Assembly (NCBI RefSeq): GCF_001403635.1
Contig: NZ_LN879467.1
Coordinates: 1-64,000 of the forward strand
Length of the DNA: 64,000 nucleotides
Source: Clostridium massiliamazoniense
GTDB taxonomy: Bacteria; Bacillota; Clostridia; Clostridiales; Clostridiaceae
Direction of reading: 5' to 3'
The translations under genes were made by a program, and so were the position numbers. Of this stretch, positions 1 to 64,000 are shown piece after piece. The stretch's first letter is position 1. The number at the start of each line of letters is the position of its first letter. A model generated the notes under the pieces. The model saw only the letters and a list, made by a program, of their open reading frames with translations. It was not told the DNA's origin and made no database searches.

Positions 1-172
1 AACATTTAGTATATAAAATGACACAATTATAACACAACGTAACACAACATTTAGAAAAAAATAAGATATACACAAAGTTGAAAATCTATTTTAAAGTGTG
101 ATTATTACTTGCTTTAAGTATTTAAAAAAATATAAATAAATATGAAAAAATAATAGACCGCAGAATTGGACA

Positions 173-853
173 ATGGGAAGTAAAGAAACACTTATAGAAG
201 TCTGTAAAAAATATAATATAAGTAGTACAGACAAGATAATAGTAACAGCTTGGAATCAAATGGCTTCCTTTAGGGTGGCTGCAATACTTCTTTACATAGG
301 AGTAAAAGATGTACGAGTTTTAAATGGGGGACTTTCTTATTATAGCGCTTTAGATTTTCCACTTTCTACAGAAAAGACAAATGTAATGCATAATAATAAT
401 ATTAATATAGGCATATTCAACCCAAAAGGAATGATTGTATCTACTAATAAACTAAAAAGATTGTTAAAAAGAAAGAACTTTACTTTAGTTGATAACAGGA
501 CTTGGCTTGAGCATATAGGAAAAGTTTCTGGCTATAGTTATCATAAGAAAAGAGCGAGAATTCCAGGAGCTGTTTATGGGTATGCAGGATATTCTGGGTC
601 ACAAAGTTTAGATTATTATAGAAATGTGGATGGAACGATGAAGAGCAAGGCTTCAATTAAAGCTTTATGGAAGCAAAGTAATATAAAAATGACAAATAAT
701 CTTGCATTTATGTGTGGAAGTGGTTGGCGTGCTTCAGAAGTTTATTTCTATGCCAAGGTATTTGGTTATAAAAATATTTCTGTATATAGTGATGGTTTTA
801 TAACATGGAGTAAGGATCCAAGTAATCCTACTGTTACAGGAATACCTAAATAA
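173..853 (+). pseudogene. 5'-truncated rhodanese (sulfurtransferase) remnant
   Basis: The 226-residue open frame carries most of a tandem rhodanese. The end of an inactive first domain (residues 20-60, ending VLNGGLSYY) is followed by a second domain with the active-site loop CGSGWRAS (Cys181). Rhodanese-type enzymes move sulfane sulfur from thiosulfate or mercaptopyruvate to an acceptor. About 70 residues of the first domain and any signal peptide are missing. The ATG has no convincing ribosome site. In the next frame just upstream (153-176) the sequence reads IDRRIGQW, which would continue into GSKETL if the GGG run at 175-177 had one more G. That frame is closed by a TAA at 123-125. I read it as a gene that lost its 5' end and also carries a homopolymer shift. 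Family is clear from the loop; activity is doubtful. Confidence 0.7.
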
Positions 854-854
854 A

Positions 855-889
855 ATAAAGGTGCTGATTTGATACAGCACCTTTATTTA
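855..889. terminator. Rho-independent terminator, GGTGCTG family
   Basis: The stem AAAGGTGCTG / CAGCACCTTT (857-866 with 875-884) encloses ATTTGATA and is followed by T-rich sequence. It lies 2 bp after the rhodanese stop. Near-copies occur at 46948-46978 and, with a broken stem, at 39113-39140. Confidence 0.8.
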
Positions 890-913
890 CATTACTTTTA
901 TTATCGGACGAGA

Positions 914-1106
914 TAGCTATATAGGTACAAAATGCTGTGACCATTGAACTAGTACTAGAAGCTCTTTATTTTTGAACAATAGTTTCGTAAAAAAATTTCC
1001 ATTGTTTGAACAAAGTGAGTTTGGAAATTTTAGAAACTATTGTAGAAAAAATATTAGAGCTTCTTTACGTAAGTGAGTGGTCACAAATGATGAACCTATA
1101 TAGCTA
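914..1106. repeat. R1 long palindromic repeat, copy A
   Basis: A 193-bp imperfect palindrome. The outer inverted ends are TAGCTATATAGGT (914-926) and ACCTATATAGCTA (1094-1106). Inside are nested arms: GTGACCATTGAACTAG... with ...GTGAGTGGTCAC, then CAATAGTTTC with GAAACTATTG, then AAATTTCCA with TGGAAATTT, around a loop containing TTGTTTGAACAA. The whole element could fold into one hairpin of nearly 200 nt. No frame is open across it. A near-identical copy in the opposite orientation lies at 38886-39079 and a half copy at 22329-22395. It is flanked by two terminator types that recur with it. Looks like a non-autonomous mobile element or a structured RNA. Confidence 0.85.
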
Positions 1107-1115
1107 GATAAAAGG

Positions 1116-1156
1116 CAAAGAGAATGTATCAAATTACAGATACATCCTCTTATTAT
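1116..1156. terminator. Bidirectional terminator, GAGGATGTATC family
   Basis: The stem AAGAGAATGTATC / GATACATCCTCTT (1118-1130 with 1139-1151) lies just past the end of the minus-strand MFS gene. The same hairpin family recurs at 22405, 38848, 46901 and 51134. Confidence 0.8.
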
Positions 1157-2338
1157 TTAAGCTTTAACTCTATTAACTTTAGGTGGTTTTATAAATACCA
1201 TTATTAATATTGATAATATAGCAACTAAAAGCATTAACCAGAATGTTGGTTTAAATCCGCCCATAACATTAGCTACAACTCCACCAAGAAGACCACCTAT
1301 ACCAAATCCTTGATATATTACACCATAGTTTTTACTATGATTAGTAAGTCCAAAATATTCACTTACTATAGCAGGGAAGATTGTTAAATTTCCTCCAAAT
1401 GCAAATGCGATTAAAGCTATAGATACTGTGAATGTTGTCATAGATAAAGGTACAAATAAAAGAATTATTATTCCTATAAACATTAATAAAAATGCGAAAG
1501 CTGAAACTTTAGTTCTTGGTAATCTATCTGAAAGGCTACCAAGTATTAATCGTCCTAAAGTATTAAATATAGCTACAAGAGCAACTGCACTTCCTGCCAT
1601 TGCTGGTGAAAGGTGAGCAAATAAAATACCTATATTTTTTGCAGTACCTATTAAGTATAAACCACTTAAACATGATGAGAAGAAAGCTATAAATAATAGA
1701 TAAGCTGATGGCTCTTTAAATAACTCAGGCCAATTAAATTCTTTCACAACTGAACTCACTGAAGAAGAAACAGTTTTAGGTGCATCTTTTAAGAATAAAG
1801 CCCCTATAAATACAAGAATAAAGGCCATTAATCCCCAGTACATAAAAGCATGTACAATTCCAGTATTTTTAATAAGATCAGCATTAATATATTTGAATAT
1901 TAAACTTCCTAAACCATAACATCCAATAGATACACTAGATATAACTCCTTTATGGTCAGGGAACCATTTTAAGCAATTTGATAATGTAAGTATATAAGCT
2001 ATCCCATTAACTAGTCCAACTATTACACCTGCTGAAATATATAATTCAATTAAGTTGTCGAATTTTGGTGCAAAAGCAAGTCCAAGTCCTAATATGATAG
2101 CACAAGCAGCAACGACAATTCTTATACCGAAAGTTTCTTGAAGCTTACCTGCAAATAAAGTACCTATAGCTAAGCAAAAACTTGTTATAGAAAAGCTAAG
2201 AACAACTTGTTCTAAACTCCAACCATGTAGGTGAGATAAAGGTGCATTAAATAAACTCCAAGTATATAAAGTACCTAAACCTAATTGAGCCAACATAGTT
2301 CCTATAAGAATAAGAATTCTATTTGTTTTTTTCTCCAT
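1157..2338 (-). CDS. MFS transporter, oxalate/formate antiporter (OFA) type
   Basis: A 393-residue integral membrane protein with 12 predicted membrane segments starting at about residue 8. The N-terminal pattern GLGTLYTWSLFNAPLSHLHGW with SITSFCLAIGTLFAGKLQ is typical of the OFA branch of the major facilitator superfamily, which exchanges small carboxylates across the cytoplasmic membrane. Length fits the family (about 400). Substrate cannot be read from sequence. The start is supported by AAAGGAG about 9 nt upstream. It is a single gene, ending at a strong terminator and facing away from the metNIQ promoter region. Confidence 0.8.
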   Translation of the reverse strand: MEKKTNRILILIGTMLAQLGLGTLYTWSLFNAPLSHLHGWSLEQVVLSFSITSFCLAIGTLFAGKLQETFGIRIVVAACAIILGLGLAFAPKFDNLIELYISAGVIVGLVNGIAYILTLSNCLKWFPDHKGVISSVSIGCYGLGSLIFKYINADLIKNTGIVHAFMYWGLMAFILVFIGALFLKDAPKTVSSSVSSVVKEFNWPELFKEPSAYLLFIAFFSSCLSGLYLIGTAKNIGILFAHLSPAMAGSAVALVAIFNTLGRLILGSLSDRLPRTKVSAFAFLLMFIGIIILLFVPLSMTTFTVSIALIAFAFGGNLTIFPAIVSEYFGLTNHSKNYGVIYQGFGIGGLLGGVVANVMGGFKPTFWLMLLVAILSILIMVFIKPPKVNRVKA

Positions 2339-2340
2339 TT

Positions 2341-2870
2341 TCTTTTCTCCTTTGTTAATTTTTAGACACTCATTGTTTATATATACTTATGTGTTAGCCA
2401 TTAATAGTTATATTTTACTTAATATTAATATATTATAGATTAAAATAAGTTCTATTATAATTTAATAAAAGGTATTTTCGATAAATAACCTCAATTAAAT
2501 TAAAAATTTTTTTATATACAATTATGGATATTCATAATAATTATATATTTCTTATGAGAATATAATAGCAAAAGACATGTTATAATAAAAAACAAGTGTA
2601 TCTGTATTATACAAGAATTTTTATTTGTGTAAATCTATATTAGATTAAATTAATTTAAAGAAAAATATATATATTTATGAAAATATTCATAAAAAACACT
2701 AAAAAATTAAATAAATATATAAAAAAATATAAAGAAATTAAAAAAAAATAAAATAAGATTAATTCGCTTAAAATTATTAAAAACAAAGGTGAAATTAATT
2801 ATTAAATAAGTATTTATTATTAAAATAAATAAAATATTAAAAAATTCAAATAAAAGAGGGAAAAATTACA
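2341..2870. other. Long AT-rich intergenic region, no gene
   Basis: Divergent region between the MFS gene and the metNIQ control region. It is almost entirely A and T with frequent stops in all frames, and no coding sequence or RNA fold is recognisable apart from likely promoter material for the MFS gene. Confidence 0.6.
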
Positions 2871-2877
2871 AAAAATA

Positions 2878-2906
2878 TTGACTGTATTTAAAATACAATA
2901 TATACT
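2878..2906 (+). promoter_or_regulatory. Sigma-A-type promoter for the SAM riboswitch / metNIQ
   Basis: TTGACT (2878-2883), exactly 17 bp, then TATACT (2901-2906). Transcription would begin near 2913, about 25 nt before the riboswitch. Confidence 0.75.
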
Positions 2907-2934
2907 ATATTTAACAGTTAAATAGACAAAGAAT

Positions 2935-3117
2935 GTTTCTTATCAAGAGAGGTGGAGGGACTGGCCCTATGAAACCCAGCAACCAAACTTAAGGTTAGGT
3001 ATCTAATCTAAGAAGTGGTGCTAATTCCAGCCGTATTTTACGGAGAGATAGGAGAATAAATTAATGGGTAGTATATCTTTACGCATTAGAGTTTATTCTC
3101 TAATGCGTTTTTTCTTT
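2935..3117 (+). ncRNA. S-box (SAM-I) riboswitch with terminator
   Basis: The aptamer core is unmistakable: CTTATCAAGAGAGGTGGAG at about 2939, GGGACTGGCCCTATGAAACC, CAGCAACC, then GTGGTGCTAATTCCAGC and the closing strand GAGATAGGAGAAT to about 3057. The expression platform is a strong terminator, ACGCATTAGAG / CTCTAATGCGT (3081-3108), with a T tract to 3117. GGAGAATAAA (3051-3060), part of the P1 3' strand, is complementary to TTTATTCTC (3092-3100), giving an antiterminator. With S-adenosylmethionine bound P1 should form and transcription stop; without it metNIQ is read. This is the standard OFF logic of the class. Confidence 0.96.
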
Positions 3118-3197
3118 TAGAAACATCTTTAATATTTAATATTTAATTTAAAATCTTTCAGTGCTATGGTTATAAGTACTCTATTGGGGGGAATAAT

Positions 3198-4160
3198 TTG
3201 ATTGAAATTAAGGACTTAACAAAAAGCTTTGGTGATGGAGAGGTCATCAAAGGGATTAATTTGAATATAAAGGAGGGAGAAATATATGGTCTTATAGGTC
3301 AAAGCGGGGCAGGAAAGTCAACTTTACTCAGGTGTATAAATGGTCTTGAAAGTTATGACAAAGGTTCTCTAAGAGTTATGAGAAGAGAAATTAGTGAACT
3401 TAATGAAAAAGAACTTAGAACATTTAGAAAAAGTTTGGGAATGATTTTTCAAGGCTTTAATCTTTTGAATAGAAAAACTGTTTTTCAAAATATAGCACTT
3501 CCTATGGAGGTTTGGGGTTACTCAAAGGAAGCTATTAACAAGAAAGTTAAAGAGCTTATAAAACTTGTAGGTCTTGAAGGAAGAGAAAATGCAAAACCTA
3601 GAGAGCTTAGTGGAGGTCAGAAGCAAAGAGTAGCTATTGCAAGAGCTTTATCTTTAGAGCCCAAAATATTATTATCAGATGAAGCAACTTCAGCTTTAGA
3701 TCCAAAAATAACAAAGGATATATTAGAACTTTTATTAAAAATAAATAAAGAACTAAATATAACAATTGTTGTTGTTACTCATCAAATGGAAGTAGTGAAG
3801 GAAATCTGTGAAAAGGTGGCACTCATAGAAAACGGAGTTATAGTAGCTGAAGGAGAAGTAGAAGAGTTATTTTTAAGTCAAGGGAGAGAGCTTAAGAGAT
3901 TTTTAGGAAATAATGAAGAATTGCTTCCTAAAGACGGTATAAATATAAGAATATTTTTTCCTAGTGACTCTTCAGAAAATGCCTTAATAACTAAAATGGC
4001 TAGAGAATTAAATGTTGATTTTTCAATAGTATGGGGCAAGCTTGAAAAATTTAAAAGTGGAGTATTAGGAAGTTTAGTTATAAATATAAATAAGGAAGAT
4101 GAAAATAAAATAATTAAATATTTGAAAAGTAAAGAAATTAGGTGGGAGGTAATTGAATAA
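3198..4160 (+). CDS. metN: Methionine ABC transporter ATP-binding protein MetN
   Basis: A 320-residue ATPase that powers methionine uptake through MetI. Walker A is GQSGAGKST (about 34-42), the signature is LSGGQKQR (about 139), and Walker B is ILLSDEATSALD. Residues of about 245-320 form the C-terminal NIL domain that senses methionine in MetN homologues. The start is TTG at 3198, preceded by a GGGGGGA ribosome site. The stop overlaps the metI start (TAATG), so the two are translationally coupled. The SAM riboswitch directly upstream confirms the substrate class. Confidence 0.95.
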   Translation: MIEIKDLTKSFGDGEVIKGINLNIKEGEIYGLIGQSGAGKSTLLRCINGLESYDKGSLRVMRREISELNEKELRTFRKSLGMIFQGFNLLNRKTVFQNIALPMEVWGYSKEAINKKVKELIKLVGLEGRENAKPRELSGGQKQRVAIARALSLEPKILLSDEATSALDPKITKDILELLLKINKELNITIVVVTHQMEVVKEICEKVALIENGVIVAEGEVEELFLSQGRELKRFLGNNEELLPKDGINIRIFFPSDSSENALITKMARELNVDFSIVWGKLEKFKSGVLGSLVININKEDENKIIKYLKSKEIRWEVIE

Positions 4161-4798
4161 TGGTAGATATTTTGGGGCAAGCATTAATAGAAACCTTTCA
4201 AATGGTTGTATTTTCAACCTTATTTTCATTAGCAATAGGCTTTATCTTAGCAATAGCATTAATAGTAACCTCAGCAGAAGGGGGCTTTAGACCAAATAAG
4301 GTCATATATAAAACATTAGATACTGTTATAAATATATTAAGAAGTTTTCCGTTTATAATTTTAATAGTATTTTTAATACCATTTACTAAGTTAATAATGG
4401 GAACATTTATAGGACCAACAGCAGTGATAGTACCCCTAACAATTGGAGCATCTCCTTTTGTGGCAAGAATTATAGAGGGGGCTTTAAAGGAAGTTGAGCC
4501 AGGGGTAATAGAAGCAGCTAAGTCTTTTGGGGCATCAAATATACAAATAATATTTAAAGTAATGTTAAAAGAAGCAGTGCCATCAATAATTTCAGGAATA
4601 ACTTTAACTATTATAACTATAATAGGATATTCAGCTATGGCTGGAACTGTAGGTGGTGGGGGGCTTGGAGATGCAGCAATAAGATATGGATTTCATAGAT
4701 TTCAAACAGATGTAATGGTTGTTACTGTTTTAATACTGGTAATAGTAGTACAAGTATTTCAAAGTTTGGGAAATTACTTTTATAAAAAGTTACGTTAA
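4160..4798 (+). CDS. metI: Methionine ABC transporter permease MetI
   Basis: A 212-residue inner-membrane permease with about five membrane spans. The cytoplasmic coupling motif EAAKSFGASNIQIIFKVMLKEA (residues about 114-135) is the conserved EAA loop that docks onto MetN. Length matches the family (about 215). It overlaps metN by one base and is followed after 59 bp by metQ, forming the usual metNIQ order under one riboswitch. Confidence 0.94.
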   Translation: MVDILGQALIETFQMVVFSTLFSLAIGFILAIALIVTSAEGGFRPNKVIYKTLDTVINILRSFPFIILIVFLIPFTKLIMGTFIGPTAVIVPLTIGASPFVARIIEGALKEVEPGVIEAAKSFGASNIQIIFKVMLKEAVPSIISGITLTIITIIGYSAMAGTVGGGGLGDAAIRYGFHRFQTDVMVVTVLILVIVVQVFQSLGNYFYKKLR

Positions 4799-4857
4799 TT
4801 AATTTTTTTAGTGGAACATTGTTAGAAGTATAAAAATAAGAAAATGGGGGTATATTT

Positions 4858-5691
4858 ATGAGAAAAAATTCAATTTTATCAATAGTTTTAATGGGGATTT
4901 TAGGATTTTCAATTATAGGATGTGGAAGTTCAAAAAATGAAAGTGTGCAGAGTTCAAAGGAAAATGATAAAACTATAACCATAGGAGTTTCACCAGTTCC
5001 TCATAAAGGTATTGTAGATGCAGCTATTCCAGAGCTTGAGGGAAAAGGATATAAGGTTGTTGTTAAGGAATTTATTGATTATGTTATACCAAATACAGCT
5101 TTAGATAGTGGGGATTTAGATGCAAACTTTTTTCAACATACTCCATATTTAAATAACTTTAATGAAAAAAATGGAACTAAAATAAAATCCTTAGGAGCTA
5201 TACATCTAGAACCACTTGGAGCATATTCAAAAAAAATTAAGGATATAAAAGAGCTTAAGGATGGTGCTACTATAGCAATTCCAAATGATCCATCAAATGA
5301 AGCAAGAGCTTTAAGGTTATTAGAGGCAAATGGTTTAATAAAACTAGATGCTGGTGATACAGTAACTCCAAAGGATATTAAAGAAAATAAAAAGAATTTA
5401 AAATTTAAGGAATTAGAGGCAGCTTTACTACCAACAGTGGTTGATGAAGTTGAAGTTGCTGTAATTAATGGGAACTATGCCTTAGAACTTTTTAATCCAT
5501 CTAAAGATGCTTTATTAATAGAGAATAAAGATAGTGAAGCTTCAAAACCATATGGAAATGTATTAGCAGTTAGAGAAGGAACAGAGAATAGTGAAAAGAT
5601 TAAAGATTTAAAAGCAGCATTAACATCAGAAACAATTAAAAAATATATAAGTGATACCTATAAGGATGGTAGTGTAATTTCTGTTTTTTAA
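4858..5691 (+). CDS. metQ: Methionine-binding lipoprotein MetQ
   Basis: A 277-residue extracellular solute-binding lipoprotein of the NlpA family. The signal peptide ends in a lipobox FSIIGC with the lipidated Cys at position 22. The mature protein starts with a linker and then TITIGVSPVPHKGIV; the family signature YVIPNTALDSGDLDANFFQHTPYL (about 79-102) is intact. It delivers methionine to MetNI. Last gene of the operon, closed by a strong terminator. Confidence 0.95.
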   Translation: MRKNSILSIVLMGILGFSIIGCGSSKNESVQSSKENDKTITIGVSPVPHKGIVDAAIPELEGKGYKVVVKEFIDYVIPNTALDSGDLDANFFQHTPYLNNFNEKNGTKIKSLGAIHLEPLGAYSKKIKDIKELKDGATIAIPNDPSNEARALRLLEANGLIKLDAGDTVTPKDIKENKKNLKFKELEAALLPTVVDEVEVAVINGNYALELFNPSKDALLIENKDSEASKPYGNVLAVREGTENSEKIKDLKAALTSETIKKYISDTYKDGSVISVF

Positions 5692-5738
5692 AGTAATGAA
5701 TATATATAAATTCTTTCTTTGAGAAAAGTTAATTTAAG

Positions 5739-5791
5739 GATTCTATATAATGGTTATTTGTTCATAGCCATTACATAGAATCTATTTTTTA
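5739..5791 (+). terminator. Terminator of metNIQ
   Basis: The arms GATTCTATATAATGGTTAT and ATAGCCATTACATAGAATC pair almost perfectly and are followed by TATTTTTTAT. Confidence 0.9.
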
Positions 5792-5961
5792 TCAACTAAC
5801 TAGTGTCTGTGAGATTCTAATATTTTATAAGTTAAAGATAAATGTAGATATTATATTTTAGATGATTTTTAGGATAAAATTTAGTAAAATTTGCACCTAA
5901 GTAATAGCTAGACATAGAAGAAAGAGAGTATAATAGAATTGGAAAGGTGTGAGTAGAGATT

Positions 5962-6798
5962 ATGAATGAAAAATTTAAAGTGTTAAATAATGACGTAAAA
6001 ATACCTTCTATAGGTTTTGGAACATATAAGTCAGGAAATGATGATGAAACAGCTAAAATAGTGAAATATGCATTAGAAGTAGGCTATAGACAAATTGATA
6101 CTGCTTCCTTTTATGGCAATGAGGTTGGAGTAGGTAGAGGAATAAAAGAAAGTTCAGTGAAAAGAGAAGATATATTTTTGGTGACTAAACTTTGGAATAG
6201 TGATCATGGTTATGAAAATACTATTAAGGCTTTTAATAGGTCATTAGAAAATTTACAGGTGGAGTATATAGATTTATATCTTATTCATTGGCCAAATAAG
6301 TTAAATTTAGAAACTTGGAGAGCTTTTGAAGACCTTTATAATGCTGGTAAAGTGAGAGCTATTGGAGTATGTAATTTTAAAATAGGTCATTTAGAAGAAT
6401 TAAAGAAAGAGGCTAAAATAATGCCTATGGTAAATCAAATAGAAATACATCCTTTGAGTTCTAAGGAAAATATGCTTAAATATTGCAATGAAAATAATAT
6501 TCAATTAGTAGCTTGGAGTCCTATAATGAGGGGAAAACTATCTTCTAATGAATTAATAAATGATTTAGCAAAGAAGTATAAAAAGACTATAGTAGAAATA
6601 GTTTTAAGATGGCATATTCAAAGAGGTGTTGTTCCTATACCAAAGTCATCAAATGAAGAAAGGATAAAAGAAAATTTCAATATTTTTGATTTTAATCTTT
6701 CTGAGGATGATATGGAAGCTATAAATTCATTAAATGAAGGTGATAGTGTATCTGTAACGGGAGTTCCAGAGAATACAACTTATATGGATTTTAAGTAA
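5962..6798 (+). CDS. Aldo/keto reductase
   Basis: A 278-residue cytoplasmic (beta/alpha)8-barrel oxidoreductase that uses NADPH to reduce carbonyl compounds. The catalytic tetrad is present: Asp46 and Tyr51 in QIDTASFYGNE, Lys76 in VTKLWN and His109 in LYLIHWP. The cofactor segment IPKSSNEERIKEN (about 221-233) is also typical. Length equals the family norm (about 280). The natural substrate cannot be told. Ribosome site GGAAAGGTG lies upstream. It is a single gene with no obvious operon partner. Confidence 0.92.
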   Translation: MNEKFKVLNNDVKIPSIGFGTYKSGNDDETAKIVKYALEVGYRQIDTASFYGNEVGVGRGIKESSVKREDIFLVTKLWNSDHGYENTIKAFNRSLENLQVEYIDLYLIHWPNKLNLETWRAFEDLYNAGKVRAIGVCNFKIGHLEELKKEAKIMPMVNQIEIHPLSSKENMLKYCNENNIQLVAWSPIMRGKLSSNELINDLAKKYKKTIVEIVLRWHIQRGVVPIPKSSNEERIKENFNIFDFNLSEDDMEAINSLNEGDSVSVTGVPENTTYMDFK

Positions 6799-7055
6799 AT
6801 AATTCAAGTATCTATTTTATTATTAGTTATAGGAGTAGCTCAATTTCTAATAAGTAGTTTTGTGCCTTATGGAATTAGTTCTATTTATAATTTTATCATT
6901 AATATTTTGTTATAGTTCTTGGAAACTTTCTTTTGCAAAGTAACTAGCATCATAATGTTAAATTCACTAAAAGAAATGTTAGTTTATTAATAAAAAACTA
7001 TATTAGGTAAATAATATAGGTGACACAAGAATAAAAGCAAAGGATGGTAAAAGAA

Positions 7056-7415
7056 ATGGAAAAGAATTTAACTAAACATGATTATTCTGTAGGAATTGAA
7101 GAATTAAAAGATGAGAATGTAAAGGAACTTATTTATAAACTAGATACTTATGACAATGAGCTAGTAGAAGGAGTAGAAAATGTAAAAATAATAACTGGAG
7201 ATAATAAGCTTATACAATATCTTGAGGAAAATGATATTAGTCATGAAACTACTTCAGATAATGGTACAAAAGTTCAATATACATTAGTTCTCAAGTTGGA
7301 AAAGGGAGATAATGACGTGAATTTTGTAGATAATGAAGGAACTAGCAATAAAATAAATGACATAATTGATGAAATATCAGGTATCATAAAAAGTTTTGAT
7401 TCCTCTAATAAATAA
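7056..7415 (+). CDS. Hypothetical small acidic cytoplasmic protein
   Basis: About 119 residues, rich in Asp, Glu, Lys and Asn, with no signal peptide or membrane span. I do not recognise a family. An upstream ATG at 7044 exists, but AAAGGA (7039-7044) would overlap it, whereas the spacing to the ATG at 7056 is about 11 nt, so the second start is preferred. The predicted secondary structure mixes strands (KIITGDNKLIQYL, KVQYTLVLKLEKG) and a C-terminal helix. It ends before a strong bidirectional terminator shared with the convergent DMT gene. Confidence 0.6.
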   Translation: MEKNLTKHDYSVGIEELKDENVKELIYKLDTYDNELVEGVENVKIITGDNKLIQYLEENDISHETTSDNGTKVQYTLVLKLEKGDNDVNFVDNEGTSNKINDIIDEISGIIKSFDSSNK

Positions 7416-7517
7416 TTTAGGACTTAGAAAGTGAAAAATTATTATATTCTTTTTATAAATATATTAGTAAAAAGAATATTTTAACTTAATGAATTTTGTG
7501 ATATGATATATTCTTGT

Positions 7518-7578
7518 AATACAATAAAAGACAGCTAGAATTGCAGTTCTAGCTGTCTTAATGAATATTGTATTTTGC
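7518..7578. terminator. Bidirectional terminator between convergent genes
   Basis: AAGACAGCTAGAA / TTCTAGCTGTCTT (7529-7559) with an outer extension AATACAAT / ATTGTATT. It serves the plus-strand small gene and the minus-strand DMT transporter. Confidence 0.9.
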
Positions 7579-7605
7579 ATTTTAGATAAGTCAATTCATT
7601 TTATA

Positions 7606-8721
7606 CTAATTAGATTTAACATAATCTTTACTTGCATAAGTATTAGCTCTAACGAAAATTGCAGTTTTCTTAGTTCTATATACATGTCTGTAGAATTTAG
7701 TATAAGTATGAATTGATTTATTTTTATAATTTTTTATAGCAAGAACATTATAAAATTTATCAATTTTTACGGTAGGAACCATATCTTTGCTATTAGAATT
7801 ATTTAATATAACTAATATGGAGCCAGCTAATATTACAAGTGTATATATTACTTTATTTATTGTTATGTTAGAGTGAAGTAATAATATACTAAATACTAAT
7901 GACCATACTACATAAGTCATATTTAAAATCATAGATTTTACTGGACCTATATCTTTAATACAGGAATAATAAGAAGATAGTGATATAACACCCATTAATG
8001 ACGCAGTTAAGCATAAAATTAGTGTATAATGATTGGTAGTAATTAAGCTACCAATTAGATTATAACCATGTATGAATGGTAGTACAAAAATTCCAAAAGT
8101 TACTCCAGATGTGATAAACCTTATTTGTAACATTTGAAGAGGCGTTATTTCATTATCCTTCATTGCTATTGAACATAGAACACTTTCAGAACCCCAACCG
8201 ATTATAGGTAATAATGAGAATAGTATTCCTATTATATTCATATGTCCATTATTTCCATTAACACTTAAAAGTGTTACGCCTGTTATACCAAGAATTAATC
8301 CTAACCAAGATTTTTTATTTAATTTTTCTTTTAAGAAAATTGCTGCTAGTATGGCACCCATAATTGGATAAGCGCAGGACATTGCTGCTGCATATGAAGA
8401 ACCTATATACTTAATAGATAAGTAGTATCCACCCATACCTATTGGTCCTCCACATAAACCAACTAAAATAGCATATTTGGCACTTTTACTTTTAAATGCC
8501 TTAAAGAAATCAAAAAGTTCTCCTTTTATAATAAAGTATGAAATTAGCCATATAGATCCAATAAAATCGTGTAAAAATACTGCCACTAAGGGTGTAAATA
8601 TAAGACTATATTTCATATTTGAAAAAGGTGAAAGTGAGAGTACTATACCTGAAATCAGTGTTGTAATTGCCCATGTGATAGCAGAAAATACTCCTTTACT
8701 AATACCTTTAAAATTATCCAT
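7606..8721 (-). CDS. DMT-superfamily (EamA) transporter
   Basis: About 371 residues with ten predicted membrane spans in two EamA repeats, each rich in small residues (for example SSYAAAMSCAYPIMGAILAAIFLKEKL). Members export or import metabolites such as amino acids; the substrate is not evident. The chosen start (8721, MDNFKGISKG) has a perfect AGGAGGAATTTG site; an in-frame ATG 36 bp further out has none. The last 55 or so residues (after SIHTYTKFYRHVYRTKK) form a basic, non-membrane tail that most relatives of about 300 residues lack. Confidence 0.82.
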   Translation of the reverse strand: MDNFKGISKGVFSAITWAITTLISGIVLSLSPFSNMKYSLIFTPLVAVFLHDFIGSIWLISYFIIKGELFDFFKAFKSKSAKYAILVGLCGGPIGMGGYYLSIKYIGSSYAAAMSCAYPIMGAILAAIFLKEKLNKKSWLGLILGITGVTLLSVNGNNGHMNIIGILFSLLPIIGWGSESVLCSIAMKDNEITPLQMLQIRFITSGVTFGIFVLPFIHGYNLIGSLITTNHYTLILCLTASLMGVISLSSYYSCIKDIGPVKSMILNMTYVVWSLVFSILLLHSNITINKVIYTLVILAGSILVILNNSNSKDMVPTVKIDKFYNVLAIKNYKNKSIHTYTKFYRHVYRTKKTAIFVRANTYASKDYVKSN

Positions 8722-9288
8722 CAAATTCCTCCTTGTAATTTTAAATATGTAACACACATTGAACCAGTATTAGTAAAATATATTTAAATTCATTTTTATT
8801 GAAAACGTATTCAGAAGATGGTAGACATAATAAATTTAATATTATCTATCAATGAATAGGGAAATCCCTATAAAGAATTTAAAGTGAAAATTATATTGAA
8901 ATTATAACTAGCACAATGTGTGCTGTAATAGTATTGTAACATAGAAATGAATAATTGACAAATTTCATTCATTTTATTAAAAAAATGAATTGATTTAATG
9001 CAATAAAACTTAAGAATTGTTAAGGATAATTTTAAGGGATAATTTAATACATATTATCTTAATATAGACTTCTTTGTTTAAGGTGGTATATCAGTAACTT
9101 CAATAGATTTCTAGGTGAATTTTAGAATGCAGGTGATAAGTGAATTATGGATAAGATATGGGGAAAAAGATGTAGGCAAAGTAAGAAAATTGTGAAGATA
9201 GTAATTAGGTGTTAAGAGTGAAGGGAATTATGTTATTATATATTTGATTTAGATAGAAAATATATAAGTTGTGGGAGTGAATGAATTA
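8722..9288. other. Intergenic region between divergent genes
   Basis: AT-rich and without an open frame of useful size. It contains a small inverted repeat TAGCACAATGTGTGCTG near 8921, which could be an operator, and must hold promoters for the two flanking divergent genes. A 22-codon basic frame at 9147-9215 is considered noise. Confidence 0.45.
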
Positions 9289-10218
9289 ATGAATTTTGTT
9301 GCTATAGATTTTGAAACAGCTAATGAGAAGAGGAGCAGTCCTTGTTCTATTGGAATGGTAGTAGTTAGAGATGGAAGAGTAATAGATAAAATATATCATT
9401 TAATAAAACCAAAGGAAATGAGATTTTTGCCTATTAACATAGGAATTCATGGAATAAGACCAAGAATGGTTGAAAATGCATTAGAGTTTGATAAAGTATG
9501 GGAAGAAATAAAAGAATATTTTAATAATAGTTTAATTATAGCCCATAATGCATCATTTGATATATCTGTTTTAAGAAGGACTTTGGAATTATATGAAATA
9601 GAAGCACCTTCATTTAACTATATATGTATAATGAAACTTGCTAAAAATTTTTATAGAGGTTTAGAAAACGCAAGACTTAATACTGTTAATGATTTTTTAG
9701 GTTTTGAATTTAATCATCACAATGCTTTAGCTGATGCAGAGGCATGTAGTAACATTTTACTTAATATATCAGAAGAATTAGGAGTTTTAGATATTAATGA
9801 AATATCTGAAAGTCTAGGCATATCAATTGGAACTGTAGATAGAAATAAATATAAAGCATCTAGTGTAAAAGGACGAGCTTTAATAAGTTCTAAAAAGGTA
9901 GCTGTTAACAATAAAAAAATGCTTTGTGAAGGGTTACATGGAGATATTTTTAAGGATGAAGTTGTTGTATTTACAGGAAGACTTTCAACGATGACTAGGG
10001 GAGAAGCTATGTCAGTAATAAGAAGACTTGGTGGAACTACTGGAAGTTCAGTTACAAAGAAAACAACTTGTCTTATAACTAATTCAAAGGATTTAGATGA
10101 TTTAATGTTTGGTGAAATGAGTACCAAGTTTAGAAGAGCAGTTTATCTAAAAGAACAAGGGCAAAATATTAAAATTTTAAATGAAAATGAATTTTTAAAC
10201 ATAATAAAAAATGAATAG
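9289..10218 (+). CDS. DnaQ-like 3'-5' exonuclease with C-terminal BRCT domain
   Basis: A 309-residue two-domain protein. The N-terminal half is a DEDDh exonuclease: Asp7 and Glu9 in IDFETA, Asp91 in AHNASFD, His144 and Asp149 in HHNALADAE. Residues about 222-305 form a BRCT domain of the NAD-ligase type (VVFTGRLSTMTRGEAMSVIRRLGG, SVTKKTTCLITNS). Likely role is nucleic-acid processing or repair. A GTG at 9271 is possible, but GGGAGTG at 9273-9279 is well spaced for the ATG at 9289. No operon partner. Confidence 0.9.
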   Translation: MNFVAIDFETANEKRSSPCSIGMVVVRDGRVIDKIYHLIKPKEMRFLPINIGIHGIRPRMVENALEFDKVWEEIKEYFNNSLIIAHNASFDISVLRRTLELYEIEAPSFNYICIMKLAKNFYRGLENARLNTVNDFLGFEFNHHNALADAEACSNILLNISEELGVLDINEISESLGISIGTVDRNKYKASSVKGRALISSKKVAVNNKKMLCEGLHGDIFKDEVVVFTGRLSTMTRGEAMSVIRRLGGTTGSSVTKKTTCLITNSKDLDDLMFGEMSTKFRRAVYLKEQGQNIKILNENEFLNIIKNE

Positions 10219-10520
10219 ATTTAAGGCAAATATAAGGGTGAAAAAAGAATTAAATACATTTAAAGAAATATAAACATAATTATGTAAATAAAAGACAAAT
10301 AAAAATACAAACAGATTTGTAAATAAAATAACAAATAAAAGTACAAATAAAAATACAAGCAAAAATAATAATAAAATTTAGGAATTAAGAATCAGTTTGT
10401 TAAATTGATATTACTCTATGAAATCTACCTTAAATTCTTTAAATAAAATAAAATAATAAAATAAACATAGATAAATATCTATATTTATGATATTATTAGT
10501 TTAAAAAGCAAGGGGGAATT
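10219..10520. other. Low-complexity A-rich intergenic region
   Basis: Contains many imperfect repeats of the AAATAAAAATACAA kind between about 10260 and 10380. No gene, no hairpin terminator and no mobile element seen. Confidence 0.5.
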
Positions 10521-11855
10521 ATGAGTGAAATAGATTTAACAAAAGGAAATGTTTTTAATGTACTAACAAGATTATCAATACCCATAATGGGAAGTTCATT
10601 ATTACAATTTGCGTATGGATTAATAGATATGCTATGGGTAGGGAATCTTGGAAGTAATGCAATAACTGTTGTAGGATCATCTAGCTTTTTTATAGGTTTA
10701 GGATACTCAATTAATGCTATTGTAGTTATAGGAACAGGAATAAAGGTTGCACATTCTATAGGTGAAAGAAATGAGACAAATACAAAAGAATATATAAATA
10801 TGGGACTTATATTAAATTTAGTAATTGGAATAATATACATGCTAATTTTATTTGCTTTTGGAAAGAGTTTCATAGGTTTTCTTGGATTGGGGAATGAAAG
10901 TGTTATAAAGGATTCTTATATATATCTTGCTATAAGTGCTCCTATGTTATTTTTTTCATTTTTCAATACTTTGTATATAAGGATATTAAATAGTTTTGGG
11001 GATAATAAAACTTCTTTGAAAATAAGTGCTATAGGTATTTTGTTAAATATAATCTTAGACCCTATCTTAATATACTCATTAAAATTTGGAGTATTAGGGG
11101 CTTCTGTAGCAACCTTAATATCTAATTTTATAATATTTTTATTATTTAATATTAAAGCTTGGAATATAGTTAAATTTAATTATGAAAATGGAATCAAATA
11201 TAAAAAGGGGGTTGAAATAATTAAATTAGGATTTCCTATGGCTCTTCAAAGAATAATATTTACTTTAGTGAATATAACCATTGCAAAGATTATTGCTATT
11301 TTTGGAGATAATGCCATTGCAGCACAAAAAATAGGATTGCAAATAGAGTCAATAACTTACATGGTTATTGGAGGATTAAATGGTGCAATATCTAGCTTTA
11401 CAGGGCAAAATTTTGGAGCTAAAAAATATAAACGTGTTAATGAAGGGTATATAACTGCATTGAAAATAGGTGTTATATATTCATTTATGACAACAATGTT
11501 ATTTATTCTATTCTCTAGTTTTTTAGCAGAGATATTTGTGAAAAATACTGAAACAGTAAATATGGCGAGTAATTATTTAAAAATACTTGGTGTGTCTCAA
11601 GTATTCAGTATGATAGAAATGGTATCTAATGGCGTATTTACTGGTATAGGAAGGCCAAGTATTCCATCTATAATAAGTATAGTTTTTACTATATTAAGGA
11701 TTCCTATAGCAATGATATTAATAAAGCCCTTTGGATTAAATGGAATATGGATGAGTTTTACAATAAGCAGTATTTTGAAAGGGATTACGGCTTCATTGAT
11801 TTATAAATATAAAACATATAAAAGCTTAAAAATGCTAGAAATTAGATGTGTATAA
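10521..11855 (+). CDS. MATE-family efflux transporter
   Basis: A 444-residue membrane protein with 12 predicted spans in two homologous halves. The motifs IPIMGSSLLQFAYGLIDMLWVGNLG near the N-terminus, GIKVAHSIGERN, and in the second half NGAISSFTGQNFGAKKYKR are characteristic of multidrug and toxin extrusion antiporters (DinF/NorM-like), which expel cationic compounds using Na+ or H+. Length is normal. The start has AAGGGGGAATT 6 nt upstream. Single gene. Confidence 0.92.
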   Translation: MSEIDLTKGNVFNVLTRLSIPIMGSSLLQFAYGLIDMLWVGNLGSNAITVVGSSSFFIGLGYSINAIVVIGTGIKVAHSIGERNETNTKEYINMGLILNLVIGIIYMLILFAFGKSFIGFLGLGNESVIKDSYIYLAISAPMLFFSFFNTLYIRILNSFGDNKTSLKISAIGILLNIILDPILIYSLKFGVLGASVATLISNFIIFLLFNIKAWNIVKFNYENGIKYKKGVEIIKLGFPMALQRIIFTLVNITIAKIIAIFGDNAIAAQKIGLQIESITYMVIGGLNGAISSFTGQNFGAKKYKRVNEGYITALKIGVIYSFMTTMLFILFSSFLAEIFVKNTETVNMASNYLKILGVSQVFSMIEMVSNGVFTGIGRPSIPSIISIVFTILRIPIAMILIKPFGLNGIWMSFTISSILKGITASLIYKYKTYKSLKMLEIRCV

Positions 11856-11873
11856 ACTAAATTTTAGTGCTTC

Positions 11874-11948
11874 TTATTTAGAGTTATATGTTTGTTTACC
11901 TTAGACTTATAGAAGGGAGGAGTATTACAGCCTCTAGTTATGAGATAA
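11874..11948. repeat. R2 repeat, internally deleted copy
   Basis: A 75-bp copy of the R2 family, reading TTATTTAG at one end and AGCCTCTAGTTATGAGATAA at the other, with GGAGTATTACAGCCTCTAG matching the inverted sequence at 59702-59720. Confidence 0.65.
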
Positions 11949-11949
11949 A

Positions 11950-11998
11950 AAAGAAGTACTTCAAAGAAGAAGAAAATCTACTTTGAAGTACTCTTATT
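11950..11998. terminator. Terminator of the fru operon
   Basis: AGTACTTCAAAG (11955-11966) pairs perfectly with CTTTGAAGTACT (11981-11992). It lies directly after the minus-strand fruA stop and may also serve the MATE gene. Confidence 0.85.
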
Positions 11999-11999
11999 A

Positions 12000-13864
12000 T
12001 TAAGCCTCTTGAGGGGCTTTTTTTAATATTCCAATTAATATTCCTGAAGTTATAGATCCAGCAATTATTGCAAGGATATATAATAAAGGGTTTCCCATTA
12101 CAACAGGTATTACAAAAAGTCCACCATGAGGTGCTGGTAATTGAATATTTGCAAGCATTGTAAGAGCTCCAGTTAGGGCAGCACCAATTGCGCAAGATGG
12201 GATTATTCTTAATGGGTCAGCTGCAGCAAATGGAATAGCTCCTTCTGTTATAAAGCAAGCACCCATTATATAGTTTGTGAAACCAGCTTTTCTTTCATCA
12301 GCTGTAAATTTATTTTTAAAGAATGTAGTTGCTATGGCAGTTCCTAATGGAGGAACCATTCCACCAGCCATTATAGCAGCCATAGGATAGTAATTTCCAG
12401 TACTTACAAGAGCTATTCCAAAGGCATAAGCAGCTTTATTTAAAGGACCACCCATATCTATAGACATCATTGCTCCTAAAACTAGACCAAGTAAAACTTT
12501 ATTTCCAGTTCCTAAAGCATTAAGCCAGTGAGCCATTCCATTATTTAAAGCACCTACAGGTCCAACTACAACTAAATACATTACAACACCAGTTATTAAG
12601 ATACCGAACAAAGGATAAAGTAATACTGGTTTGATTCCATCTAAAGCTTCTGGTAAGATTGCAAATAATTTTTTTAATAAAATAACGCTATATCCACCAA
12701 GGAAACCAGCTATTAATCCACCAAGGAAACCAGCACCACTATTAGCAGCAATAAAACCACCTACCATAGCAGGAGCAAAACCAGGTCTATCAGCAATACT
12801 CATTCCAATAAATCCAGCAAGAACAGGTATCATTAATTCAAATGCATTTTTACCACCAATTGTATTTAGTAAAGCAGCAAATTGATTATATTGTGAACTA
12901 GATGGGTCAGCAGAATGAATACCAAACATAAATGATATAGCTATTAAAATTCCACCACCTACTACAAAAGGAAGCATGTTTGAAACACCACTCATTAAGT
13001 GCTTATAAAAACCAGTTCTTTCACTTTTCCCGGAAGGAGTAGAAGAAGTATTTTTATTTGAATATACTGGAGCTTTTCCAGAAAGACTTTCTTCTATTAG
13101 TTCCTTTGGTCTTTTCATAGCTTGTACAACTGGAACAATAACAACTCTTTTGCCATCAAATCTAGCCATTTCAACTTGTTTATCAGCAGCTACTATAATA
13201 CCATCAGCATTTTGATGTCTTCATCTGTAAGTTTATTTTTTACCCCTGTTGAACCATTGGTTTCAACTTTTATATCATAGTTGAGTTCTTTAGCAGTTTT
13301 CTTTAAGCTGTCGGCAGCCATATAGGTATGTGCAATACCAGTTGGGCAAGCTGTAACAGCTAAAATATATTTTCTGTTATCATTAGGAGTAGTTTCTTCT
13401 TCCTCTTCATCATCTTCAAATTTATCAATTAAGTCTAGAACTTCTGATGGAGTTTTAACTGACAAAAGGCCATTTTTAAACTCAGGATTCATAAGAAGTA
13501 CTGAAAGCTTAGATAGAGTTTCTAAATGATCAGCATTGGCACTTTCACCAGCAGCTATCATAAACACTATATGCACAGGTTCTCCATCTAGAGAATCATA
13601 ATCAACACCATTTTTTACAATGCCAAGAGCTAGAGAAGGTTCCTTAACAGCAGAAGTTTTACCGTGAGGAATAGCAATCCCTTCACCAATACCGGTGGAG
13701 CTAAGACTTTCTCTTCTTAAAATTTCTTTTTTATATTCTTCCTTATTATTTAATTTACCCGCAAAGTCTAAAAGCTCAACTAGTTGGTCTATGACATCAT
13801 TTTTATTTTCAACTTTTAAATCTAAGTTTATTGTTGCCTTACATAATAAATTTGATATTTTCAT
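12000..13864 (-). pseudogene. fruA: PTS fructose transporter FruA (IIABC), frameshifted in IIB
   Basis: Encodes a fructose phosphotransferase permease in two frames. Frame one (13864 to 13193) holds IIA, with phospho-His67 in AIPHGK, and the first part of IIB, with phospho-Cys173 in TACPTGIAHTY. It then stops at DIKMLMVL. Frame two (reading on to 12000) continues NADGIIVAADKQVEMARFDGKR and the whole membrane IIC domain. One extra A in the AAAA run at 13210-13213 (complement) restores DIKNADGIIVAADKQ and a full protein of about 620 residues. No ribosome site precedes the downstream ATG at 13169. So the gene is broken, phase-variable or affected by a base-calling error. It is the last gene of fruR-fruK-fruA. 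Confidence 0.88.
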
Positions 13865-13877
13865 TATTTAGCCCCCC

Positions 13878-14789
13878 TTAAATTTCTTTTATAGTTATTT
13901 CAGAAAGAAGATTTATAGCATCATTTTTGGTACATAAATCTGTTGAAAATGCACTAGCACTTCCTGTTGCAATACCCATTTTAAAGGCATTTACTATGTT
14001 TTTATCTTTTATATATTCTGAGAGGAAACCAGCAACTAAAGAATCACCAGCACCTACTGAGTTTTTAACAATACCTTTAGGTGCATTACCTTTAAAAACT
14101 TTATTTTCTGTAATTAAAACAGCTCCATTACCTCCTAAGGATATAATTACATTTTCAGCACCCATATGAACTAATTTCTTACCATAATATATTAATTCAT
14201 CACTATTAGAAATTTCTACATTGAATATTTCTTCGATTTCATGATTATTTGGTTTAATTAAAAATGGTTTTAGTTTTATTGCATCTAGTAAAGGTTTACC
14301 TGAGGTATCAACTATAACTTTAACTCCTTTTAGCTTTAATTGTTTTTGTATTTTAAGATATAAATCACTAGGAAGAGAATTTTGAATACTTCCAGCTAAA
14401 ACTAAAATATCTTCTGAATTTAGATCATCTAATTTGTCAAAAAGCTTATTTAAATCATCATTACTTACTTCAGGCCCAGAACCATTTAATTCTGTTTCTT
14501 TTGAAGATTTTATTTTTACATTTATTCTACTATCTCCAGAAACTTTAATAAAATCTGTTTTTACCCCTGTAGATTTTAAAAAGTTATCTATAAATTCCCC
14601 AGTAAATCCACCAATAAAACCAAGACATATGCTATCTTTATGAAAATTTTTTAATACTCGAGAGACATTTATTCCTTTCCCTCCAGGAAACTTATTGTCT
14701 GAGATTCCTCTATTGACTTTTCCAAGTGTAAAATCATCTACATTTACTAAATAATCTATAGATGGATTTAATGTTAATGTGTATATCAT
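13878..14789 (-). CDS. fruK: 1-phosphofructokinase FruK
   Basis: A 303-residue PfkB-family sugar kinase that converts fructose-1-phosphate, the product of the FruA PTS, to fructose-1,6-bisphosphate. Substrate motifs GGKGINVSRVL (about 36-46) and the catalytic-anion hole GAGDSLVAGF (about 246-255, Asp base) are intact. The start overlaps the end region of fruR (2 bp gap), with GGTGG as ribosome site. fruA follows after 13 bp. Neighbours identify it as fruK rather than tagatose-6-phosphate kinase. Confidence 0.93.
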   Translation of the reverse strand: MIYTLTLNPSIDYLVNVDDFTLGKVNRGISDNKFPGGKGINVSRVLKNFHKDSICLGFIGGFTGEFIDNFLKSTGVKTDFIKVSGDSRINVKIKSSKETELNGSGPEVSNDDLNKLFDKLDDLNSEDILVLAGSIQNSLPSDLYLKIQKQLKLKGVKVIVDTSGKPLLDAIKLKPFLIKPNNHEIEEIFNVEISNSDELIYYGKKLVHMGAENVIISLGGNGAVLITENKVFKGNAPKGIVKNSVGAGDSLVAGFLSEYIKDKNIVNAFKMGIATGSASAFSTDLCTKNDAINLLSEITIKEI

Positions 14790-14791
14790 AG

Positions 14792-15538
14792 CTAATCTAC
14801 CACCTTTACATCAGTTAAATTCTTAAATTTATTTATTTTTTCATTTGAGGTACTTACTAAAGTGCATTGGTTTATATCAGCAAATTTTACAAAAGATATA
14901 GTATCGATTTTGGTACTATCGCATAGAATGAAAGATTCTTTAGATAGTTTTATAGCAGTTTCTTTTATAGAAGCTTCTTCTATATCTGGAGTAGTGAATC
15001 CAAGTTCAGGGTGCACACCATTAGTACCTAAAAAAGCTTTATCAAATCTAAATTTATTTAAAAACTTTATAGCTTCTGACCCTAAAACTACTCTAGTAGA
15101 TTGCTTTAAATTACCCCCAACCATAAAACACTTTATATTATTATCAAGAAGAGCATTTATATGATGTATTCCATTAGTAACAACTAATATATCTTTTTTT
15201 GTACTTAAAAATTCTATAAGACTATAAGTTGTTGTTCCGCCATCTAAATAGATACAATCTCCATCTTCAATTAAATTACTAGCAAAAAGTGCTATGGATT
15301 TCTTTTCATTTATATTTAAAGAAGATTTTTCATTATAAGATGCTTCAATAGAATTACGTGAAAGTGATTTTGCACCTCCATGAACTCTTTTAAGTTTATT
15401 TTCTATTTCTAAGGACTTTAAATCTCTTCTAATAGTAGATTCGGAACTATTAGTAGATTCTAATATTTCTTTTAAACTAACAAAACTTTTTTTATTTAAC
15501 AAAGATAAGATTATTTCATGTCTTTTTTCTGTGAGCAT
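14792..15538 (-). CDS. fruR: DeoR-family fructose operon regulator FruR
   Basis: A 248-residue repressor. Residues 1-57 form the DeoR helix-turn-helix (SLKEILESTNSSESTIRRDLKSLE, then VHGGAKSL). The C-terminal domain has the sugar-phosphate-binding pattern DGGTTTYSLIEFL and FLGTNGVHPELGFTTPD. It is expected to sense fructose-1-phosphate and control its own operon. First gene of fruRKA; start supported by TAGGAGATAATATT. A phased repeat operator lies immediately upstream. Confidence 0.92.
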   Translation of the reverse strand: MLTEKRHEIILSLLNKKSFVSLKEILESTNSSESTIRRDLKSLEIENKLKRVHGGAKSLSRNSIEASYNEKSSLNINEKKSIALFASNLIEDGDCIYLDGGTTTYSLIEFLSTKKDILVVTNGIHHINALLDNNIKCFMVGGNLKQSTRVVLGSEAIKFLNKFRFDKAFLGTNGVHPELGFTTPDIEEASIKETAIKLSKESFILCDSTKIDTISFVKFADINQCTLVSTSNEKINKFKNLTDVKVVD

Positions 15539-15625
15539 AATATTATCTCCTATTCAAAATATTTATAATGTTTAAAATTTACCTTTGAATCAAGTAAAAG
15601 TTCAAAAGTAATTGTTTACAATACT

Positions 15626-15654
15626 ATTATAAAATAAATAAATATAAAAATCAA
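15626..15654 (-). promoter_or_regulatory. Promoter of fruRKA
   Basis: On the minus strand TTGATT (15654-15649), 17 bp, TATAAT (15631-15626). The -35 element abuts and partly overlaps the phased repeats. Confidence 0.7.
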
Positions 15655-15700
15655 CCAAAAACTTTCAAAAACAATCAAAATAAATCAAAATCGTTCAGGA
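15652..15700 (-). promoter_or_regulatory. Phased FruR operator repeats
   Basis: On the plus strand the unit (T/C)CAAAA or its start recurs with C at 15656, 15666, 15676, 15686 and 15696, exactly one helical turn apart; the last unit is shortened to TCAGG. DeoR-family operators are typically tandem repeats with about 10-bp spacing. The A-tracts in phase should also bend the DNA. Confidence 0.65.
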
Positions 15701-15718
15701 TGTTTTTTTAAACTAAGA

Positions 15719-15776
15719 AAAAACCTAAAATTAAGATTTCCATTCACTAGAAACTCATTAATTTTAGGTTTTTATT
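15719..15776 (-). terminator. Terminator of the DUF4352-like gene
   Basis: Arms AAAAACCTAAAATTA and TAATTTTAGGTTTTT enclose about 25 nt. It lies 5 bp past the stop at 15781. Confidence 0.85.
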
Positions 15777-15780
15777 TGTA

Positions 15781-16335
15781 TTAACTTTCTATTTTATAAT
15801 CAATTTGTTTATTATCTATGTTTATGTATAGATCTCCTGATTTTATAGGTCCTTCGGTTTCAAAAACAATAGGAATTGAATAATTTACATTTGGTTTAAG
15901 AACACCACCTTTGGAAAATGCATCTAAGTAATCAGTTAAATTTGCTTCAGATATTTCCATTGTAGTAGGGTCATCAACATTATATGTTTTCCCATTAGAA
16001 GATAATGTAAATGTATTTTTTTCTAAATCTAAGGATGGGATATTTTCTTTAGATGTATTTTTTGCTGATATATATGCAACAAAGAAATTATTATCTGTGC
16101 TAGTTTTACTTAAGGTAGTTTTACCCAAAGTTTGAGTGTTTTTAATCTTCTTTACAGTAATATTATAGGATCCAATGGTTGCAGAATCACCTACTGTAGA
16201 CGTATTGTCAATAGTGGCAGTAGAATGTTTAACAAAATAGTATGATACTGCTCCTATAATAATTATAGCTATAATTATTATAGCACCTATGAGCTTACCT
16301 TTTTTTATGGATCTTTTTTCATTAAGTTCTGTCAT
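15781..16335 (-). CDS. Membrane-anchored DUF4352-like protein
   Basis: 184 residues: a basic N-terminus, one very hydrophobic helix (about 15-34, GAIIIIAIIIIGAVSYYFV), then an extracellular beta-rich domain. The pattern FVAYISAKNTSKENIPSLDLEKNTFTLSSNGKTYNVD resembles the immunoglobulin-like DUF4352/telokin-like fold found in many Firmicute surface proteins of unknown role. No lipobox, so it is held by the helix. The start has a CGGAGGAAAAATA ribosome site. Single gene with its own terminator. Confidence 0.72.
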   Translation of the reverse strand: MTELNEKRSIKKGKLIGAIIIIAIIIIGAVSYYFVKHSTATIDNTSTVGDSATIGSYNITVKKIKNTQTLGKTTLSKTSTDNNFFVAYISAKNTSKENIPSLDLEKNTFTLSSNGKTYNVDDPTTMEISEANLTDYLDAFSKGGVLKPNVNYSIPIVFETEGPIKSGDLYINIDNKQIDYKIES

Positions 16336-16609
16336 TATTTTTCCTCCGTTTGTGAAATGAAAGTTTTAGTATCATTGAATTGTTTATGGTATTATCTAAA
16401 AGCATACTAATATGTTTTTAAGTTTATTTACTTTTTAGATAAATGTTATATAATTCTTTTGCATAAAAATTATATCACAGCATTAAGCGAATTTTAAGAC
16501 CATATAGGCTTAAAAAGAGAAAAATAATATTAAAAAAGAAAAGATAATATAGTAAAGTATAAAATAGTAATAAAGAATCATTAAAAATAATTAATAAAGG
16601 TGGATAAAA

Positions 16610-17347
16610 ATGAAAAATTTTAAAATAGAAGTACAATATGATGGATCAAGGTATAAGGGATGGCAAATTCAAAAAGGAAATACATCTACTATACAAGGAA
16701 AGATAACAGATGTGTTATGTAAAATGGAAAACGAAGAAATAAAGTTAATTGGTTGTGGAAGAACAGATGCTGGTGTACATGCAGAAAGTTATATAGCTAA
16801 CTTTAATAGTAATACAAGGAAAACTCCAGAACAAATATTAGAATATTTAGAAGACTATTTACCAGAAGATATTGTTATAAAATCAATAAAAGAAGCTAGT
16901 GAGAGATTTCATGCTAGATATAATATAGTTTCAAAAACTTATATTTATAGAATAGATAATAATAAATATAGAAATGTTTTTGCAAGAAGGTATGCAACTT
17001 ATATTAAAGAGGATTTAGATTTAGATGCTATGAAGGAAGCAGCTAAAATTTTAGTTGGTACACACGATTTTAAGAGTTTTACTACAATGAAAAGTAAGGA
17101 TAAATCTACGGTAAGAACTATAAATTACATAAATATAAGTAAAAAAGATGGAATTATAGAAGTAGAATTCAATGGTAATGGCTTCCTTCAAAATATGGTT
17201 AGAATAATAATGGGAACTTTAATAGAAGTAGCCATAGGAGAAAGAAAGGCAGTTGATGTAGAAAAAATTCTTGAAGCAAAAGAAAGAGCAAAAGCTGGTC
17301 ATACTGCCTATGCCCATGGCTTAACAATGAAGGGGGTGCAATATTAA
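16610..17347 (+). CDS. truA: tRNA pseudouridine(38-40) synthase TruA
   Basis: A 245-residue cytoplasmic enzyme that isomerises uridines 38-40 in the tRNA anticodon arm. The catalytic Asp53 lies in GCGRTDAGVHA; YDGSRYKGWQ at 10-19 and the C-terminal FNGNGFLQNMVRIIMGTL are also canonical. Length is the family norm. Ribosome site AAAGGTGG. Single gene, closed by a hairpin terminator. Confidence 0.96.
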   Translation: MKNFKIEVQYDGSRYKGWQIQKGNTSTIQGKITDVLCKMENEEIKLIGCGRTDAGVHAESYIANFNSNTRKTPEQILEYLEDYLPEDIVIKSIKEASERFHARYNIVSKTYIYRIDNNKYRNVFARRYATYIKEDLDLDAMKEAAKILVGTHDFKSFTTMKSKDKSTVRTINYINISKKDGIIEVEFNGNGFLQNMVRIIMGTLIEVAIGERKAVDVEKILEAKERAKAGHTAYAHGLTMKGVQY

Positions 17348-17365
17348 TATTGTAATTCGCAAAAA

Positions 17366-17425
17366 ATAGGGGTTATTTTAAAGTGAAGTTTTTGCTTTAG
17401 TTTAAGATAATCCTTATTTATGTTT
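17366..17425 (+). terminator. Terminator after truA
   Basis: TAGGGGTTATTTTAAA and TTTAAGATAATCCTTA pair with few mismatches; T-rich flank. Confidence 0.65.
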
Positions 17426-17534
17426 AAGAATTTCCTTTATTTTAATAAATAAGTTTAATTTTATTTTTAAGTAATGGTTATAGAGTTTTATTATTAGAAT
17501 AAATATAAGATATAGCAATTTATATTGGTGAAAT

Positions 17535-18017
17535 ATGAATTTTGAAGAATTTTTTAATTTCTATGCTGGAAATTTTATTAATAATAATAGAACTAATACA
17601 GATAATAGTGATAATAGTTATGACGGTGTAGGGGGATTTGGATGTAATGATATGCCAGGAGGATTTCAAGATTTAGACCCTAATTTTTTTGTAACACTAA
17701 GTTCCTTAGTTGGTCTTATATCAGCTCAAAATTTACCTTTTAACCTTCAAAATGCAATAGGAAATTGGTTTGAATTACTCGGTCAAGTTATGTTGACTTA
17801 TAATGCTCAACAACAATATTTTCAAAATGGTCCAGGGCATTATTATGATGTTAGAAATAAAAACATAGGTAATGCTACTTGTCCAAGCACTTCAGGGCAA
17901 TCAAGTACCTCTGGGCAATCAAGTACTTCAAATACTTGCAATTGTGAGAAGGAAATAGAAAAGTTAAAAAAAGAAATAAAAAGGTTATCTGAGAAAATAG
18001 ATAGGCTACAAAAATAA
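17535..18017 (+). CDS. Hypothetical protein, tandem paralogue 1
   Basis: 160 residues, family not recognised. The core GGFQDLDPNFFVTLSSLVGLISAQNLPFNLQNAIGNWFELLGQVMLTYNAQQQYFQNGPGHYYDVRNKNIGN-like block (about 41-112) is strongly shared with the next gene. The N-terminus is Asn-rich and variable; after the core comes a short Ser-Thr-Gly-Gln repeat (STSGQS twice, residues about 117-128), then CNC and a C-terminal coiled coil (CEKEIEKLKKEIKRLSEKIDRL). No signal peptide or membrane span. The architecture suggests a self-assembling structural or oligomeric protein, but this is inference only. Confidence 0.7.
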   Translation: MNFEEFFNFYAGNFINNNRTNTDNSDNSYDGVGGFGCNDMPGGFQDLDPNFFVTLSSLVGLISAQNLPFNLQNAIGNWFELLGQVMLTYNAQQQYFQNGPGHYYDVRNKNIGNATCPSTSGQSSTSGQSSTSNTCNCEKEIEKLKKEIKRLSEKIDRLQK

Positions 18018-18114
18018 AAAGATATATTTATCATGTAAAATATAAAAAACTAGAAGGAATAGCTATTAAATTGAAGAATAAATATAAAGTGAAGTAATTT
18101 TATGTGAGGATTCT

Positions 18115-18543
18115 ATGAGTTTTGAAGAATTTTTCAATACCTATTGTGGTAATTCTAATATTGACTTTAATGGTTTTGGATGTGAAGATATACCAAATGG
18201 ATTTCAGGATTTAGACCCTAATATGTTTATAACATTAGCAACCTTAGTAGCTAATATATCTGCAAGAGATCTTCCATTTAATCTTCAATATGCTATAGGA
18301 AACTGGTTACAAGTAGTAGGTCAAGCTATGGTAGCTTATAATGCTCAACAGCAGTACTTTCAAAATGGACCAGGACTTTATTATGATATTAGAAATAAGA
18401 ACATAGGCAATGATTCGTGTAAAAGTTCATCTGAGTCAACAGTAAAAAATGATTGTAATTATCAGCAGGAGTTAGTTGAACTTAAGGAACATATAAAAAT
18501 ATTATATAAGGAAATAAGTAGGCTTAAAAAAGAGAATGATTAA
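18115..18543 (+). CDS. Hypothetical protein, tandem paralogue 2
   Basis: 142 residues, paralogue of the gene 98 bp upstream. It starts with the same SFEEFF, keeps the core (GFQDLDPNMFITLATLV, LPFNLQYAIGNWLQVVGQ, YNAQQQYFQNGPG, RNKNIGN) and also ends in a coiled coil (QQELVELKEHIKILYKEISRLKK). It lacks the Asn-rich insert and the STSGQS repeat. The conserved block is far more similar than either end, indicating purifying selection on a shared interaction or fold. GTGAGGAT upstream may serve as ribosome site. Function unknown. Confidence 0.7.
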   Translation: MSFEEFFNTYCGNSNIDFNGFGCEDIPNGFQDLDPNMFITLATLVANISARDLPFNLQYAIGNWLQVVGQAMVAYNAQQQYFQNGPGLYYDIRNKNIGNDSCKSSSESTVKNDCNYQQELVELKEHIKILYKEISRLKKEND

Positions 18544-18657
18544 TTATTGATTATAAAAAAGTAATAAGTTGATTTAATTAAGATAATGACTTATTAATAA
18601 AGTACTATTGTTTGAAATGATTTTGTATTAAATTTACAGATTATTTATAATAAAATA

Positions 18658-18685
18658 TTGTAAATAATTTCTTTAATAGTATAAT
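18658..18685 (+). promoter_or_regulatory. Promoter of glpF-glpP
   Basis: TTGTAA (18658-18663), 16 bp, TATAAT (18680-18685), about 50 bp before the GlpP-type leader hairpin. Confidence 0.5.
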
Positions 18686-18739
18686 ATAAATATAATATGA
18701 AAAGGAATACATTAGGTCACATAATGGTGTTAGAGAATT

Positions 18740-18789
18740 AGAGTTTAAACACAAAGAAGGGGACTTTCTTTTGGTTTGGCTCTTTTTTT
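18740..18789 (+). promoter_or_regulatory. GlpP-responsive leader terminator of glpF
   Basis: AGAGTTTAAACACAAAGAA pairs with TTCTTTTGGTTTGGCTCT and is followed by a run of T, directly before the glpF ribosome site. The stem sequence is shared with the leader of the glpA-like unit at 24499-24555. In Bacillus, GlpP with glycerol-3-phosphate prevents termination at such leaders; glpP itself is the next gene but one. Confidence 0.85.
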
Positions 18790-18813
18790 ATTTAAATATT
18801 TAGGAGGGGTAAA

Positions 18814-19524
18814 ATGGGAAGTAAGTTTATTGCAGAAGTTATGGGGACATTCATATTAATTTTATTAGGAGATGGTGTTGTAGCTAATGTAGTTCTCAAA
18901 AAAAATAAAGGGGAAGGTTCTGGTTGGATTGTTATTACAGCAGGTTGGGCCTTAGCAGTTACTATTCCAGTATTTATTTTTGCTAATGTAAGTGGAGCAC
19001 AATTTAATCCAGCAGTTACTATTGCTTTAGCAGCTACTGGCTCAATGTCATGGGCAGAAGTTCCTATATTTATAGGTGGACAACTTATAGGTGCATTTTT
19101 AGGAGCTGTAGCAGTGTTTTTTAATTATTACAAACAATTTGAAGCAACAGAAGATCCTGATTCAAAACTTGGAGTATTTGCAACTATACCAGCTATAAGA
19201 AATTATAAGTGGAATTTTGTAACAGAGTTTATAGGTTCATTTATTCTTATGTTTGGAATTTTAGGTCTTGGAGCTGTACAAATGGCTGATGGGCTTTCTG
19301 CTATATCTATAGGGTTACTAATTTTTGTAATTGGATTATCACTTGGTGGACCAACAGGATATGCTATAAATCCAGCTAGGGATTTAGGACCAAGAATTGC
19401 ACATTTTTTATTACCTATAAGAGGTAAGGGGAGTTCTGATTGGTCTTATGCATGGATTCCAGTAGTAGCACCAATTTGTGGAGCATTGGTAGGTGCTATA
19501 TTATATACTTCAGTATTTATGTAA
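18814..19524 (+). CDS. glpF: Glycerol uptake facilitator GlpF (aquaporin family)
   Basis: A 236-residue channel with six spans and two half-helices carrying the pore signatures FNPAVT (about 65-70) and INPARD (about 187-192). NPARD with an Asp after Arg is the mark of glyceroporins rather than water channels. It admits glycerol to the cytoplasm for GlpK. First gene of a unit with glpP (36 bp later) and probably glpK. It is preceded by a GlpP-type leader terminator, so expression should depend on glycerol-3-phosphate. Confidence 0.94.
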   Translation: MGSKFIAEVMGTFILILLGDGVVANVVLKKNKGEGSGWIVITAGWALAVTIPVFIFANVSGAQFNPAVTIALAATGSMSWAEVPIFIGGQLIGAFLGAVAVFFNYYKQFEATEDPDSKLGVFATIPAIRNYKWNFVTEFIGSFILMFGILGLGAVQMADGLSAISIGLLIFVIGLSLGGPTGYAINPARDLGPRIAHFLLPIRGKGSSDWSYAWIPVVAPICGALVGAILYTSVFM

Positions 19525-19560
19525 AATACAATTTAAATATAAGATATGAGAGGAGCAATT

Positions 19561-20121
19561 ATGTTAAACTTTAGAAGGATTTTAGAAGACAATCCAATTG
19601 TGGCAGCGGTTAAAGATGAAGAACAGTTAAAGGAAGTGTTAAGAACAGAAGTAAACGTTATTTTCGTGCTTTTTGGAAATATACTTAATATAGGACAGAT
19701 TAGTGAAAGTATAGATAAGGCAGGAAAAGTTGGAATAATTCATATAGATTTAGTAGAAGGACTTACTAACAAGGAGGTATCGCTTAGATATTTAAAAGAG
19801 AACACAAAATTTAAAGGTATAATAAGTACAAAACCACAAAGTATAAAGGTTGCTAAAAAGTTAGGTTTTTATGCTGTACAAAGATTTTTTATAATTGATA
19901 GTATGTCACTTAAAAGCACTAAATTACATTTAGTAGAAGAATGTGATGCTATAGAAATATTACCAGGTTTATTATTTAAAGTTATAAGGGATTTATCAAC
20001 AGAAATTAAAAAACCATTAATAGTTGGAGGATTAATTTCAGATAAGGAAGATGTTATAGAAGCACTTAATGCTGGTGCAACTTGTATATCCACAACTAGA
20101 GAGGAAATATGGGAAATGTAA
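19561..20121 (+). CDS. glpP: Glycerol-3-phosphate-responsive antiterminator GlpP
   Basis: About 186 residues, a small beta/alpha-barrel RNA-binding regulator. Family signatures: NPIVAAVKDEEQL near the N-terminus, GIIHIDLVEGL, KGIISTKPQSIKVAKKLG, QRFFIIDS, and IVGGLISDKEDVIEALNAGATCISTT at the C-terminus. With glycerol-3-phosphate it binds leader mRNA and stops early termination. An earlier ATG (19546) overlaps GAGAGGAG, which is instead the ribosome site of the ATG at 19561. Two candidate target leaders lie in this window, before glpF and before the glpA-like gene. Confidence 0.94.
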   Translation: MLNFRRILEDNPIVAAVKDEEQLKEVLRTEVNVIFVLFGNILNIGQISESIDKAGKVGIIHIDLVEGLTNKEVSLRYLKENTKFKGIISTKPQSIKVAKKLGFYAVQRFFIIDSMSLKSTKLHLVEECDAIEILPGLLFKVIRDLSTEIKKPLIVGGLISDKEDVIEALNAGATCISTTREEIWEM

Positions 20122-20323
20122 TTTTTAAAAGTTTTGGCGTAGAAAGTAACTATAAGTAAATTTAAAATGGTAGTTTTTAGTTTGTGATTATTAGTAATAA
20201 TAAGTAAAATTAGTTCATGGATAGTAATTAAATTTTAATTGATTTTAATTATAGGATTTGTTTGTTATTAAATAAAGGAAAAATTTAGATGATTATAAAA
20301 TTTAATCTAAATATTATTTCTGA

Positions 20324-21835
<1,512 letters not shown>

Positions 21836-21896
21836 TTTTAAAATATATTTTTAAAATAAGGATCTGCTTTAAATCACTATTAATAATTGAGTATAT

Positions 21897-21934
21897 AAAA
21901 GGGGCTACCTCATTTTGAGATAGTCCCTTTGCTT
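21897..21934 (+). terminator. Terminator after glpK
   Basis: AAAGGGGCTACCTC / GAGATAGTCCCTTT with a short loop. A similar sequence lies at 33906-33935. Confidence 0.85.
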
Positions 21935-21981
21935 ATGAATAAGTAATTTGTTAAGATTGTTCATTTGATATGACTTATAAA

Positions 21982-22254
21982 TTATTCTTTACTCTTTAGA
22001 AATGTTGGTTTTAATAAAAATTGACTTAATACTATGCAAGTGCACATAGTTATAGCCAATGGCAATAGTTTAGGTAAATTTATAAATACCGGCTCCATTA
22101 ATAAAATAATCCCAAGTAATGCTATGCTAAAGCTTATATAAGAAAGGTAGCCATATCTTTTAATGTACATTCCAGCTTTATAGCCTTTAACAAGACTATA
22201 AAGTCCTAAAATAAATAGTAAAGTTCCAACAAAAACCATAATCCATAATAACAT
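21982..22254 (-). CDS. Small integral membrane protein
   Basis: 90 residues with three predicted membrane helices (about 3-22, 37-54, 62-80) and a basic first loop (YSLVKGYKAGMYIKRYGY). No family recognised. The start is supported by GGGAGG 11 nt upstream. It converges on glpK across a terminator, and an R1 half copy lies downstream of the neighbouring transglutaminase gene, upstream of this start. Function unknown. Confidence 0.65.
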   Translation of the reverse strand: MLLWIMVFVGTLLFILGLYSLVKGYKAGMYIKRYGYLSYISFSIALLGIILLMEPVFINLPKLLPLAITMCTCIVLSQFLLKPTFLKSKE

Positions 22255-22328
22255 GACTAAATACCTCCCATTGCATATTATATTTATGGTTTACAAAATA
22301 TAATTGTTCAATACCTTATATTCTTAGA

Positions 22329-22395
22329 TTGTAGAAAAAATATTAGAGTTTCTTTACGTAGGTGAGTGGTCACAAATGATGAATCGATATAGCTA
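22329..22395. repeat. R1 palindromic repeat, right half only (copy B)
   Basis: About 67 bp matching the right arm of copy A (TGTAGAAAAAATATTAGAG, then GTGAGTGGTCACAAATGATG and a terminal ATCGATATAGCTA). The left arm is absent, so it cannot form the hairpin. The adjoining GAGGATGTATC terminator is kept. Confidence 0.8.
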
Positions 22396-22402
22396 GATAA
22401 AA

Positions 22403-22444
22403 GGAAAAGAGGATGTATCTGTAATTTGATACATCCTCTTTTCT
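22403..22444. terminator. Bidirectional terminator, GAGGATGTATC family
   Basis: AAAAGAGGATGTATC / GATACATCCTCTTTT (22405-22442), serving the minus-strand transglutaminase gene. Confidence 0.85.
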
Positions 22445-22487
22445 TGTGTAGGTAATAGAAATTACTAAAGAGTTGAGTAGTTGAGTA

Positions 22488-23552
22488 TTATTTTAAATTA
22501 GTAGATGTAGTTTTATTAAAGTCAGTATGTGAAGGGGTAATATTGTTTGTTCTTACTGTAGCAAAGCCTTGGTTTATAGTTGATAAGTATATATGACTTT
22601 TGTTGAAGTTTTCTGGATTATTAAAGTAATCTAGATGTCCCCAAGTTCTATAATTAGTTGTTGTATATATAGTATTTCCTACTTGTTTTGTTGTTACACT
22701 TGTAACTGCTTTTGTTATTGTGTTTGGATTTAGTATATAGCTTGTGTTGCTTTTAGACATGCCTGCTCCACCTTTTGAAATTGGTGTATATGCGCTTGAT
22801 GCAAATGTACAATCTACATTAACCCATCCTGTAGAAGTTCCTAATGAAGGTAGGTATACTTGATTCCATGCATGTCCACCCCAGTTTTCTCCACTTCCAC
22901 CATTAGATAGACCACTTATTACTCTAACTTGAAGTCCTTCAGCTCTACACATATCAGCATATAGTTGAGCATATCCTTCGCATATTCCTGTTCTATGATT
23001 AAAAGTATAAGTAGCTGTTGATTCATTAGGAGTAGCTGTATTATTGTTTATTGCATTTTCTATGCTTGTACTGTAAGAGATGTTTTGAGCAATCCAAACA
23101 TAAATAGCTTTTGCTTTTTCTACATTAGTAGTAGCATTAGCACAGATTTTATTAGCTATATTTACTATAGCTGGTGAAGTTTCGTTTAATTGGTTTACTG
23201 ACTCACCGTTATACATGATGTTTTGATTATCATATGTAACCTTACCATTAAAGTTATTTCCAGCAGTTTCTGATAAGTATTGATAGCTTATATAACCTAC
23301 AGTTCCTTTGTAAGATACTTTATAAAAATTATTACTCATTCCTAAAACGTTTACTTTAGTGCCTTCTGGTAATACTGCTAAAGTTGTAGAATTACTATTT
23401 GCTTCTTTAGTGAAATTAGCAGATTGGCAATTAACGATTTGTGCTGTAAATAAAGTAGCATCATTACTGTTATTAGTAAGGGTACTGTAATTATTTTTAT
23501 AAGGTATTTTTTGAATCATAGCTGTAGGATTAATATTATTTGTTGTTAACAT
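22488..23552 (-). CDS. SH3b plus transglutaminase-like cysteine protease-fold protein
   Basis: 354 residues. Residues about 36-95 are a bacterial SH3 domain (ATLFTAQIVNCQSANFTKEA ... GTVGYISYQYL), usually a peptidoglycan-binding module. Residues about 125-255 are a transglutaminase-like core with a complete triad: Cys191 in GICEGYAQL, His227 in GHAWNQVYL and Asp247 in NVDCTF. Relatives act outside the cell on wall or protein substrates. The oddity is the N-terminus (MLTTNNINPTAMIQKIPYKN), which has no hydrophobic signal segment. Ribosome site AAAGGACG is present. Single gene with terminator. Confidence 0.85.
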   Translation of the reverse strand: MLTTNNINPTAMIQKIPYKNNYSTLTNNSNDATLFTAQIVNCQSANFTKEANSNSTTLAVLPEGTKVNVLGMSNNFYKVSYKGTVGYISYQYLSETAGNNFNGKVTYDNQNIMYNGESVNQLNETSPAIVNIANKICANATTNVEKAKAIYVWIAQNISYSTSIENAINNNTATPNESTATYTFNHRTGICEGYAQLYADMCRAEGLQVRVISGLSNGGSGENWGGHAWNQVYLPSLGTSTGWVNVDCTFASSAYTPISKGGAGMSKSNTSYILNPNTITKAVTSVTTKQVGNTIYTTTNYRTWGHLDYFNNPENFNKSHIYLSTINQGFATVRTNNITPSHTDFNKTTSTNLK

Positions 23553-23939
23553 TGAAACACGTCCTTTATCTTTAGTCTGTAATTTGGAATTACTTTATTG
23601 CGAAAAATTTAAAGTATTTAAATAGTATGTTATTAATATAGTGCTATTTTAGTTTTGTTTCAAGAATATGTATTTAATAGTTTTTATTATTTTAATTAAG
23701 TAAAATTAACTATTAAAAATAAAATTAACTTTAAAATAATAAATTAATATTTTAATATTAATTTTAATTTAATTAATATAAAAATTAAAATAATTTTAAA
23801 TGGCTGAAAAGAGCTGTTTTAAGGGAGAACAATGCATAGAAAAATGAATATATTAAATATAGTATTATTGTTAAAGGTGAGCAAAGATTAGTACGTAAAA
23901 GAATTTTCTTTAATATTATATTTATGGTATAAATTTAAA

Positions 23940-24314
23940 ATGAACAAATATATATTATTAAGAAGAAAAAAATAGTATATTTAATTTTAATTGAACTTTT
24001 AACTAATATTGTAGCTATGGAAAGTTTACCTAGCGATGTTGAATACACTAATAAAAATGTTAATTTTTTACTATATAAGGAAGGAATTAGTAGTGATTAT
24101 TTTGTCATTCCCTATAGTAGTACACATTATTTAACTGAAAGTGATTTAAGAGGATTAAATGCTGAGGAACTTGAGATTGCAAAACATAGTTATATATTTG
24201 TTATTGACCAGTGAAGGGCTTTTTTGGTATACTTCTGTAGATTATTCTATATCTTTGAATAGTATAGAGGAATATAATGTAGGTAAAATAGTTGCTGAAG
24301 TGGCTAGAAGATAA
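23940..24314 (+). pseudogene. Decayed YARHG-domain secreted protein
   Basis: An ATG at 23940 opens MNKYILLRRKK and stops at 23973-23975. In the next frame, entered in the A-rich run just before it, the reading goes on as IVYLILIELLTNIVAMESLPSDVEYTN. This looks like the end of a signal sequence. It continues to YLTESDLRGLNAEELEIAKHSYIF (24130-24204), the typical entry to a YARHG domain, and then a stop at 24211. A third segment, WYTSVDYSISLNSIEEYNVGKIVAEVARR, ends at 24314. The YARHG residues themselves and part of the domain are lost. I take the whole as a decayed exported protein gene. The start of the longest intact frame, 24017, has no ribosome site. Confidence 0.6.
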
Positions 24315-24498
24315 TTTTAGTTTATTTAATAAAGATAATGGAATTTTCTAATAGTTTATTGGATTAAAAGTGAAATGTTAACAATAGATTAAAAATAGAT
24401 TTAGTATTAGATTTTCTTATTTTATTATGCTATAATAAAAATAAGAAAACGATTAAATTAAATAAATTTTAAAGTAATTAACTTGTGTAAAGAGAGAT

Positions 24499-24556
24499 GA
24501 GAGCTAAACACAAAAGTGGTATTTTTATGCCCTTTTGGTTTAGCTCTTTTTATTTT
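24499..24556 (+). promoter_or_regulatory. GlpP-responsive leader terminator of the glpA-like operon
   Basis: GAGCTAAACACAAAAGTGG pairs with CCCTTTTGGTTTAGCTC (24501-24545) and runs into CTTTTTATTTTA. A possible -10, TATAAT, lies at 24431-24436. The half stems TAAACACAAA and TTTTGGTTT are shared with the glpF leader. Confidence 0.85.
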
Positions 24557-24584
24557 ATTAAATGGGTGATAAGGAGAGATTTTC

Positions 24585-26015
24585 ATGTATGATGTAGCAA
24601 TAATCGGTTCAGGTATAGTAGGAGCTTCTATTTTTAGAGAACTTACAAAATATGATTTAAATGTAGTAGTGATTGAGAAAGATAATGATGTTTCTATGGG
24701 TTCAACAAAGGCTAATTCAGCTATTGTTCATTCAGGATATGACCCAGAGCCAGGAACTCTTATGGCTAAGTATAATGTTGAAGGAAATAAGATGTTTGAT
24801 AAATTATGTTCTGATCTTTCAGTTCCTTTTAAGAGAAATGGTTCTCTTATTATAGCTTTTAATGATAATGATTTAAAAGTCATTGATGAATTATATAAAA
24901 GAGGTATTGAAAATAAGGTTGATGGAATAAGAATCTTAAGTAGAGATGAAGTATTTGAAATAGAACCGAGTTTGAATGAAGAAGTTATAGGTGCTTTATA
25001 TGCACCAACAGGAGGAATTGTTGGTATCTATGAATTAACAATAGCATTAATGGAGAATGGTATAGATAATGGTGGTGAACTTAGATTAAATTCAAAGGTT
25101 GTAGCTATAAATAAAAATGAAGATAAGTTTACTATAAATATAGATAATGGGGATGTTATAGAAAGTAAATATGTTATAAATGCAGCTGGTGTTTATGCTG
25201 ATGAAATTCACAATATGATTGCAAAGGAAAATTTCAAGATAACTCCAAGAAGGGGAGAATATTTTTTATTTGATAAAAGTCAAGGTTCACTTATTAAGCA
25301 AACTATATTCCAATGTCCTAATGAACTTGGAAAAGGAATATTAGTAACTCCAACTGTTCATGGAAATCTTTTAGTAGGACCAGATGCTACTGATATTATA
25401 GATAAAGATGATGTTAAAACTGAGGGAGAACATTTAGAATTTATAAAAGAAACTTCTTTTAGGACAACTAAAAAAGTTAATTTTAGAGAAAGCGTTAGAA
25501 ATTTTGCAGGGCTTAGGGCAGTAGCAGACAGAGGTGATTTTATTGTTGAAGAAACTAAGGATATTAAAGGTTTTATAGATGTTGCGGGTATAAAGTCTCC
25601 AGGGTTAACTTCAGCACCAGCTATAGCTGTAGATGTTGTTAAAATCTTAGAAGGTAGTGGCCTAACTTTAGAAAGTAAGGAAGATTTTAAAGCAACTAGA
25701 GAACAAATCCACTTTATGAATCTTTCACAGGAAGAAAAAGCAGCCCTTATTAAGAAAGATAGTAGATATGGAAGAATTATTTGTAGGTGTGAAAATATTA
25801 CTGAAGGTGAAATTGTAGATAGTATAAATAGAACTTTAGGAGCAACCACTATAGATGGAGTAAAAAGAAGATGTAGGCCAGGATGTGGAAGATGTCAAGG
25901 AGGATTCTGTGGACCAAGGGTTCAAGAAATAATAGCAAGGGAAAAAGGTATTGCAATAAAGGATATAGATTTAGATAGAAAGAATTCATATATTTTAACA
26001 GGTAGAACAAAGTAG
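24585..26015 (+). CDS. glpA: GlpA-like FAD-dependent glycerol-3-phosphate dehydrogenase
   Basis: 476 residues. The N-terminus is a dinucleotide-binding fold (AIIGSGIVGASIFREL, about 5-20) followed by GSTKANSAIVHSGYDPEPGTLMAKYNVEGN, the FAD-binding pattern of GlpA/LhgO-type oxidases. Residues about 405-455 form a BFD-like [2Fe-2S] domain with CRCENITEGEI and CRRPGCGRCQGGFCGP-type cysteines. Expected to oxidise glycerol-3-phosphate to dihydroxyacetone phosphate anaerobically. First gene of a three-gene operon behind a GlpP-type leader, which supports glycerol-3-phosphate as substrate over hydroxyglutarate. Naming by family and context. Confidence 0.85.
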   Translation: MYDVAIIGSGIVGASIFRELTKYDLNVVVIEKDNDVSMGSTKANSAIVHSGYDPEPGTLMAKYNVEGNKMFDKLCSDLSVPFKRNGSLIIAFNDNDLKVIDELYKRGIENKVDGIRILSRDEVFEIEPSLNEEVIGALYAPTGGIVGIYELTIALMENGIDNGGELRLNSKVVAINKNEDKFTINIDNGDVIESKYVINAAGVYADEIHNMIAKENFKITPRRGEYFLFDKSQGSLIKQTIFQCPNELGKGILVTPTVHGNLLVGPDATDIIDKDDVKTEGEHLEFIKETSFRTTKKVNFRESVRNFAGLRAVADRGDFIVEETKDIKGFIDVAGIKSPGLTSAPAIAVDVVKILEGSGLTLESKEDFKATREQIHFMNLSQEEKAALIKKDSRYGRIICRCENITEGEIVDSINRTLGATTIDGVKRRCRPGCGRCQGGFCGPRVQEIIAREKGIAIKDIDLDRKNSYILTGRTK

Positions 26016-26027
26016 GAGGATGGAGTT

Positions 26028-27284
26028 ATGAAATATGATTTAGTTGTTATTGGTGGAGGCCCTGCAGGACTTGCAGCAGCATATGAAGCCTATGAAAATG
26101 GAGTAAGAGATATATTAATAATAGAAAGAGATAAGGAATTAGGAGGAATATTAAATCAATGTATTCATAACGGATTTGGTCTTCATACTTTCAAGGAGGA
26201 GTTAACAGGACCGGAGTATGCTGAAAGATTTATAGACCTTGTTAATGAAAGAGAAATTGAAGTCAAATTAGATACTATGGTTTTAGATATAGATGAAAAT
26301 AAGAATGTCCATACTATAAATACAGAAGAGGGATATTTAGTTATAGAAGCTAAAGCAATTGTTTTAGCAATGGGTTGTAGGGAAAGGACTAGAGGAGCTA
26401 TAAATATGCCAGGAGATAGACCGTCTGGAATATTTACAGCAGGAGCAGCTCAAAGATATATTAACATGGAAGGATATATGGTAGGAAAAAAGGTTCTTAT
26501 ATTAGGATCAGGTGATATTGGACTTATAATGGCAAGAAGAATGTCTTTAGAGGGAGCTGAGGTTAAGGCTGTGGTCGAACTTATGCCATACTCTAACGGA
26601 TTAACAAGGAATATAGTGCAATGCTTAGATGATTATAATATACCTTTATATTTATCACATACTGTAGTGGATGTTAGAGGAAAAGAAAGATTAAAAAAGG
26701 TTATTATAGCTAAGGTTGATGAAAATAGAAAGCCAATTAAAGGAACTGAAATTGAATTTGATGTGGATACACTTTTACTATCAGTAGGTTTAATTCCAGA
26801 AAATGAACTATCTAAAAATGCTGGGATTACATTAGATAATAGAACAAATGGATTAGTTGTATCAGAAAGTATGGAAACATCTATTGAAGGAATATTTGCT
26901 TGTGGAAATGTAGTTCATGTACATGACCTAGTAGACTTTGTTACAGAGGAGTCAAAAAATGCAGGTAGGAATGCAGCTAAATATATAATGGGTAAAAAAA
27001 GAGGAGAAAGCTTTGTTGAACTTAAAAATGGAGCTAATATAAATTATACTGTTCCTCAAAAAGTTGATATTGATGCTTTAGAAGGAAATCTTACAGTGTT
27101 TATGAGAGTAAGAGATGTATTTAAAAATAAGGCTATAGTTGTGAGAGATAAGGATAATAATATTGTACAAAGCTTTAAGAAGCAACACTTAGCTCCAGCT
27201 GAAATGGAACGAATAACTATTCTTAAGGATAGATTAAACTATAATCAAGGAACTTTAACAATTTCATTAGAGGAGGTAAAGTAG
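26028..27284 (+). CDS. NAD(P)/FAD-dependent oxidoreductase of the glycerol-3-phosphate operon
   Basis: 418 residues with two nucleotide-binding folds: VVIGGGPAGLAAAYEAYENG (about 5-24) for FAD and KKVLILGSGDIGLIMARRM (about 154-172) for NAD(P). AMGCRERTRGA, GIFTAGAAQRYIN and IEGIFACGNVVHVHDLVDFV are typical of the subfamily that always neighbours the GlpA-like protein in clostridia. It probably accepts electrons from that subunit. The gene starts 12 bp after its predecessor with AGGAGGATGG and is followed after 4 bp by the DUF1667 gene. Confidence 0.9.
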   Translation: MKYDLVVIGGGPAGLAAAYEAYENGVRDILIIERDKELGGILNQCIHNGFGLHTFKEELTGPEYAERFIDLVNEREIEVKLDTMVLDIDENKNVHTINTEEGYLVIEAKAIVLAMGCRERTRGAINMPGDRPSGIFTAGAAQRYINMEGYMVGKKVLILGSGDIGLIMARRMSLEGAEVKAVVELMPYSNGLTRNIVQCLDDYNIPLYLSHTVVDVRGKERLKKVIIAKVDENRKPIKGTEIEFDVDTLLLSVGLIPENELSKNAGITLDNRTNGLVVSESMETSIEGIFACGNVVHVHDLVDFVTEESKNAGRNAAKYIMGKKRGESFVELKNGANINYTVPQKVDIDALEGNLTVFMRVRDVFKNKAIVVRDKDNNIVQSFKKQHLAPAEMERITILKDRLNYNQGTLTISLEEVK

Positions 27285-27288
27285 GATT

Positions 27289-27681
27289 ATGAGAGAGTTA
27301 ATTTGTATAGTATGTCCAAAAGGATGTCACCTATCAGTAGATACAGAAAATTCAACAGTTACAGGGAATACTTGTAAAAGAGGGGAAGTATATGGATTAA
27401 ATGAAGTTAAAAATCCAACAAGAATAGTTACTTCAACAGTTAGAATAAAAAATGGTGCTGTAATACCATGTAAAACAGAAAATCCAATACCAAAGGCAAT
27501 GATATTTGATGTAATGAAGGAAATAAATAGTATACAGGTAGAACTACCAGTTAAAGTTGGAGAAATATTAATAGAAGATGTTTTAAAGACAGGAATAAAT
27601 ATCATAGCTACTAAAACAGTTAAAAATGAAGAGGGCAGTAAGATAGAAGAAATAAAAGAAGAAATCTTATTATCAGTATAA
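27289..27681 (+). CDS. DUF1667 protein, third subunit of the GlpA-like module
   Basis: 130 residues. The N-terminus ICIVCPKGCHLSVD carries a CxxCxxxC motif and NTCKRGEVYG adds a fourth Cys, so four cysteines within the first 33 residues could hold a metal or iron-sulfur cluster. The rest is a beta-rich fold (VKNPTRIVTSTVRIKNG, PVKVGEIL). The family is always found behind GlpA-like and NAD(P)/FAD oxidoreductase genes and is thought to be part of their complex; its exact role is unknown. Translationally close to the upstream gene (4 bp). Confidence 0.88.
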   Translation: MRELICIVCPKGCHLSVDTENSTVTGNTCKRGEVYGLNEVKNPTRIVTSTVRIKNGAVIPCKTENPIPKAMIFDVMKEINSIQVELPVKVGEILIEDVLKTGINIIATKTVKNEEGSKIEEIKEEILLSV

Positions 27682-27699
27682 AAAATAAATAAAGTGTAT

Positions 27700-27776
27700 T
27701 TAAAATATATACTCCTTTTATAGTATACAGTTAGAACAATAAAAACTGTTACTGTGGAAGGGAGTATATTTTTTGT
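27700..27776 (+). terminator. Terminator of the glpA-like operon
   Basis: AATATATACTCC pairs with GGGAGTATATTTT around an inner hairpin ACAGTT / AACTGT. Ends in TTTTTT. Confidence 0.8.
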
Positions 27777-27899
27777 TATTTGCTTATTTAACACTGATTT
27801 ATAAAGGATTTTGTATTATAGATATTAGATAACAGATAAATTGATACTTTTATGGTATAATTATGTAAATGATGGAGAGTAGGGGAGTTTAGATGGTTT

Positions 27900-28745
27900 A
27901 TGAGAACTAAAAATAAGGGAATTAAATATGGTATAATTATAGGAATTATAGTTATAATTTTAGGTGGATTTTTTTATTGGCAAAATAATGGAATAGTTGT
28001 AACTAAAATGTTATTTGAAAATAGTAAAATCCCAAAAGAGTTTGAGGGTTTTAAAATTGTACATCTTTCAGATTTACATAATAAAGAGTTTGGAGAAGGA
28101 CAAAAGAAATTAATGAAAAAAATTCAAGAGTCTAATCCAGATTTAATAGTATTCACAGGAGATTTAATAGATCATAGTAAGAGTGAAAAAGGTGATGAAA
28201 GTTTTATAAATTCAATAAAGGATATAGCACCTGTGTTTTATGTATCAGGCAATCATGAAGCATGGTCAGGGGAATATGATAGTTTACTTAATAAATTGAA
28301 AGATGCAGGCATAACAGTATTAGATAATGAAAGAACTAAGATTGAAAAAGATGGGAAGTATATTGAAATTATAGGAATTCAAGACCCTGCTTTTTTTAAT
28401 AATGATAATAAGAAATCCTTTGAGGAAGAGTTGAAAAAATTGGTAAAAGAAGAGGGTAATAATTTTAAAGTTCTTCTTTCCCATAGACCAGAATTAATGG
28501 ATTTATATGTTCATAATGATTTAGATTTAGTATTTTCAGGACATGTTCATGGTGGACAGTTTAGAATACCATTTGTAGGAGGAGTATTAGCACCAAATAG
28601 AAGTTTATTTCCAAAGTATACTAGTGGGATGCATAGTATTAATAATACGTCTATGATTATTAGTAGAGGGCTTGGAAATAGTATTATTCCTATAAGGATT
28701 TTTAATAGACCTGAAATTATTGAAGTAACCTTAAAAGTAAAGTGA
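27900..28745 (+). CDS. Membrane-anchored metallophosphoesterase (YkuE/LpxH-like)
   Basis: 281 residues. One N-terminal membrane helix (about 8-26), then a calcineurin-like phosphoesterase domain with the full set of metal motifs: HLSDLHN, FTGDLIDHS, SGNHEAW, LLSHRPEL and SGHVHGGQFRIP. These bind two metal ions and hydrolyse phosphoesters. The catalytic domain follows the helix; on a positive-inside reading it faces outward. Relatives such as YkuE are Mn-dependent and act at the envelope. GGGGAG lies 13 nt upstream of the ATG. Single gene with its own terminator. Confidence 0.88.
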   Translation: MRTKNKGIKYGIIIGIIVIILGGFFYWQNNGIVVTKMLFENSKIPKEFEGFKIVHLSDLHNKEFGEGQKKLMKKIQESNPDLIVFTGDLIDHSKSEKGDESFINSIKDIAPVFYVSGNHEAWSGEYDSLLNKLKDAGITVLDNERTKIEKDGKYIEIIGIQDPAFFNNDNKKSFEEELKKLVKEEGNNFKVLLSHRPELMDLYVHNDLDLVFSGHVHGGQFRIPFVGGVLAPNRSLFPKYTSGMHSINNTSMIISRGLGNSIIPIRIFNRPEIIEVTLKVK

Positions 28746-28827
28746 AGTGTGGTAAGTGTGAATGTAAGGCTTATATGAAACTGGAGAATTAATAAAAGGA
28801 ATAATTTGATAATTACCTATAGAAGTT

Positions 28828-28873
28828 TAATAAAAAAAAGATTGTTTTCTTGGATAAAACAATCCTTTTACTT
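28828..28873 (+). terminator. Terminator after the metallophosphoesterase
   Basis: AAAAGATTGTTTT / AAAACAATCCTTTT with loop CTTGGAT. Confidence 0.8.
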
Positions 28874-28936
28874 TTATATATAAGTATTTTAAAATTATAA
28901 GAAAGTAAAAAAATTCCTTTTAGTGCTTAATTATTT

Positions 28937-29296
28937 TTAGGGAAGTAATTTTAAACTAATAAAAATACAGAAAAAACCAGCTAAGGATAAGGGGATAATT
29001 CCTAGGGCAGTTTTAATTTTTCTTAGAATAATAGTTTTCTTTTCTAGGTTCTTTTCTTCTAGAGCAATATTAGATAAATAGTCATAATCGTTGTTTTCAA
29101 AAGTTGTAGAGGAGAGGCCTAAAATTCCAGAAAGTATAGCAAAGAATATATACATTGCACCTTCCACAAATAATATATTTTTCATATTGTTTGTAGTTAG
29201 GGTTTTAAATAATATACTTGAGATTAATAAGATTATTGTCCAAAGAAGCCCATAAAGGGGATAGAAAGAGATTTCTTTTAATTTTTTTTTATTCAT
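28937..29296 (-). CDS. Small membrane protein, unknown function
   Basis: 119 residues with three hydrophobic helices (about 13-28, 41-62, 96-117) and a charged loop of about 30 residues between the second and third (STTFENNDYDYLSNIALEEKNLEKKTIILRK). No recognised family. AAGGTGTG serves as ribosome site. Single gene. Confidence 0.65.
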   Translation of the reverse strand: MNKKKLKEISFYPLYGLLWTIILLISSILFKTLTTNNMKNILFVEGAMYIFFAILSGILGLSSTTFENNDYDYLSNIALEEKNLEKKTIILRKIKTALGIIPLSLAGFFCIFISLKLLP

Positions 29297-29696
29297 TTAG
29301 AACACACCTTAATAATTATATCTAAAATCATTATATGTGAGTTAGAATACTAGTATTAATTAAGTGATAATGTTATAACTCTTATATAATCTTTTATTTT
29401 TTTCTTTATTAAATGTTAATAAATTTTGAATGAAAAATATGTAATGATTGTATGTAAATAGTTATACAAATAGAAGGATAAGTTAAAATAGCTATTTTAA
29501 AGTTATCAATAATGAGATATAATCATAATTGCAATTGTAAATAAAATTTAGTTCAGAGTGTATTTTATATAGAAAAAATTAATTCTGATAAATTTAAGAG
29601 GCAGAATTGTATATATCTTACTTATAAGGAAAATAAGATAATTCAATAAAAGGCTAGTAGATAAATTTTAATAATTTGTAAATGTAGGAGGAGCAA
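29297..29696. other. Intergenic region between divergent genes
   Basis: AT-rich, stops in all frames, no repeat or RNA fold recognised. It must carry the promoters of the flanking divergent genes. Confidence 0.45.
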
Positions 29697-30851
29697 ATGG
29701 AGGATAAGTTAAGAAGCACAATAGAAGAGATTGAAGAAAAAGCAGAGCAAGCAGTAGAAGGAATGATGGAAGCTCTTGAGAAAATGGCCAAAGAAAGAAA
29801 AAGTAAGGCCCAAAAAAGAAAGATAACTAATGATTTAGAAACAATCTTGAAAGCTTGTACAAGAGATGAATTAAAGGATATATTAAGCACTTTAGGTATT
29901 AAATTTAAAGCTTCAGATAAAAAGGACAACTTAATAAATACAGTAATTGAAAATTATAAAAGTGCTGTAACAGAAATATTTAAAAAGATAGATAGTACTG
30001 TATATGAAGAGTTACAAATTCTTTTAATGAATAATGGGGTTTTAGATAAGAAAATTGATAAAACTTTTAAGGATAATTCTTATTTAGAGAAATTAGGAAT
30101 GTTATTTTTAGCTTCAGATGAAGAAAAAAATATATATTTAATTGCACCAACAGAAGTATTAGAAGCTATAAAAGAAATAAATAAAAAAGATTTAGAGAAA
30201 AATGATAGAATTGTGAATTTATTCAGGGGAATGACATATTATTATGGACTTATTTCTTTAGATGAATTTATAGCTAATATACCAGCAGAGGAAAATTTAA
30301 ATGAAGAAGATGTAAGACTTTTATTTATGATGTTAGAAGATATAAATAAAGATGGATTATATGTAGATAATAAGTGGAAGAGTGAGTATTTAGAGTACTC
30401 TGTAGATTTTGAAAACTTATTAGAGAGTGAAAACTTACAAAATGAAGAATTTAAAAAATTAACATCTAATGAGCTTTTAAAAGCATCAGAGAAGTTTTAT
30501 GTAGGTAATAAAAAAATATACATGCCTTTAATAAATGTAGTAAAGGAATATTATGAAGCTCCAGAAGAAGCTTTAGAACAAATGAAACAAGAAATATATA
30601 TGTATTCTCAAATGCATAGTGAAGAGGAATTAAAAACATTTATACTTTCAAAAATAAAACCACAAGCTGAAATAAAAATGAAATTTAGTGATGCCTTACA
30701 TAAGGTATATACTAGAATACCTTTATGGAAATATAGAGGATTTACAGAATTAGAGAAGTTTAGTCCAGAGATAAGAGTTGTTAAGGTTGGAAGAAATGAT
30801 CCTTGTCCTTGTGGAAGTGGGAAAAAATACAAGAAATGTTGTGGAAAATAA
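29697..30851 (+). CDS. SEC-C motif protein with N-terminal coiled coil
   Basis: 384 residues, cytoplasmic. Residues 1-45 are a highly charged helix likely to form a coiled coil. Residues about 45-85 ([36 protein letters not shown]) resemble a Rho-N/SAP-like helical motif. The middle is helical and unassigned. The C-terminal 20 residues end in the zinc-binding SEC-C motif [13 protein letters not shown], the same module that ends SecA. Function unknown. The GGAGGAGC ribosome site is strong, and a terminator follows. Confidence 0.85.
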
Positions 30852-30888
30852 TTAAATAAAATTTAAAAGCAATTATTTTCAACTAGAA

Positions 30889-30948
30889 CAAGATAAATAT
30901 CGGATACTAAGTGCAAGAGAACACTTAGTATTCGATATTTTGTTTTAT
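30889..30948. terminator. Bidirectional terminator
   Basis: AAATATCGGATACTAAGTG / CACTTAGTATTCGATATTTT with a short loop. Placed between the convergent SEC-C and phosphatase genes. Confidence 0.9.
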
Positions 30949-30957
30949 TTAAATTTA

Positions 30958-31857
30958 TTATAATTTTTCTTCTTTACATCTATTATAGAAATCAGTAAAG
31001 AATTTTAAGCGGCGACCAGAAGTAAAATCTGAAAGTGAACTATCCTTTAGATTTGCTAATTTAACTTGGCGTACAATTATATCATTTAAAGGAACATCAT
31101 TATAATTTTTCATTATATCATACAGAATCATAAAAGTAGTAGTTCGCCCTATTCCCTCTTTACAGTGAAAGTGTAAATATGAGTTATCAGGTAAATTTTG
31201 AACAAAGCTTATAAAATCATTAAGTATATTTATACTTGGAAGTTGACCATCTGTAACTGGCATTCTAATATAGGATAAGTCATTGTTAGTGCATAATGTA
31301 TATTCAGTATAAGCTCTTTTTACAAGGATAGAACCATTATTATATAATGTGATGTAATCATTTATTTTTAAGTCATTTATCTTTTGAGATTCATCATTTA
31401 ATATTTCTTCTCTAGATAGTCCTTTGTTGGCATTATTTGAACTATTTTTCCAACTTACTGGGAAATCGTTTACAAAACCATGTGATTCTTCTCTTAAATC
31501 AACTATTGTAATTTTATTATCTGTATTAATCTCCTTTTTTATTAATGACAAACCAGGTTCAGAAAATTGAGCACTACCAGAAATATTTAATTCACTTAAG
31601 CCAGTATAATTTATATTATCTGATATTTTATCTGAACTTTTTCGAAAATGTTTAGGTAAACCCATATTCTTATTGTCACGAACAAGATTTACAGCTGAGT
31701 TATTATCACCAATAACATTTACATCTGAAGTATTATTAACAACAACATTTATATCAGAAGCGAAAGCTGGAATAGTAAAAGCAAAATTATTAAATAATGA
31801 AAGTGATATTAATAATATAGCAAGTAAATGTTTAAGTTTATTTTTTAAAAGTCTCAT
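30958..31857 (-). CDS. Secreted phytase-like protein tyrosine phosphatase
   Basis: 299 residues. Signal peptide about 1-33 (KHLLAILLISLSLFNNFAF ... PAFA). Residues about 80-290 form a cysteine-phosphatase domain with P-loop HCKEGIGRTT (Cys232, Arg238) and the general-acid region MPVTDGQLP (Asp203). The set with IVDLREESHGFVND upstream matches the PTP-like inositol-polyphosphate phosphatases of anaerobic bacteria, some of which degrade phytate. Mature residues 35-65 are Asn/Asp-rich and appear linker-like. Ribosome site GAAAGGAAG. It could hydrolyse host or dietary inositol phosphates or phosphoproteins; the substrate is not decided by sequence. Confidence 0.86.
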   Translation of the reverse strand: MRLLKNKLKHLLAILLISLSLFNNFAFTIPAFASDINVVVNNTSDVNVIGDNNSAVNLVRDNKNMGLPKHFRKSSDKISDNINYTGLSELNISGSAQFSEPGLSLIKKEINTDNKITIVDLREESHGFVNDFPVSWKNSSNNANKGLSREEILNDESQKINDLKINDYITLYNNGSILVKRAYTEYTLCTNNDLSYIRMPVTDGQLPSINILNDFISFVQNLPDNSYLHFHCKEGIGRTTTFMILYDIMKNYNDVPLNDIIVRQVKLANLKDSSLSDFTSGRRLKFFTDFYNRCKEEKL

Positions 31858-32108
31858 ATAAATAGCTTCCTTTCAGCAATTAGTATTTTTTATTATTGTT
31901 CTTAAAAAGCTTCTATTTGTAATAAAGGTTACTTTTAAAAATTAGTATTTTTCTTGTTACAGACAATTATTCATAGAATAATTAATATTTTATATAATTC
32001 TATAAATTAACATAAAATTTAAAAAAGACTATTAGTATTAGAGTTATTAAATGATAAAATAATTATATATAATTTGATGAGAATATTTTGTATTTATGGG
32101 AGTTATTT

Positions 32109-32507
32109 ATGAGTATTAATAAATCGAGGAATAGAATTGTATATATTGTACTTTTTATGTTGGTTATATGTTTAGGTATAGGTTCTAGGAAGTTTTCTAT
32201 GTATTTACCAAAGTTTATAGCAGATTATTCAGGGGATACTCTTTGGGCTATGATGGTTTACTTAGGTTTTGCTTTTATATTTAACGAATTAGAAGGTAAA
32301 AAAGTGCTGATTTTAGCATTAGTATTTTCATATTTCATAGAGTTCTCACAACTTTATCAAGGTCAATTAATAAATAGCATAAGAAGTACAACTATTGGGG
32401 GATTAGTTCTAGGGCATGGATTTTTATTTTCAGATTTAATTTGTTATTCAGTTGGTATACTATTAATATTTTATTTGGAAAAAGTATTTTTAAGGATTAA
32501 AAGGTGA
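32109..32507 (+). CDS. DUF2809 membrane protein
   Basis: About 132 residues with four predicted spans. The pattern SRKFSMYLPKFIADYSGDTLWAMMVYLGFAFIF followed by an acidic FSYFIEFSQLYQ is characteristic of DUF2809 proteins, whose role is unknown. A TTG at 32088 is in frame, but GGGAG (32098-32102) is correctly spaced for the ATG at 32109. The next gene, an acetyltransferase, begins 12 bp after the stop, so the two form a small operon. Confidence 0.8.
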   Translation: MSINKSRNRIVYIVLFMLVICLGIGSRKFSMYLPKFIADYSGDTLWAMMVYLGFAFIFNELEGKKVLILALVFSYFIEFSQLYQGQLINSIRSTTIGGLVLGHGFLFSDLICYSVGILLIFYLEKVFLRIKR

Positions 32508-32519
32508 AGGAGAAGGATT

Positions 32520-32975
32520 ATGAGTAATATTATATTTAGAGAAAGTAAAGAAAGTGAATTAAATGAAATTATAAGCAATATAAAAGAATTTGCAACATAT
32601 ATAAATGGATATGATGTGACTAACATAGATATAGAATCCTTGAGAGAAGCTATTTTTATTACAAAAAAAGTTGAGTATAGATTTATTGAAGTAGATGATG
32701 AAATAGTGGGGTATATTATGTATTTCAATATATTTTCTACATTTAAAGGAAAATTGGGAATTTATTTAGAAGACTTATATGTAAAAGAAAAATATCGATC
32801 AAAAGGAATTGGAAGTAAAGTTTTTGATTACTTAAAAGTAATAGCAAAAGAAAATAATTATTGTATGTTAGAATGGAATTGTCTAAAGAGCAATATACCA
32901 GCAATGGAGTTTTATAAAGAAAAAATAAAAGCTAAAGAGATGGATGCTTTAACATTTTTTAATATGGATATGTAA
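32520..32975 (+). CDS. GNAT-family N-acetyltransferase
   Basis: 151 residues, cytoplasmic. The acetyl-CoA-binding motif A is clear: LEDLYVKEKYRSKGIGSKVFDYL (about 82-104), followed by LEWNCLKSNIPAMEFYKE (motif B, about 117-134). Best matched to the diamine/small-amine acetyltransferase branch, but the acceptor is not evident. Strong AAGGAGAAGG ribosome site. Co-transcribed with the DUF2809 gene. Confidence 0.9.
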   Translation: MSNIIFRESKESELNEIISNIKEFATYINGYDVTNIDIESLREAIFITKKVEYRFIEVDDEIVGYIMYFNIFSTFKGKLGIYLEDLYVKEKYRSKGIGSKVFDYLKVIAKENNYCMLEWNCLKSNIPAMEFYKEKIKAKEMDALTFFNMDM

Positions 32976-32992
32976 AGGATAAAGAGAGTAAA

Positions 32993-33048
32993 TGGCTGTA
33001 TCAAAAATGATATAGCTTTCTTTTTGTATGTTGACACAGCCTTTTTTA
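32993..33048 (+). terminator. Terminator after the acetyltransferase
   Basis: GGCTGTATCAA / TTGACACAGCC enclosing about 25 nt, followed by TTTTTT. Confidence 0.8.
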
Positions 33049-33052
33049 GAAA

Positions 33053-33616
33053 TTAAGAATGTATGAATTTATAATTTGGTAAAAAGTTATCTTTTATAAT
33101 TAAGGATTTAAAGATAGCATCAACTATTAATTCTTTATTATAACGTTTACATTCCCAGCGGTTAGTGATGAAGAAACACTTAATGAGCAAAGATGGACAA
33201 TTCATTTCCTTTATTAAAGGAACGGTAGAATTTTGTATTATACCTCTACTACTATAGCCTAGAGTCTTAAATCTATTTTGAATTTTTTTTGAGAGTTCGT
33301 AGCTTATATCTGCTTTAGAATTAATCAATATTTCATTTCCATGTTTAGCTGGATTTGAAAAAGCGTTTAGAGTTATTGAAAGAAATAAATCTAAGTTTGA
33401 ATTATTTCCTATGTCTAAAGTAGAATTTATCATGTCATTTGGACTTTTACTTTCCACAGGAGAACAATTAACGACCTCAAAACCTTGGTGCTCTAGTTTT
33501 TCTATTAGAAGTTCACCAATTTCCTTTAAAATAATTTCTGGTTTAAGAAATATTTGACAGGAAGGTATATTGTGGATATCTTTATCATAATAAGCATAAT
33601 CAATTCCTATTTTCAT
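33053..33616 (-). CDS. Amidase_3-like protein lacking its zinc site
   Basis: 187 residues that follow the N-acetylmuramoyl-L-alanine amidase (Amidase_3) fold end to end: MKIGID, KLEHQGFEVVNCSP, NLDLFLSITLNA, GTEI-like NEILI, and C-terminal SSRGIIQNSTVPLIKEMNCPSLLIKCFFITN. The catalytic positions are changed. The usual GH after strand 1 reads AYY (8-10). SIHxNA reads SITLNA (Thr82). The V/L-V/I-E of the last strand reads LLIK (Lys146). Only a Glu (Glu27) may remain. No signal peptide. I infer a binding-only pseudoenzyme or early decay. Good AAAGGAGAG ribosome site. Confidence 0.75.
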   Translation of the reverse strand: MKIGIDYAYYDKDIHNIPSCQIFLKPEIILKEIGELLIEKLEHQGFEVVNCSPVESKSPNDMINSTLDIGNNSNLDLFLSITLNAFSNPAKHGNEILINSKADISYELSKKIQNRFKTLGYSSRGIIQNSTVPLIKEMNCPSLLIKCFFITNRWECKRYNKELIVDAIFKSLIIKDNFLPNYKFIHS

Positions 33617-33864
33617 ACAAATCTCTCCTTTTTAGAAGTGTATAATTAATTTTAAATATTGAAATTAAAACATTCATATAAGGATTAATAATTTAAATAT
33701 CTTAATAAAAAATAGATTCTAAGTAATAGTTTTTTAGAGATTCATCTTATTAATGTATTATATGAAATAATTAGTTTGTAAGATATAACTATTATTTGTA
33801 ATTTATATAGAAAATATGTAAAAAATAAAAATTAATTTGTAAATAAAAGTATTGAGGGGAAACT

Positions 33865-33885
33865 TTATCTGATGACTAGTTATAA
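33865..33885. repeat. R2 repeat end fragment
   Basis: TTATCTGATGACTAG matches the terminal sequence of R2 copies at 35801-35865 (inverted) and 59693. Only one end is recognisable. Confidence 0.45.
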
Positions 33886-33989
33886 GGGAAGAGTTAATAT
33901 AAGTTAAAGGGGCTATCTTATAATGAGATTATCTTGCATATATAAGAAGGAGATAGAGAATTTTAAAGGATATTACGCTGTTTAAAGAC

Positions 33990-34048
33990 AAAGGGATTAT
34001 CTCTAAATAGAAATTTCATTCCACTTTGAGATAATTCCCTTATTTTTA
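33990..34048 (-). terminator. Terminator of cls
   Basis: AAAGGGATTATCTC pairs with GAGATAATTCCCTT; it lies directly after the minus-strand cls stop. Confidence 0.85.
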
Positions 34049-34052
34049 TTAT

Positions 34053-35489
34053 TTACATAATAGGTGAGAGAAGTCTAAAAATAGCTTCAAGGAATTTGAT
34101 TTTTTTAGATCGACCTGAAAATTCTTTTAAGGTAAGTTTTTTACAGTCTTTTAAATCCTCACGAAATTTTTCTTCTAAATGAAGAGCTATTTTACTACTA
34201 TACATTACAGCATTAGTTTCGAAATTTAAGGCAAAACTTCTTATATCCATATTAGCAGTTCCAATAGTTGAGATGCTTGAATCAGCTACAATTGTTTTAG
34301 CATGTAAAAATCCTCTTTCGTATAAATAAACATTAACTCCGTAATCTAAGAGTATTTCTATATAGGGATTTGCAACCCAAGGAATAAAAACTTTATCAGG
34401 AATTCCTGGTAGCATTAGATTTACTTCAACTCCAGATAATGCTGCAAGTTTTAATGAATCCATAATTGCTAGGTCAGGAACAAAATAAGGGCTTTGTATA
34501 CAAAGGGTTTTTTTAGCATTATTCATTATTTTCATATATGTATTCTTTATATGTTCTGCTTCGTGGTCAGGACCAGAGGAGATTATTTGCATTGGTACTT
34601 TATGTCCTAGTTCAGTATCTTTATGTTCTTTGAAATATTCAGCAATTGAAGGGCCTATATCTTCTTTTGTGCAGTATGTCCAATCTAGAATAAATCTTTC
34701 TTCAATTTCGTTTAAAGCTTCTCCAGTAATTTTCATATGAGTATCTCTCCAATAACCTAGAGGTCCCTCTCCTTTATATTCTTTTCCTACATTGAATCCA
34801 CCTAAATAACCATAATGTCCATCTATTAGAACAAATTTTCTATGATTTCTATAGTTAATTCTTATATTAAATATTCCAAAAACATTTGGAAAGAATTTTT
34901 CAAATTTTACTCCAGCAGCAGCTAATTTTTTCTCATAACTCTTTGAAATTTTATTTCCCATAGCATCTACAAGAAGTCTAACTTGGACTCCTTCTTTAGC
35001 TTTTTCACAAAGGGCATCTAATAATAGGGCACCTGTTGAATCACTTCTAAAGATGTAATATTCTAGATGAATAAAATGTTGAGCTTTCTTTATTTCTGCA
35101 ATCATATCATCAAAAAGTTCTTTACCATCAAATATTACTTTAACTGAATTATTTATAGTATAAAGTGATTTGCAGTTTATATAATTCATTCTAATTATAT
35201 CTTTATTAGCTTCAGAAACTTCATTTAAGGTTGTATTATTTTTTAATTTTTTTAAGTAGGAATTCTTAACACTATCATCTATTATCTTTCTTTTGAAAAG
35301 TTTTTCCTTACTAATATCTTGTCCACAAAATAAATATGCTATGAAACCTAAAATAGGTATAAATGCTAATATTAATAACCATGCCCAAGTTGAAGCAGGA
35401 TTCTTTTTTTCGAAAAAAAGTAAAGTTATCATAAAGATAAAGTTTATAAAACCTAGTATCAATAAGATAAACATAATTATGTTGTACAT
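34053..35489 (-). CDS. cls: Cardiolipin synthase
   Basis: About 478 residues. Two N-terminal membrane helices (about 1-20 and 32-52, with AWLLILAFIPILGFIAYLFCG) are followed by two phospholipase-D catalytic motifs: NHRKFVLIDGHYGYLGGFNVG and FLHAKTIVADSSISTIGTANMD. The enzyme condenses two phosphatidylglycerols into cardiolipin and glycerol at the membrane. Length matches the bacterial family. An ATG 15 bp further out overlaps GGGAGGG, which is better read as the ribosome site for the start used here. Confidence 0.94.
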   Translation of the reverse strand: MYNIIMFILLILGFINFIFMITLLFFEKKNPASTWAWLLILAFIPILGFIAYLFCGQDISKEKLFKRKIIDDSVKNSYLKKLKNNTTLNEVSEANKDIIRMNYINCKSLYTINNSVKVIFDGKELFDDMIAEIKKAQHFIHLEYYIFRSDSTGALLLDALCEKAKEGVQVRLLVDAMGNKISKSYEKKLAAAGVKFEKFFPNVFGIFNIRINYRNHRKFVLIDGHYGYLGGFNVGKEYKGEGPLGYWRDTHMKITGEALNEIEERFILDWTYCTKEDIGPSIAEYFKEHKDTELGHKVPMQIISSGPDHEAEHIKNTYMKIMNNAKKTLCIQSPYFVPDLAIMDSLKLAALSGVEVNLMLPGIPDKVFIPWVANPYIEILLDYGVNVYLYERGFLHAKTIVADSSISTIGTANMDIRSFALNFETNAVMYSSKIALHLEEKFREDLKDCKKLTLKEFSGRSKKIKFLEAIFRLLSPIM

Positions 35490-35800
35490 TTTATTCCCTC
35501 CCATATTATATTTTTACTTTTACATTATACATTAAAATAAATATAATTTTGATTTTATATAACTTCATTTTTGTAATGTTTTTTATGAAATCTTATGAAG
35601 TAAATAAGAATTTATGAAATATATTAATATACAATTAGTATTCATGAATAATATTTATAAAACAAAAAATCTATAAATTTACACAAAAAGTTAATGATAT
35701 TAAATAAATAGCTGAAAAAGTAAGTTAAAATTGATATAATAAAGATAAATGAAGACTTAATTCAGATAGAATTTTGGATTTAGCTGAATTTTAGTGGTTA

Positions 35801-35865
35801 TTATCTAGGGGGATGTGTCTGTTTATTTTAGGCTTATAGAGACCTAGACACTAGTCATCAGATAA
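35801..35865. repeat. R2 repeat, short copy
   Basis: A 65-bp sequence bounded by TTATCTAG and CTAGTCATCAGATAA, with an internal GTGTCTGTTTATTTTAG related to the right arm of the full copy. It ends 34 bp before the start of the frameshifted oxidase gene and so lies in its leader. Confidence 0.65.
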
Positions 35866-35898
35866 ATGTTATTTTTAGATTTGGAGTGTATGATTAAA

Positions 35899-36913
35899 AT
35901 GAATGAAGAACAATTAAAAAAAGCTAGAAATTTATATAATGGAAGTTGTAGAGTTTGTAAGAGTTGTAATGGAGTAGCTTGTGCTGGTGAAGTTCCAGGA
36001 ATAGGTGGTAAGGGAATGGGAGATTCATTTAAAAAATGTGTCTGCTTTAGAGAAGGTAAAAATAAATATGAGAGTAATTCACAATGCTAAGAATCCAGAT
36101 ACATCAACAGAGTTATTTGGAAAGAAGATGGAATTACCGCTTTTTGCAGCACCAATGACAGCAATTTCTTTAAATATGGGTGGAATGGTAACAGAAGAAG
36201 AATATATAGAGTCATTAGTTGAAGGATGTTTAGGGGCTGGAATATATCCAATGGTTGGAGATACTGCTTTAGATGAATGTTTAATTACCAATGTTGAAAT
36301 ATTGAAAAAATATAATGGGAAAGGTATTGCTTTTATAAAACCAAGAAAAAATGATATTATTTTTGAGAAAATGCAGATGGTAGAAGAGGCTAATCTATAT
36401 GCTATGGGAATAGATATAGATGGAGCAGGGCTTTTAACTATGGCATTACATGGAAAAGATGTAGAACCTAAAACTATAGAAGAACTAAGAGAAATAAAAT
36501 CAAAAACTAATGTCCCTTTTATACTTAAGGGAGTTATGACAAAGGAAGATGCATTATATGCAATTGAAGCTGGAATGGATGCTATTGTTGTTTCAAATCA
36601 TGGAGGTAGAGTTTTAGATCAGACTCCTGGAACTGTTGAAGTTTTACCTGAAATCACAAAGGTGGCAAAGGGAAAAGTTAAAATATTAGTTGATGGGGGA
36701 ATTAGAAGTGGAGTGGATATACTAAAATGTATTGCTCTTGGAGCTGATGCTGTTTTAATTGGAAGACCTTTTGTAACAGCAGCTTTTGCTGATGGAGCTA
36801 ATGGGGTTAAAGATTATATAAATTCTCTTAAAAATGATTTAAAATCAGCTATGATATTAACTGGATGTAATTCAATTGAAGAAATAAATGAAAAAGTTTT
36901 ATATAAAGGCTAA
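35899..36913 (+). pseudogene. FMN-dependent alpha-hydroxy-acid oxidase family protein, frameshifted
   Basis: Two overlapping frames make one protein of about 337 residues. Frame one gives MNEEQLKKARNLYNGSCRVCKSCNGVACAGEVPG and runs to GDSFKK. Frame two continues NVSALEKVKINMRVIHNAKNP and the whole barrel, including the FMN signatures KGVMTKEDALYAIEAG, VSNHGGRVLDQTPG (active His) and VDGGIRSGVDILKCIALGADAVLIGRP. Dropping one A from the run of six at 36031-36036 joins them as GDSFKNVSALEK. The N-terminal cysteine cluster is typical of the clostridial branch, related to lactate/glycolate oxidases. Broken gene, phase variation or base-calling error. Confidence 0.86.
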
Positions 36914-36957
36914 GATAAGAATTAATTAAGAAAAAAATATTTATGGATGTTTAATGA

Positions 36958-37010
36958 GTAAGGCTATTTCAATATAGATATTATATTCTATTTTGATATA
37001 GCCTTTGTAT
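36958..37010. terminator. Bidirectional terminator
   Basis: AGGCTATTTCAATATAG / CTATTTTGATATAGCCT between convergent genes. Confidence 0.85.
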
Positions 37011-37056
37011 AATATAGGTAGTATTAGTATTTTAGCTAAATGTAATATATGAACTT

Positions 37057-37272
37057 TTATTTCTTTTTTTTGAATATGTTAAATGAACTAGCTAAGATTA
37101 CTATTATAGATAATAGTATAATTAGATAATCAACTGAACTGCCTTTAGATGGAGAATTCATTTGATATATTGCAATACATATAACAACAATGGATAATAT
37201 TATAAGTAGAATCCATGTGTTTTTACTTGTTGGTTGCTTACGACTATATTTTTTTTCTTGATTGTCATTCAT
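37057..37272 (-). CDS. Small membrane protein, unknown function
   Basis: 71 residues with two membrane helices (about 20-39 and 48-66), a basic Asn/Lys-rich N-terminus and a final KKKK. No family recognised. Ribosome site AAGGAGAAAT. Single gene. Confidence 0.6.
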   Translation of the reverse strand: MNDNQEKKYSRKQPTSKNTWILLIILSIVVICIAIYQMNSPSKGSSVDYLIILLSIIVILASSFNIFKKKK

Positions 37273-37780
37273 AATTAAATTTCTCCTTAGTTTTATAAAT
37301 ATATGTATTTAAAATAATGATTTTTATTATTTTACTAAAAAAAATTCTAGTTAAAATTAAGATTTGAATTTTATTTAAATAAAATCTTACGTTTATAATT
37401 ATAATTATTATTTATAATTAAAGCAATTATAAACTAAAACTTAATTTAGAGAGAATTTTGACTTTAACTTAATTTTAAAATATGTTAAATTTTACTTTGA
37501 TAATCTAAATAAATGATTTTCTTATGAATTTATAGTATAATAAGTTAATGATAATTATACATAAATTTATTAAGATGAATTTAATGTATTAAATTCTTCC
37601 TTATAATATAGTATAATACTAAGGTATTTAAGTAATAATTAAATATAAAATTATTATATAGTTTATGAATTTAGTTGTTTTAGACTATAACATATTGTTA
37701 AATTCACACATCAAACATTAAAATTAAAATATAATTGTGAAGGAATTTTTACTTACAATTTAAATTTTATTTGTGAAAAT
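37273..37780. other. Long AT-rich intergenic region
   Basis: About 500 bp, nearly all A/T, without an open frame or a convincing hairpin. Holds divergent promoters for the small membrane protein and degV gene. Confidence 0.5.
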
Positions 37781-37792
37781 TTGGAGGATATT

Positions 37793-38650
37793 ATGGAAAA
37801 AATTGCGATAGTTACAGATAGTACTTGTGGAGTACCTGAAGAATTTGTTAAAGAGTATAATATAAAAGTCTTAAGACTTAAGATAATTTATAAAGACAAA
37901 GAATATTTAGATGGATTGGATATAACACCAAAAGAGGTTTATGAAAGAATGGATGAAGAAATGCCTACAACATCTACTCCATCAGTTCAACAAAGTAATG
38001 AAATCATAGAAGAGCTTATAGAAGAGGGATATACACATGTAATAGGATTATTCATTTCTTCAGGATTATCAGGAACAATGAATAGTTTTAGAATTGCAGT
38101 AGAAAATTATGAGGATAAAATAAAGTCATATGTTTTTGATACTAAAATGATATCTATGGCAGTTGGCTGGTGTGTAATGGATGCTGCTAGATTAGTTAAA
38201 GCAGGAAAGAACTTTGATTATATTTGTAATGAGATACCAGGAATGAAGGAAAGAATAACTCTTTGTTTTAGTGTAGATACTTTAGAATACTTAATAAAAG
38301 GTGGAAGAATAGGAAAAGTAGCTGGTACTATAGGTCAAATTCTTAACTTAAAACCTATAATAAATATGGATGAAGAAGGAAAATATACAACTTGTGCAAA
38401 GGCTAGAGGTTCAAAACAAGCTTTAAATAAGATGATTGCAATTGGAGAAGAAGCTTTAAATAAGGGAAAAAGTAGAGTTGTAGTAATGACTGGTACAATG
38501 GATGAAGAACTTGTTAAATTAAAGGAAGTTTTTGAGAAAAATCCAAATGTAACTGAGGTAACTACTGGAGCATTTACTCCTGTAATAGGTGTTCACTCAG
38601 GTCCAAGAATAATTGCTCTTGGGGTAATGGAAGAAAAAGAATATAATTAA
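37793..38650 (+). CDS. DegV family fatty-acid-binding protein
   Basis: About 285 residues. IAIVTDSTCGVPEEF at the N-terminus, TSTPSVQQ, SSGLSGTMNSFRIA (about 88-101) and the C-terminal VIGVHSGPRIIALG are the family marks; members bind a fatty acid in the cleft and, as FakB, present it to the kinase FakA. No fakA is nearby. GGAGGA at 37783-37788 supports the ATG at 37793. A 56-codon membrane gene follows 20 bp later and may be co-transcribed. Confidence 0.92.
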   Translation: MEKIAIVTDSTCGVPEEFVKEYNIKVLRLKIIYKDKEYLDGLDITPKEVYERMDEEMPTTSTPSVQQSNEIIEELIEEGYTHVIGLFISSGLSGTMNSFRIAVENYEDKIKSYVFDTKMISMAVGWCVMDAARLVKAGKNFDYICNEIPGMKERITLCFSVDTLEYLIKGGRIGKVAGTIGQILNLKPIINMDEEGKYTTCAKARGSKQALNKMIAIGEEALNKGKSRVVVMTGTMDEELVKLKEVFEKNPNVTEVTTGAFTPVIGVHSGPRIIALGVMEEKEYN

Positions 38651-38670
38651 TGGAAAAATGGGGGAATTAA

Positions 38671-38841
38671 ATGAATTTAGATGGTGGGAAAATTGCTAAG
38701 TATACTTTATTAGGTGTTGGAGCTTATGTTGTTTTAAATATCGCTTTTAGGGTATTTAACATAGTTTTTAATATTGCATTTAAAGCTCTGGTTATTGTAG
38801 CAATTATAGCGTTTATAAGTTACTTAATGAGGAAAAATTAA
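38671..38841 (+). CDS. Small membrane protein (56 residues)
   Basis: A short frame MNLDGGKIAKYTLLGVGAYV... ending YLMRKN. Residues about 11-50 form one long or two short hydrophobic helices with basic residues at each end. AATGGGGGAATTAA gives a strong ribosome site, the gene is 20 bp behind degV, and a terminator follows 6 bp after the stop. The context argues that it is real. Function unknown. Confidence 0.7.
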   Translation: MNLDGGKIAKYTLLGVGAYVVLNIAFRVFNIVFNIAFKALVIVAIIAFISYLMRKN

Positions 38842-38845
38842 TAAG

Positions 38846-38878
38846 TTGAGGATGTATCATAGATACATCCTCTCTGTC
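38846..38878 (+). terminator. Terminator of degV operon, GAGGATGTATC family
   Basis: GAGGATGTATC / GATACATCCTC (38848-38872) with a three-base loop, abutting R1 copy C. Confidence 0.85.
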
Positions 38879-38885
38879 TTTTATT

Positions 38886-39079
38886 TAGCTATATAGGTAC
38901 ATCATTTGTGACCACTTACTTACGTAAAGAAGTTCTAATATTTTTTCTACAACAGTTTCTAAAATTTCAAAATTCACTTTGTTCAAATAATGGAAATTTT
39001 TTCATGGAACTATTGTTTAAAAATAAAGAGCTTCTAGTATACTAGTTCAATGACCACCGTATTTTCTACCTATATAGCT
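38886..39079. repeat. R1 long palindromic repeat, copy C (inverted)
   Basis: A 194-bp element with terminal inverted repeats TAGCTATATAGGT and ACCTATATAGCT. Its reverse complement aligns with copy A (914-1106) over the whole length at roughly 90 percent identity by eye, with matching ends and matching nested arms. As with copy A, a GAGGATGTATC terminator lies on one side and a GGTGCTGATTTGATACAG hairpin on the other. Confidence 0.85.
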
Positions 39080-39111
39080 CTCGCAGCAGATGAAAAAATA
39101 CATTTATAATT

Positions 39112-39190
39112 AAGGTGCTGATTTGATACAGACCCTTTTTATGTTATGAAAAGGTGCTAGATTTAATTGATTAAACTAGCACCTAAATTT
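39112..39190 (-). terminator. Terminator of the secreted-protein gene, plus a decayed GGTGCTG hairpin
   Basis: AGGTGCTAGATTTA / TAAACTAGCACCT (39152-39184) is a perfect hairpin past the minus-strand stop at 39199. Next to it (39113-39140) is AAGGTGCTGATTTGATACAG followed by ACCC, a family copy whose stem is broken. Confidence 0.75.
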
Positions 39191-39198
39191 AAGATTAA

Positions 39199-40005
39199 TT
39201 ATTTATGATTAGGAATGTATACATAACCACTTAATGAAACATAGATTTCTTCGTAGTTAGTTCCAGGTACCTTTGGAATATTAGTTGTGTTGTAATTTTG
39301 AGTAGCACCTGTTATAGTTCCATCTTGTTCGTTTACTTTTGGTTTGATAGTTATAAGATAGCAAGTATGGCCATCAATAACTTTTGTTTGTGATAAATCA
39401 GCAGATAAATTAAAGTTAACATATGCATTGTTAGGTTCAATTGGTGCATTACCAACTACATATTCAGCTGCATTTTTTAATAGCTCATTTTGTTTCTCAC
39501 TAGTAGTTAAGTTTTTAGAAACATGTAATTGAGCTCCTTGAGGCATTGTTGTTAACATTTTACCTGTTGTACTAACAAAGAAAACACCTCTTAAACCACT
39601 ATAATTTCCATGTGAATCAGCAAGTTGGCCTGTCCAGTTTTGGAAGTAGTCATAAACCTTGTAATATCTAACTCCATTATAGTCAAAATATTGTGATAAG
39701 TTTGTTGTTATGAAATCACCTACATTTGAAACTTTGTCTGTTGCTGATTGGATAGCATTATATAACATAGTTTCATCATAACTGAATTGATTTTGTGTGT
39801 CATACATAGCGATTTCACCTGGTGTTAAGCTATTAGGGTTATTTTTTATTAAAGCTTGTTCAGCAGGGGTTTCCTGTTGATTACTTAGTGTAACTCCTTG
39901 TGGTAATGAAGAGCTAGAGTTTCCTTTATCAGTAGCATAAGCAACACCGCCTCCAACACATACACAGCATAGTGCAATTATAACTCCTATAACGACCTTT
40001 TTCAT
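39199..40005 (-). CDS. Secreted protein of unknown function
   Basis: 268 residues. Signal peptide about 1-25 (VVIGVIIALCCVCVGGGVAYA) with an AYA-type cleavage site. The mature part has a Ser-rich linker and a Tyr/Asn-rich globular region (YFDYNGVRYYKVYDYFQNW, GLRGVFFVSTTGKM) with repeated strands ending VIDGHTCYLITIKP and EEIYVSLSGYVYI. No family recognised; the C-terminal strands recall small cystatin-like or PepSY folds, which is weak inference. Ribosome site AGGAGGAAC. Single gene. Confidence 0.7.
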   Translation of the reverse strand: MKKVVIGVIIALCCVCVGGGVAYATDKGNSSSSLPQGVTLSNQQETPAEQALIKNNPNSLTPGEIAMYDTQNQFSYDETMLYNAIQSATDKVSNVGDFITTNLSQYFDYNGVRYYKVYDYFQNWTGQLADSHGNYSGLRGVFFVSTTGKMLTTMPQGAQLHVSKNLTTSEKQNELLKNAAEYVVGNAPIEPNNAYVNFNLSADLSQTKVIDGHTCYLITIKPKVNEQDGTITGATQNYNTTNIPKVPGTNYEEIYVSLSGYVYIPNHK

Positions 40006-40416
40006 AAAGTTCCTCCTAGAATATATTTATCTATATTATAATCGTAGTTAGAATATTAAATCTAACTACTTATATTGATGAATTATTGTAGTAATTTAAT
40101 AGTAGACCTTTAAAATCTAAAATTTAGTTGAGAATTTTATTTAAATTACTTATATAAAACTATAATAATTAATAGTGTCTTTGTCTATTTCTTAAATTTA
40201 AGAGTTCTAATAATAAAATATCAAATTATTAACGGTTTGTAAACAAATTATAAATAACTTTTATACAATTTTAAAAATTATGTGGAATTTAAAGGAAGAT
40301 TAATAAATCTAACAAGATTAAAATTTTAAAATTTATACTAAAATATAAGATATATAATATAGTTTATCAAAATGTTATAATATTTATTAACAAATAAACA
40401 AAAGGGAGAAAAAGTT
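40006..40416. other. AT-rich intergenic region between divergent genes
   Basis: No gene, repeat or clear fold found. Promoters of both flanking genes must lie here. Confidence 0.45.
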
Positions 40417-41622
40417 ATGGAAAAAATTTATTATAATAATCAATATATAAAAGAATTTACAGCAGAGGTTGTAGATAGTAAAGAATGTAATGGAACTTAT
40501 CATATAGAATTAGATAAAACAGCATTTTTCCCAGGAGGCGGTGGGCAACATTGTGATCTAGGAGAAATAGAAAATATAAAGGTTTTAGATGTATATGAGG
40601 AAAATGGAAAGATTTATCATGTTTTAGAAAAAAAGCTTTCTAAAATCCATAGAGTTAAAGGGAAAATTGATTGGGAGAGAAGAGAAGATGGAATGCATCA
40701 ACATTTTGGTCAACATCTTCTTTCAGGAATATTTTTCAAGTTATTTAATACCAATACAGTTAGTGTACACTTTGGAAAAGAGATAAGTACTGTAGACATA
40801 GTTGGAATATTAACAGAAGAACAGATAAGAGAAGGGGAACTTTTTGCAAATAAGGCTATAGGAGATAACTTAAAAGTGGAACTTTTTGCTCCAACTAAAA
40901 AAGAATTAAAAGGATTAAAGCTTAGAAGAGATTTACCTAATACAGATGAAGAAATAAGGATTGTAAAAATAGAAGATCTAGATATAACAGCTTGTTGTGG
41001 AGTTCATCCAGCTTCTACTTTAGATTTAAGGATGATAAAAATAAAGAAATGGGAAAAAAACAAGGGAAATACTAGATTAGAATTTTTAGCAGGTAAAAGA
41101 GCAATAGAAGACAGTTTAAAGAAGGATAAGTTTTCAAATGAAATATGCAGATATTTAAACAGTAATGAAGAAGAAGCTATAAATGGAATAAAAAATTTAA
41201 ATACAAAACTAAAGGAAATATTAGAAGAAAAGAAAGCTTTAGAAGAAACTGTTACTGATTATGAAAGAAAAGAAATTATCCAAAATTCTGAAAAGGTAGG
41301 AGATATATCTATAATAAGAAAGATATATAATAGAGAAAGCATTAAATACATTAGTAGATTAGCAACAAAAATTGTAGAAGAAAACAAAGCAGTAGTGTTA
41401 TTTGCAGTTAAAAATGAAGACAGAGTAAATTTAGTTTTTGCTTCTTCAAAAGGTATAGAAAAAGTAAATATGGGAGAGTTACTAAAGGATTCTATATCAC
41501 TTATAGATGGTAAAGGAGGAGGAAGTAAGAATTTAGCACAAGGAGCTGGAAAAAATAATAGTAACTTAGATGGAGCTATGGATTATGCACTTAATAAAGT
41601 TAAAGAGGGATTAAAACAATAA
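40417..41622 (+). CDS. Alanyl-tRNA editing protein AlaX-L
   Basis: 401 residues. It corresponds to the editing half of alanyl-tRNA synthetase without the catalytic half. An N-terminal beta-barrel (FFPGGGGQHCDLGEI, about 37-52) is followed by the zinc motifs HFGQH (His96, His100) and CCGVH (about 193-197). A coiled-coil and a DHHA1 domain end with KGGGSKNLAQGAGKN. It hydrolyses Ser- or Gly-tRNA(Ala) in trans. The length marks it as the long form (AlaX-L). Ribosome site AAGGGAG. Single gene. Confidence 0.93.
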   Translation: MEKIYYNNQYIKEFTAEVVDSKECNGTYHIELDKTAFFPGGGGQHCDLGEIENIKVLDVYEENGKIYHVLEKKLSKIHRVKGKIDWERREDGMHQHFGQHLLSGIFFKLFNTNTVSVHFGKEISTVDIVGILTEEQIREGELFANKAIGDNLKVELFAPTKKELKGLKLRRDLPNTDEEIRIVKIEDLDITACCGVHPASTLDLRMIKIKKWEKNKGNTRLEFLAGKRAIEDSLKKDKFSNEICRYLNSNEEEAINGIKNLNTKLKEILEEKKALEETVTDYERKEIIQNSEKVGDISIIRKIYNRESIKYISRLATKIVEENKAVVLFAVKNEDRVNLVFASSKGIEKVNMGELLKDSISLIDGKGGGSKNLAQGAGKNNSNLDGAMDYALNKVKEGLKQ

Positions 41623-41663
41623 TGAATATATAATATAGAGAATTTATTGATAGTAATATAGTA

Positions 41664-41698
41664 GGTTGGAGTACTACAGCCTCTAGCTATCAGATAAA
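41664..41698. repeat. R2 repeat fragment
   Basis: GGAGTACTACAGCCTCTAG followed by CTATCAGATAA matches one end of the R2 family (inverted sequence at 59693-59722). It lies 28 bp before the next gene. Confidence 0.6.
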
Positions 41699-41725
41699 AA
41701 TTTGATTTTAGAAAGGTGTTAATCT

Positions 41726-42358
41726 ATGACGAATAAAATGCAATTATGGAAGGAATATATAGAAAAAAATATTAATGAAGAAATAGATGTAGATTTAGAA
41801 TTGCTTAGAGTGTCTATTATATCTGTAAATGGTAAATCTATATCAGAATATTTTACATTTCAGGAGAAGATTCAAGTGGTAGAATTTTTGAAAGAAGTTG
41901 TTTTGCCATCTATAGTTCTTTCTTTATTTTTTGAGGATAAAGATCCATCAATATATTTGTGGAGTAAAGAGGAAGTTAATGAGTTTTTAGAAGTTAATTC
42001 AGGATTTTTACATAGGAAGTTGTTAAAATTATATTTGAATAGTTATGATTATATAGACAATATCATGAGTAATGATATAACTGAAGTTATAGTAAATGAT
42101 TTGGTAAGGTATTTAGAACATAACTTTGAAGTTTATAATTTAGTATTTTTAGGCTTAAGTTATGGAGAAAATACTGATAGTTATTTAAAAAATATTATGG
42201 AGTTATATAAAGAAAAAAATCTATTAGATGTTTTAGAAAGAGATTTGAATTCAGTAAATTTATCAATAGAAAAATTAAATTCTATAATTGATAATATTTA
42301 TGAACATGAAAAAGAAATAAAAGAAGAGGTATTAAATAAAATACCAATAGGAATTTAA
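41726..42358 (+). CDS. Hypothetical acidic cytoplasmic protein
   Basis: 210 residues, no membrane span or signal, predicted all-helical with hydrophobic heptads and a charged C-terminus (LSIEKLNSIIDNIYEHEKEIKEEVL). No recognised motif. The start has AGAAAGGTG well spaced. An R2 repeat fragment sits in its upstream region and a terminator follows directly. Confidence 0.65.
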   Translation: MTNKMQLWKEYIEKNINEEIDVDLELLRVSIISVNGKSISEYFTFQEKIQVVEFLKEVVLPSIVLSLFFEDKDPSIYLWSKEEVNEFLEVNSGFLHRKLLKLYLNSYDYIDNIMSNDITEVIVNDLVRYLEHNFEVYNLVFLGLSYGENTDSYLKNIMELYKEKNLLDVLERDLNSVNLSIEKLNSIIDNIYEHEKEIKEEVLNKIPIGI

Positions 42359-42365
42359 CTTTAAT

Positions 42366-42394
42366 AGTAAGGGGCGTTAATAGCCCCTTTAGTT
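42366..42394. terminator. Bidirectional terminator
   Basis: TAAGGGGC / GCCCCTTTA with loop GTTAATA, between convergent genes. Confidence 0.85.
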
Positions 42395-43528
42395 TTAGTA
42401 GTGAACATGAATTAGATGGAATGTTATGTTTGAGTTACTCCAACCAAGATCATAAGGAACAAGAAGTCTATCTGTGTTATGACAAGTTACTAAGGGATAT
42501 CCTTTAGAGTCTAAGCCGGTAACAGTAGAAATATGAGTTATTCTTCCTTCTTTTTCGTAAGCAACAAAATCACCTGGTCTCATATTATAAGCTGCTTTAT
42601 AAATTTGATGATATGGTCCTTTAGCAATATAGGATGCTCTACCACTGCTAACCATATAGTTCTTGAAACCTTGAGCATTTACCCATGCTTTCGTACCATC
42701 ACCATCAGAATAGTTCCAAATTTTATTCTTTTTAAAGCCACCACCCTCATGTAATATTTGGGATGCAAAATTAGCACAATCGCCACCAACTGAATTAAAA
42801 TCGGTATATTTACTATTATATTTAAATCCATTTTTATTATCAGAGGCAGCACCACAATATATATGAGCATAATTAATAGCTTTTGTAAGCTTGTCACTTA
42901 GATTAACTTCAGGTTTAGTCTTAGAAAGTATAAAGTTTTTTATTTCTTCTGATTTTAAATCGTTTAGTTCTAGAGAATCAGCAAAGGGGTCTGTGTACCA
43001 TTCTTTTGCTATTAAGAAGCCATCATCATTTTTTTTTATATTGAAATAGTGATATGTTCCAAGTTTAAAGAAATTATCTTCTTCTGAATTTAAATATTTA
43101 TAATGGTATTCTGTGGATACTATAGCAATAGTACCATAAAGGCCTTTTTCTTTCTCTTTTATTTTTTTTATTTTTATTCGAGATTTTATATCAGTGAAGT
43201 TTATTCCCTGCTTTTCTGACCAACCTTTTAAATATTTTATTTTTTTTATTTCATTTTCATAAGCCCAAAGACTTTGTTTTTTATTTAAATCATAAAATTT
43301 CTTTAATGGTTCAATGTCTAAATTTAGTATAGCATTATTTCTATCAGAGAATATTTCAGATAGAATAGGCTCTATAGTTTCTAAATTATTATCACTCAAA
43401 GTATTTTTATCATGGTCAATGAATTCAACATCTACAAGTGGGGTTATTGGTAGTGAAAATGCATTGATTGTGTTAATAGAAATTAAACATGATATAATAA
43501 ATAATGATAGTGCTATTTTATATTTCAC
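42395..43528 (-). CDS. Secreted Amidase_6-type protein
   Basis: 377 residues. Signal peptide about 1-25 (IALSLFIISCLISINTINAFS). Residues about 40-195 form an NTF2-like/cystatin-like region (EKEKGLYGTIAIVSTEYHYKYL). Residues about 205-377 match the putative amidase domain Amidase_6: AINYAHIYCG, GGDCANFASQILHEGGG (catalytic Cys), RPGDFVAYEKEGRITHISTVTG (His) and TCHNTDR. Relatives are NlpC/P60-like wall or surface enzymes. The start is GTG with AAAGGATGG upstream. A secreted hydrolase is likely; the bond cleaved is unknown. Confidence 0.86.
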   Translation of the reverse strand: MKYKIALSLFIISCLISINTINAFSLPITPLVDVEFIDHDKNTLSDNNLETIEPILSEIFSDRNNAILNLDIEPLKKFYDLNKKQSLWAYENEIKKIKYLKGWSEKQGINFTDIKSRIKIKKIKEKEKGLYGTIAIVSTEYHYKYLNSEEDNFFKLGTYHYFNIKKNDDGFLIAKEWYTDPFADSLELNDLKSEEIKNFILSKTKPEVNLSDKLTKAINYAHIYCGAASDNKNGFKYNSKYTDFNSVGGDCANFASQILHEGGGFKKNKIWNYSDGDGTKAWVNAQGFKNYMVSSGRASYIAKGPYHQIYKAAYNMRPGDFVAYEKEGRITHISTVTGLDSKGYPLVTCHNTDRLLVPYDLGWSNSNITFHLIHVHY

Positions 43529-43696
43529 TGTTAAACCATCCTTTCATTATTTAAAGAATAATGATAGTTTACCCAAAAAAGAAATTATAATTAATTTTTA
43601 AAACTATTTAATAAATTAATTTTATTTTTTAATAGTGGGTAATTGATGAATCATATAATTAATAATGTAAAATATTAATATAGTTAAGGAGTTATA

Positions 43697-46024
43697 ATGT
43701 TTGATATAAATGAACTATTTGAAGAGATAGATAGGACTAGAGAAGATGAAGAAATAGAAAAAAGAGTGTTTGCTAAAAACGAATTTGATGAAATCTTAAG
43801 TGAGTTTTTATGTGAAATAGAAGGATATTTAGGTGATTACTTAAAGGAAAGAACCATAAAAAGCGGAAAAGAAATTTTAGATATATGTTCAGAGTATAGA
43901 GAGGCTTTAAAAGATGAAGATATATTTTTATATTATGAGGCTTATGGTAAATTTCTTATTAAGGAATTTGACGAGGCTTTAATCTATTTAAATGAAGCTA
44001 TAAGTAAAAATAATAAAGCTTATGAGTATTATCTTTTAAGGGGAAAAATATACGAAGAGCAAAAAAAAATAAATGAAGCCATTGAGGAGTACTTAAAAAG
44101 TAACGAATTAAATTGTAATAATAATGAAACTCTTAAAAGATTAGGATTTCTTTTAATAGGGGAAGGTGAGAGCCTTGAAGCAATAGAATACTTCCAAAGA
44201 GCTCTTGATGATGATAAGGAGGATCACTACATATATAGTGGGCTTGCTGGTGCTTATTATGAGCTTGGAGAAGTTTTACTTTCTATAGAAAATATAAATA
44301 GGGCCATAGAACTTGAGGATAAAATTCCAAGTTATTATTATAATAGAGCCCTTATATATAGGATGATGGGAGAATTCCAAAAGTCTATAGAAGATTATAA
44401 GAAGACTATAGAAATAGACTCAAATTATTATAGTACATATTTTTATTTAGGGGATTTATATATAGAAATGGAAAACTTAGATGAGGCTAAGTATGTTTTA
44501 GAGGAGCTACTTTTAATAGAAGGAGATAACCCAGAAACCTATGTTAAATTATCTCAATGTTATTTTGAGGGAGATGATTATAAAAAAGCTTTAGAAGCTA
44601 TAGATAAAGCTATAAGTATAGATGGAATAAATTTAGGATATTATTACAAGAGAGCCTTAATATATAAAAACTTAGGGGATGTTGATAAAGTAAAGGAAAA
44701 TTACAACAAAATATTAGAGTTAGATGGAAATAGTGCTTATGTTTATCATTCTATAGGTGAATTAGCTATTGCACAGGATGATTATGATGAAGCCTTAGAA
44801 ATGCTAAAAAAAGGAGTTGCTATTGAACCTGATACAGTAAGTTTTTATACTAATATAGGAATTTGTTATTATAATAAAAAAGAATTTGAAGAGGCACTTA
44901 TATATTTTGATAAAGCAATTGAAATGGCTGTAGAAGATAATGCAGAAGACTTTTTCTATAGAGGTAAGTGTAAGTATTATTTGAATCTAGATGACTTAGG
45001 AGAAAGTGACTTTCTCACAGCATCTTCTTTAGAGGAAGATAGTACAGGAGCAATGTATTATTTAGCTTACATTTATTTTTCTGAAGCGAGATATGATGAA
45101 TCTATAGAAATGTTAAAAAAATATTTAGAGCTTGAAGGAGAAGAATTACTTCCATTAAAATTATTAGGAAATTGCTATATAGAATTAGAGAAGTTCAAGG
45201 ATGCTAGGGAAGTGCTATTCCATTGTTTAAAGCTAATAGATGATAAGGCTGGTATATATAATGATATAGGTCTTTCATATTATAGAGAGGGAGATTATGA
45301 GGAAGCATTAAATTCTTATAATAAATCTATAGAATTAGTAGATAACTATGGAACAGCCTATGGAAATAGAGCTTTAGTTTACGAAAGTTTATCACTATAT
45401 GATGAAGCACTAAGTGACTATGAAAAGGCTTTAGAAAGTAAAGAAGAAAAAGGTTATTATTATGGAATTGCAGATATATATGAAAAATTAAAGCAATATG
45501 ATGAAGCTATTAATTTTTACAAAAAAATAATTGAGAGTTATGGAGAAAGTGCTCAGGTTTTAGGAGAAATAGGTTGGGCAGAATACATGAAACATAATTT
45601 TAAGGAAGCGGAAGAATATTATAAAAAGGCTATTGAAATGGATGAAGACAATAGAGCCTATATTTACGGAAGACTAGGAAAGGTTTATATAGCAAAAGAA
45701 GAATATAATGAAGCTATAAAAATTATAGAAAAGTTTTTAGAGGTAATTTCGGAAGCAGAAAAAGAAGAAACTTCATATTATGATGTTATTGGTGATATGG
45801 CTATAGCTTATAATAATTTAGGAATGAATAAGAAAGCTATAGAATGTATAAAGATATGTGAAAAAAGTGATGCCTTTAAAGGTTGGGCCTATGAGTATTT
45901 AGGAGATATATTTAAAGAGTTAGGTGAAGTGGATAAATCTATATATTATTATGAAAAAGCAATAAGAGAAGGGGATTTAACAGAAGAACATTCTAATGAA
46001 ATAATTGAAAAACTTAAAAAGTAA
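43697..46024 (+). CDS. Large tetratricopeptide-repeat protein
   Basis: 775 residues, no signal peptide or membrane helix. After an N-terminal helical region of about 70 residues come roughly 20 TPR units (for example AIEYFQRALDDDKEDHYIYSGLAGAYYELGE, ALNSYNKSIELVDNYGTAYGNRALVYESLSLYDEAL), with Gly/Ala-8, Tyr-11 and Ala-20 consensus positions visible throughout. Very acidic overall. TPR superhelices act as protein-binding scaffolds; no catalytic domain is present and the partner is unknown. Ribosome site TAAGGAG. Confidence 0.92.
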   Translation: MFDINELFEEIDRTREDEEIEKRVFAKNEFDEILSEFLCEIEGYLGDYLKERTIKSGKEILDICSEYREALKDEDIFLYYEAYGKFLIKEFDEALIYLNEAISKNNKAYEYYLLRGKIYEEQKKINEAIEEYLKSNELNCNNNETLKRLGFLLIGEGESLEAIEYFQRALDDDKEDHYIYSGLAGAYYELGEVLLSIENINRAIELEDKIPSYYYNRALIYRMMGEFQKSIEDYKKTIEIDSNYYSTYFYLGDLYIEMENLDEAKYVLEELLLIEGDNPETYVKLSQCYFEGDDYKKALEAIDKAISIDGINLGYYYKRALIYKNLGDVDKVKENYNKILELDGNSAYVYHSIGELAIAQDDYDEALEMLKKGVAIEPDTVSFYTNIGICYYNKKEFEEALIYFDKAIEMAVEDNAEDFFYRGKCKYYLNLDDLGESDFLTASSLEEDSTGAMYYLAYIYFSEARYDESIEMLKKYLELEGEELLPLKLLGNCYIELEKFKDAREVLFHCLKLIDDKAGIYNDIGLSYYREGDYEEALNSYNKSIELVDNYGTAYGNRALVYESLSLYDEALSDYEKALESKEEKGYYYGIADIYEKLKQYDEAINFYKKIIESYGESAQVLGEIGWAEYMKHNFKEAEEYYKKAIEMDEDNRAYIYGRLGKVYIAKEEYNEAIKIIEKFLEVISEAEKEETSYYDVIGDMAIAYNNLGMNKKAIECIKICEKSDAFKGWAYEYLGDIFKELGEVDKSIYYYEKAIREGDLTEEHSNEIIEKLKK

Positions 46025-46247
46025 TAAAAGATAGGAAGCTAATTAAAGATTAATCAATATTAAATATGAAATTTTAAAATATATTTAATTAGACAACAAT
46101 ATTAAAAAAAATCTATTAAAAAATCAAGAAAAACGTTATAATAGTTTGGAGAGAGTTTTTAAGTTAAGCTTAATATTTTTATAATGAAAGTAAAACTAAA
46201 GGGAAAAACTTTATGAACAACAGAAAAAATGTTTAGGAGAGATTAGA

Positions 46248-46889
46248 ATGGATTTAAACTTAATACTTACTAAACTGGCAGAACTTGCAGTTAGTATGGG
46301 GTCAGTTGGTATATTTTTATTTTTAATTATTGAATATGGTGGAATTCCTATACCTAGTGAATTAATACTTCCCTTCTTCGGAATATCAGCAGCTGAAGGA
46401 AAAACTTCATTAATGGGTATAATAATTATAAGTATTTTAGGTGCATTAATTGGAGCCATAATTTGTTATTATATAGGTTATTTTGGAGGGACAACTTTTC
46501 TTAATTGGTTAAGAAAAAAGATTCCATCAATGAATAAGCATTTAGATGTTATGGAAAAGTGGTTTAAAAAGTATGGAAAAGAAAGTATTTTAATTCTAAG
46601 ATTAGTTCCTTTCGTAAGAACATACATATCACTTTTAGGAGGAGCAGAAAGACAAAGTATGCCTATATTTATTATATACTCAACTATAGGAATAGCTATT
46701 TGGAATATATTCTTAATATTATTAGGTTATTTTGTTGGAAATAATATGAATCTTATTCAATCTATAATAACACAATACACTTATGCAGTTGTAGCAATTT
46801 GTGTAATAGGTGTACTAATTTATGGATATATGAAAATATCAAAAAATAAATCTGGTGGAAAACATGCTAGAAAAAGAAAGAAAAAATAA
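46248..46889 (+). CDS. DedA/SNARE-associated family membrane protein
   Basis: 213 residues, four to five membrane spans. The family signatures are FLIIEYGGIPIPSELILPFFGISA (about 27-50, re-entrant region with the conserved Glu), IGYFGG, and LILRLVPFVRTYISLLGGAERQS (about 121-143, with the F/LxRxxPxxR pattern). Recent work links DedA proteins to transport of undecaprenyl phosphate or other lipids and proton-motive-force maintenance. The C-terminus is a basic tail (KNKSGGKHARKRKKK). Good ribosome site AGGAGAG. Confidence 0.92.
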   Translation: MDLNLILTKLAELAVSMGSVGIFLFLIIEYGGIPIPSELILPFFGISAAEGKTSLMGIIIISILGALIGAIICYYIGYFGGTTFLNWLRKKIPSMNKHLDVMEKWFKKYGKESILILRLVPFVRTYISLLGGAERQSMPIFIIYSTIGIAIWNIFLILLGYFVGNNMNLIQSIITQYTYAVVAICVIGVLIYGYMKISKNKSGGKHARKRKKK

Positions 46890-46897
46890 GTAAAATT

Positions 46898-46978
46898 AAA
46901 AAAGAGGATGTATCGAATTACAGATACATCCTCTTTAGTAATATAAAAAGTGCTGACTTGATACAGCACCTTTTTTTA
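46898..46978. terminator. Two adjacent terminators without R1 insertion
   Basis: AAAGAGGATGTATC / GATACATCCTCTTT (46901-46936) is followed 13 bp later by AAGTGCTG...CAGCACCTT (46948-46971). The same two hairpins flank R1 copies A and C, but here nothing lies between them. The first serves dedA, the second the minus-strand gene ending at 46976. The first hairpin and its loop are identical over 37 nt to 51134-51170. Confidence 0.85.
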
Positions 46979-47626
46979 AAATAAATTTATATTTTGATTT
47001 ATTAAATTAGTTACATTTTGAAAATCATTTTGAACTACATTTTTTGCTTGTATAATTTGTGTATAAGTACCTCCAGAATGTAATAGAGCATTGTAACTAA
47101 TTATAGCTTTAACAAAAGCATTATTGTCAGAATAAATTTCATTAACAATTGGTTCTTCTTCACTTCGTTGTGATACTGAAAGAACATTTGAATATTTCAA
47201 AAAGTTATTTTGAAAAGCATTAGCTGAATTAACTGAGTCAGGATATAAATTTACAATATCATAGTAATTCATAGATATTGCAGTATTAATATCAAATCTT
47301 TCTATGTTTTTAAGTATATGTGCTTGTTCTTTCATATAACCAGATACAGTATTTAAATCTGGTGGTGAATAATTTTTATAAACTGGATTAGATCCATTTA
47401 ATTTTTCGATAGTATTATTATTTGTTGTTAATGGCGAAGCATAAACCTTCGTAGAAAATGTATTTGAGCAATTTATAATTAAATAAATAACTACAGCTAA
47501 AATAATAACAAATCCTAATACCTTTAATGGAGAAGCCGAATTTCTTTTATTGTAGCCTTTTAGTTTATTACTTTTCTGATATCGTTGAACTCTAGATATT
47601 CTAGAATTACTTCCAGAACCATTCAT
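46976..47626 (-). CDS. Membrane-anchored protein of unknown function
   Basis: About 216 residues. A basic cytoplasmic N-terminus (about 40 residues, rich in Arg, Lys, Asn, Ser), one membrane helix (about 38-56, VLGFVIILAVVIYLIINC), then an extracellular helical domain with Asn- and Ser-rich segments. No known family. An ATG 21 bp further out exists, but AGGAGG lies 9 nt before the start used here. Likely envelope-associated. Confidence 0.65.
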   Translation of the reverse strand: MNGSGSNSRISRVQRYQKSNKLKGYNKRNSASPLKVLGFVIILAVVIYLIINCSNTFSTKVYASPLTTNNNTIEKLNGSNPVYKNYSPPDLNTVSGYMKEQAHILKNIERFDINTAISMNYYDIVNLYPDSVNSANAFQNNFLKYSNVLSVSQRSEEEPIVNEIYSDNNAFVKAIISYNALLHSGGTYTQIIQAKNVVQNDFQNVTNLINQNINLF

Positions 47627-47770
47627 AGGAAAGTACCTCCTGTACAAGTTTATATTTCTTATTAATAAATACTAATAAGAATCCTATATTAAATATACTA
47701 GAAATTTTAACGAAATTAATAACAAATACTTAATAAAAATATATCAAAAAGTTAACAAAAAATTAATAAA

Positions 47771-49036
47771 TCATTGTTTCATAGAAGAATAAACTAAATT
47801 AAAAAGCATTGTTATATATGAGTTTGGCTTATTATATAATTCACTATAAATTGAATTAAAACTTTCATCTATAATGTTTAAATAGATATTATGGGAAGTT
47901 AATTTATTAAATTTAATTAGATTTAGAATCATTAAGGAATTAGGATTAGGCTTGTTTAAATCATATAAATTAACATTAATAATATTATTAATAGTATAAG
48001 GAATATTTTTGTCAATAAAAGCTTTATATTCAGAGGAATAATAATTTTTTATAACATAGTCAATAAGAAATTTAGTTTTATTTAGATAGAAGAGAGTTTT
48101 ATTATTAGACATAAATTCTATTAATGCAAATATTAATAAAACATAATCTTCTAAATTATAATCTTGAGAAATTAAATCATTAACAAATACTATTTCTTTT
48201 TTCTCATATTTAGAATGATTAAGGATAAAATCAAGAATATTTTTAGAATGATTCATTAATTCTATGTCCTTAAACTTATTACCTGCATAGGAGAGTGAAG
48301 CAGAAAAAAGAGAGTTATTACCTATATCTATATTTTTAGAAATAGATGGTTTAGTTTTTTTATTACTATATTCAATAAGTTTTTGTCTTATAATTTCATT
48401 TTTATCTTTAAAAAACTCATTTAATTCTAAATCTTTATCAATTAAATTTAAAATATTTTTTCCTTCGTAATTTCCTTTAATAGTTATATCATAATAAACA
48501 GAAAATAAAGGAAAATCTCCTTTTAATATATTGCGAAGTTCATCATAAGAAAAGGTGTAGTAGTCCCTTCCAGTTTGAAGGTCGCAGTATTCACTATCAA
48601 AATAAAGAGCAGAGTCTGAAGAAAGAGTATTTTTTATATAAGTGATAAGTTCATAAACGATTTCTTTAAATTTTAAATTATTAAATACTTTAAATCCTAG
48701 AGTATAAGGAAAAATAGCACTTGAATTATTATATAAGTTTTTATTAAAATTATTGATTGCTACATTGTTTTCAGAAAAATCATAAAAACCATAATGGATA
48801 TGATCATATATAGTGCTTTTATATAATGATGTTAAATTTTTTTCAATATATTTTTTCAAAATATTATCATCTTTAACACATGATATTTTTAATAAATAAT
48901 AGCTATTGAAAAAATCAGTGCTTTTAGAAGGTTCTTTGAAGTTATTATATAAAGAAGAAAAATTATATTCTTTATAGTGAATTGAATTTTTTAATAAATT
49001 ATCAGTATAAATAAAATCACCTACTTTAATAAATAA
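47771..49036 (-). pseudogene. N-terminally truncated YyaL-like (DUF255) protein
   Basis: The frame is open from 49036 to 47771, but the only usable start in it is a TTG at 48859 (362 residues) without a clear ribosome site. The sequence tracks the second part of YyaL/SSP411 proteins: YDHIHYGFYDFSENNVAINNFNKNLYNNSSA stands where relatives have [52 protein letters not shown] replaces the AEDADSEG-EG-FY-W motif, and GNYEGKNIL is intact. The N-terminal thioredoxin-like domain with HWCHVM is absent. The extension upstream of the TTG is also homologous-looking. I infer a degenerate remnant; a functional divergent protein is possible. Confidence 0.55.
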
Positions 49037-49471
49037 TTAGTATTTCGTTATTATTATCAAAATTTAAAAAATATATGATAAGAACCTAGAGAAAATTAAT
49101 TGATTTTTAGATTTTCAATTTAAAATGAAAGTGGAACAATTACTCATAACAATAAGTTAACAATAAATTCAAGTAGAAAATGTTGTAAAATTTTGATTTT
49201 TAATATATTATTTAATTGAAATGAAATAATACGAAGTAATATAAATAAAAACAAGGAAATTTGTAGAAAACTTTTAGGATGTAAATATACTTAACTTAAA
49301 AAACTTAAGTATTGAGTTAATTAAAGGAATTAATAAAAATGTTTTAGATAACAAATAATATTATTGTATTTAAATATAAAATATAATAAAATTTATTAGG
49401 ATATATTTATGAAAAAGTTTTTATATAAGTTTTTTATATAAGTAAAAAAAATTTTTATTATGGGGGACATT
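49037..49471. other. AT-rich intergenic region
   Basis: No gene or fold seen. Given the truncated YyaL-like frame that ends here, it could include what is left of its 5' end, but no thioredoxin-domain motif can be read in any frame. Confidence 0.4.
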
Positions 49472-49897
49472 ATGAAAAAAAATTTAGCTAAGGAATTATT
49501 ATCAACTTTTACTATATTAGAAGAATCTATAAGTCTATACAAAAAAGTTGAAAGGACTTATGATATACCAATGATATTAGATACTAATGTAAGGGAGAAT
49601 ATTAATAAGATATATGAATTAACATTAAAGGCTATAAGGGAAGTTTTAGATTTAGAAAAATTAGATTATGATAAGTATGATATTAATGACCTTATTTTAA
49701 AGGGAAAAGACATTGGAGTTTTAACTGAGGAAATTTATGAATTATTAGTAAGTAATTTTGTTCAGTTTAATGATTTAAATATGTATCAACAACATAGTGT
49801 TAATTATCTTATAGATTGGTATTATGAAAATAATTCAGAAATAGAAAATTTTAAGAATTATGTAAAAGAAGTATGGGAGAACAAGTGGTTTAATTAA
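49472..49897 (+). CDS. Hypothetical cytoplasmic helical protein
   Basis: About 141 residues, acidic, all-helical, without signal or membrane span (KKNLAKELLSTFTILEESISLYKKVERTY...). No family recognised. The ATG at 49472 is favoured because GGGGGA lies 5 nt before it; an in-frame ATG at 49460 overlaps this site. Confidence 0.6.
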   Translation: MKKNLAKELLSTFTILEESISLYKKVERTYDIPMILDTNVRENINKIYELTLKAIREVLDLEKLDYDKYDINDLILKGKDIGVLTEEIYELLVSNFVQFNDLNMYQQHSVNYLIDWYYENNSEIENFKNYVKEVWENKWFN

Positions 49898-50027
49898 AGA
49901 GTACAGGCTATAAAAATATTTGAAATAATATTGTAACAACAATGTTATTTAGGATTAATCAATTGTCATAAAGGATGTAATACTATAAAACTATAGAAGA
50001 AGGAGATAATAAAGAGAGGGAAGCATC

Positions 50028-50342
50028 ATGTTGAACGACTTAAATATTTTATTAGATTTAGGATTTTCAGAGATTTGTGATAATGAAAATGTTATAGGAT
50101 ACAAAATATATTTTGAAGATTTAAACAATTTTATAATAGTGGATATGAAAGGTGAGTTATACTTCGGGGTAGAGTATAAGTTTATGGAAGAACTAGGGAA
50201 TATATCTGATATAGCTGTTAGAAATATGCAAGAAGTTATACCATCTTTAAGATATCATTTATTTAAAAAAATTAATAGTAAGAAAAATTTTGGATTTGCA
50301 GATAAATGCAAAGGTATCTTTTTTAGAGATGTAAATGCTTAG
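50028..50342 (+). CDS. Hypothetical small protein
   Basis: 104 residues. Mixed strands and helices (IGYKIYFEDLNNFIIVDMKGELYFGVEYKFMEELG), no signal or membrane segment, no recognised family. AGAGAGGGAAG upstream is an adequate ribosome site and a perfect terminator follows at 50378. Confidence 0.6.
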   Translation: MLNDLNILLDLGFSEICDNENVIGYKIYFEDLNNFIIVDMKGELYFGVEYKFMEELGNISDIAVRNMQEVIPSLRYHLFKKINSKKNFGFADKCKGIFFRDVNA

Positions 50343-50376
50343 CAATAATAGTAGTACATAAATAAATTATATTAAA

Positions 50377-50407
50377 ATTCTTAGAGAATTCTAAGGATTT
50401 TTTTTTA
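50377..50407 (+). terminator. Terminator
   Basis: CTTAGA / TCTAAG stem (50380-50395) followed by TTTTTTTTT. Confidence 0.8.
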
Positions 50408-50568
50408 TACAAATAAAGCAATATAAGCTCAAATTTAATTTAGATAGGGTTAAATTGAATACATGTGAGGTAATATCTTTCAATAGTTCATATAAATAAA
50501 TATATAATAATACTTGAAATATAATATTATGATACAAGTATTTGGAAAAGGGCATGTTGATTTAAGTA

Positions 50569-50775
50569 ATGAAGAGAAGAAGAAATGAAAAAATTGAGGC
50601 TATAAATAATGATGAAGATTATATAGAAGTCCTTGATAGGTTTGGCAAGTTAAATGAAAAATATGGAATAAATATAATTATGGCTAAAAATCAAGATAAT
50701 AAGGTAATTTGGGGAGATGAGTATAATAAAAAAATAGTGATGCTGAAAAGAAACAAAGTTAAAAATTATGTTTAA
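50569..50775 (+). CDS. Possible small basic protein
   Basis: 68 residues, charged (MKRRRNEKIEAINNDEDYIEVLDRFGKLNEKYG...), with two short strands near the C-terminus. No family recognised and only a weak ribosome site (AAAGGG about 17 nt upstream). Kept because the frame is intact and its amino-acid composition is protein-like. Confidence 0.4.
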   Translation: MKRRRNEKIEAINNDEDYIEVLDRFGKLNEKYGINIIMAKNQDNKVIWGDEYNKKIVMLKRNKVKNYV

Positions 50776-50911
50776 TAGAAATAATACTTGAAATTATATT
50801 GAAATTAAAGCATACTAGTGTAGTAAGATTTAAAATCTTAATAGATTCGAGTAAAGGTTCAGGAATCTTATTTCTGAATTAGTTAAACATAAATTTTAGG
50901 AGGAACTTTTA

Positions 50912-51112
50912 ATGAGAGCAACTGTAGATAGAGAAGTTTGTATAGGATGTGAATTTTGTGCAAGTACATGCCCTAAGGTATTTACAATAAAAATGGTTGG
51001 AGAGGATGAAAAGTCATTTCCAATTGAAGGTGAAATACCAGAGGATGTTTTAGAATTAGCTTTAGATATAGAAACAAAATGTCCAGTAGCTGCTATAGCT
51101 ATTGAGGATTAA
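50912..51112 (+). CDS. Ferredoxin, single [4Fe-4S]
   Basis: 66 residues. CIGCEFCASTCP (Cys16, 19, 22... region) supplies three ligands plus Cys-Pro, and the distal CPVAAIAIED supplies the fourth, giving one cluster in a mono-cluster bacterial ferredoxin. It carries low-potential electrons. The location 500 bp before the Rnf operon is suggestive, because Rnf oxidises or reduces ferredoxin, although a strong terminator separates them. Ribosome site AGGAGGAAC. Confidence 0.93.
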   Translation: MRATVDREVCIGCEFCASTCPKVFTIKMVGEDEKSFPIEGEIPEDVLELALDIETKCPVAAIAIED

Positions 51113-51129
51113 AATTATTTAAGAAGAAT

Positions 51130-51172
51130 AAAAAAAGAGGATGTATCGAATTACAGATACATCCTCTTTATT
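51130..51172 (+). terminator. Terminator of ferredoxin, GAGGATGTATC family
   Basis: AAAGAGGATGTATC / GATACATCCTCTTT (51134-51169). Identical over 37 nt, loop included, to 46901-46937. Confidence 0.88.
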
Positions 51173-51200
51173 ATTTCAAATAACTTTGAAATAATAACTA

Positions 51201-51371
51201 ATTGATATTTATGTTAAACAGTGGTATATAAGTGAAATTATATTTATCTCATTAGCAATATTTCAATCTTTCATAAGATGGAGAGAAACAATATCTATAA
51301 TAGTATCATTATTATATAAATTATTAGTAGATAGAAATGAGAAAATTAGAAAAAAATCTAAAAGATATTAA
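51201..51371 (+). other. Open frame without start codon; possible gene remnant
   Basis: Reads IDIYVKQWYISEIIFISLAI then FQSFIRWRETISII and ends KIRKKSKRY with a stop at 51369-51371. It has a hydrophobic first half and a basic end, like the tail of a small membrane protein, but no ATG, GTG or TTG opens it and no ribosome site is present. The rest of 51172-51627 is AT-rich and carries nothing else I can identify. Confidence 0.3.
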
Positions 51372-51627
51372 AAAGCATTAACTCTCAACTTAAGTAAGAT
51401 AATAATAAAAATGTAATTTACTATAAATGCAGATATTAATACAAAGAAAAAATTATTATAAAAATATAACTTATTTATAAAATAAAGAATTAATTACCAA
51501 TAAATATTAATAAATATAAAAAAATAAAAAAAGATTATTAACAAATAAATAATCTATTGTTTAATTCTTTTTAGTGATGTTAGAATGAATTTGAAATAAA
51601 ATATAAAAATGTATAAGGAGGGATTAA

Positions 51628-52638
51628 ATGTATATAATGAACCTTTTTAATAGTGATAAGGGGTTAAAAGAAAAGTTTAAATTAAATGGGCTTGAGCCAA
51701 TAATTATTGGGGATTTTGAGGAGGTTAAAAAAGAAGAGAATAATTTAAATGTAAAAAAAGAAGATATTGTAGATTATTTAAATAAGTTTAAATTACATAA
51801 TGAAGCTTATTACGGGTTTAGTGAGGATAAACTTTTAATAAAAGCTTTTAGTTATGAAAGCAATTTAGATATTTATGATTTTTTAAAAGATAAAACTGAA
51901 GAAATAAAGATGGGAATTAAAATTCTAAGGATAATGAATCCTAATGCTGATATTAAAGTTGCAAGTAAGAATAAAGTTAATGAAATTGATTTTAAAGCAC
52001 CTAGTAAAGAAATTATAGAATTTGATAAAGTAGCTTTTGTAAAGGAGTACTTTCACTTTAAAAATATTTCTGAGGTTTTAATTTTGGACCTATTAGATAT
52101 AGTTTATCTAGGAGAAGTATTTATTAAAGAAAAACAGCGTGATTATGTATATATAACTGTATTTGGAGAAGCTGTTAATGCTAATAAAATAGCTAAAGTT
52201 AAAATAGGAACCAAAGTAAGGGAAGTATTTAACGAATTTAATGGTAATGAAAATAAATTAGGAAAAATAGTTTCTGGAGGAGTAATAAAGGGATATCAAA
52301 AAGTATCTTTAGATGATGAAATAATAGAAAAGGATAGAAGTCTTCTTTTTCTAAGTGTAGGGGAAGAAAAGAGAAGAAGAGAAAGTCCTTGTATAAGATG
52401 TTCTAAATGCTTAAGAATATGCCCTAAAGGATTAAATCTAATAAAGATCATTGAGTTATGGAAAGTGAATAATGAGGAAGAATTTATAAAATTTGGTGGA
52501 GAAAACTGTATAGAATGTGGATTATGTACTTATATATGCCCAGCTAATATAGAATTAAGTCATAAGATATGTACAGCTAAAAAGAATTATACCAAAAAAT
52601 CAAATAATGAAGAGGTAAGGAGTGAAGAACTTGTCTAA
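51628..52638 (+). CDS. rnfC: Rnf complex subunit RnfC, short form
   Basis: 336 residues, against about 430-450 for usual RnfC. Two [4Fe-4S] motifs are intact: CIRCSKCLRICP (Cys255-265) and CIECGLCTYICP (Cys294-304), and residues about 172-235 resemble the SLBB-like domain. The glycine-rich GGAGFPT-type segment that binds FMN/NADH in RnfC is not visible; residues 1-170 are divergent. So this subunit may not dehydrogenate NADH in the usual way. It opens the rnfCDGEAB operon; identity is secure from order and cluster motifs. GGAGGG ribosome site. Confidence 0.88.
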   Translation: MYIMNLFNSDKGLKEKFKLNGLEPIIIGDFEEVKKEENNLNVKKEDIVDYLNKFKLHNEAYYGFSEDKLLIKAFSYESNLDIYDFLKDKTEEIKMGIKILRIMNPNADIKVASKNKVNEIDFKAPSKEIIEFDKVAFVKEYFHFKNISEVLILDLLDIVYLGEVFIKEKQRDYVYITVFGEAVNANKIAKVKIGTKVREVFNEFNGNENKLGKIVSGGVIKGYQKVSLDDEIIEKDRSLLFLSVGEEKRRRESPCIRCSKCLRICPKGLNLIKIIELWKVNNEEEFIKFGGENCIECGLCTYICPANIELSHKICTAKKNYTKKSNNEEVRSEELV

Positions 52639-53518
52639 GGGGAATTTTGCTTTATCACCAGCACCTTACATAAGAAAAGGAAGTAATATTAATGCAATTA
52701 TTTTAGATTTTATTATAGCATTAATTCCAGCATTTTTTGCAGGAGTTTATTTTTATGGACAAGCAGCTATAAAAATAGTTTTAGTTTCCATAATTAGTAG
52801 TTTAGTTGCAGAGGTCATATGGAATAAACTTGTTAAGAAAACAACATACTTAACAGATTTAAGTCCAATAGTTAATGGATTAATATTAGGATTGATTTTA
52901 CCAACTCATCTACCAATTTGGATAGTTGCTATAGGTAGTATATTTGGAATTATAGTAGTAAAACAATTATTTGGGGGTTATGGTCAAAACTTCATGGAAC
53001 CTGCTGCTGCAACTAAAGCTTTTTTAATAGCATCATGGGCAGCTGTAATGGCAAAACCAGTAGTAGATACTGTAACTTCTGCTTCAGTAGAAGTAGTAGA
53101 AGTAAGCTTATTAGAAAAGTTTATAGGACAAAGTTCAGGAAATATAGGGGAAGTTTCAGTTTTAGCAATTCTTATAGGAGCTTTGTACCTGTTAATAAGA
53201 GGAAGAATTAATTTTAGAGCACCTATAGCTTTTATATTGGTAGCAACAGTTTTATGTTCTTATTGGGGAAAAGATTTATTGCTTCCTGGAGCATTTTATT
53301 TTTCAGCAGTTTTTTTATCAACAGATTATGCTACAACACCTATGACGAGAATGGGACAAGTTATTTTTGGTGCTTTAGCAGGGTTACTAGCTGCCATAAT
53401 TGCAGTTAAGGGATATAATCCAGAAGGACCTTATTATGCAATTATTATAATGAATTTAACAACACCTCTTATAGAATATTTAACTACTAAGAAATATAAA
53501 AAGGGGGTTACTAAGTAA
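52631..53518 (+). CDS. rnfD: Rnf complex subunit RnfD
   Basis: About 296 residues, integral membrane. Starts ALSPAPYIRKG, followed by spans and GGYGQNFMEPAAATKAFLIASW. The flavin-attachment segment reads DTVTSAS (146-152), with Ser152 where many RnfD proteins have Thr; the ApbE recognition pattern accepts either. Likely start is TTG at 52631, 8 nt after AAGGAG; a GTG at 52622 is an alternative adding three residues. It overlaps the end of rnfC and abuts rnfG (shared stop/start bases). Confidence 0.92.
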   Translation: MSKGNFALSPAPYIRKGSNINAIILDFIIALIPAFFAGVYFYGQAAIKIVLVSIISSLVAEVIWNKLVKKTTYLTDLSPIVNGLILGLILPTHLPIWIVAIGSIFGIIVVKQLFGGYGQNFMEPAAATKAFLIASWAAVMAKPVVDTVTSASVEVVEVSLLEKFIGQSSGNIGEVSVLAILIGALYLLIRGRINFRAPIAFILVATVLCSYWGKDLLLPGAFYFSAVFLSTDYATTPMTRMGQVIFGALAGLLAAIIAVKGYNPEGPYYAIIIMNLTTPLIEYLTTKKYKKGVTK

Positions 53519-54138
53519 TGAAAGAGAATTTAAAGCTTGGGGGAATACTTCTAGGAATAACATTAACAGCAGGAGTTCTTTTAGGAGTAACTAATGAATT
53601 AACTAAAGAAGCCATACTTGAAAATTCTAAAATAAACAAAGAGGATTTAGCTGTTATAATGCCAAAGGCAACAGCTATAGAAGATACGGATATTAAGTTG
53701 AGTGAAGAAGGTCCTATTAAAGAAGCTTATAAGGCGAAATCTGGGGAAAATGAAATTGGATATGTGTTTAAAGTTACAACAAAAGGTTTCCATGGTCCTG
53801 TTGATTTATTTGTAGCAGTATCATCAGAGGATAAAGTAACTGGAATGAAAGTTTCATCACATTCTGAGACACCGGGGCTTGGAGCTAGAATAGAGGAAGA
53901 AAGCTTTAGAAGTAAGTTTACAGACTTACCTATAAATGAGCTTGTAGAAATAGTAAAAACAACACCAAGCAAAGAAAATGAAGTAGATGGGATATCAGGT
54001 GCTACTGTATCATCTAAGGCTATCGGAACAGCAATAAACGATACTATAAATTTTTATAAAGAAAATATAAAAGGTGAAGAAGTTGAAAATATTCCAGAGC
54101 AAGATGCTACAACTGGTGCTAGTGAAGGCTCATGGTAG
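53518..54138 (+). CDS. rnfG: Rnf complex subunit RnfG (FMN-binding)
   Basis: 206 residues. One N-terminal membrane helix (about 6-25), then an extracytoplasmic FMN-binding domain. The flavinylation motif DGISGATVSS carries the acceptor Thr163, to which ApbE links FMN by a phosphoester. SHSETPGLGARI (about 114-125) is also typical. Overlaps rnfD by one base (TAATG). Confidence 0.95.
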   Translation: MKENLKLGGILLGITLTAGVLLGVTNELTKEAILENSKINKEDLAVIMPKATAIEDTDIKLSEEGPIKEAYKAKSGENEIGYVFKVTTKGFHGPVDLFVAVSSEDKVTGMKVSSHSETPGLGARIEEESFRSKFTDLPINELVEIVKTTPSKENEVDGISGATVSSKAIGTAINDTINFYKENIKGEEVENIPEQDATTGASEGSW

Positions 54139-54150
54139 GAGGTGTTAAAA

Positions 54151-54861
54151 ATGAGTAAATTAATAGAGAGATTAAAAAACGGTATTATAAAAGAAAACCC
54201 TATATTTGTTCAAGTTTTAGCTATGTGTCCTACATTGGCTGTAACTACAAGTGCTGAAAATGCAGTTGGAATGGGTATAGCATCCACAGTAGTTTTAATA
54301 TTTTCAAATATGATAATATCAGCAATAAGAAAAATTGTACCAGATAAAATAAGAATACCAGCATATATAGTTGTTATAGCTTCCTTTGTAACAATATTAG
54401 AAATGCTTATGCAAGGTTATGTTCCAAGTCTTTATAAGTCTCTTGGAATATTCATACCACTAATAGTTGTTAACTGTGTGATACTTGGTAGAGCTGAAGC
54501 TTATGCTTCTAAAAATCCAGTATTACCGTCAATATTTGATGCTATAGGAATGGGACTTGGATTCACAGTTGCATTATTTTTAATTGGTTCTTTTAGAGAA
54601 GTATTAGGAGCAGGAACAATTTTAGGTATTCAAGTAATGCCAGCAGCTTATAAGCCTGCATCTATAATGATACTTGCACCAGGAGCATTCTTTACTTTAG
54701 GAATTCTTATGACTATATTAAATGCAATTAGTTTAAGAAAAAATAAAAAACCTATAAAAGATAATTGTGGTGGAGGATGTAGTGGATGTTCATCAACTAC
54801 ATGTAGTGTTAATTCTAAAAATAGTGATTTAGAACCAAAAGGAATAGAACTAAAAAAATAG
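54151..54861 (+). CDS. rnfE: Rnf complex subunit RnfE
   Basis: About 236 residues with six spans, homologous to rnfA (NPIFVQVLAMCPTLAVTTSAENAVGMG near the N-terminus, FIPLIVVNCVILGRAEAYASKNPVLPS in the middle). RnfE and RnfA share an in-membrane iron-sulfur cluster through these Cys residues. The C-terminus has an unusual hydrophilic Cys-rich tail, CGGGCSGCSSTTC. The start used follows AGGAGGTG; an in-frame start 9 bp earlier lies inside that site. Confidence 0.94.
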   Translation: MSKLIERLKNGIIKENPIFVQVLAMCPTLAVTTSAENAVGMGIASTVVLIFSNMIISAIRKIVPDKIRIPAYIVVIASFVTILEMLMQGYVPSLYKSLGIFIPLIVVNCVILGRAEAYASKNPVLPSIFDAIGMGLGFTVALFLIGSFREVLGAGTILGIQVMPAAYKPASIMILAPGAFFTLGILMTILNAISLRKNKKPIKDNCGGGCSGCSSTTCSVNSKNSDLEPKGIELKK

Positions 54862-54881
54862 GAAGTTAAGGGGGAAAAACA

Positions 54882-55460
54882 ATGGAACTATTTATTATAT
54901 TTATTAGTGCAATGCTCGTTAATAACTTTGTTCTTTCTAAGTTCCTAGGAATATGTTCATTCCTTGGAGTTTCTAAGAAGAAGGATGCAGCAATTGGAAT
55001 GGGGTTTGCAGTTACTTTTGTAATGATATTAGCATCAGTAATGTCATTTTTAGTATACAATCAAATACTTGTAAGATTTAATTTAGAATATCTTTCCACT
55101 ATAGCTAATGTTCTTGTTATTGCAGCTTTAGTACAGTTTGTTGAAATGGCTATGAAAAAAATTAGTCCAGCTTTACATAAAGCTCTTGGAATATTTTTAC
55201 CGCTTATCACTACTAACTGTGCAGTTTTAGGAATGACAGTTTTAAATATTCAAGAAGGATATACGCTTTTACAATCAGTAGTAAATGGTATTGGTGCGGC
55301 AGCGGGATATATGTTATCCATAGTATTACTTGCTTTTATAAGAGAAAAAATTGACAATAATGAAAATATACCTACGGTTTTTAGAGGGTTACCAATAACA
55401 TTATTCACAGCTGGATTAATGTCTATTGCATTCTTAGGATTCCAAGGATTAATTCATTAA
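54882..55460 (+). CDS. rnfA: Rnf complex subunit RnfA
   Basis: 192 residues, six spans, inverted-topology paralogue of RnfE. VNNFVLSKFLGICSFLGVSKK and FLPLITTNCAVLGMTVLN hold the two conserved Cys segments. Length is the family norm. Tight spacing on both sides (20 and 16 bp). Confidence 0.96.
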   Translation: MELFIIFISAMLVNNFVLSKFLGICSFLGVSKKKDAAIGMGFAVTFVMILASVMSFLVYNQILVRFNLEYLSTIANVLVIAALVQFVEMAMKKISPALHKALGIFLPLITTNCAVLGMTVLNIQEGYTLLQSVVNGIGAAAGYMLSIVLLAFIREKIDNNENIPTVFRGLPITLFTAGLMSIAFLGFQGLIH

Positions 55461-55476
55461 TAAAGGGGGAATTACT

Positions 55477-56289
55477 ATGGCTATTGTATATGCAGCATTA
55501 AGTTTAGGAGTATTAGGGTTAATATTTGGTGTTTTACTTGGATTTGCATCAAAAAAGTTTGAAGTTAAAGTTGATGAAAGGATACCTAAATTAAGAGAAT
55601 ATCTTCCAGGAGCAAATTGTGGAGGATGTGGATATGCAGGATGTGATGCTTATGCTGAAGCAGTTGTAATGGATGGAGCAAAGGCAACTTTATGTTCAGT
55701 TGGTGGTGCAGATGTAGCAGAAAAAATAGGAGAAGTTTTAGGAGTATCATTAGAAGTAGGAGAAAAAATGACTGCTTTTGTAAAGTGTAATGGAACTTGT
55801 GATAAGGCAAAGGAAAACTTTGTTTATGAGGGAATTACAACTTGTTTAGAAGTAGCAGCTTTACAAAATAAAGGTGGTAAAGCTTGTACTTATGGATGTT
55901 TAGGATTAGCTAGTTGTGTTAAAGTATGTGAATTTGGTGCTATAAACATAATTGATGGAATAGCTAAGGTTGATAGAGATAAATGTACTAATTGTGGTGC
56001 ATGTATAAATATTTGTCCAAAAGGATTAATAGAATCTGTTCCAGTAATGAAAAAAGTTAGAGTAGCATGTAATTCAAAAGATAATGGAAAAGTTGTAAGA
56101 AGTAATTGTTCAGCAGGCTGTATAGGCTGTAAGATTTGTGAAAAAGCTTGTCCTAAGGGAGCTATAAGTGTAAATAACAATTTAGCAAAGGTTGATTATT
56201 CTCTTTGTGTAAATTGTAAGCTATGTACAAAAAAATGTCCAACTAAAGCAATAAGGGATATAACAGAAAAAGTAGAGATTAATAACTAA
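55477..56289 (+). CDS. rnfB: Rnf complex subunit RnfB (multi-cluster ferredoxin)
   Basis: 270 residues. An N-terminal membrane helix (about 3-24) is followed by the Fe-S domain LPGANCGGCGYAGCDAYAEAV (Cys48, 51, 56, with a later Cys). Then come a further Cys cluster (CTYGCLGLASCVKVC) and ferredoxin-like motifs CTNCGACINICP, CSAGCIGCKICEKACP and CVNCKLCTKKCP. RnfB receives electrons from ferredoxin. Last gene of the operon. Confidence 0.95.
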   Translation: MAIVYAALSLGVLGLIFGVLLGFASKKFEVKVDERIPKLREYLPGANCGGCGYAGCDAYAEAVVMDGAKATLCSVGGADVAEKIGEVLGVSLEVGEKMTAFVKCNGTCDKAKENFVYEGITTCLEVAALQNKGGKACTYGCLGLASCVKVCEFGAINIIDGIAKVDRDKCTNCGACINICPKGLIESVPVMKKVRVACNSKDNGKVVRSNCSAGCIGCKICEKACPKGAISVNNNLAKVDYSLCVNCKLCTKKCPTKAIRDITEKVEINN

Positions 56290-56297
56290 TAATTATT

Positions 56298-56362
56298 AAG
56301 CTTTATGTTTTAAGTATGTTTTGAGTGTAACTCAATAAAACTTAATTCATATGGCTTTTTTT
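56298..56362 (+). terminator. Probable terminator of the rnf operon
   Basis: AAGCTTTATGTTTTAAG pairs imperfectly with ACTTAATTCATATGGCTT and is followed by TTTTTT. Confidence 0.55.
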
Positions 56363-56522
56363 TGTAACAGTTAACAATAAATAAGCTTTTAAATGAAGAT
56401 AGTTTTAAGTATAATAAATTTATGGGAGTTATGTTAAATATGTTATATGGTCATTAATTATGCAATGAAAATTAAAATTTAAATTGTTAAAGATAATTAA
56501 AGTAATGACAAGGAGAACATAT

Positions 56523-56948
56523 ATGAGAAATAGGAATTTTTATTTTTTCCATAAAGAAAAGTTTTATATATACAGAGAGGATATAAGTGATGATAGGTCT
56601 ATAATAATAAAAATTGAAACTTTAGAAAAGTTTAAAAAAGCTAAATGTATTATTACAACTTCTGAAAAAATAGGAGCTATATCTGGAATTGAAACATTTT
56701 CTATGGGAGCAAGCGCTAAGATGTTTAAGTGGCAAATACTTGATGCTGTAGAAGATAATATAAAGGAGAAAAGCAATATTATAGGTGAAGAGGAAGGATG
56801 TATTGAAGATATTAAAACACTTATAAGAAGTAAAGTACCTAAGGAAAAATTAGAAGTAATAGATGATCTTATGGAAGTAATAGATGATAATGCTCATGAA
56901 ATGGAATTAATAGAAAAAAAGAAATTTTCATTATTCGGTAGAAAATAA
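56523..56948 (+). CDS. Hypothetical cytoplasmic protein
   Basis: About 141 residues, mixed strands first (RNFYFFHKEKFYIYRED, RSIIIKIETL) then helices; no signal or membrane span; no family recognised. An earlier in-frame start at 56484 lacks a ribosome site, while AAGGAGAAC precedes the ATG at 56523. The C-terminus is basic (KKKFSLFGRK). Terminator after the gene. Confidence 0.6.
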   Translation: MRNRNFYFFHKEKFYIYREDISDDRSIIIKIETLEKFKKAKCIITTSEKIGAISGIETFSMGASAKMFKWQILDAVEDNIKEKSNIIGEEEGCIEDIKTLIRSKVPKEKLEVIDDLMEVIDDNAHEMELIEKKKFSLFGRK

Positions 56949-56963
56949 TTTAATAGGTAAGAG

Positions 56964-57022
56964 TTAGGCTATATTAAGGATTACAGGAAAAAACTTGTGA
57001 AATTTAATGTAGCCTAATTTTA
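56964..57022 (+). terminator. Terminator
   Basis: TTAGGCTATATTA / TAATGTAGCCTAA enclosing about 30 nt, followed by TTTTAAGG. Confidence 0.75.
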
Positions 57023-57034
57023 AGGGGAGATATT

Positions 57035-57379
57035 ATGAATTTATGTGAATTTAATTATTCAAAGGTTTTAACAACATTACAACAATTAAAAGATGTTAAT
57101 TCAAAAATAAATAATACTTTAGACGAGCTAAATAGAATATTAGAGAGTGAAGAAGAGTTAAAATTTATAGGGGAAAGATTATACTATACCAATATAGATT
57201 TAAGAAAAAATATTATTAATATTTCCAATTTAGTAGAATCAACTAATAAATTTATTTTAGAGGAAAAAATTATATATACAAATTATGAAATAAATAAAAT
57301 AGAACAGATTAGTGAAGAAAAGGGTGATAATATTACAAGTTACGTTGAAGATGCTTTAGAGCTGTTGAAACTTATATAA
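57035..57379 (+). CDS. Hypothetical coiled-coil protein
   Basis: 114 residues, entirely helical with heptad-like spacing (VLTTLQQLKDVNSKINNTLDELNRILESEEELKFIGERL, then NIINISNLVESTNKF). Size and helical hairpin shape are like WXG-type secretion substrates, but no W-x-G turn is present, so this is not assigned. AGGGGAG ribosome site. About 80 bp before the pseudouridine synthase gene. Confidence 0.6.
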   Translation: MNLCEFNYSKVLTTLQQLKDVNSKINNTLDELNRILESEEELKFIGERLYYTNIDLRKNIINISNLVESTNKFILEEKIIYTNYEINKIEQISEEKGDNITSYVEDALELLKLI

Positions 57380-57457
57380 AAAGTAAGAGAAGTTGTAAAA
57401 TATAGTATACTATTTTAAAATATACTTATTGAAAAATGAAAGGAAGTACTAAAGTTA

Positions 57458-58141
57458 ATGAGAATAAATAAACTTTTTAGTAATTATGGAATCTGTTCTA
57501 GAAAAGAAACTAATAAGTTAATTGAAGAAGGAAGAATAACTGTAAATGGTGAGAAGTGTATAGCAGGGCAATGGGTAGAATTAAGTGATATTATATTATT
57601 AGATGGGAAGGAAATAGAAGAAAAAGAAAAAATATATATTGCTTTAAATAAACCAAGAGGGATAGTTTGTACAGCTTCAGAAATGAAAGATAATAATATA
57701 ATTCAATATTTAGGTTTAAATCAATATGTATTTCCTATTGGGAGGTTGGACAAGGATTCACAGGGATTGATTATACTTACTAATGATGGTGAATTAGCTA
57801 ATAAAGTACTAGAGGCTGAAAACAATCATGAAAAGGAATATATAGTTACTTTAGACAAGGAGTTCACAGATGATTTCATAGAAAATATGGAAAAGGGTGT
57901 TGAAATATTAGGGCGTATAACAAAGCCTTGTAAGTTAAAAAGAATAGATGAGAGAACATATTCCATAATATTAACACAGGGTTTAAATAGACAAATAAGA
58001 AGAATGAGTAAGGTTTTTGGATATAACGTTGTTAAATTAGAAAGAATTAGAATAATAAATATTATATTAGATGACCTTGAATATGGTAAGTGGAGATACA
58101 TATCAGAGGATGAGATTTCTAAGTTAATAGCTGAATTTTAG
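57458..58141 (+). CDS. RluF/RsuA-family RNA pseudouridine synthase
   Basis: 227 residues. S4 RNA-binding domain at 1-60 (RINKLFSNYGICSRKETNKLIEEGRITVNG), then the catalytic domain with the family Asp in GRLDKDSQGLIILTNDG (about 97-113) and ITQGLNRQIRRM-type C-terminal motif. RsuA/RluB/RluF enzymes isomerise single uridines in 16S or 23S rRNA; the site is not decided. Length and the short S4 linker fit RluF best. Ribosome site AAAGGAAG. The NUDIX gene starts 21 bp later. Confidence 0.9.
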   Translation: MRINKLFSNYGICSRKETNKLIEEGRITVNGEKCIAGQWVELSDIILLDGKEIEEKEKIYIALNKPRGIVCTASEMKDNNIIQYLGLNQYVFPIGRLDKDSQGLIILTNDGELANKVLEAENNHEKEYIVTLDKEFTDDFIENMEKGVEILGRITKPCKLKRIDERTYSIILTQGLNRQIRRMSKVFGYNVVKLERIRIINIILDDLEYGKWRYISEDEISKLIAEF

Positions 58142-58162
58142 AAAAAGAAAGGAAGATTATTG

Positions 58163-58681
58163 ATGGATTTTAAAGAAAGAACTATAAAAAAAGAATTACT
58201 ATGTAAGGATAATTTTTTAACATGGAATTTATTAGAGGTTGAACTTCCAGATGGCTCAAGAAGTAAGAGGAATTTAATAGAACATCCAGGAGCAGCAGCT
58301 ATATTACCAATTTTAGATGATGGAAAAATTCTTTTAGTAAAACAATATAGAAAAGCCATAGAAAGTGAAACATTAGAAATTCCAGCAGGAAAGTTAGATA
58401 AAGGAGAAGCACCAGAAATATGTGCAAAAAGGGAACTTGAAGAGGAAACTGGTTATAAGGCTAAAAATATTGAGTATTTAGGGAAAATAGCAACAGCACC
58501 AGGTTTTTGCAATGAAATTATACATTTATATAAGGCAACAGGATTAACAAAAGGCGAAAAACATACAGATGAGGATGAATTTACAGAGAATATTTTAGTG
58601 ACAATGGATGAATTAAAAAAGATGATTAAAGAGGGCGAAATAATAGACTGTAAAACTCTATCAATATTAGCTTATTTATAA
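58163..58681 (+). CDS. NUDIX hydrolase, ADP-ribose pyrophosphatase type
   Basis: About 172 residues. A complete NUDIX box, GKLDKGEAPEICAKRELEEETGYKA (about 75-99), lies after AAAILPILDDGKILLVKQYRKA and before ATAPGFCNEIIHLYKATGL, the arrangement of ADP-ribose pyrophosphatases (NudF family), which split ADP-ribose to AMP and ribose-5-phosphate. The ATG at 58163 is better placed than the adjacent TTG at 58160. It is probably co-transcribed with the pseudouridine synthase. Confidence 0.92.
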   Translation: MDFKERTIKKELLCKDNFLTWNLLEVELPDGSRSKRNLIEHPGAAAILPILDDGKILLVKQYRKAIESETLEIPAGKLDKGEAPEICAKRELEEETGYKAKNIEYLGKIATAPGFCNEIIHLYKATGLTKGEKHTDEDEFTENILVTMDELKKMIKEGEIIDCKTLSILAYL

Positions 58682-58724
58682 GCTATGACTTAATTCAAAT
58701 AAAATTTAAATTATTAAAATTAGA

Positions 58725-58773
58725 AAGCTTTATACTAGTTTTTTGGAAATTAGTATAAGGTTTTTTATTAATT
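58725..58773 (+). terminator. Terminator after the NUDIX gene
   Basis: CTTTATACTAGTTTT / AAATTAGTATAAGG, followed by TTTTTT. Confidence 0.8.
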
Positions 58774-58873
58774 GATTAAATCCTAGTAATATAGTATTAT
58801 TTATTTAGGATAAAAAATAGAATAATAATTATTATATAATAGTTTGTATAGATAATCATATGGAGGATAAGAT

Positions 58874-59707
58874 ATGTTAAATATAGGATGTCATTTATCA
58901 ACAACAAAGGGGTTTGAAAATATGGGGAAAGAGGCAATTTCTATAAATGGAAATACATTTCAATTTTTTACTCGTAATCCAAGAGGGGGCAAAGCAAAAG
59001 CTATAGTACAAAAAGATATAGATGCTTTAAAGGAATTAATGGAAAAAAATAATTTTGCAAAATTATTAGCACATGCACCATATACTTTAAATGCTTGTTC
59101 TGCTGATGAAAATACAAGAAACTTTGCTAAAGAGATGATGATGGATGATTTAGTAAGAATGGAGTATTTACCTAATAATTTATATAATTTTCATCCAGGA
59201 AGTCATGTTAAACAAGGAGTGGATGTTGGAATAGAATATATTGTTCAAATGCTTAATGAAGTAATTAAACCAGAACAAACAACAACAATTCTTTTAGAAA
59301 CTATGGCTGGAAAAGGAACAGAAGTAGGAAGAACTTTTGAAGAAATAGCAGAAATAATAAGTAAGGTAGAACTAAAAGATCATATGGGAGTATGTTTAGA
59401 TACTTGTCATGTTTATGATGCTGGTTATGATATAGTTAATGATTTAGATGGTGTATTAGAAGAGTTTGATAGAGTAATAGGTTTAGAGAGATTAAAGGCT
59501 ATACATTTAAATGACAGCAAAAATCCTTATAAAAGTCATAAGGATAGACATGAGAAGATTGGAGAAGGTTATATAGGAATAGAAGCTATAACTAGAATAA
59601 TAAATCATCCTAAGTTAAAAGGAATTCCATTTTTCTTAGAAACACCAAATGAACTTGATGGATATGCTAAAGAAATTGAGTTATTAAAAAGTTTATCTGA
59701 TAGCTAG
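58874..59707 (+). CDS. nfo: Endonuclease IV (AP endonuclease)
   Basis: 277 residues, TIM-barrel with a trinuclear zinc site. Motifs: [10 protein letters not shown] (first His), [28 protein letters not shown] (His), [13 protein letters not shown] (Glu), [15 protein letters not shown] (Asp, His), [25 protein letters not shown] and FFLETPNE. It cuts DNA 5' to abasic sites. Ribosome site TGGAGGAT. The last codons and stop (TTA TCT GAT AGC TAG) are the terminal sequence of an R2 repeat, so the C-terminal SLSDS is repeat-derived. Confidence 0.96.
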
Positions 59708-59835
59708 AGGCTGTAATACTCCTATCTTTTATAGGAAACTCGACTCGCATTGCTCGCTGAGTAAGTTCCTATAACTAAATCAAGATTTAGATAGTCACTT
59801 AAGTAGGAGATAAACAGCCTCACGCTTCTAGATAA
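59693..59835. repeat. R2 repeat, longest copy
   Basis: A 143-bp imperfect palindrome. The ends are TTATCTGATAGCTAGAGG and, inverted, TTATCTAGAAGCGTGAGG. The next arms are CTGTAATACTCCTATC and its partner GTAGGAGATAAACAG. The centre is a hairpin TATAGGAAACTCGACTCGC / GCTCGCTGAGTAAGTTCCTATA. The local GC content is above its surroundings. Shorter relatives lie at 11874-11948, 35801-35865 and 41664-41698, with an end fragment at 33865. No coding capacity. Confidence 0.8.
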
Positions 59836-60163
59836 CTACAACTAAGCATTCAGATGGAGTCAAAACTCCACCTGAATTAAGTCTACGTTTATATAATGAA
59901 TAATTTTTATTAATATAGTGAATTATACTGATGATTAAAGAAAGTCTAGATGAGACATTTTTTAATTATCAGTTTTTTTATTATAAACCTATCAATAGCT
60001 ATAAAATTTAGCATAATAAGAAGGAGAAACAATGAATATTAAACATCAAAATAGAGATACTAAGTAGAGAGTTTATTTAGTGATGAATTTATAAAAGATA
60101 AGTTTTTACTATAGTAATTATATTTTATATTTTCATAACTAAATTTAAAGGAGGTATTTTTAT
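59836..60163. other. Intergenic region after the R2 repeat
   Basis: Contains a small hairpin GGTGGAGTTTTGACTCC-like (CAGATGGAGTC / AACTCCACCTG near 59851-59875) and an 11-codon frame at 60032-60067 that has a good AAGGAGAAAC site. Further in-frame fragments (ESLFSDEFIKDKFLL) follow, which looks like a decayed small gene. Confidence 0.4.
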
Positions 60164-60511
60164 TTGAAAAATGATATTTTAGAAGTAATTCAATTAAGTA
60201 AAGATGAATATTTAGAAGTGAAATCTAAAACTAATAACTTTTTCAATATTACAGGTGAAAAATATGTTTTAAATGAAATTAATGCAAAAACAGAGGATTT
60301 TTTATTCAATGTTAAATTTTTGAAATTAAATACAGTGCCAATTATAGTAGGAACTGATAGTAAAGGAAGAGTAGATTATGCATCAATTGATGGGAAATAC
60401 CTTGATACTATAACTGAAGAAAAAGCTACAGAGGCTAAAGAAGTTTTTATGTTAGCCAAAAATAAAATTCAAGAATTCACAGAGTTTGCTGTAAAAAATA
60501 ACATTAAATAA
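60164..60511 (+). CDS. Hypothetical cytoplasmic protein
   Basis: 115 residues, no signal or membrane span. Strand-rich centre (DFLFNVKFLKLNTVPIIVGTDSKGRVDYASIDGKYLDTI) and a C-terminal helix. No family recognised. The start is TTG, 9 nt after a perfect AAAGGAGG; no nearby ATG fits. The cupin gene follows after 28 bp, so the two are likely an operon. Confidence 0.65.
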   Translation: MKNDILEVIQLSKDEYLEVKSKTNNFFNITGEKYVLNEINAKTEDFLFNVKFLKLNTVPIIVGTDSKGRVDYASIDGKYLDTITEEKATEAKEVFMLAKNKIQEFTEFAVKNNIK

Positions 60512-60539
60512 AGTAAGACAAAACAAAGGAGAAATTGAA

Positions 60540-60884
60540 ATGAATGAAATAATAAAAAATTTATTTGATGAAAATTTAGTAAATTACAATGAAGATATTG
60601 TTCCAAAAATATCAGTTTTTACAGGAGAAGACATAACATCTGATGTATATTATTTTAAAGAAAATCAAGTTTTAAAAACTCATAGACATCCTCATGGAGA
60701 GCAAGTATTTATATTTTTAAAAGGCGAAGGTAAAATGACTGTTGGAGATGTGGAAAAAGAAGTAAAAGAAGGTTCTACAGTTATGGTTAAAGCCGGAGAG
60801 TGGCATGAAATAGTAAATGGAGGCTCAGGAAATATGGTAGCAGTACAAGTTACTAAAGTAAATGCTGGGGCTGAGTATAAATAA
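60540..60884 (+). CDS. Cupin-domain protein
   Basis: 114 residues forming a single small beta-barrel. The metal motifs are THRHPHGEQVFIFLKGEGKMTVG (His residues and Glu, about 47-69) and PGEWHE-like AGEWHEIVNG (His). The second half retains its His, so metal binding is likely. Such proteins may be enzymes, isomerases or sensors; no substrate is evident. AAAGGAGAAATTGAA upstream. Second gene of a pair with the hypothetical protein before it. Confidence 0.88.
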   Translation: MNEIIKNLFDENLVNYNEDIVPKISVFTGEDITSDVYYFKENQVLKTHRHPHGEQVFIFLKGEGKMTVGDVEKEVKEGSTVMVKAGEWHEIVNGGSGNMVAVQVTKVNAGAEYK

Positions 60885-60888
60885 TTAA

Positions 60889-60943
60889 TAATATGGTTGT
60901 ATTAGATAATATTTTATTAAATCTAATATGACCATTTTTTATA
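60889..60943 (+). terminator. Terminator after the cupin gene
   Basis: AATATGGTTGTATTAGA / TCTAATATGACCATTTT, then TTTT. Confidence 0.8.
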
Positions 60944-61159
60944 ATTATTAATGAATTTAAGCTTAGGTGAGTATATAAAAGAAAAATGTTAAATTTTGAA
61001 TTATATATGAGTAAATTAATAAACTTTAAAATTGATTTTGATGAAGTAATAGACTATAATAAAATAGTTGATTTTATACAACTATTTTACTAATAAGAAA
61101 TACATATTATTTTATGAAAAATAAGATTATATTCTTATATATAAAGAAAGGACAAGCTA

Positions 61160-62602
61160 ATGAATACAAAAGAAGAAATTTTTAAAAGAAGATGGTTAAT
61201 TCTATTTAGTGTAGTATTAGTTACATTTATGTGTTGTCTTGATGCAAGCATAGTCAATGTAGCATTACCAGTTATATCTAAAGATTTAAATGTTTCAATG
61301 TCAAGTGTACAATGGACTGTTACAACATATCTTTTAGTTATATCTGGATTGATTTTAACCTTTGGTAGATTAGGTGACTTAAAGGGAAAAACAAAAGTTT
61401 TTAGAACAGGCATTATAATTTTTACATTAGGATCATTACTTTGCGGATTATCACATAATATAGTATTTTTAATAATCTCAAGAGCTATTCAAGGATTAGG
61501 AGCAGCATGTACTATGTCTGCAAGCCAGGGAATAATAACATCTATCTTTGAAGGTAATGAAAGAGGTAAGGCACTTGGAATATCTGGTTTAGTAGTTGCT
61601 TTAGGAACTATGATTGGACCAGCTTTAGGTGGAATAATATCTCAATTTGCTTGGGAATATATATTTCTTATAAATATTCCAATTGGTATTGTTGCTATAA
61701 TATTAGCATATAAAGTACTTCCTTCTGTTGAAGTAAGACATAATAAGGATGAAAAACTAGATTTCATTGGAGCAGCTTTATTTTTAATAACTGTAGTCGC
61801 TTTAATATTATCTATTACTGAAGGTAGTATTTATGGTTATGGTAATGAAAAAATTGTTATAGGTTATATAATTTCATTAATTGTATTTATATTATTTGTA
61901 ATAAGTCAAAGAAAAATTAAATCACCTATGTTAGATTTTTCTATATTCAAAAATCATAGATTTTCTAAAGGAGTAACAACATCATTCTTAGTATTTACCG
62001 CAATAAGTGCTTATACAATATTATTACCATTCTACTATGAAGAAGTTAGAGGTATATCTCCAGGGGTGAGTGGATTACTTATGATGGTATTCCCTATAAT
62101 GATTTCAATAGTAGCACCTTTAAGTGGAAATTTAGCAGAATTTATTAGAAGAGATAAATTACCTGTTATAGGGCTATTATTATGTGCTATAGGATTCTTT
62201 TTATTAAGCACTATTTCAGTACATACTCATATATATTTAATACTTATTTATTTAGCAATAGCAGGAGTTGGAAATGGTTTAACACAAGCACCAATGAATA
62301 CAATTGTTATGTCATCAGTTAAACCAAATAAATTAGGTATTGCAGGAAGTGTTAATGGATTAGTTAGAAACTTAGGTATGATATGTGGTATAACATTTGG
62401 AACATCTCTTCTATATGAATTGATGAGTCATAAATTAGGCTATACAGTAAAAGGATTTATTCCAGGAAAAGGAGCTGTATTCGTAAGTTCAATGAATATT
62501 GTAAATTTCTTATCAGCAATACTTTGTGTTATAGCTATGTGTACAGCTATAAGTATTATGCTTAAAATAAATAAAGAGAAAAAAGCAGAAGTAAGTAAAT
62601 AA
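61160..62602 (+). CDS. MFS efflux transporter, DHA2 (EmrB/QacA) family
   Basis: 480 residues with 14 predicted spans. The signature after span 1 is LDASIVNVALPVISKDL (about 27-43), with WTVTTYLLVISGLILTFGRLGDLKGKTKVF (motif A) and GLVVALGTMIGPALGGIISQFAWEYIFLINIPIG (motif C, antiporter mark, about 144-177). These drug:H+ antiporters export hydrophobic or cationic compounds. The closest functional guess is multidrug efflux; substrate unknown. Ribosome site AAAGGAC. Single gene with a strong terminator. Confidence 0.93.
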   Translation: MNTKEEIFKRRWLILFSVVLVTFMCCLDASIVNVALPVISKDLNVSMSSVQWTVTTYLLVISGLILTFGRLGDLKGKTKVFRTGIIIFTLGSLLCGLSHNIVFLIISRAIQGLGAACTMSASQGIITSIFEGNERGKALGISGLVVALGTMIGPALGGIISQFAWEYIFLINIPIGIVAIILAYKVLPSVEVRHNKDEKLDFIGAALFLITVVALILSITEGSIYGYGNEKIVIGYIISLIVFILFVISQRKIKSPMLDFSIFKNHRFSKGVTTSFLVFTAISAYTILLPFYYEEVRGISPGVSGLLMMVFPIMISIVAPLSGNLAEFIRRDKLPVIGLLLCAIGFFLLSTISVHTHIYLILIYLAIAGVGNGLTQAPMNTIVMSSVKPNKLGIAGSVNGLVRNLGMICGITFGTSLLYELMSHKLGYTVKGFIPGKGAVFVSSMNIVNFLSAILCVIAMCTAISIMLKINKEKKAEVSK

Positions 62603-62611
62603 ATTTATTTA

Positions 62612-62664
62612 TTTATAAGTTATGTCATTTAATAATGTTGAATTAAGTGACATAACTTTTTTTT
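62612..62664 (+). terminator. Terminator after the DHA2 transporter
   Basis: AAGTTATGTCATTTAA / TTAAGTGACATAACTT followed by TTTTTT. Confidence 0.9.
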
Positions 62665-62831
62665 ATGTAAATAATTTAAAAAATATCTTATGATTGTATA
62701 AATTGATAAAAGAGCTATAATACCATTTTAGAAGAAATATGTTAATATTTTCTTATGGCGATATTGTTTAACTATGTTAAAAAATGAGAGGTGAGTGGGA
62801 TTAATATATATAAATATTTAGGAGGACAAAA

Positions 62832-64000
62832 ATGAAAAGTAAACTTTCGAAAATGTATGAAATGTTAAATGAAATAAAACTTAGAATAGTCTTTCAAAGT
62901 ATTTTAATAGGTATTGCAGCAGGAGTTCTTATATCAATATATAGGGTGGTGTTAGATCATGTAATGAAGCATACCTATGAAATATATAGGTTTTTAGGGG
63001 AAAATAAATTTTATATAATTTTTGGAATATTAGTTTTAATGCTAATGAGTTACATTGTAGGTAGTTTTGTAAAAGATGAATCAATGATAAGTGGTAGTGG
63101 AATTCCTCAAATAGAAGGTATACTTACAGGGCATTTTAAGGAACCATCACCAGTAAAGGTTTTAATTTATAAGTTTGTTGGTGGTGTTATAGCCATAGGA
63201 TCTGGATTGTCATTAGGAATAGAAGGACCATCAATTCAACTCGGAGCTACAGTAGCAGATTTATATGGTGGAATAACAAAAAGGTTAAAGATAGAAAAAA
63301 GATTTTTAATTTCAAGTGGTGCCGGTGCAGGTCTTGCAGCAGCTTTTAATGCTCCATTTGCTGGAGTAATGTTTGTTTTGGAGGAAGTACATAAAAAATT
63401 TACTCCTATTTTATTTGTTTCTGCAATAGCTGCATCTGTATCATCAGATATGGTAACTTGGGCATTTTTTGGACAACAACCAATATTATTTGGACGTATA
63501 TTAAAACCTATGCCTGCAAGGGATTATCCATATCTTATAGTTTTAGGAATTATAATGGGGTTTGCAGGAGTTATATACAATATAACATTAGTTAAAACAA
63601 TGGGACTATATAGTAAACTAAAAATATCAGTAAAATATAGAATGATGATACCTTTTGTTTGTGCTATGTTCTTTGGAATATGTTTTCCCCAAGTTTTAGG
63701 GGGAGGATGTTCTTTAATAAATAGCATATTAGTTACAGGAATGGCATTAAAAATTGCTATAGTTCTTTTAATAGCTAAGTTTGCATTTTCAATGATTAGT
63801 TTCTGTTCATCTACACCAGGAGGAATATTATTTCCTTTATTAACTTTAGGCTCATTAATAGGTGTTATTTTTGGAAATATATCAATAAGATATTGTGGGG
63901 TAGACCCTGTTTATATGATTAATTTTGTTTTATTTGCTATGGCAGCAATGTTTGCATCAATAGTAAGAGCTCCAATTACAGGATTAATTTTAGTTTGTGA
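62832..64000 (+). CDS. ClC-family chloride channel/transporter (3' end beyond window)
   Basis: At least 389 residues, open to the window end. Selectivity and gating motifs: GSGIPQIEG (about 93-101), LGIEGPSIQLGA (about 134-145, with the gating Glu kept in G-I-E-G-P where many have G-R-E-G-P or G-K-E-G-P), and AAAFNAPFAGVMFVLEE. Such proteins conduct Cl- or exchange it for H+. Later helices (FSMISFCSSTPGGILFPLLTLGSLIG) are also typical. Ribosome site TAGGAGGAC. C-terminus and any CBS domains cannot be seen. Confidence 0.93.
   Translation, partial: MKSKLSKMYEMLNEIKLRIVFQSILIGIAAGVLISIYRVVLDHVMKHTYEIYRFLGENKFYIIFGILVLMLMSYIVGSFVKDESMISGSGIPQIEGILTGHFKEPSPVKVLIYKFVGGVIAIGSGLSLGIEGPSIQLGATVADLYGGITKRLKIEKRFLISSGAGAGLAAAFNAPFAGVMFVLEEVHKKFTPILFVSAIAASVSSDMVTWAFFGQQPILFGRILKPMPARDYPYLIVLGIIMGFAGVIYNITLVKTMGLYSKLKISVKYRMMIPFVCAMFFGICFPQVLGGGCSLINSILVTGMALKIAIVLLIAKFAFSMISFCSSTPGGILFPLLTLGSLIGVIFGNISIRYCGVDPVYMINFVLFAMAAMFASIVRAPITGLILVC

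Follow-up and report, generated by a model that had tools for sequence, protein, structure and literature searches.

The window, a 64,000-nt stretch at the start of contig NZ_LN879467.1 of Clostridium massiliamazoniense, carries a repeat, here called R1, that has no gene and folds as a single long hairpin; it is present in two complete copies and one half copy (table 1). Copy A lies between convergent genes, a rhodanese-domain gene (173-853, + strand) and an MFS gene (1157-2338, - strand), and copy C is likewise flanked by convergent ORFs. The initial annotation had described copies A and C as inverted copies matching along their whole length, which the alignments bear out: positions 953-1130 show 92% complementarity to 38862-39039 (178 nt), and the outer part (896-954 against 39040-39098) is 80% complementary over 59 nt. 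The ends that it regarded as shared need a small correction, the terminal inverted repeat TAGCTATATAGGT/ACCTATATAGCTA being perfect in copy A but differing in copy C in the outermost base of one end. The half copy that it placed at 22329-22395 is real, but the repeated stretch reaches further right, since positions 22328-22419 are 93% identical to 1039-1130 and span the adjoining terminator hairpin as well. The length of R1 is ∼194 bp in the window and ∼228-270 bp in relatives. No target-site duplication could be named from the window copies by themselves, and ARAGORN found no tRNA in the window.

Table 1. R1 copies, their parts and the terminator-like hairpins of the window
Feature	Position	Strand	Evidence
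T1 terminator-like hairpin after rhodanese-domain gene, left of copy A	853..888	+	Terminator scan, repeat D4
R1 copy A, complete long hairpin	914..1106	+	Fold of 900-1120, repeat with copy C, BLAST homologs (query 896-1116)
Left terminal inverted repeat TAGCTATATAGGT	914..926	+	Sequence
Conserved inner part of copy A (covariance-model region), motifs TTTAT../..AATATTA, apical TGTTTGAACAAAGTGAGTTTGG	942..1076	+	Alignment A1, pair counts, match of 114.1 bits
Right terminal inverted repeat ACCTATATAGCTA	1094..1106	+	Sequence
T2 terminator-like hairpin after MFS gene, right of copy A	1118..1151	-	Terminator scan, repeat D2
R1 half copy, right arm only	22328..22395	+	Direct repeat D3, 93%
T2-type terminator-like hairpin adjoining half copy	22404..22443	-	Terminator scan, repeat D2, inverted repeat I4
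T2-type terminator-like hairpin adjoining copy C	38848..38872	+	Terminator scan, repeat D7, inverted repeat I2
R1 copy C, complete, inverted	38886..39079	-	Inverted repeats I1 and I3, covariance-model match of 92.6 bits
T1-type repeat adjoining copy C, imperfect stem, uncalled by terminator scan of 38600-39300	39105..39138		Repeat D4
T2 and T1 hairpins between convergent genes, no R1 between	46901..46973		Terminator scan, repeats D2, D4, D5, D9

The predicted fold of positions 900-1120 has an energy of -74.9 kcal/mol compared with -36.9 ± 3.6 kcal/mol for shuffled sequences (z -10.5), and none of 200 shuffles equaled it. Because the loops of the smaller T1 and T2 hairpins are inconsistently oriented relative to R1, we take these hairpins to be host terminators, and R1 would then be a lodger beside or between them. 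Promoter-like sites beside copies A and C were no commoner than in shuffles.

Elsewhere in the window, a SAM riboswitch (RF00162, 2937-3054, 80.7 bits) precedes a gene (3198-4160) for which the top NCBIfam match, MetN, falls below its cut-off. Two neighboring ORFs (17535-18017 and 18115-18543) that share a 254-nt direct repeat (78%) and have no Pfam match are probably a tandem gene duplication. Another repeat, of 42-47 bp, occurs near the ends of ORFs at three places, in the same orientation at two and inverted at the third (11908-11951, 41657-41703, and 59687-59733). Among the best 80 loci listed, the closest to the glycerol-3-phosphate oxidase-like protein of the window was that of Sarcina ventriculi (74%).

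R1 also occurs in other clostridia, with many copies in some genomes, which counters the possibility, raised in the initial annotation against its own reading, that the window copies are the only ones. A BLAST search of 206 Clostridiaceae genomes with window positions 896-1116 (E ≤ 0.001) gave matches in 32 genomes, many of them short, with the best (E 4.6e-19) in genome G102 and long matches also in G100, G101, and G154. At E ≤ 1e-4, with 40 candidates scored per genome, there were 17 matches in G102, 24 in G100, 37 in G101, and 9 in G154. From an alignment (A1) of 47 diverse sequences, a covariance model was built for the 137 positions of the inner part; both window copies, scoring 114.1 bits (A) and 92.6 bits (C), are among the sequences that built it. 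Using this model, whose E-values are rough by the tool's own statement, matches were found at E ≤ 0.001 in at least 72 of the 206 Clostridiaceae genomes (up to 16 candidates scored per genome) and, mostly weakly, in at least 18 of 391 genomes sampled across the class Clostridia, both counts being lower bounds because the surveys ran strict filters. G021 has 44 model matches and G057 has 83, partly short forms; many of those listed for G057, a 2.8-Mb genome, are a shorter form covering model positions 26-115 only. Near-identical copies are found on separate contigs in G181 and in G021. Three of the 16 genomes reached via named loci matched: Clostridium mobile MSJ-11, with 17 matches, and two MAGs of Clostridium, with 7 and 3; a further six genomes counted alongside these 16 had been picked for their earlier matches. 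The model had no match in Sarcina ventriculi, C. hydrogeniformans, C. ihumii, C. vincentii, C. gallinarum, or C. senegalense. Exact-pattern scans of genome contigs and viral contigs, and BLAST searches of the copy A region and a G102 composite against plasmids and phages, returned nothing, which excludes exact or near matches only.

The family also appears to be unnamed, as the initial annotation had supposed. At gathering score none of 4,227 Rfam families matched R1, the SAM riboswitch being the only match elsewhere in the window, and none was obtained at R1 in 13 loci from relatives; the two tRNAs that Rfam places at locus L240 lie in the flank, outside R1. Below threshold, the best models at R1 were those of miRNA precursors. 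Literature searches of open-licence papers found none that names the family.

Differences between the window copies had been described as partly compensatory across the arms of the hairpin, and this is upheld once homologs are added. In alignment A1, 19 of 36 pairs have changes on both sides, there are 178 compensated cells compared with 56.6 in shuffles, and 95.9% of cells are paired compared with 86.3%. The covariation score is 0.335, against 0.163 in shuffles (0 of 500 equal), a control inflated by relatedness, and against at most 0.099 with the arms slid, a control that retains relatedness but favors a structure derived from the same sequences. In a 227-column palindrome aligned from 60 copies of G100, G101, G102, and G154, Watson-Crick cells number 4,780 where 4,099 are expected from independent arms, and non-Watson-Crick cells 464 where 1,145 are expected. 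Base changes thus respect the pairing, and to judge from these alignments the R1 fold is selected. Both G-T (148, expected 363) and A-C combinations (105, expected 312) are depleted in the palindrome, which argues that pairing is maintained on both strands, as expected of a DNA hairpin or of an RNA transcribed from both strands. Conserved motifs in A1 fall at internal loops and at the apex, and comprise TTTAT opposite AATATTA, and TGTCTGAGCGACAGCGAGTTTAG.

The outer ends of R1 vary between species and are recognizable within species in G100-102, G021, and G122. In G100-102 one side of the hairpin terminates in TAGAAATATTACGAC and the opposite side in GTCGTAATATTTCTA or GTCGTAATATCC, as read from a listing of 73 of the 92 copies, some with incomplete ends. 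In G122 the end sequences vary among copies yet often agree, by eye, within one copy. Full copies lying close together have a characteristic arrangement, since all 35 such pairs that were read are divergent (minus, plus) around a mostly noncoding core. These include every one of the 23 two-copy loci of G100-102, counting full-length copies only (score >100, >200 model positions), in which the distance between the matched parts is 201-271 bp at 16 loci and 30-173 bp at 6, the remaining locus having 802 bp. The same order is seen in 7 of 7 pairs of G181 and G182, where 0.5-1.3 kb separate the inner parts, and in 5 of 5 close pairs among the matches listed for G021. Exceptions in tandem occur in G186 and G462; a stretch of G186 (G186:C1:418422-419029) has three R1 matches in direct tandem ∼235 bp apart. 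Partial copies show further orders (e.g., at L162, L184, L166, L104, and L144), their orientation being uncertain because the element is nearly palindromic.

The cores enclosed by these pairs contain little coding sequence. ORFs of at least 40 amino acids are present in 4 of the 23 cores of G100-102, one being 116 amino acids long, and in 2 of the 7 cores of G181 and G182, where they are not shared. The 116-amino-acid ORF lies on the minus strand inside a G100 composite core (L161, 863-1213), and the flanks of this site are similarly spaced in G102. Short GC hairpins recur in the cores of G100-102 (GACC-GATA-GGTC, GGGC-TGATAA-GCCC, and GGGC-TGCC-GCCC), and in 11 of the 15 cores scanned upstream of the GACC hairpin the best promoter-like site has a -10 box that ends 39-41 nt before this hairpin, with sequences such as TTTACA-N17-TATGAT. 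Taken singly, the core promoters do not outscore shuffled sequence (a fraction of 0.065 to 0.985 of the shuffles doing as well), and we therefore call them promoter-like only.

A promoter-like site followed by short GC hairpins and by a long hairpin whose end coincides with or lies close to a convergent gene's stop codon would be the layout of a discrete structured RNA gene with its own function, of which R1 would be the 3′ part and whose spread in copies would be secondary. The near-fixed place of the promoter-like site, the recurrence of the short hairpins, and the conserved unpaired motifs, including the apical CTGTCTGAGCGACAG..CGAGTTTAG, all speak for such a gene, the first of them weakly because the copies share descent. 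Against it stand the scores of the single promoters, the promoter-like sites beside window copies A and C, which are as frequent in shuffles, and the lack of an Rfam family at gathering score. In addition, G-T pairs exceed A-C mismatches only mildly, making pairing nearly equal on the two strands. We consider an RNA gene possible, if rather unlikely. A relationship to retron-like units, in which short hairpins, a long stem, and complementary closing ends are reverse transcribed in trans, is suggested by a composite segment before the short hairpins, AATATTTTACGAC, that is complementary by eye to the 3′ end GTCGTAATAT. The closing pairing is only partial in predicted folds, however, the window copies have no 5′ part, and no reverse transcriptase was detected with Pfam or NCBIfam among 29 different window proteins, so that we regard this explanation as highly improbable.

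R1 is found preferentially between convergent genes, at 55 of 103 distinct sites with a gene on both sides, compared with 28 of 146 background intergenic gaps in the window and in 11 loci belonging to other genomes (Fisher P = 1.8e-8). This count leaves out five sites without a neighbor on one side and six loci (L196-L201) that duplicate sites already counted, and it contains orthologous sites of G100-102 more than once; with the six duplicates included it becomes 58 of 109. In the subset from G181 and G182 alone the proportion is 7 of 19, which is not significant (P = 0.056). Among 29 ends with a recognized terminus (63 further ends being unrecognized), 13 have a boundary TAG or TAA that serves as in-frame stop to an ORF of at least 60 codons, compared with 4 of 29 in which such an ORF lies in another frame. 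Insertion beside stop codons would be tolerated because neither promoters nor reading frames are broken.

The same bias could mean that R1 serves convergent genes as a terminator in both directions or as an insulator, and a double-strand terminator was one of the candidates put forward in the initial annotation. The stop codons at the boundaries are consistent with this, as is site L136, where two relatives carry, by eye, an ordinary terminator-like hairpin instead of R1. At copy A, however, R1 lies between terminator-like hairpins belonging to both convergent genes and is not obviously needed there for termination. Intrinsic terminators have a GC-rich stem followed by a T tract. Terminator scans picked out both T1 and T2 beside copy A and only T2 beside copy C, and did not call R1, whose long stem is AT-rich and has no clear T tract after it in the window. 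A conserved apical motif is also unneeded for termination. We judge termination or insulation an improbable explanation of R1.

Comparison of orthologous sites supports mobility of R1. At L138, both G100 and G101 lack the composite of G102 and have its flanks joined with a 2-bp overlap; at L404, G007 (C. gallinarum) lacks the G021 element and has the flanks joined with a 4-bp overlap. Further genomes have both flanks of L404 in one match, and the close relative G051 has a shortened form. A putative target duplication would be 2 bp at L138 and 4 bp at L404, where the flanks are 74-80% identical, and none is consistent at the G021 ends. Of 18 sites placed in both G100 and G102, 6 have R1 in both, 6 have long spacing, 5 are shortened in one genome, and 1 is empty; with a single empty site, movement does not seem to be frequent now.

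When nine G102 elements were searched in G100 and G101, one (L138, above) was cleanly empty in both, four (L153, L183, L189, and L167) proved to have shortened forms in G100, two (L158 and L184) had flanks that are widely spaced in G100, judged by spacing only, and two (L117 and L172) had flanks that did not fall together. An apparent empty site for L117 in G101 (L142) was not counted, as the stretch between the flanks aligns uncleanly. Of the G100 elements, L127, L132, L149, and L161 correspond to long spacing in G102 (again spacing only) and L148 to a shortened form. Where G101 has L125 and L136, the relatives G100 and G102 carry 28 to 139 bp of different intergenic sequence; of L139 they retain part of an end, and L135 and L154 are shortened. 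At L405, G075 and G055 carry 46-59 bp of other sequence instead. At orthologous sites of G021, G051, and G071, the insert is often shortened, or is rich in hairpins but quite dissimilar. For example, L450, L452, L453, and L454 of G071 contain hairpin-rich inserts different from those at L403, L412, L405, and L410 of G021, some with similar termini. Sites of these two genomes therefore seem to persist while interiors turn over, and the shortened and exchanged inserts suggest that an element, once it has arrived, remains in place while its interior is lost or exchanged.

A pattern representing the ends of the G100-102 elements matched 45 times in the three genomes, compared with 21 matches for a reversed control pattern. 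No transposon sharing these ends was present in the 30 loci examined, 29 of which read as ends of R1 copies or of shortened forms and 1 as a mini-element. Two loci that had seemed to lack R1 offered no partner either: L350, which starts at the first base of its contig, has R1 at 23-213 with the pattern at 198-211, and L363 has both ends and no interior. The TAG and TAA ends in G100-102 had suggested an origin from Tc1/mariner or IS630 elements, with TA duplicated and the stop codon rebuilt; neither the ends in G021 nor the two empty sites call for it, and we do not claim it.

As a class, bacterial MITEs are short, gene-less, intergenic elements with many copies and inverted terminal repeats that are absent from some orthologous sites. 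R1 resembles them in all of these respects: It has no coding capacity, as initially annotated, and remains under ∼600 bp per unit, although composites exceed the length of one unit; it has terminal inverted repeats; and its many interspersed copies differ in presence and absence, with flanks joined at two sites. The interiors of MITEs are usually not conserved across genera. R1 inverts this pattern, its interior fold being conserved across species while its ends differ, and the conserved interior points to a function of the fold itself. Mobility, an RNA product, or transcription termination may be what maintains the fold. R1 is further unlike MITEs in being often paired around a mostly noncoding core, in having no parent transposon with the same ends in our limited search, and in the unequal overlaps, of 2 bp and 4 bp, at its two empty sites.

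REP and BIME sequences, which are moved in trans as single-stranded DNA, are extragenic palindromes like R1. They are much smaller, at 20-40 bp (PMC3733652), than the about 190-270 bp of R1. Another family that can be compared is bcr1 of the Bacillus cereus group, which occurs in Bacillus anthracis and is listed with 31 copies, 21 of them complete, and a model of 167 bp (147 bp in the literature) in PMC2267715 (Table 3 there). By that description bcr1 is, like R1, an intergenic stem-loop family of Firmicutes of similar size, with a copy number within the range of R1, whereas divergent pairing is unmentioned in the section of PMC2267715 that lists it. The same source describes two clostridial stem-loop families, Clop-1 of C. 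perfringens (93 bp) and Clot-1 of C. tetani (74 bp). R1 is likewise a clostridial intergenic stem-loop family, set apart from these two at about 190-270 bp by their description in PMC2267715 rather than by sequence.

On balance, we think it probable that R1 is the local form of a Clostridiaceae family of non-autonomous mobile hairpins, MITE-like and with the fold itself selected. The points behind this reading are the many copies, the compensated pairing, the ends, the convergent bias, the divergent pairs, and the two empty sites. It agrees with the suggestion of the initial annotation of a MITE-like element moved in trans insofar as there are two empty sites and defined ends in G100-102, and departs from it in that our limited search found no partner transposon. 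Copies of the mobile hairpin would spread via an enzyme supplied in trans that recognizes the folded form, be it cruciform DNA, single-stranded DNA, or RNA. An enzyme reading the fold would explain why inner structure is conserved across species with differing outer ends. More tentatively, and with considerable doubt, R1 may belong to a class of clostridial mobile element that encodes no protein and is moved by an unfamiliar enzyme. A core that is mostly noncoding, and perhaps bears a promoter, would lie between two divergent long hairpins, the folded nucleic acid would be the part that is conserved and selected, and insertion sites would outlast the interior and ends, with their fast turnover.

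A strongly covarying structured repeat is thus matched in about one-third of the Clostridiaceae genomes searched, with tens of copies in some, below every Rfam threshold and unnamed in the papers searched. R1 offers a test system for the survival, spread, and pruning of long palindromes in bacteria, and also for whether hairpins at 3′ ends shape convergent transcription.
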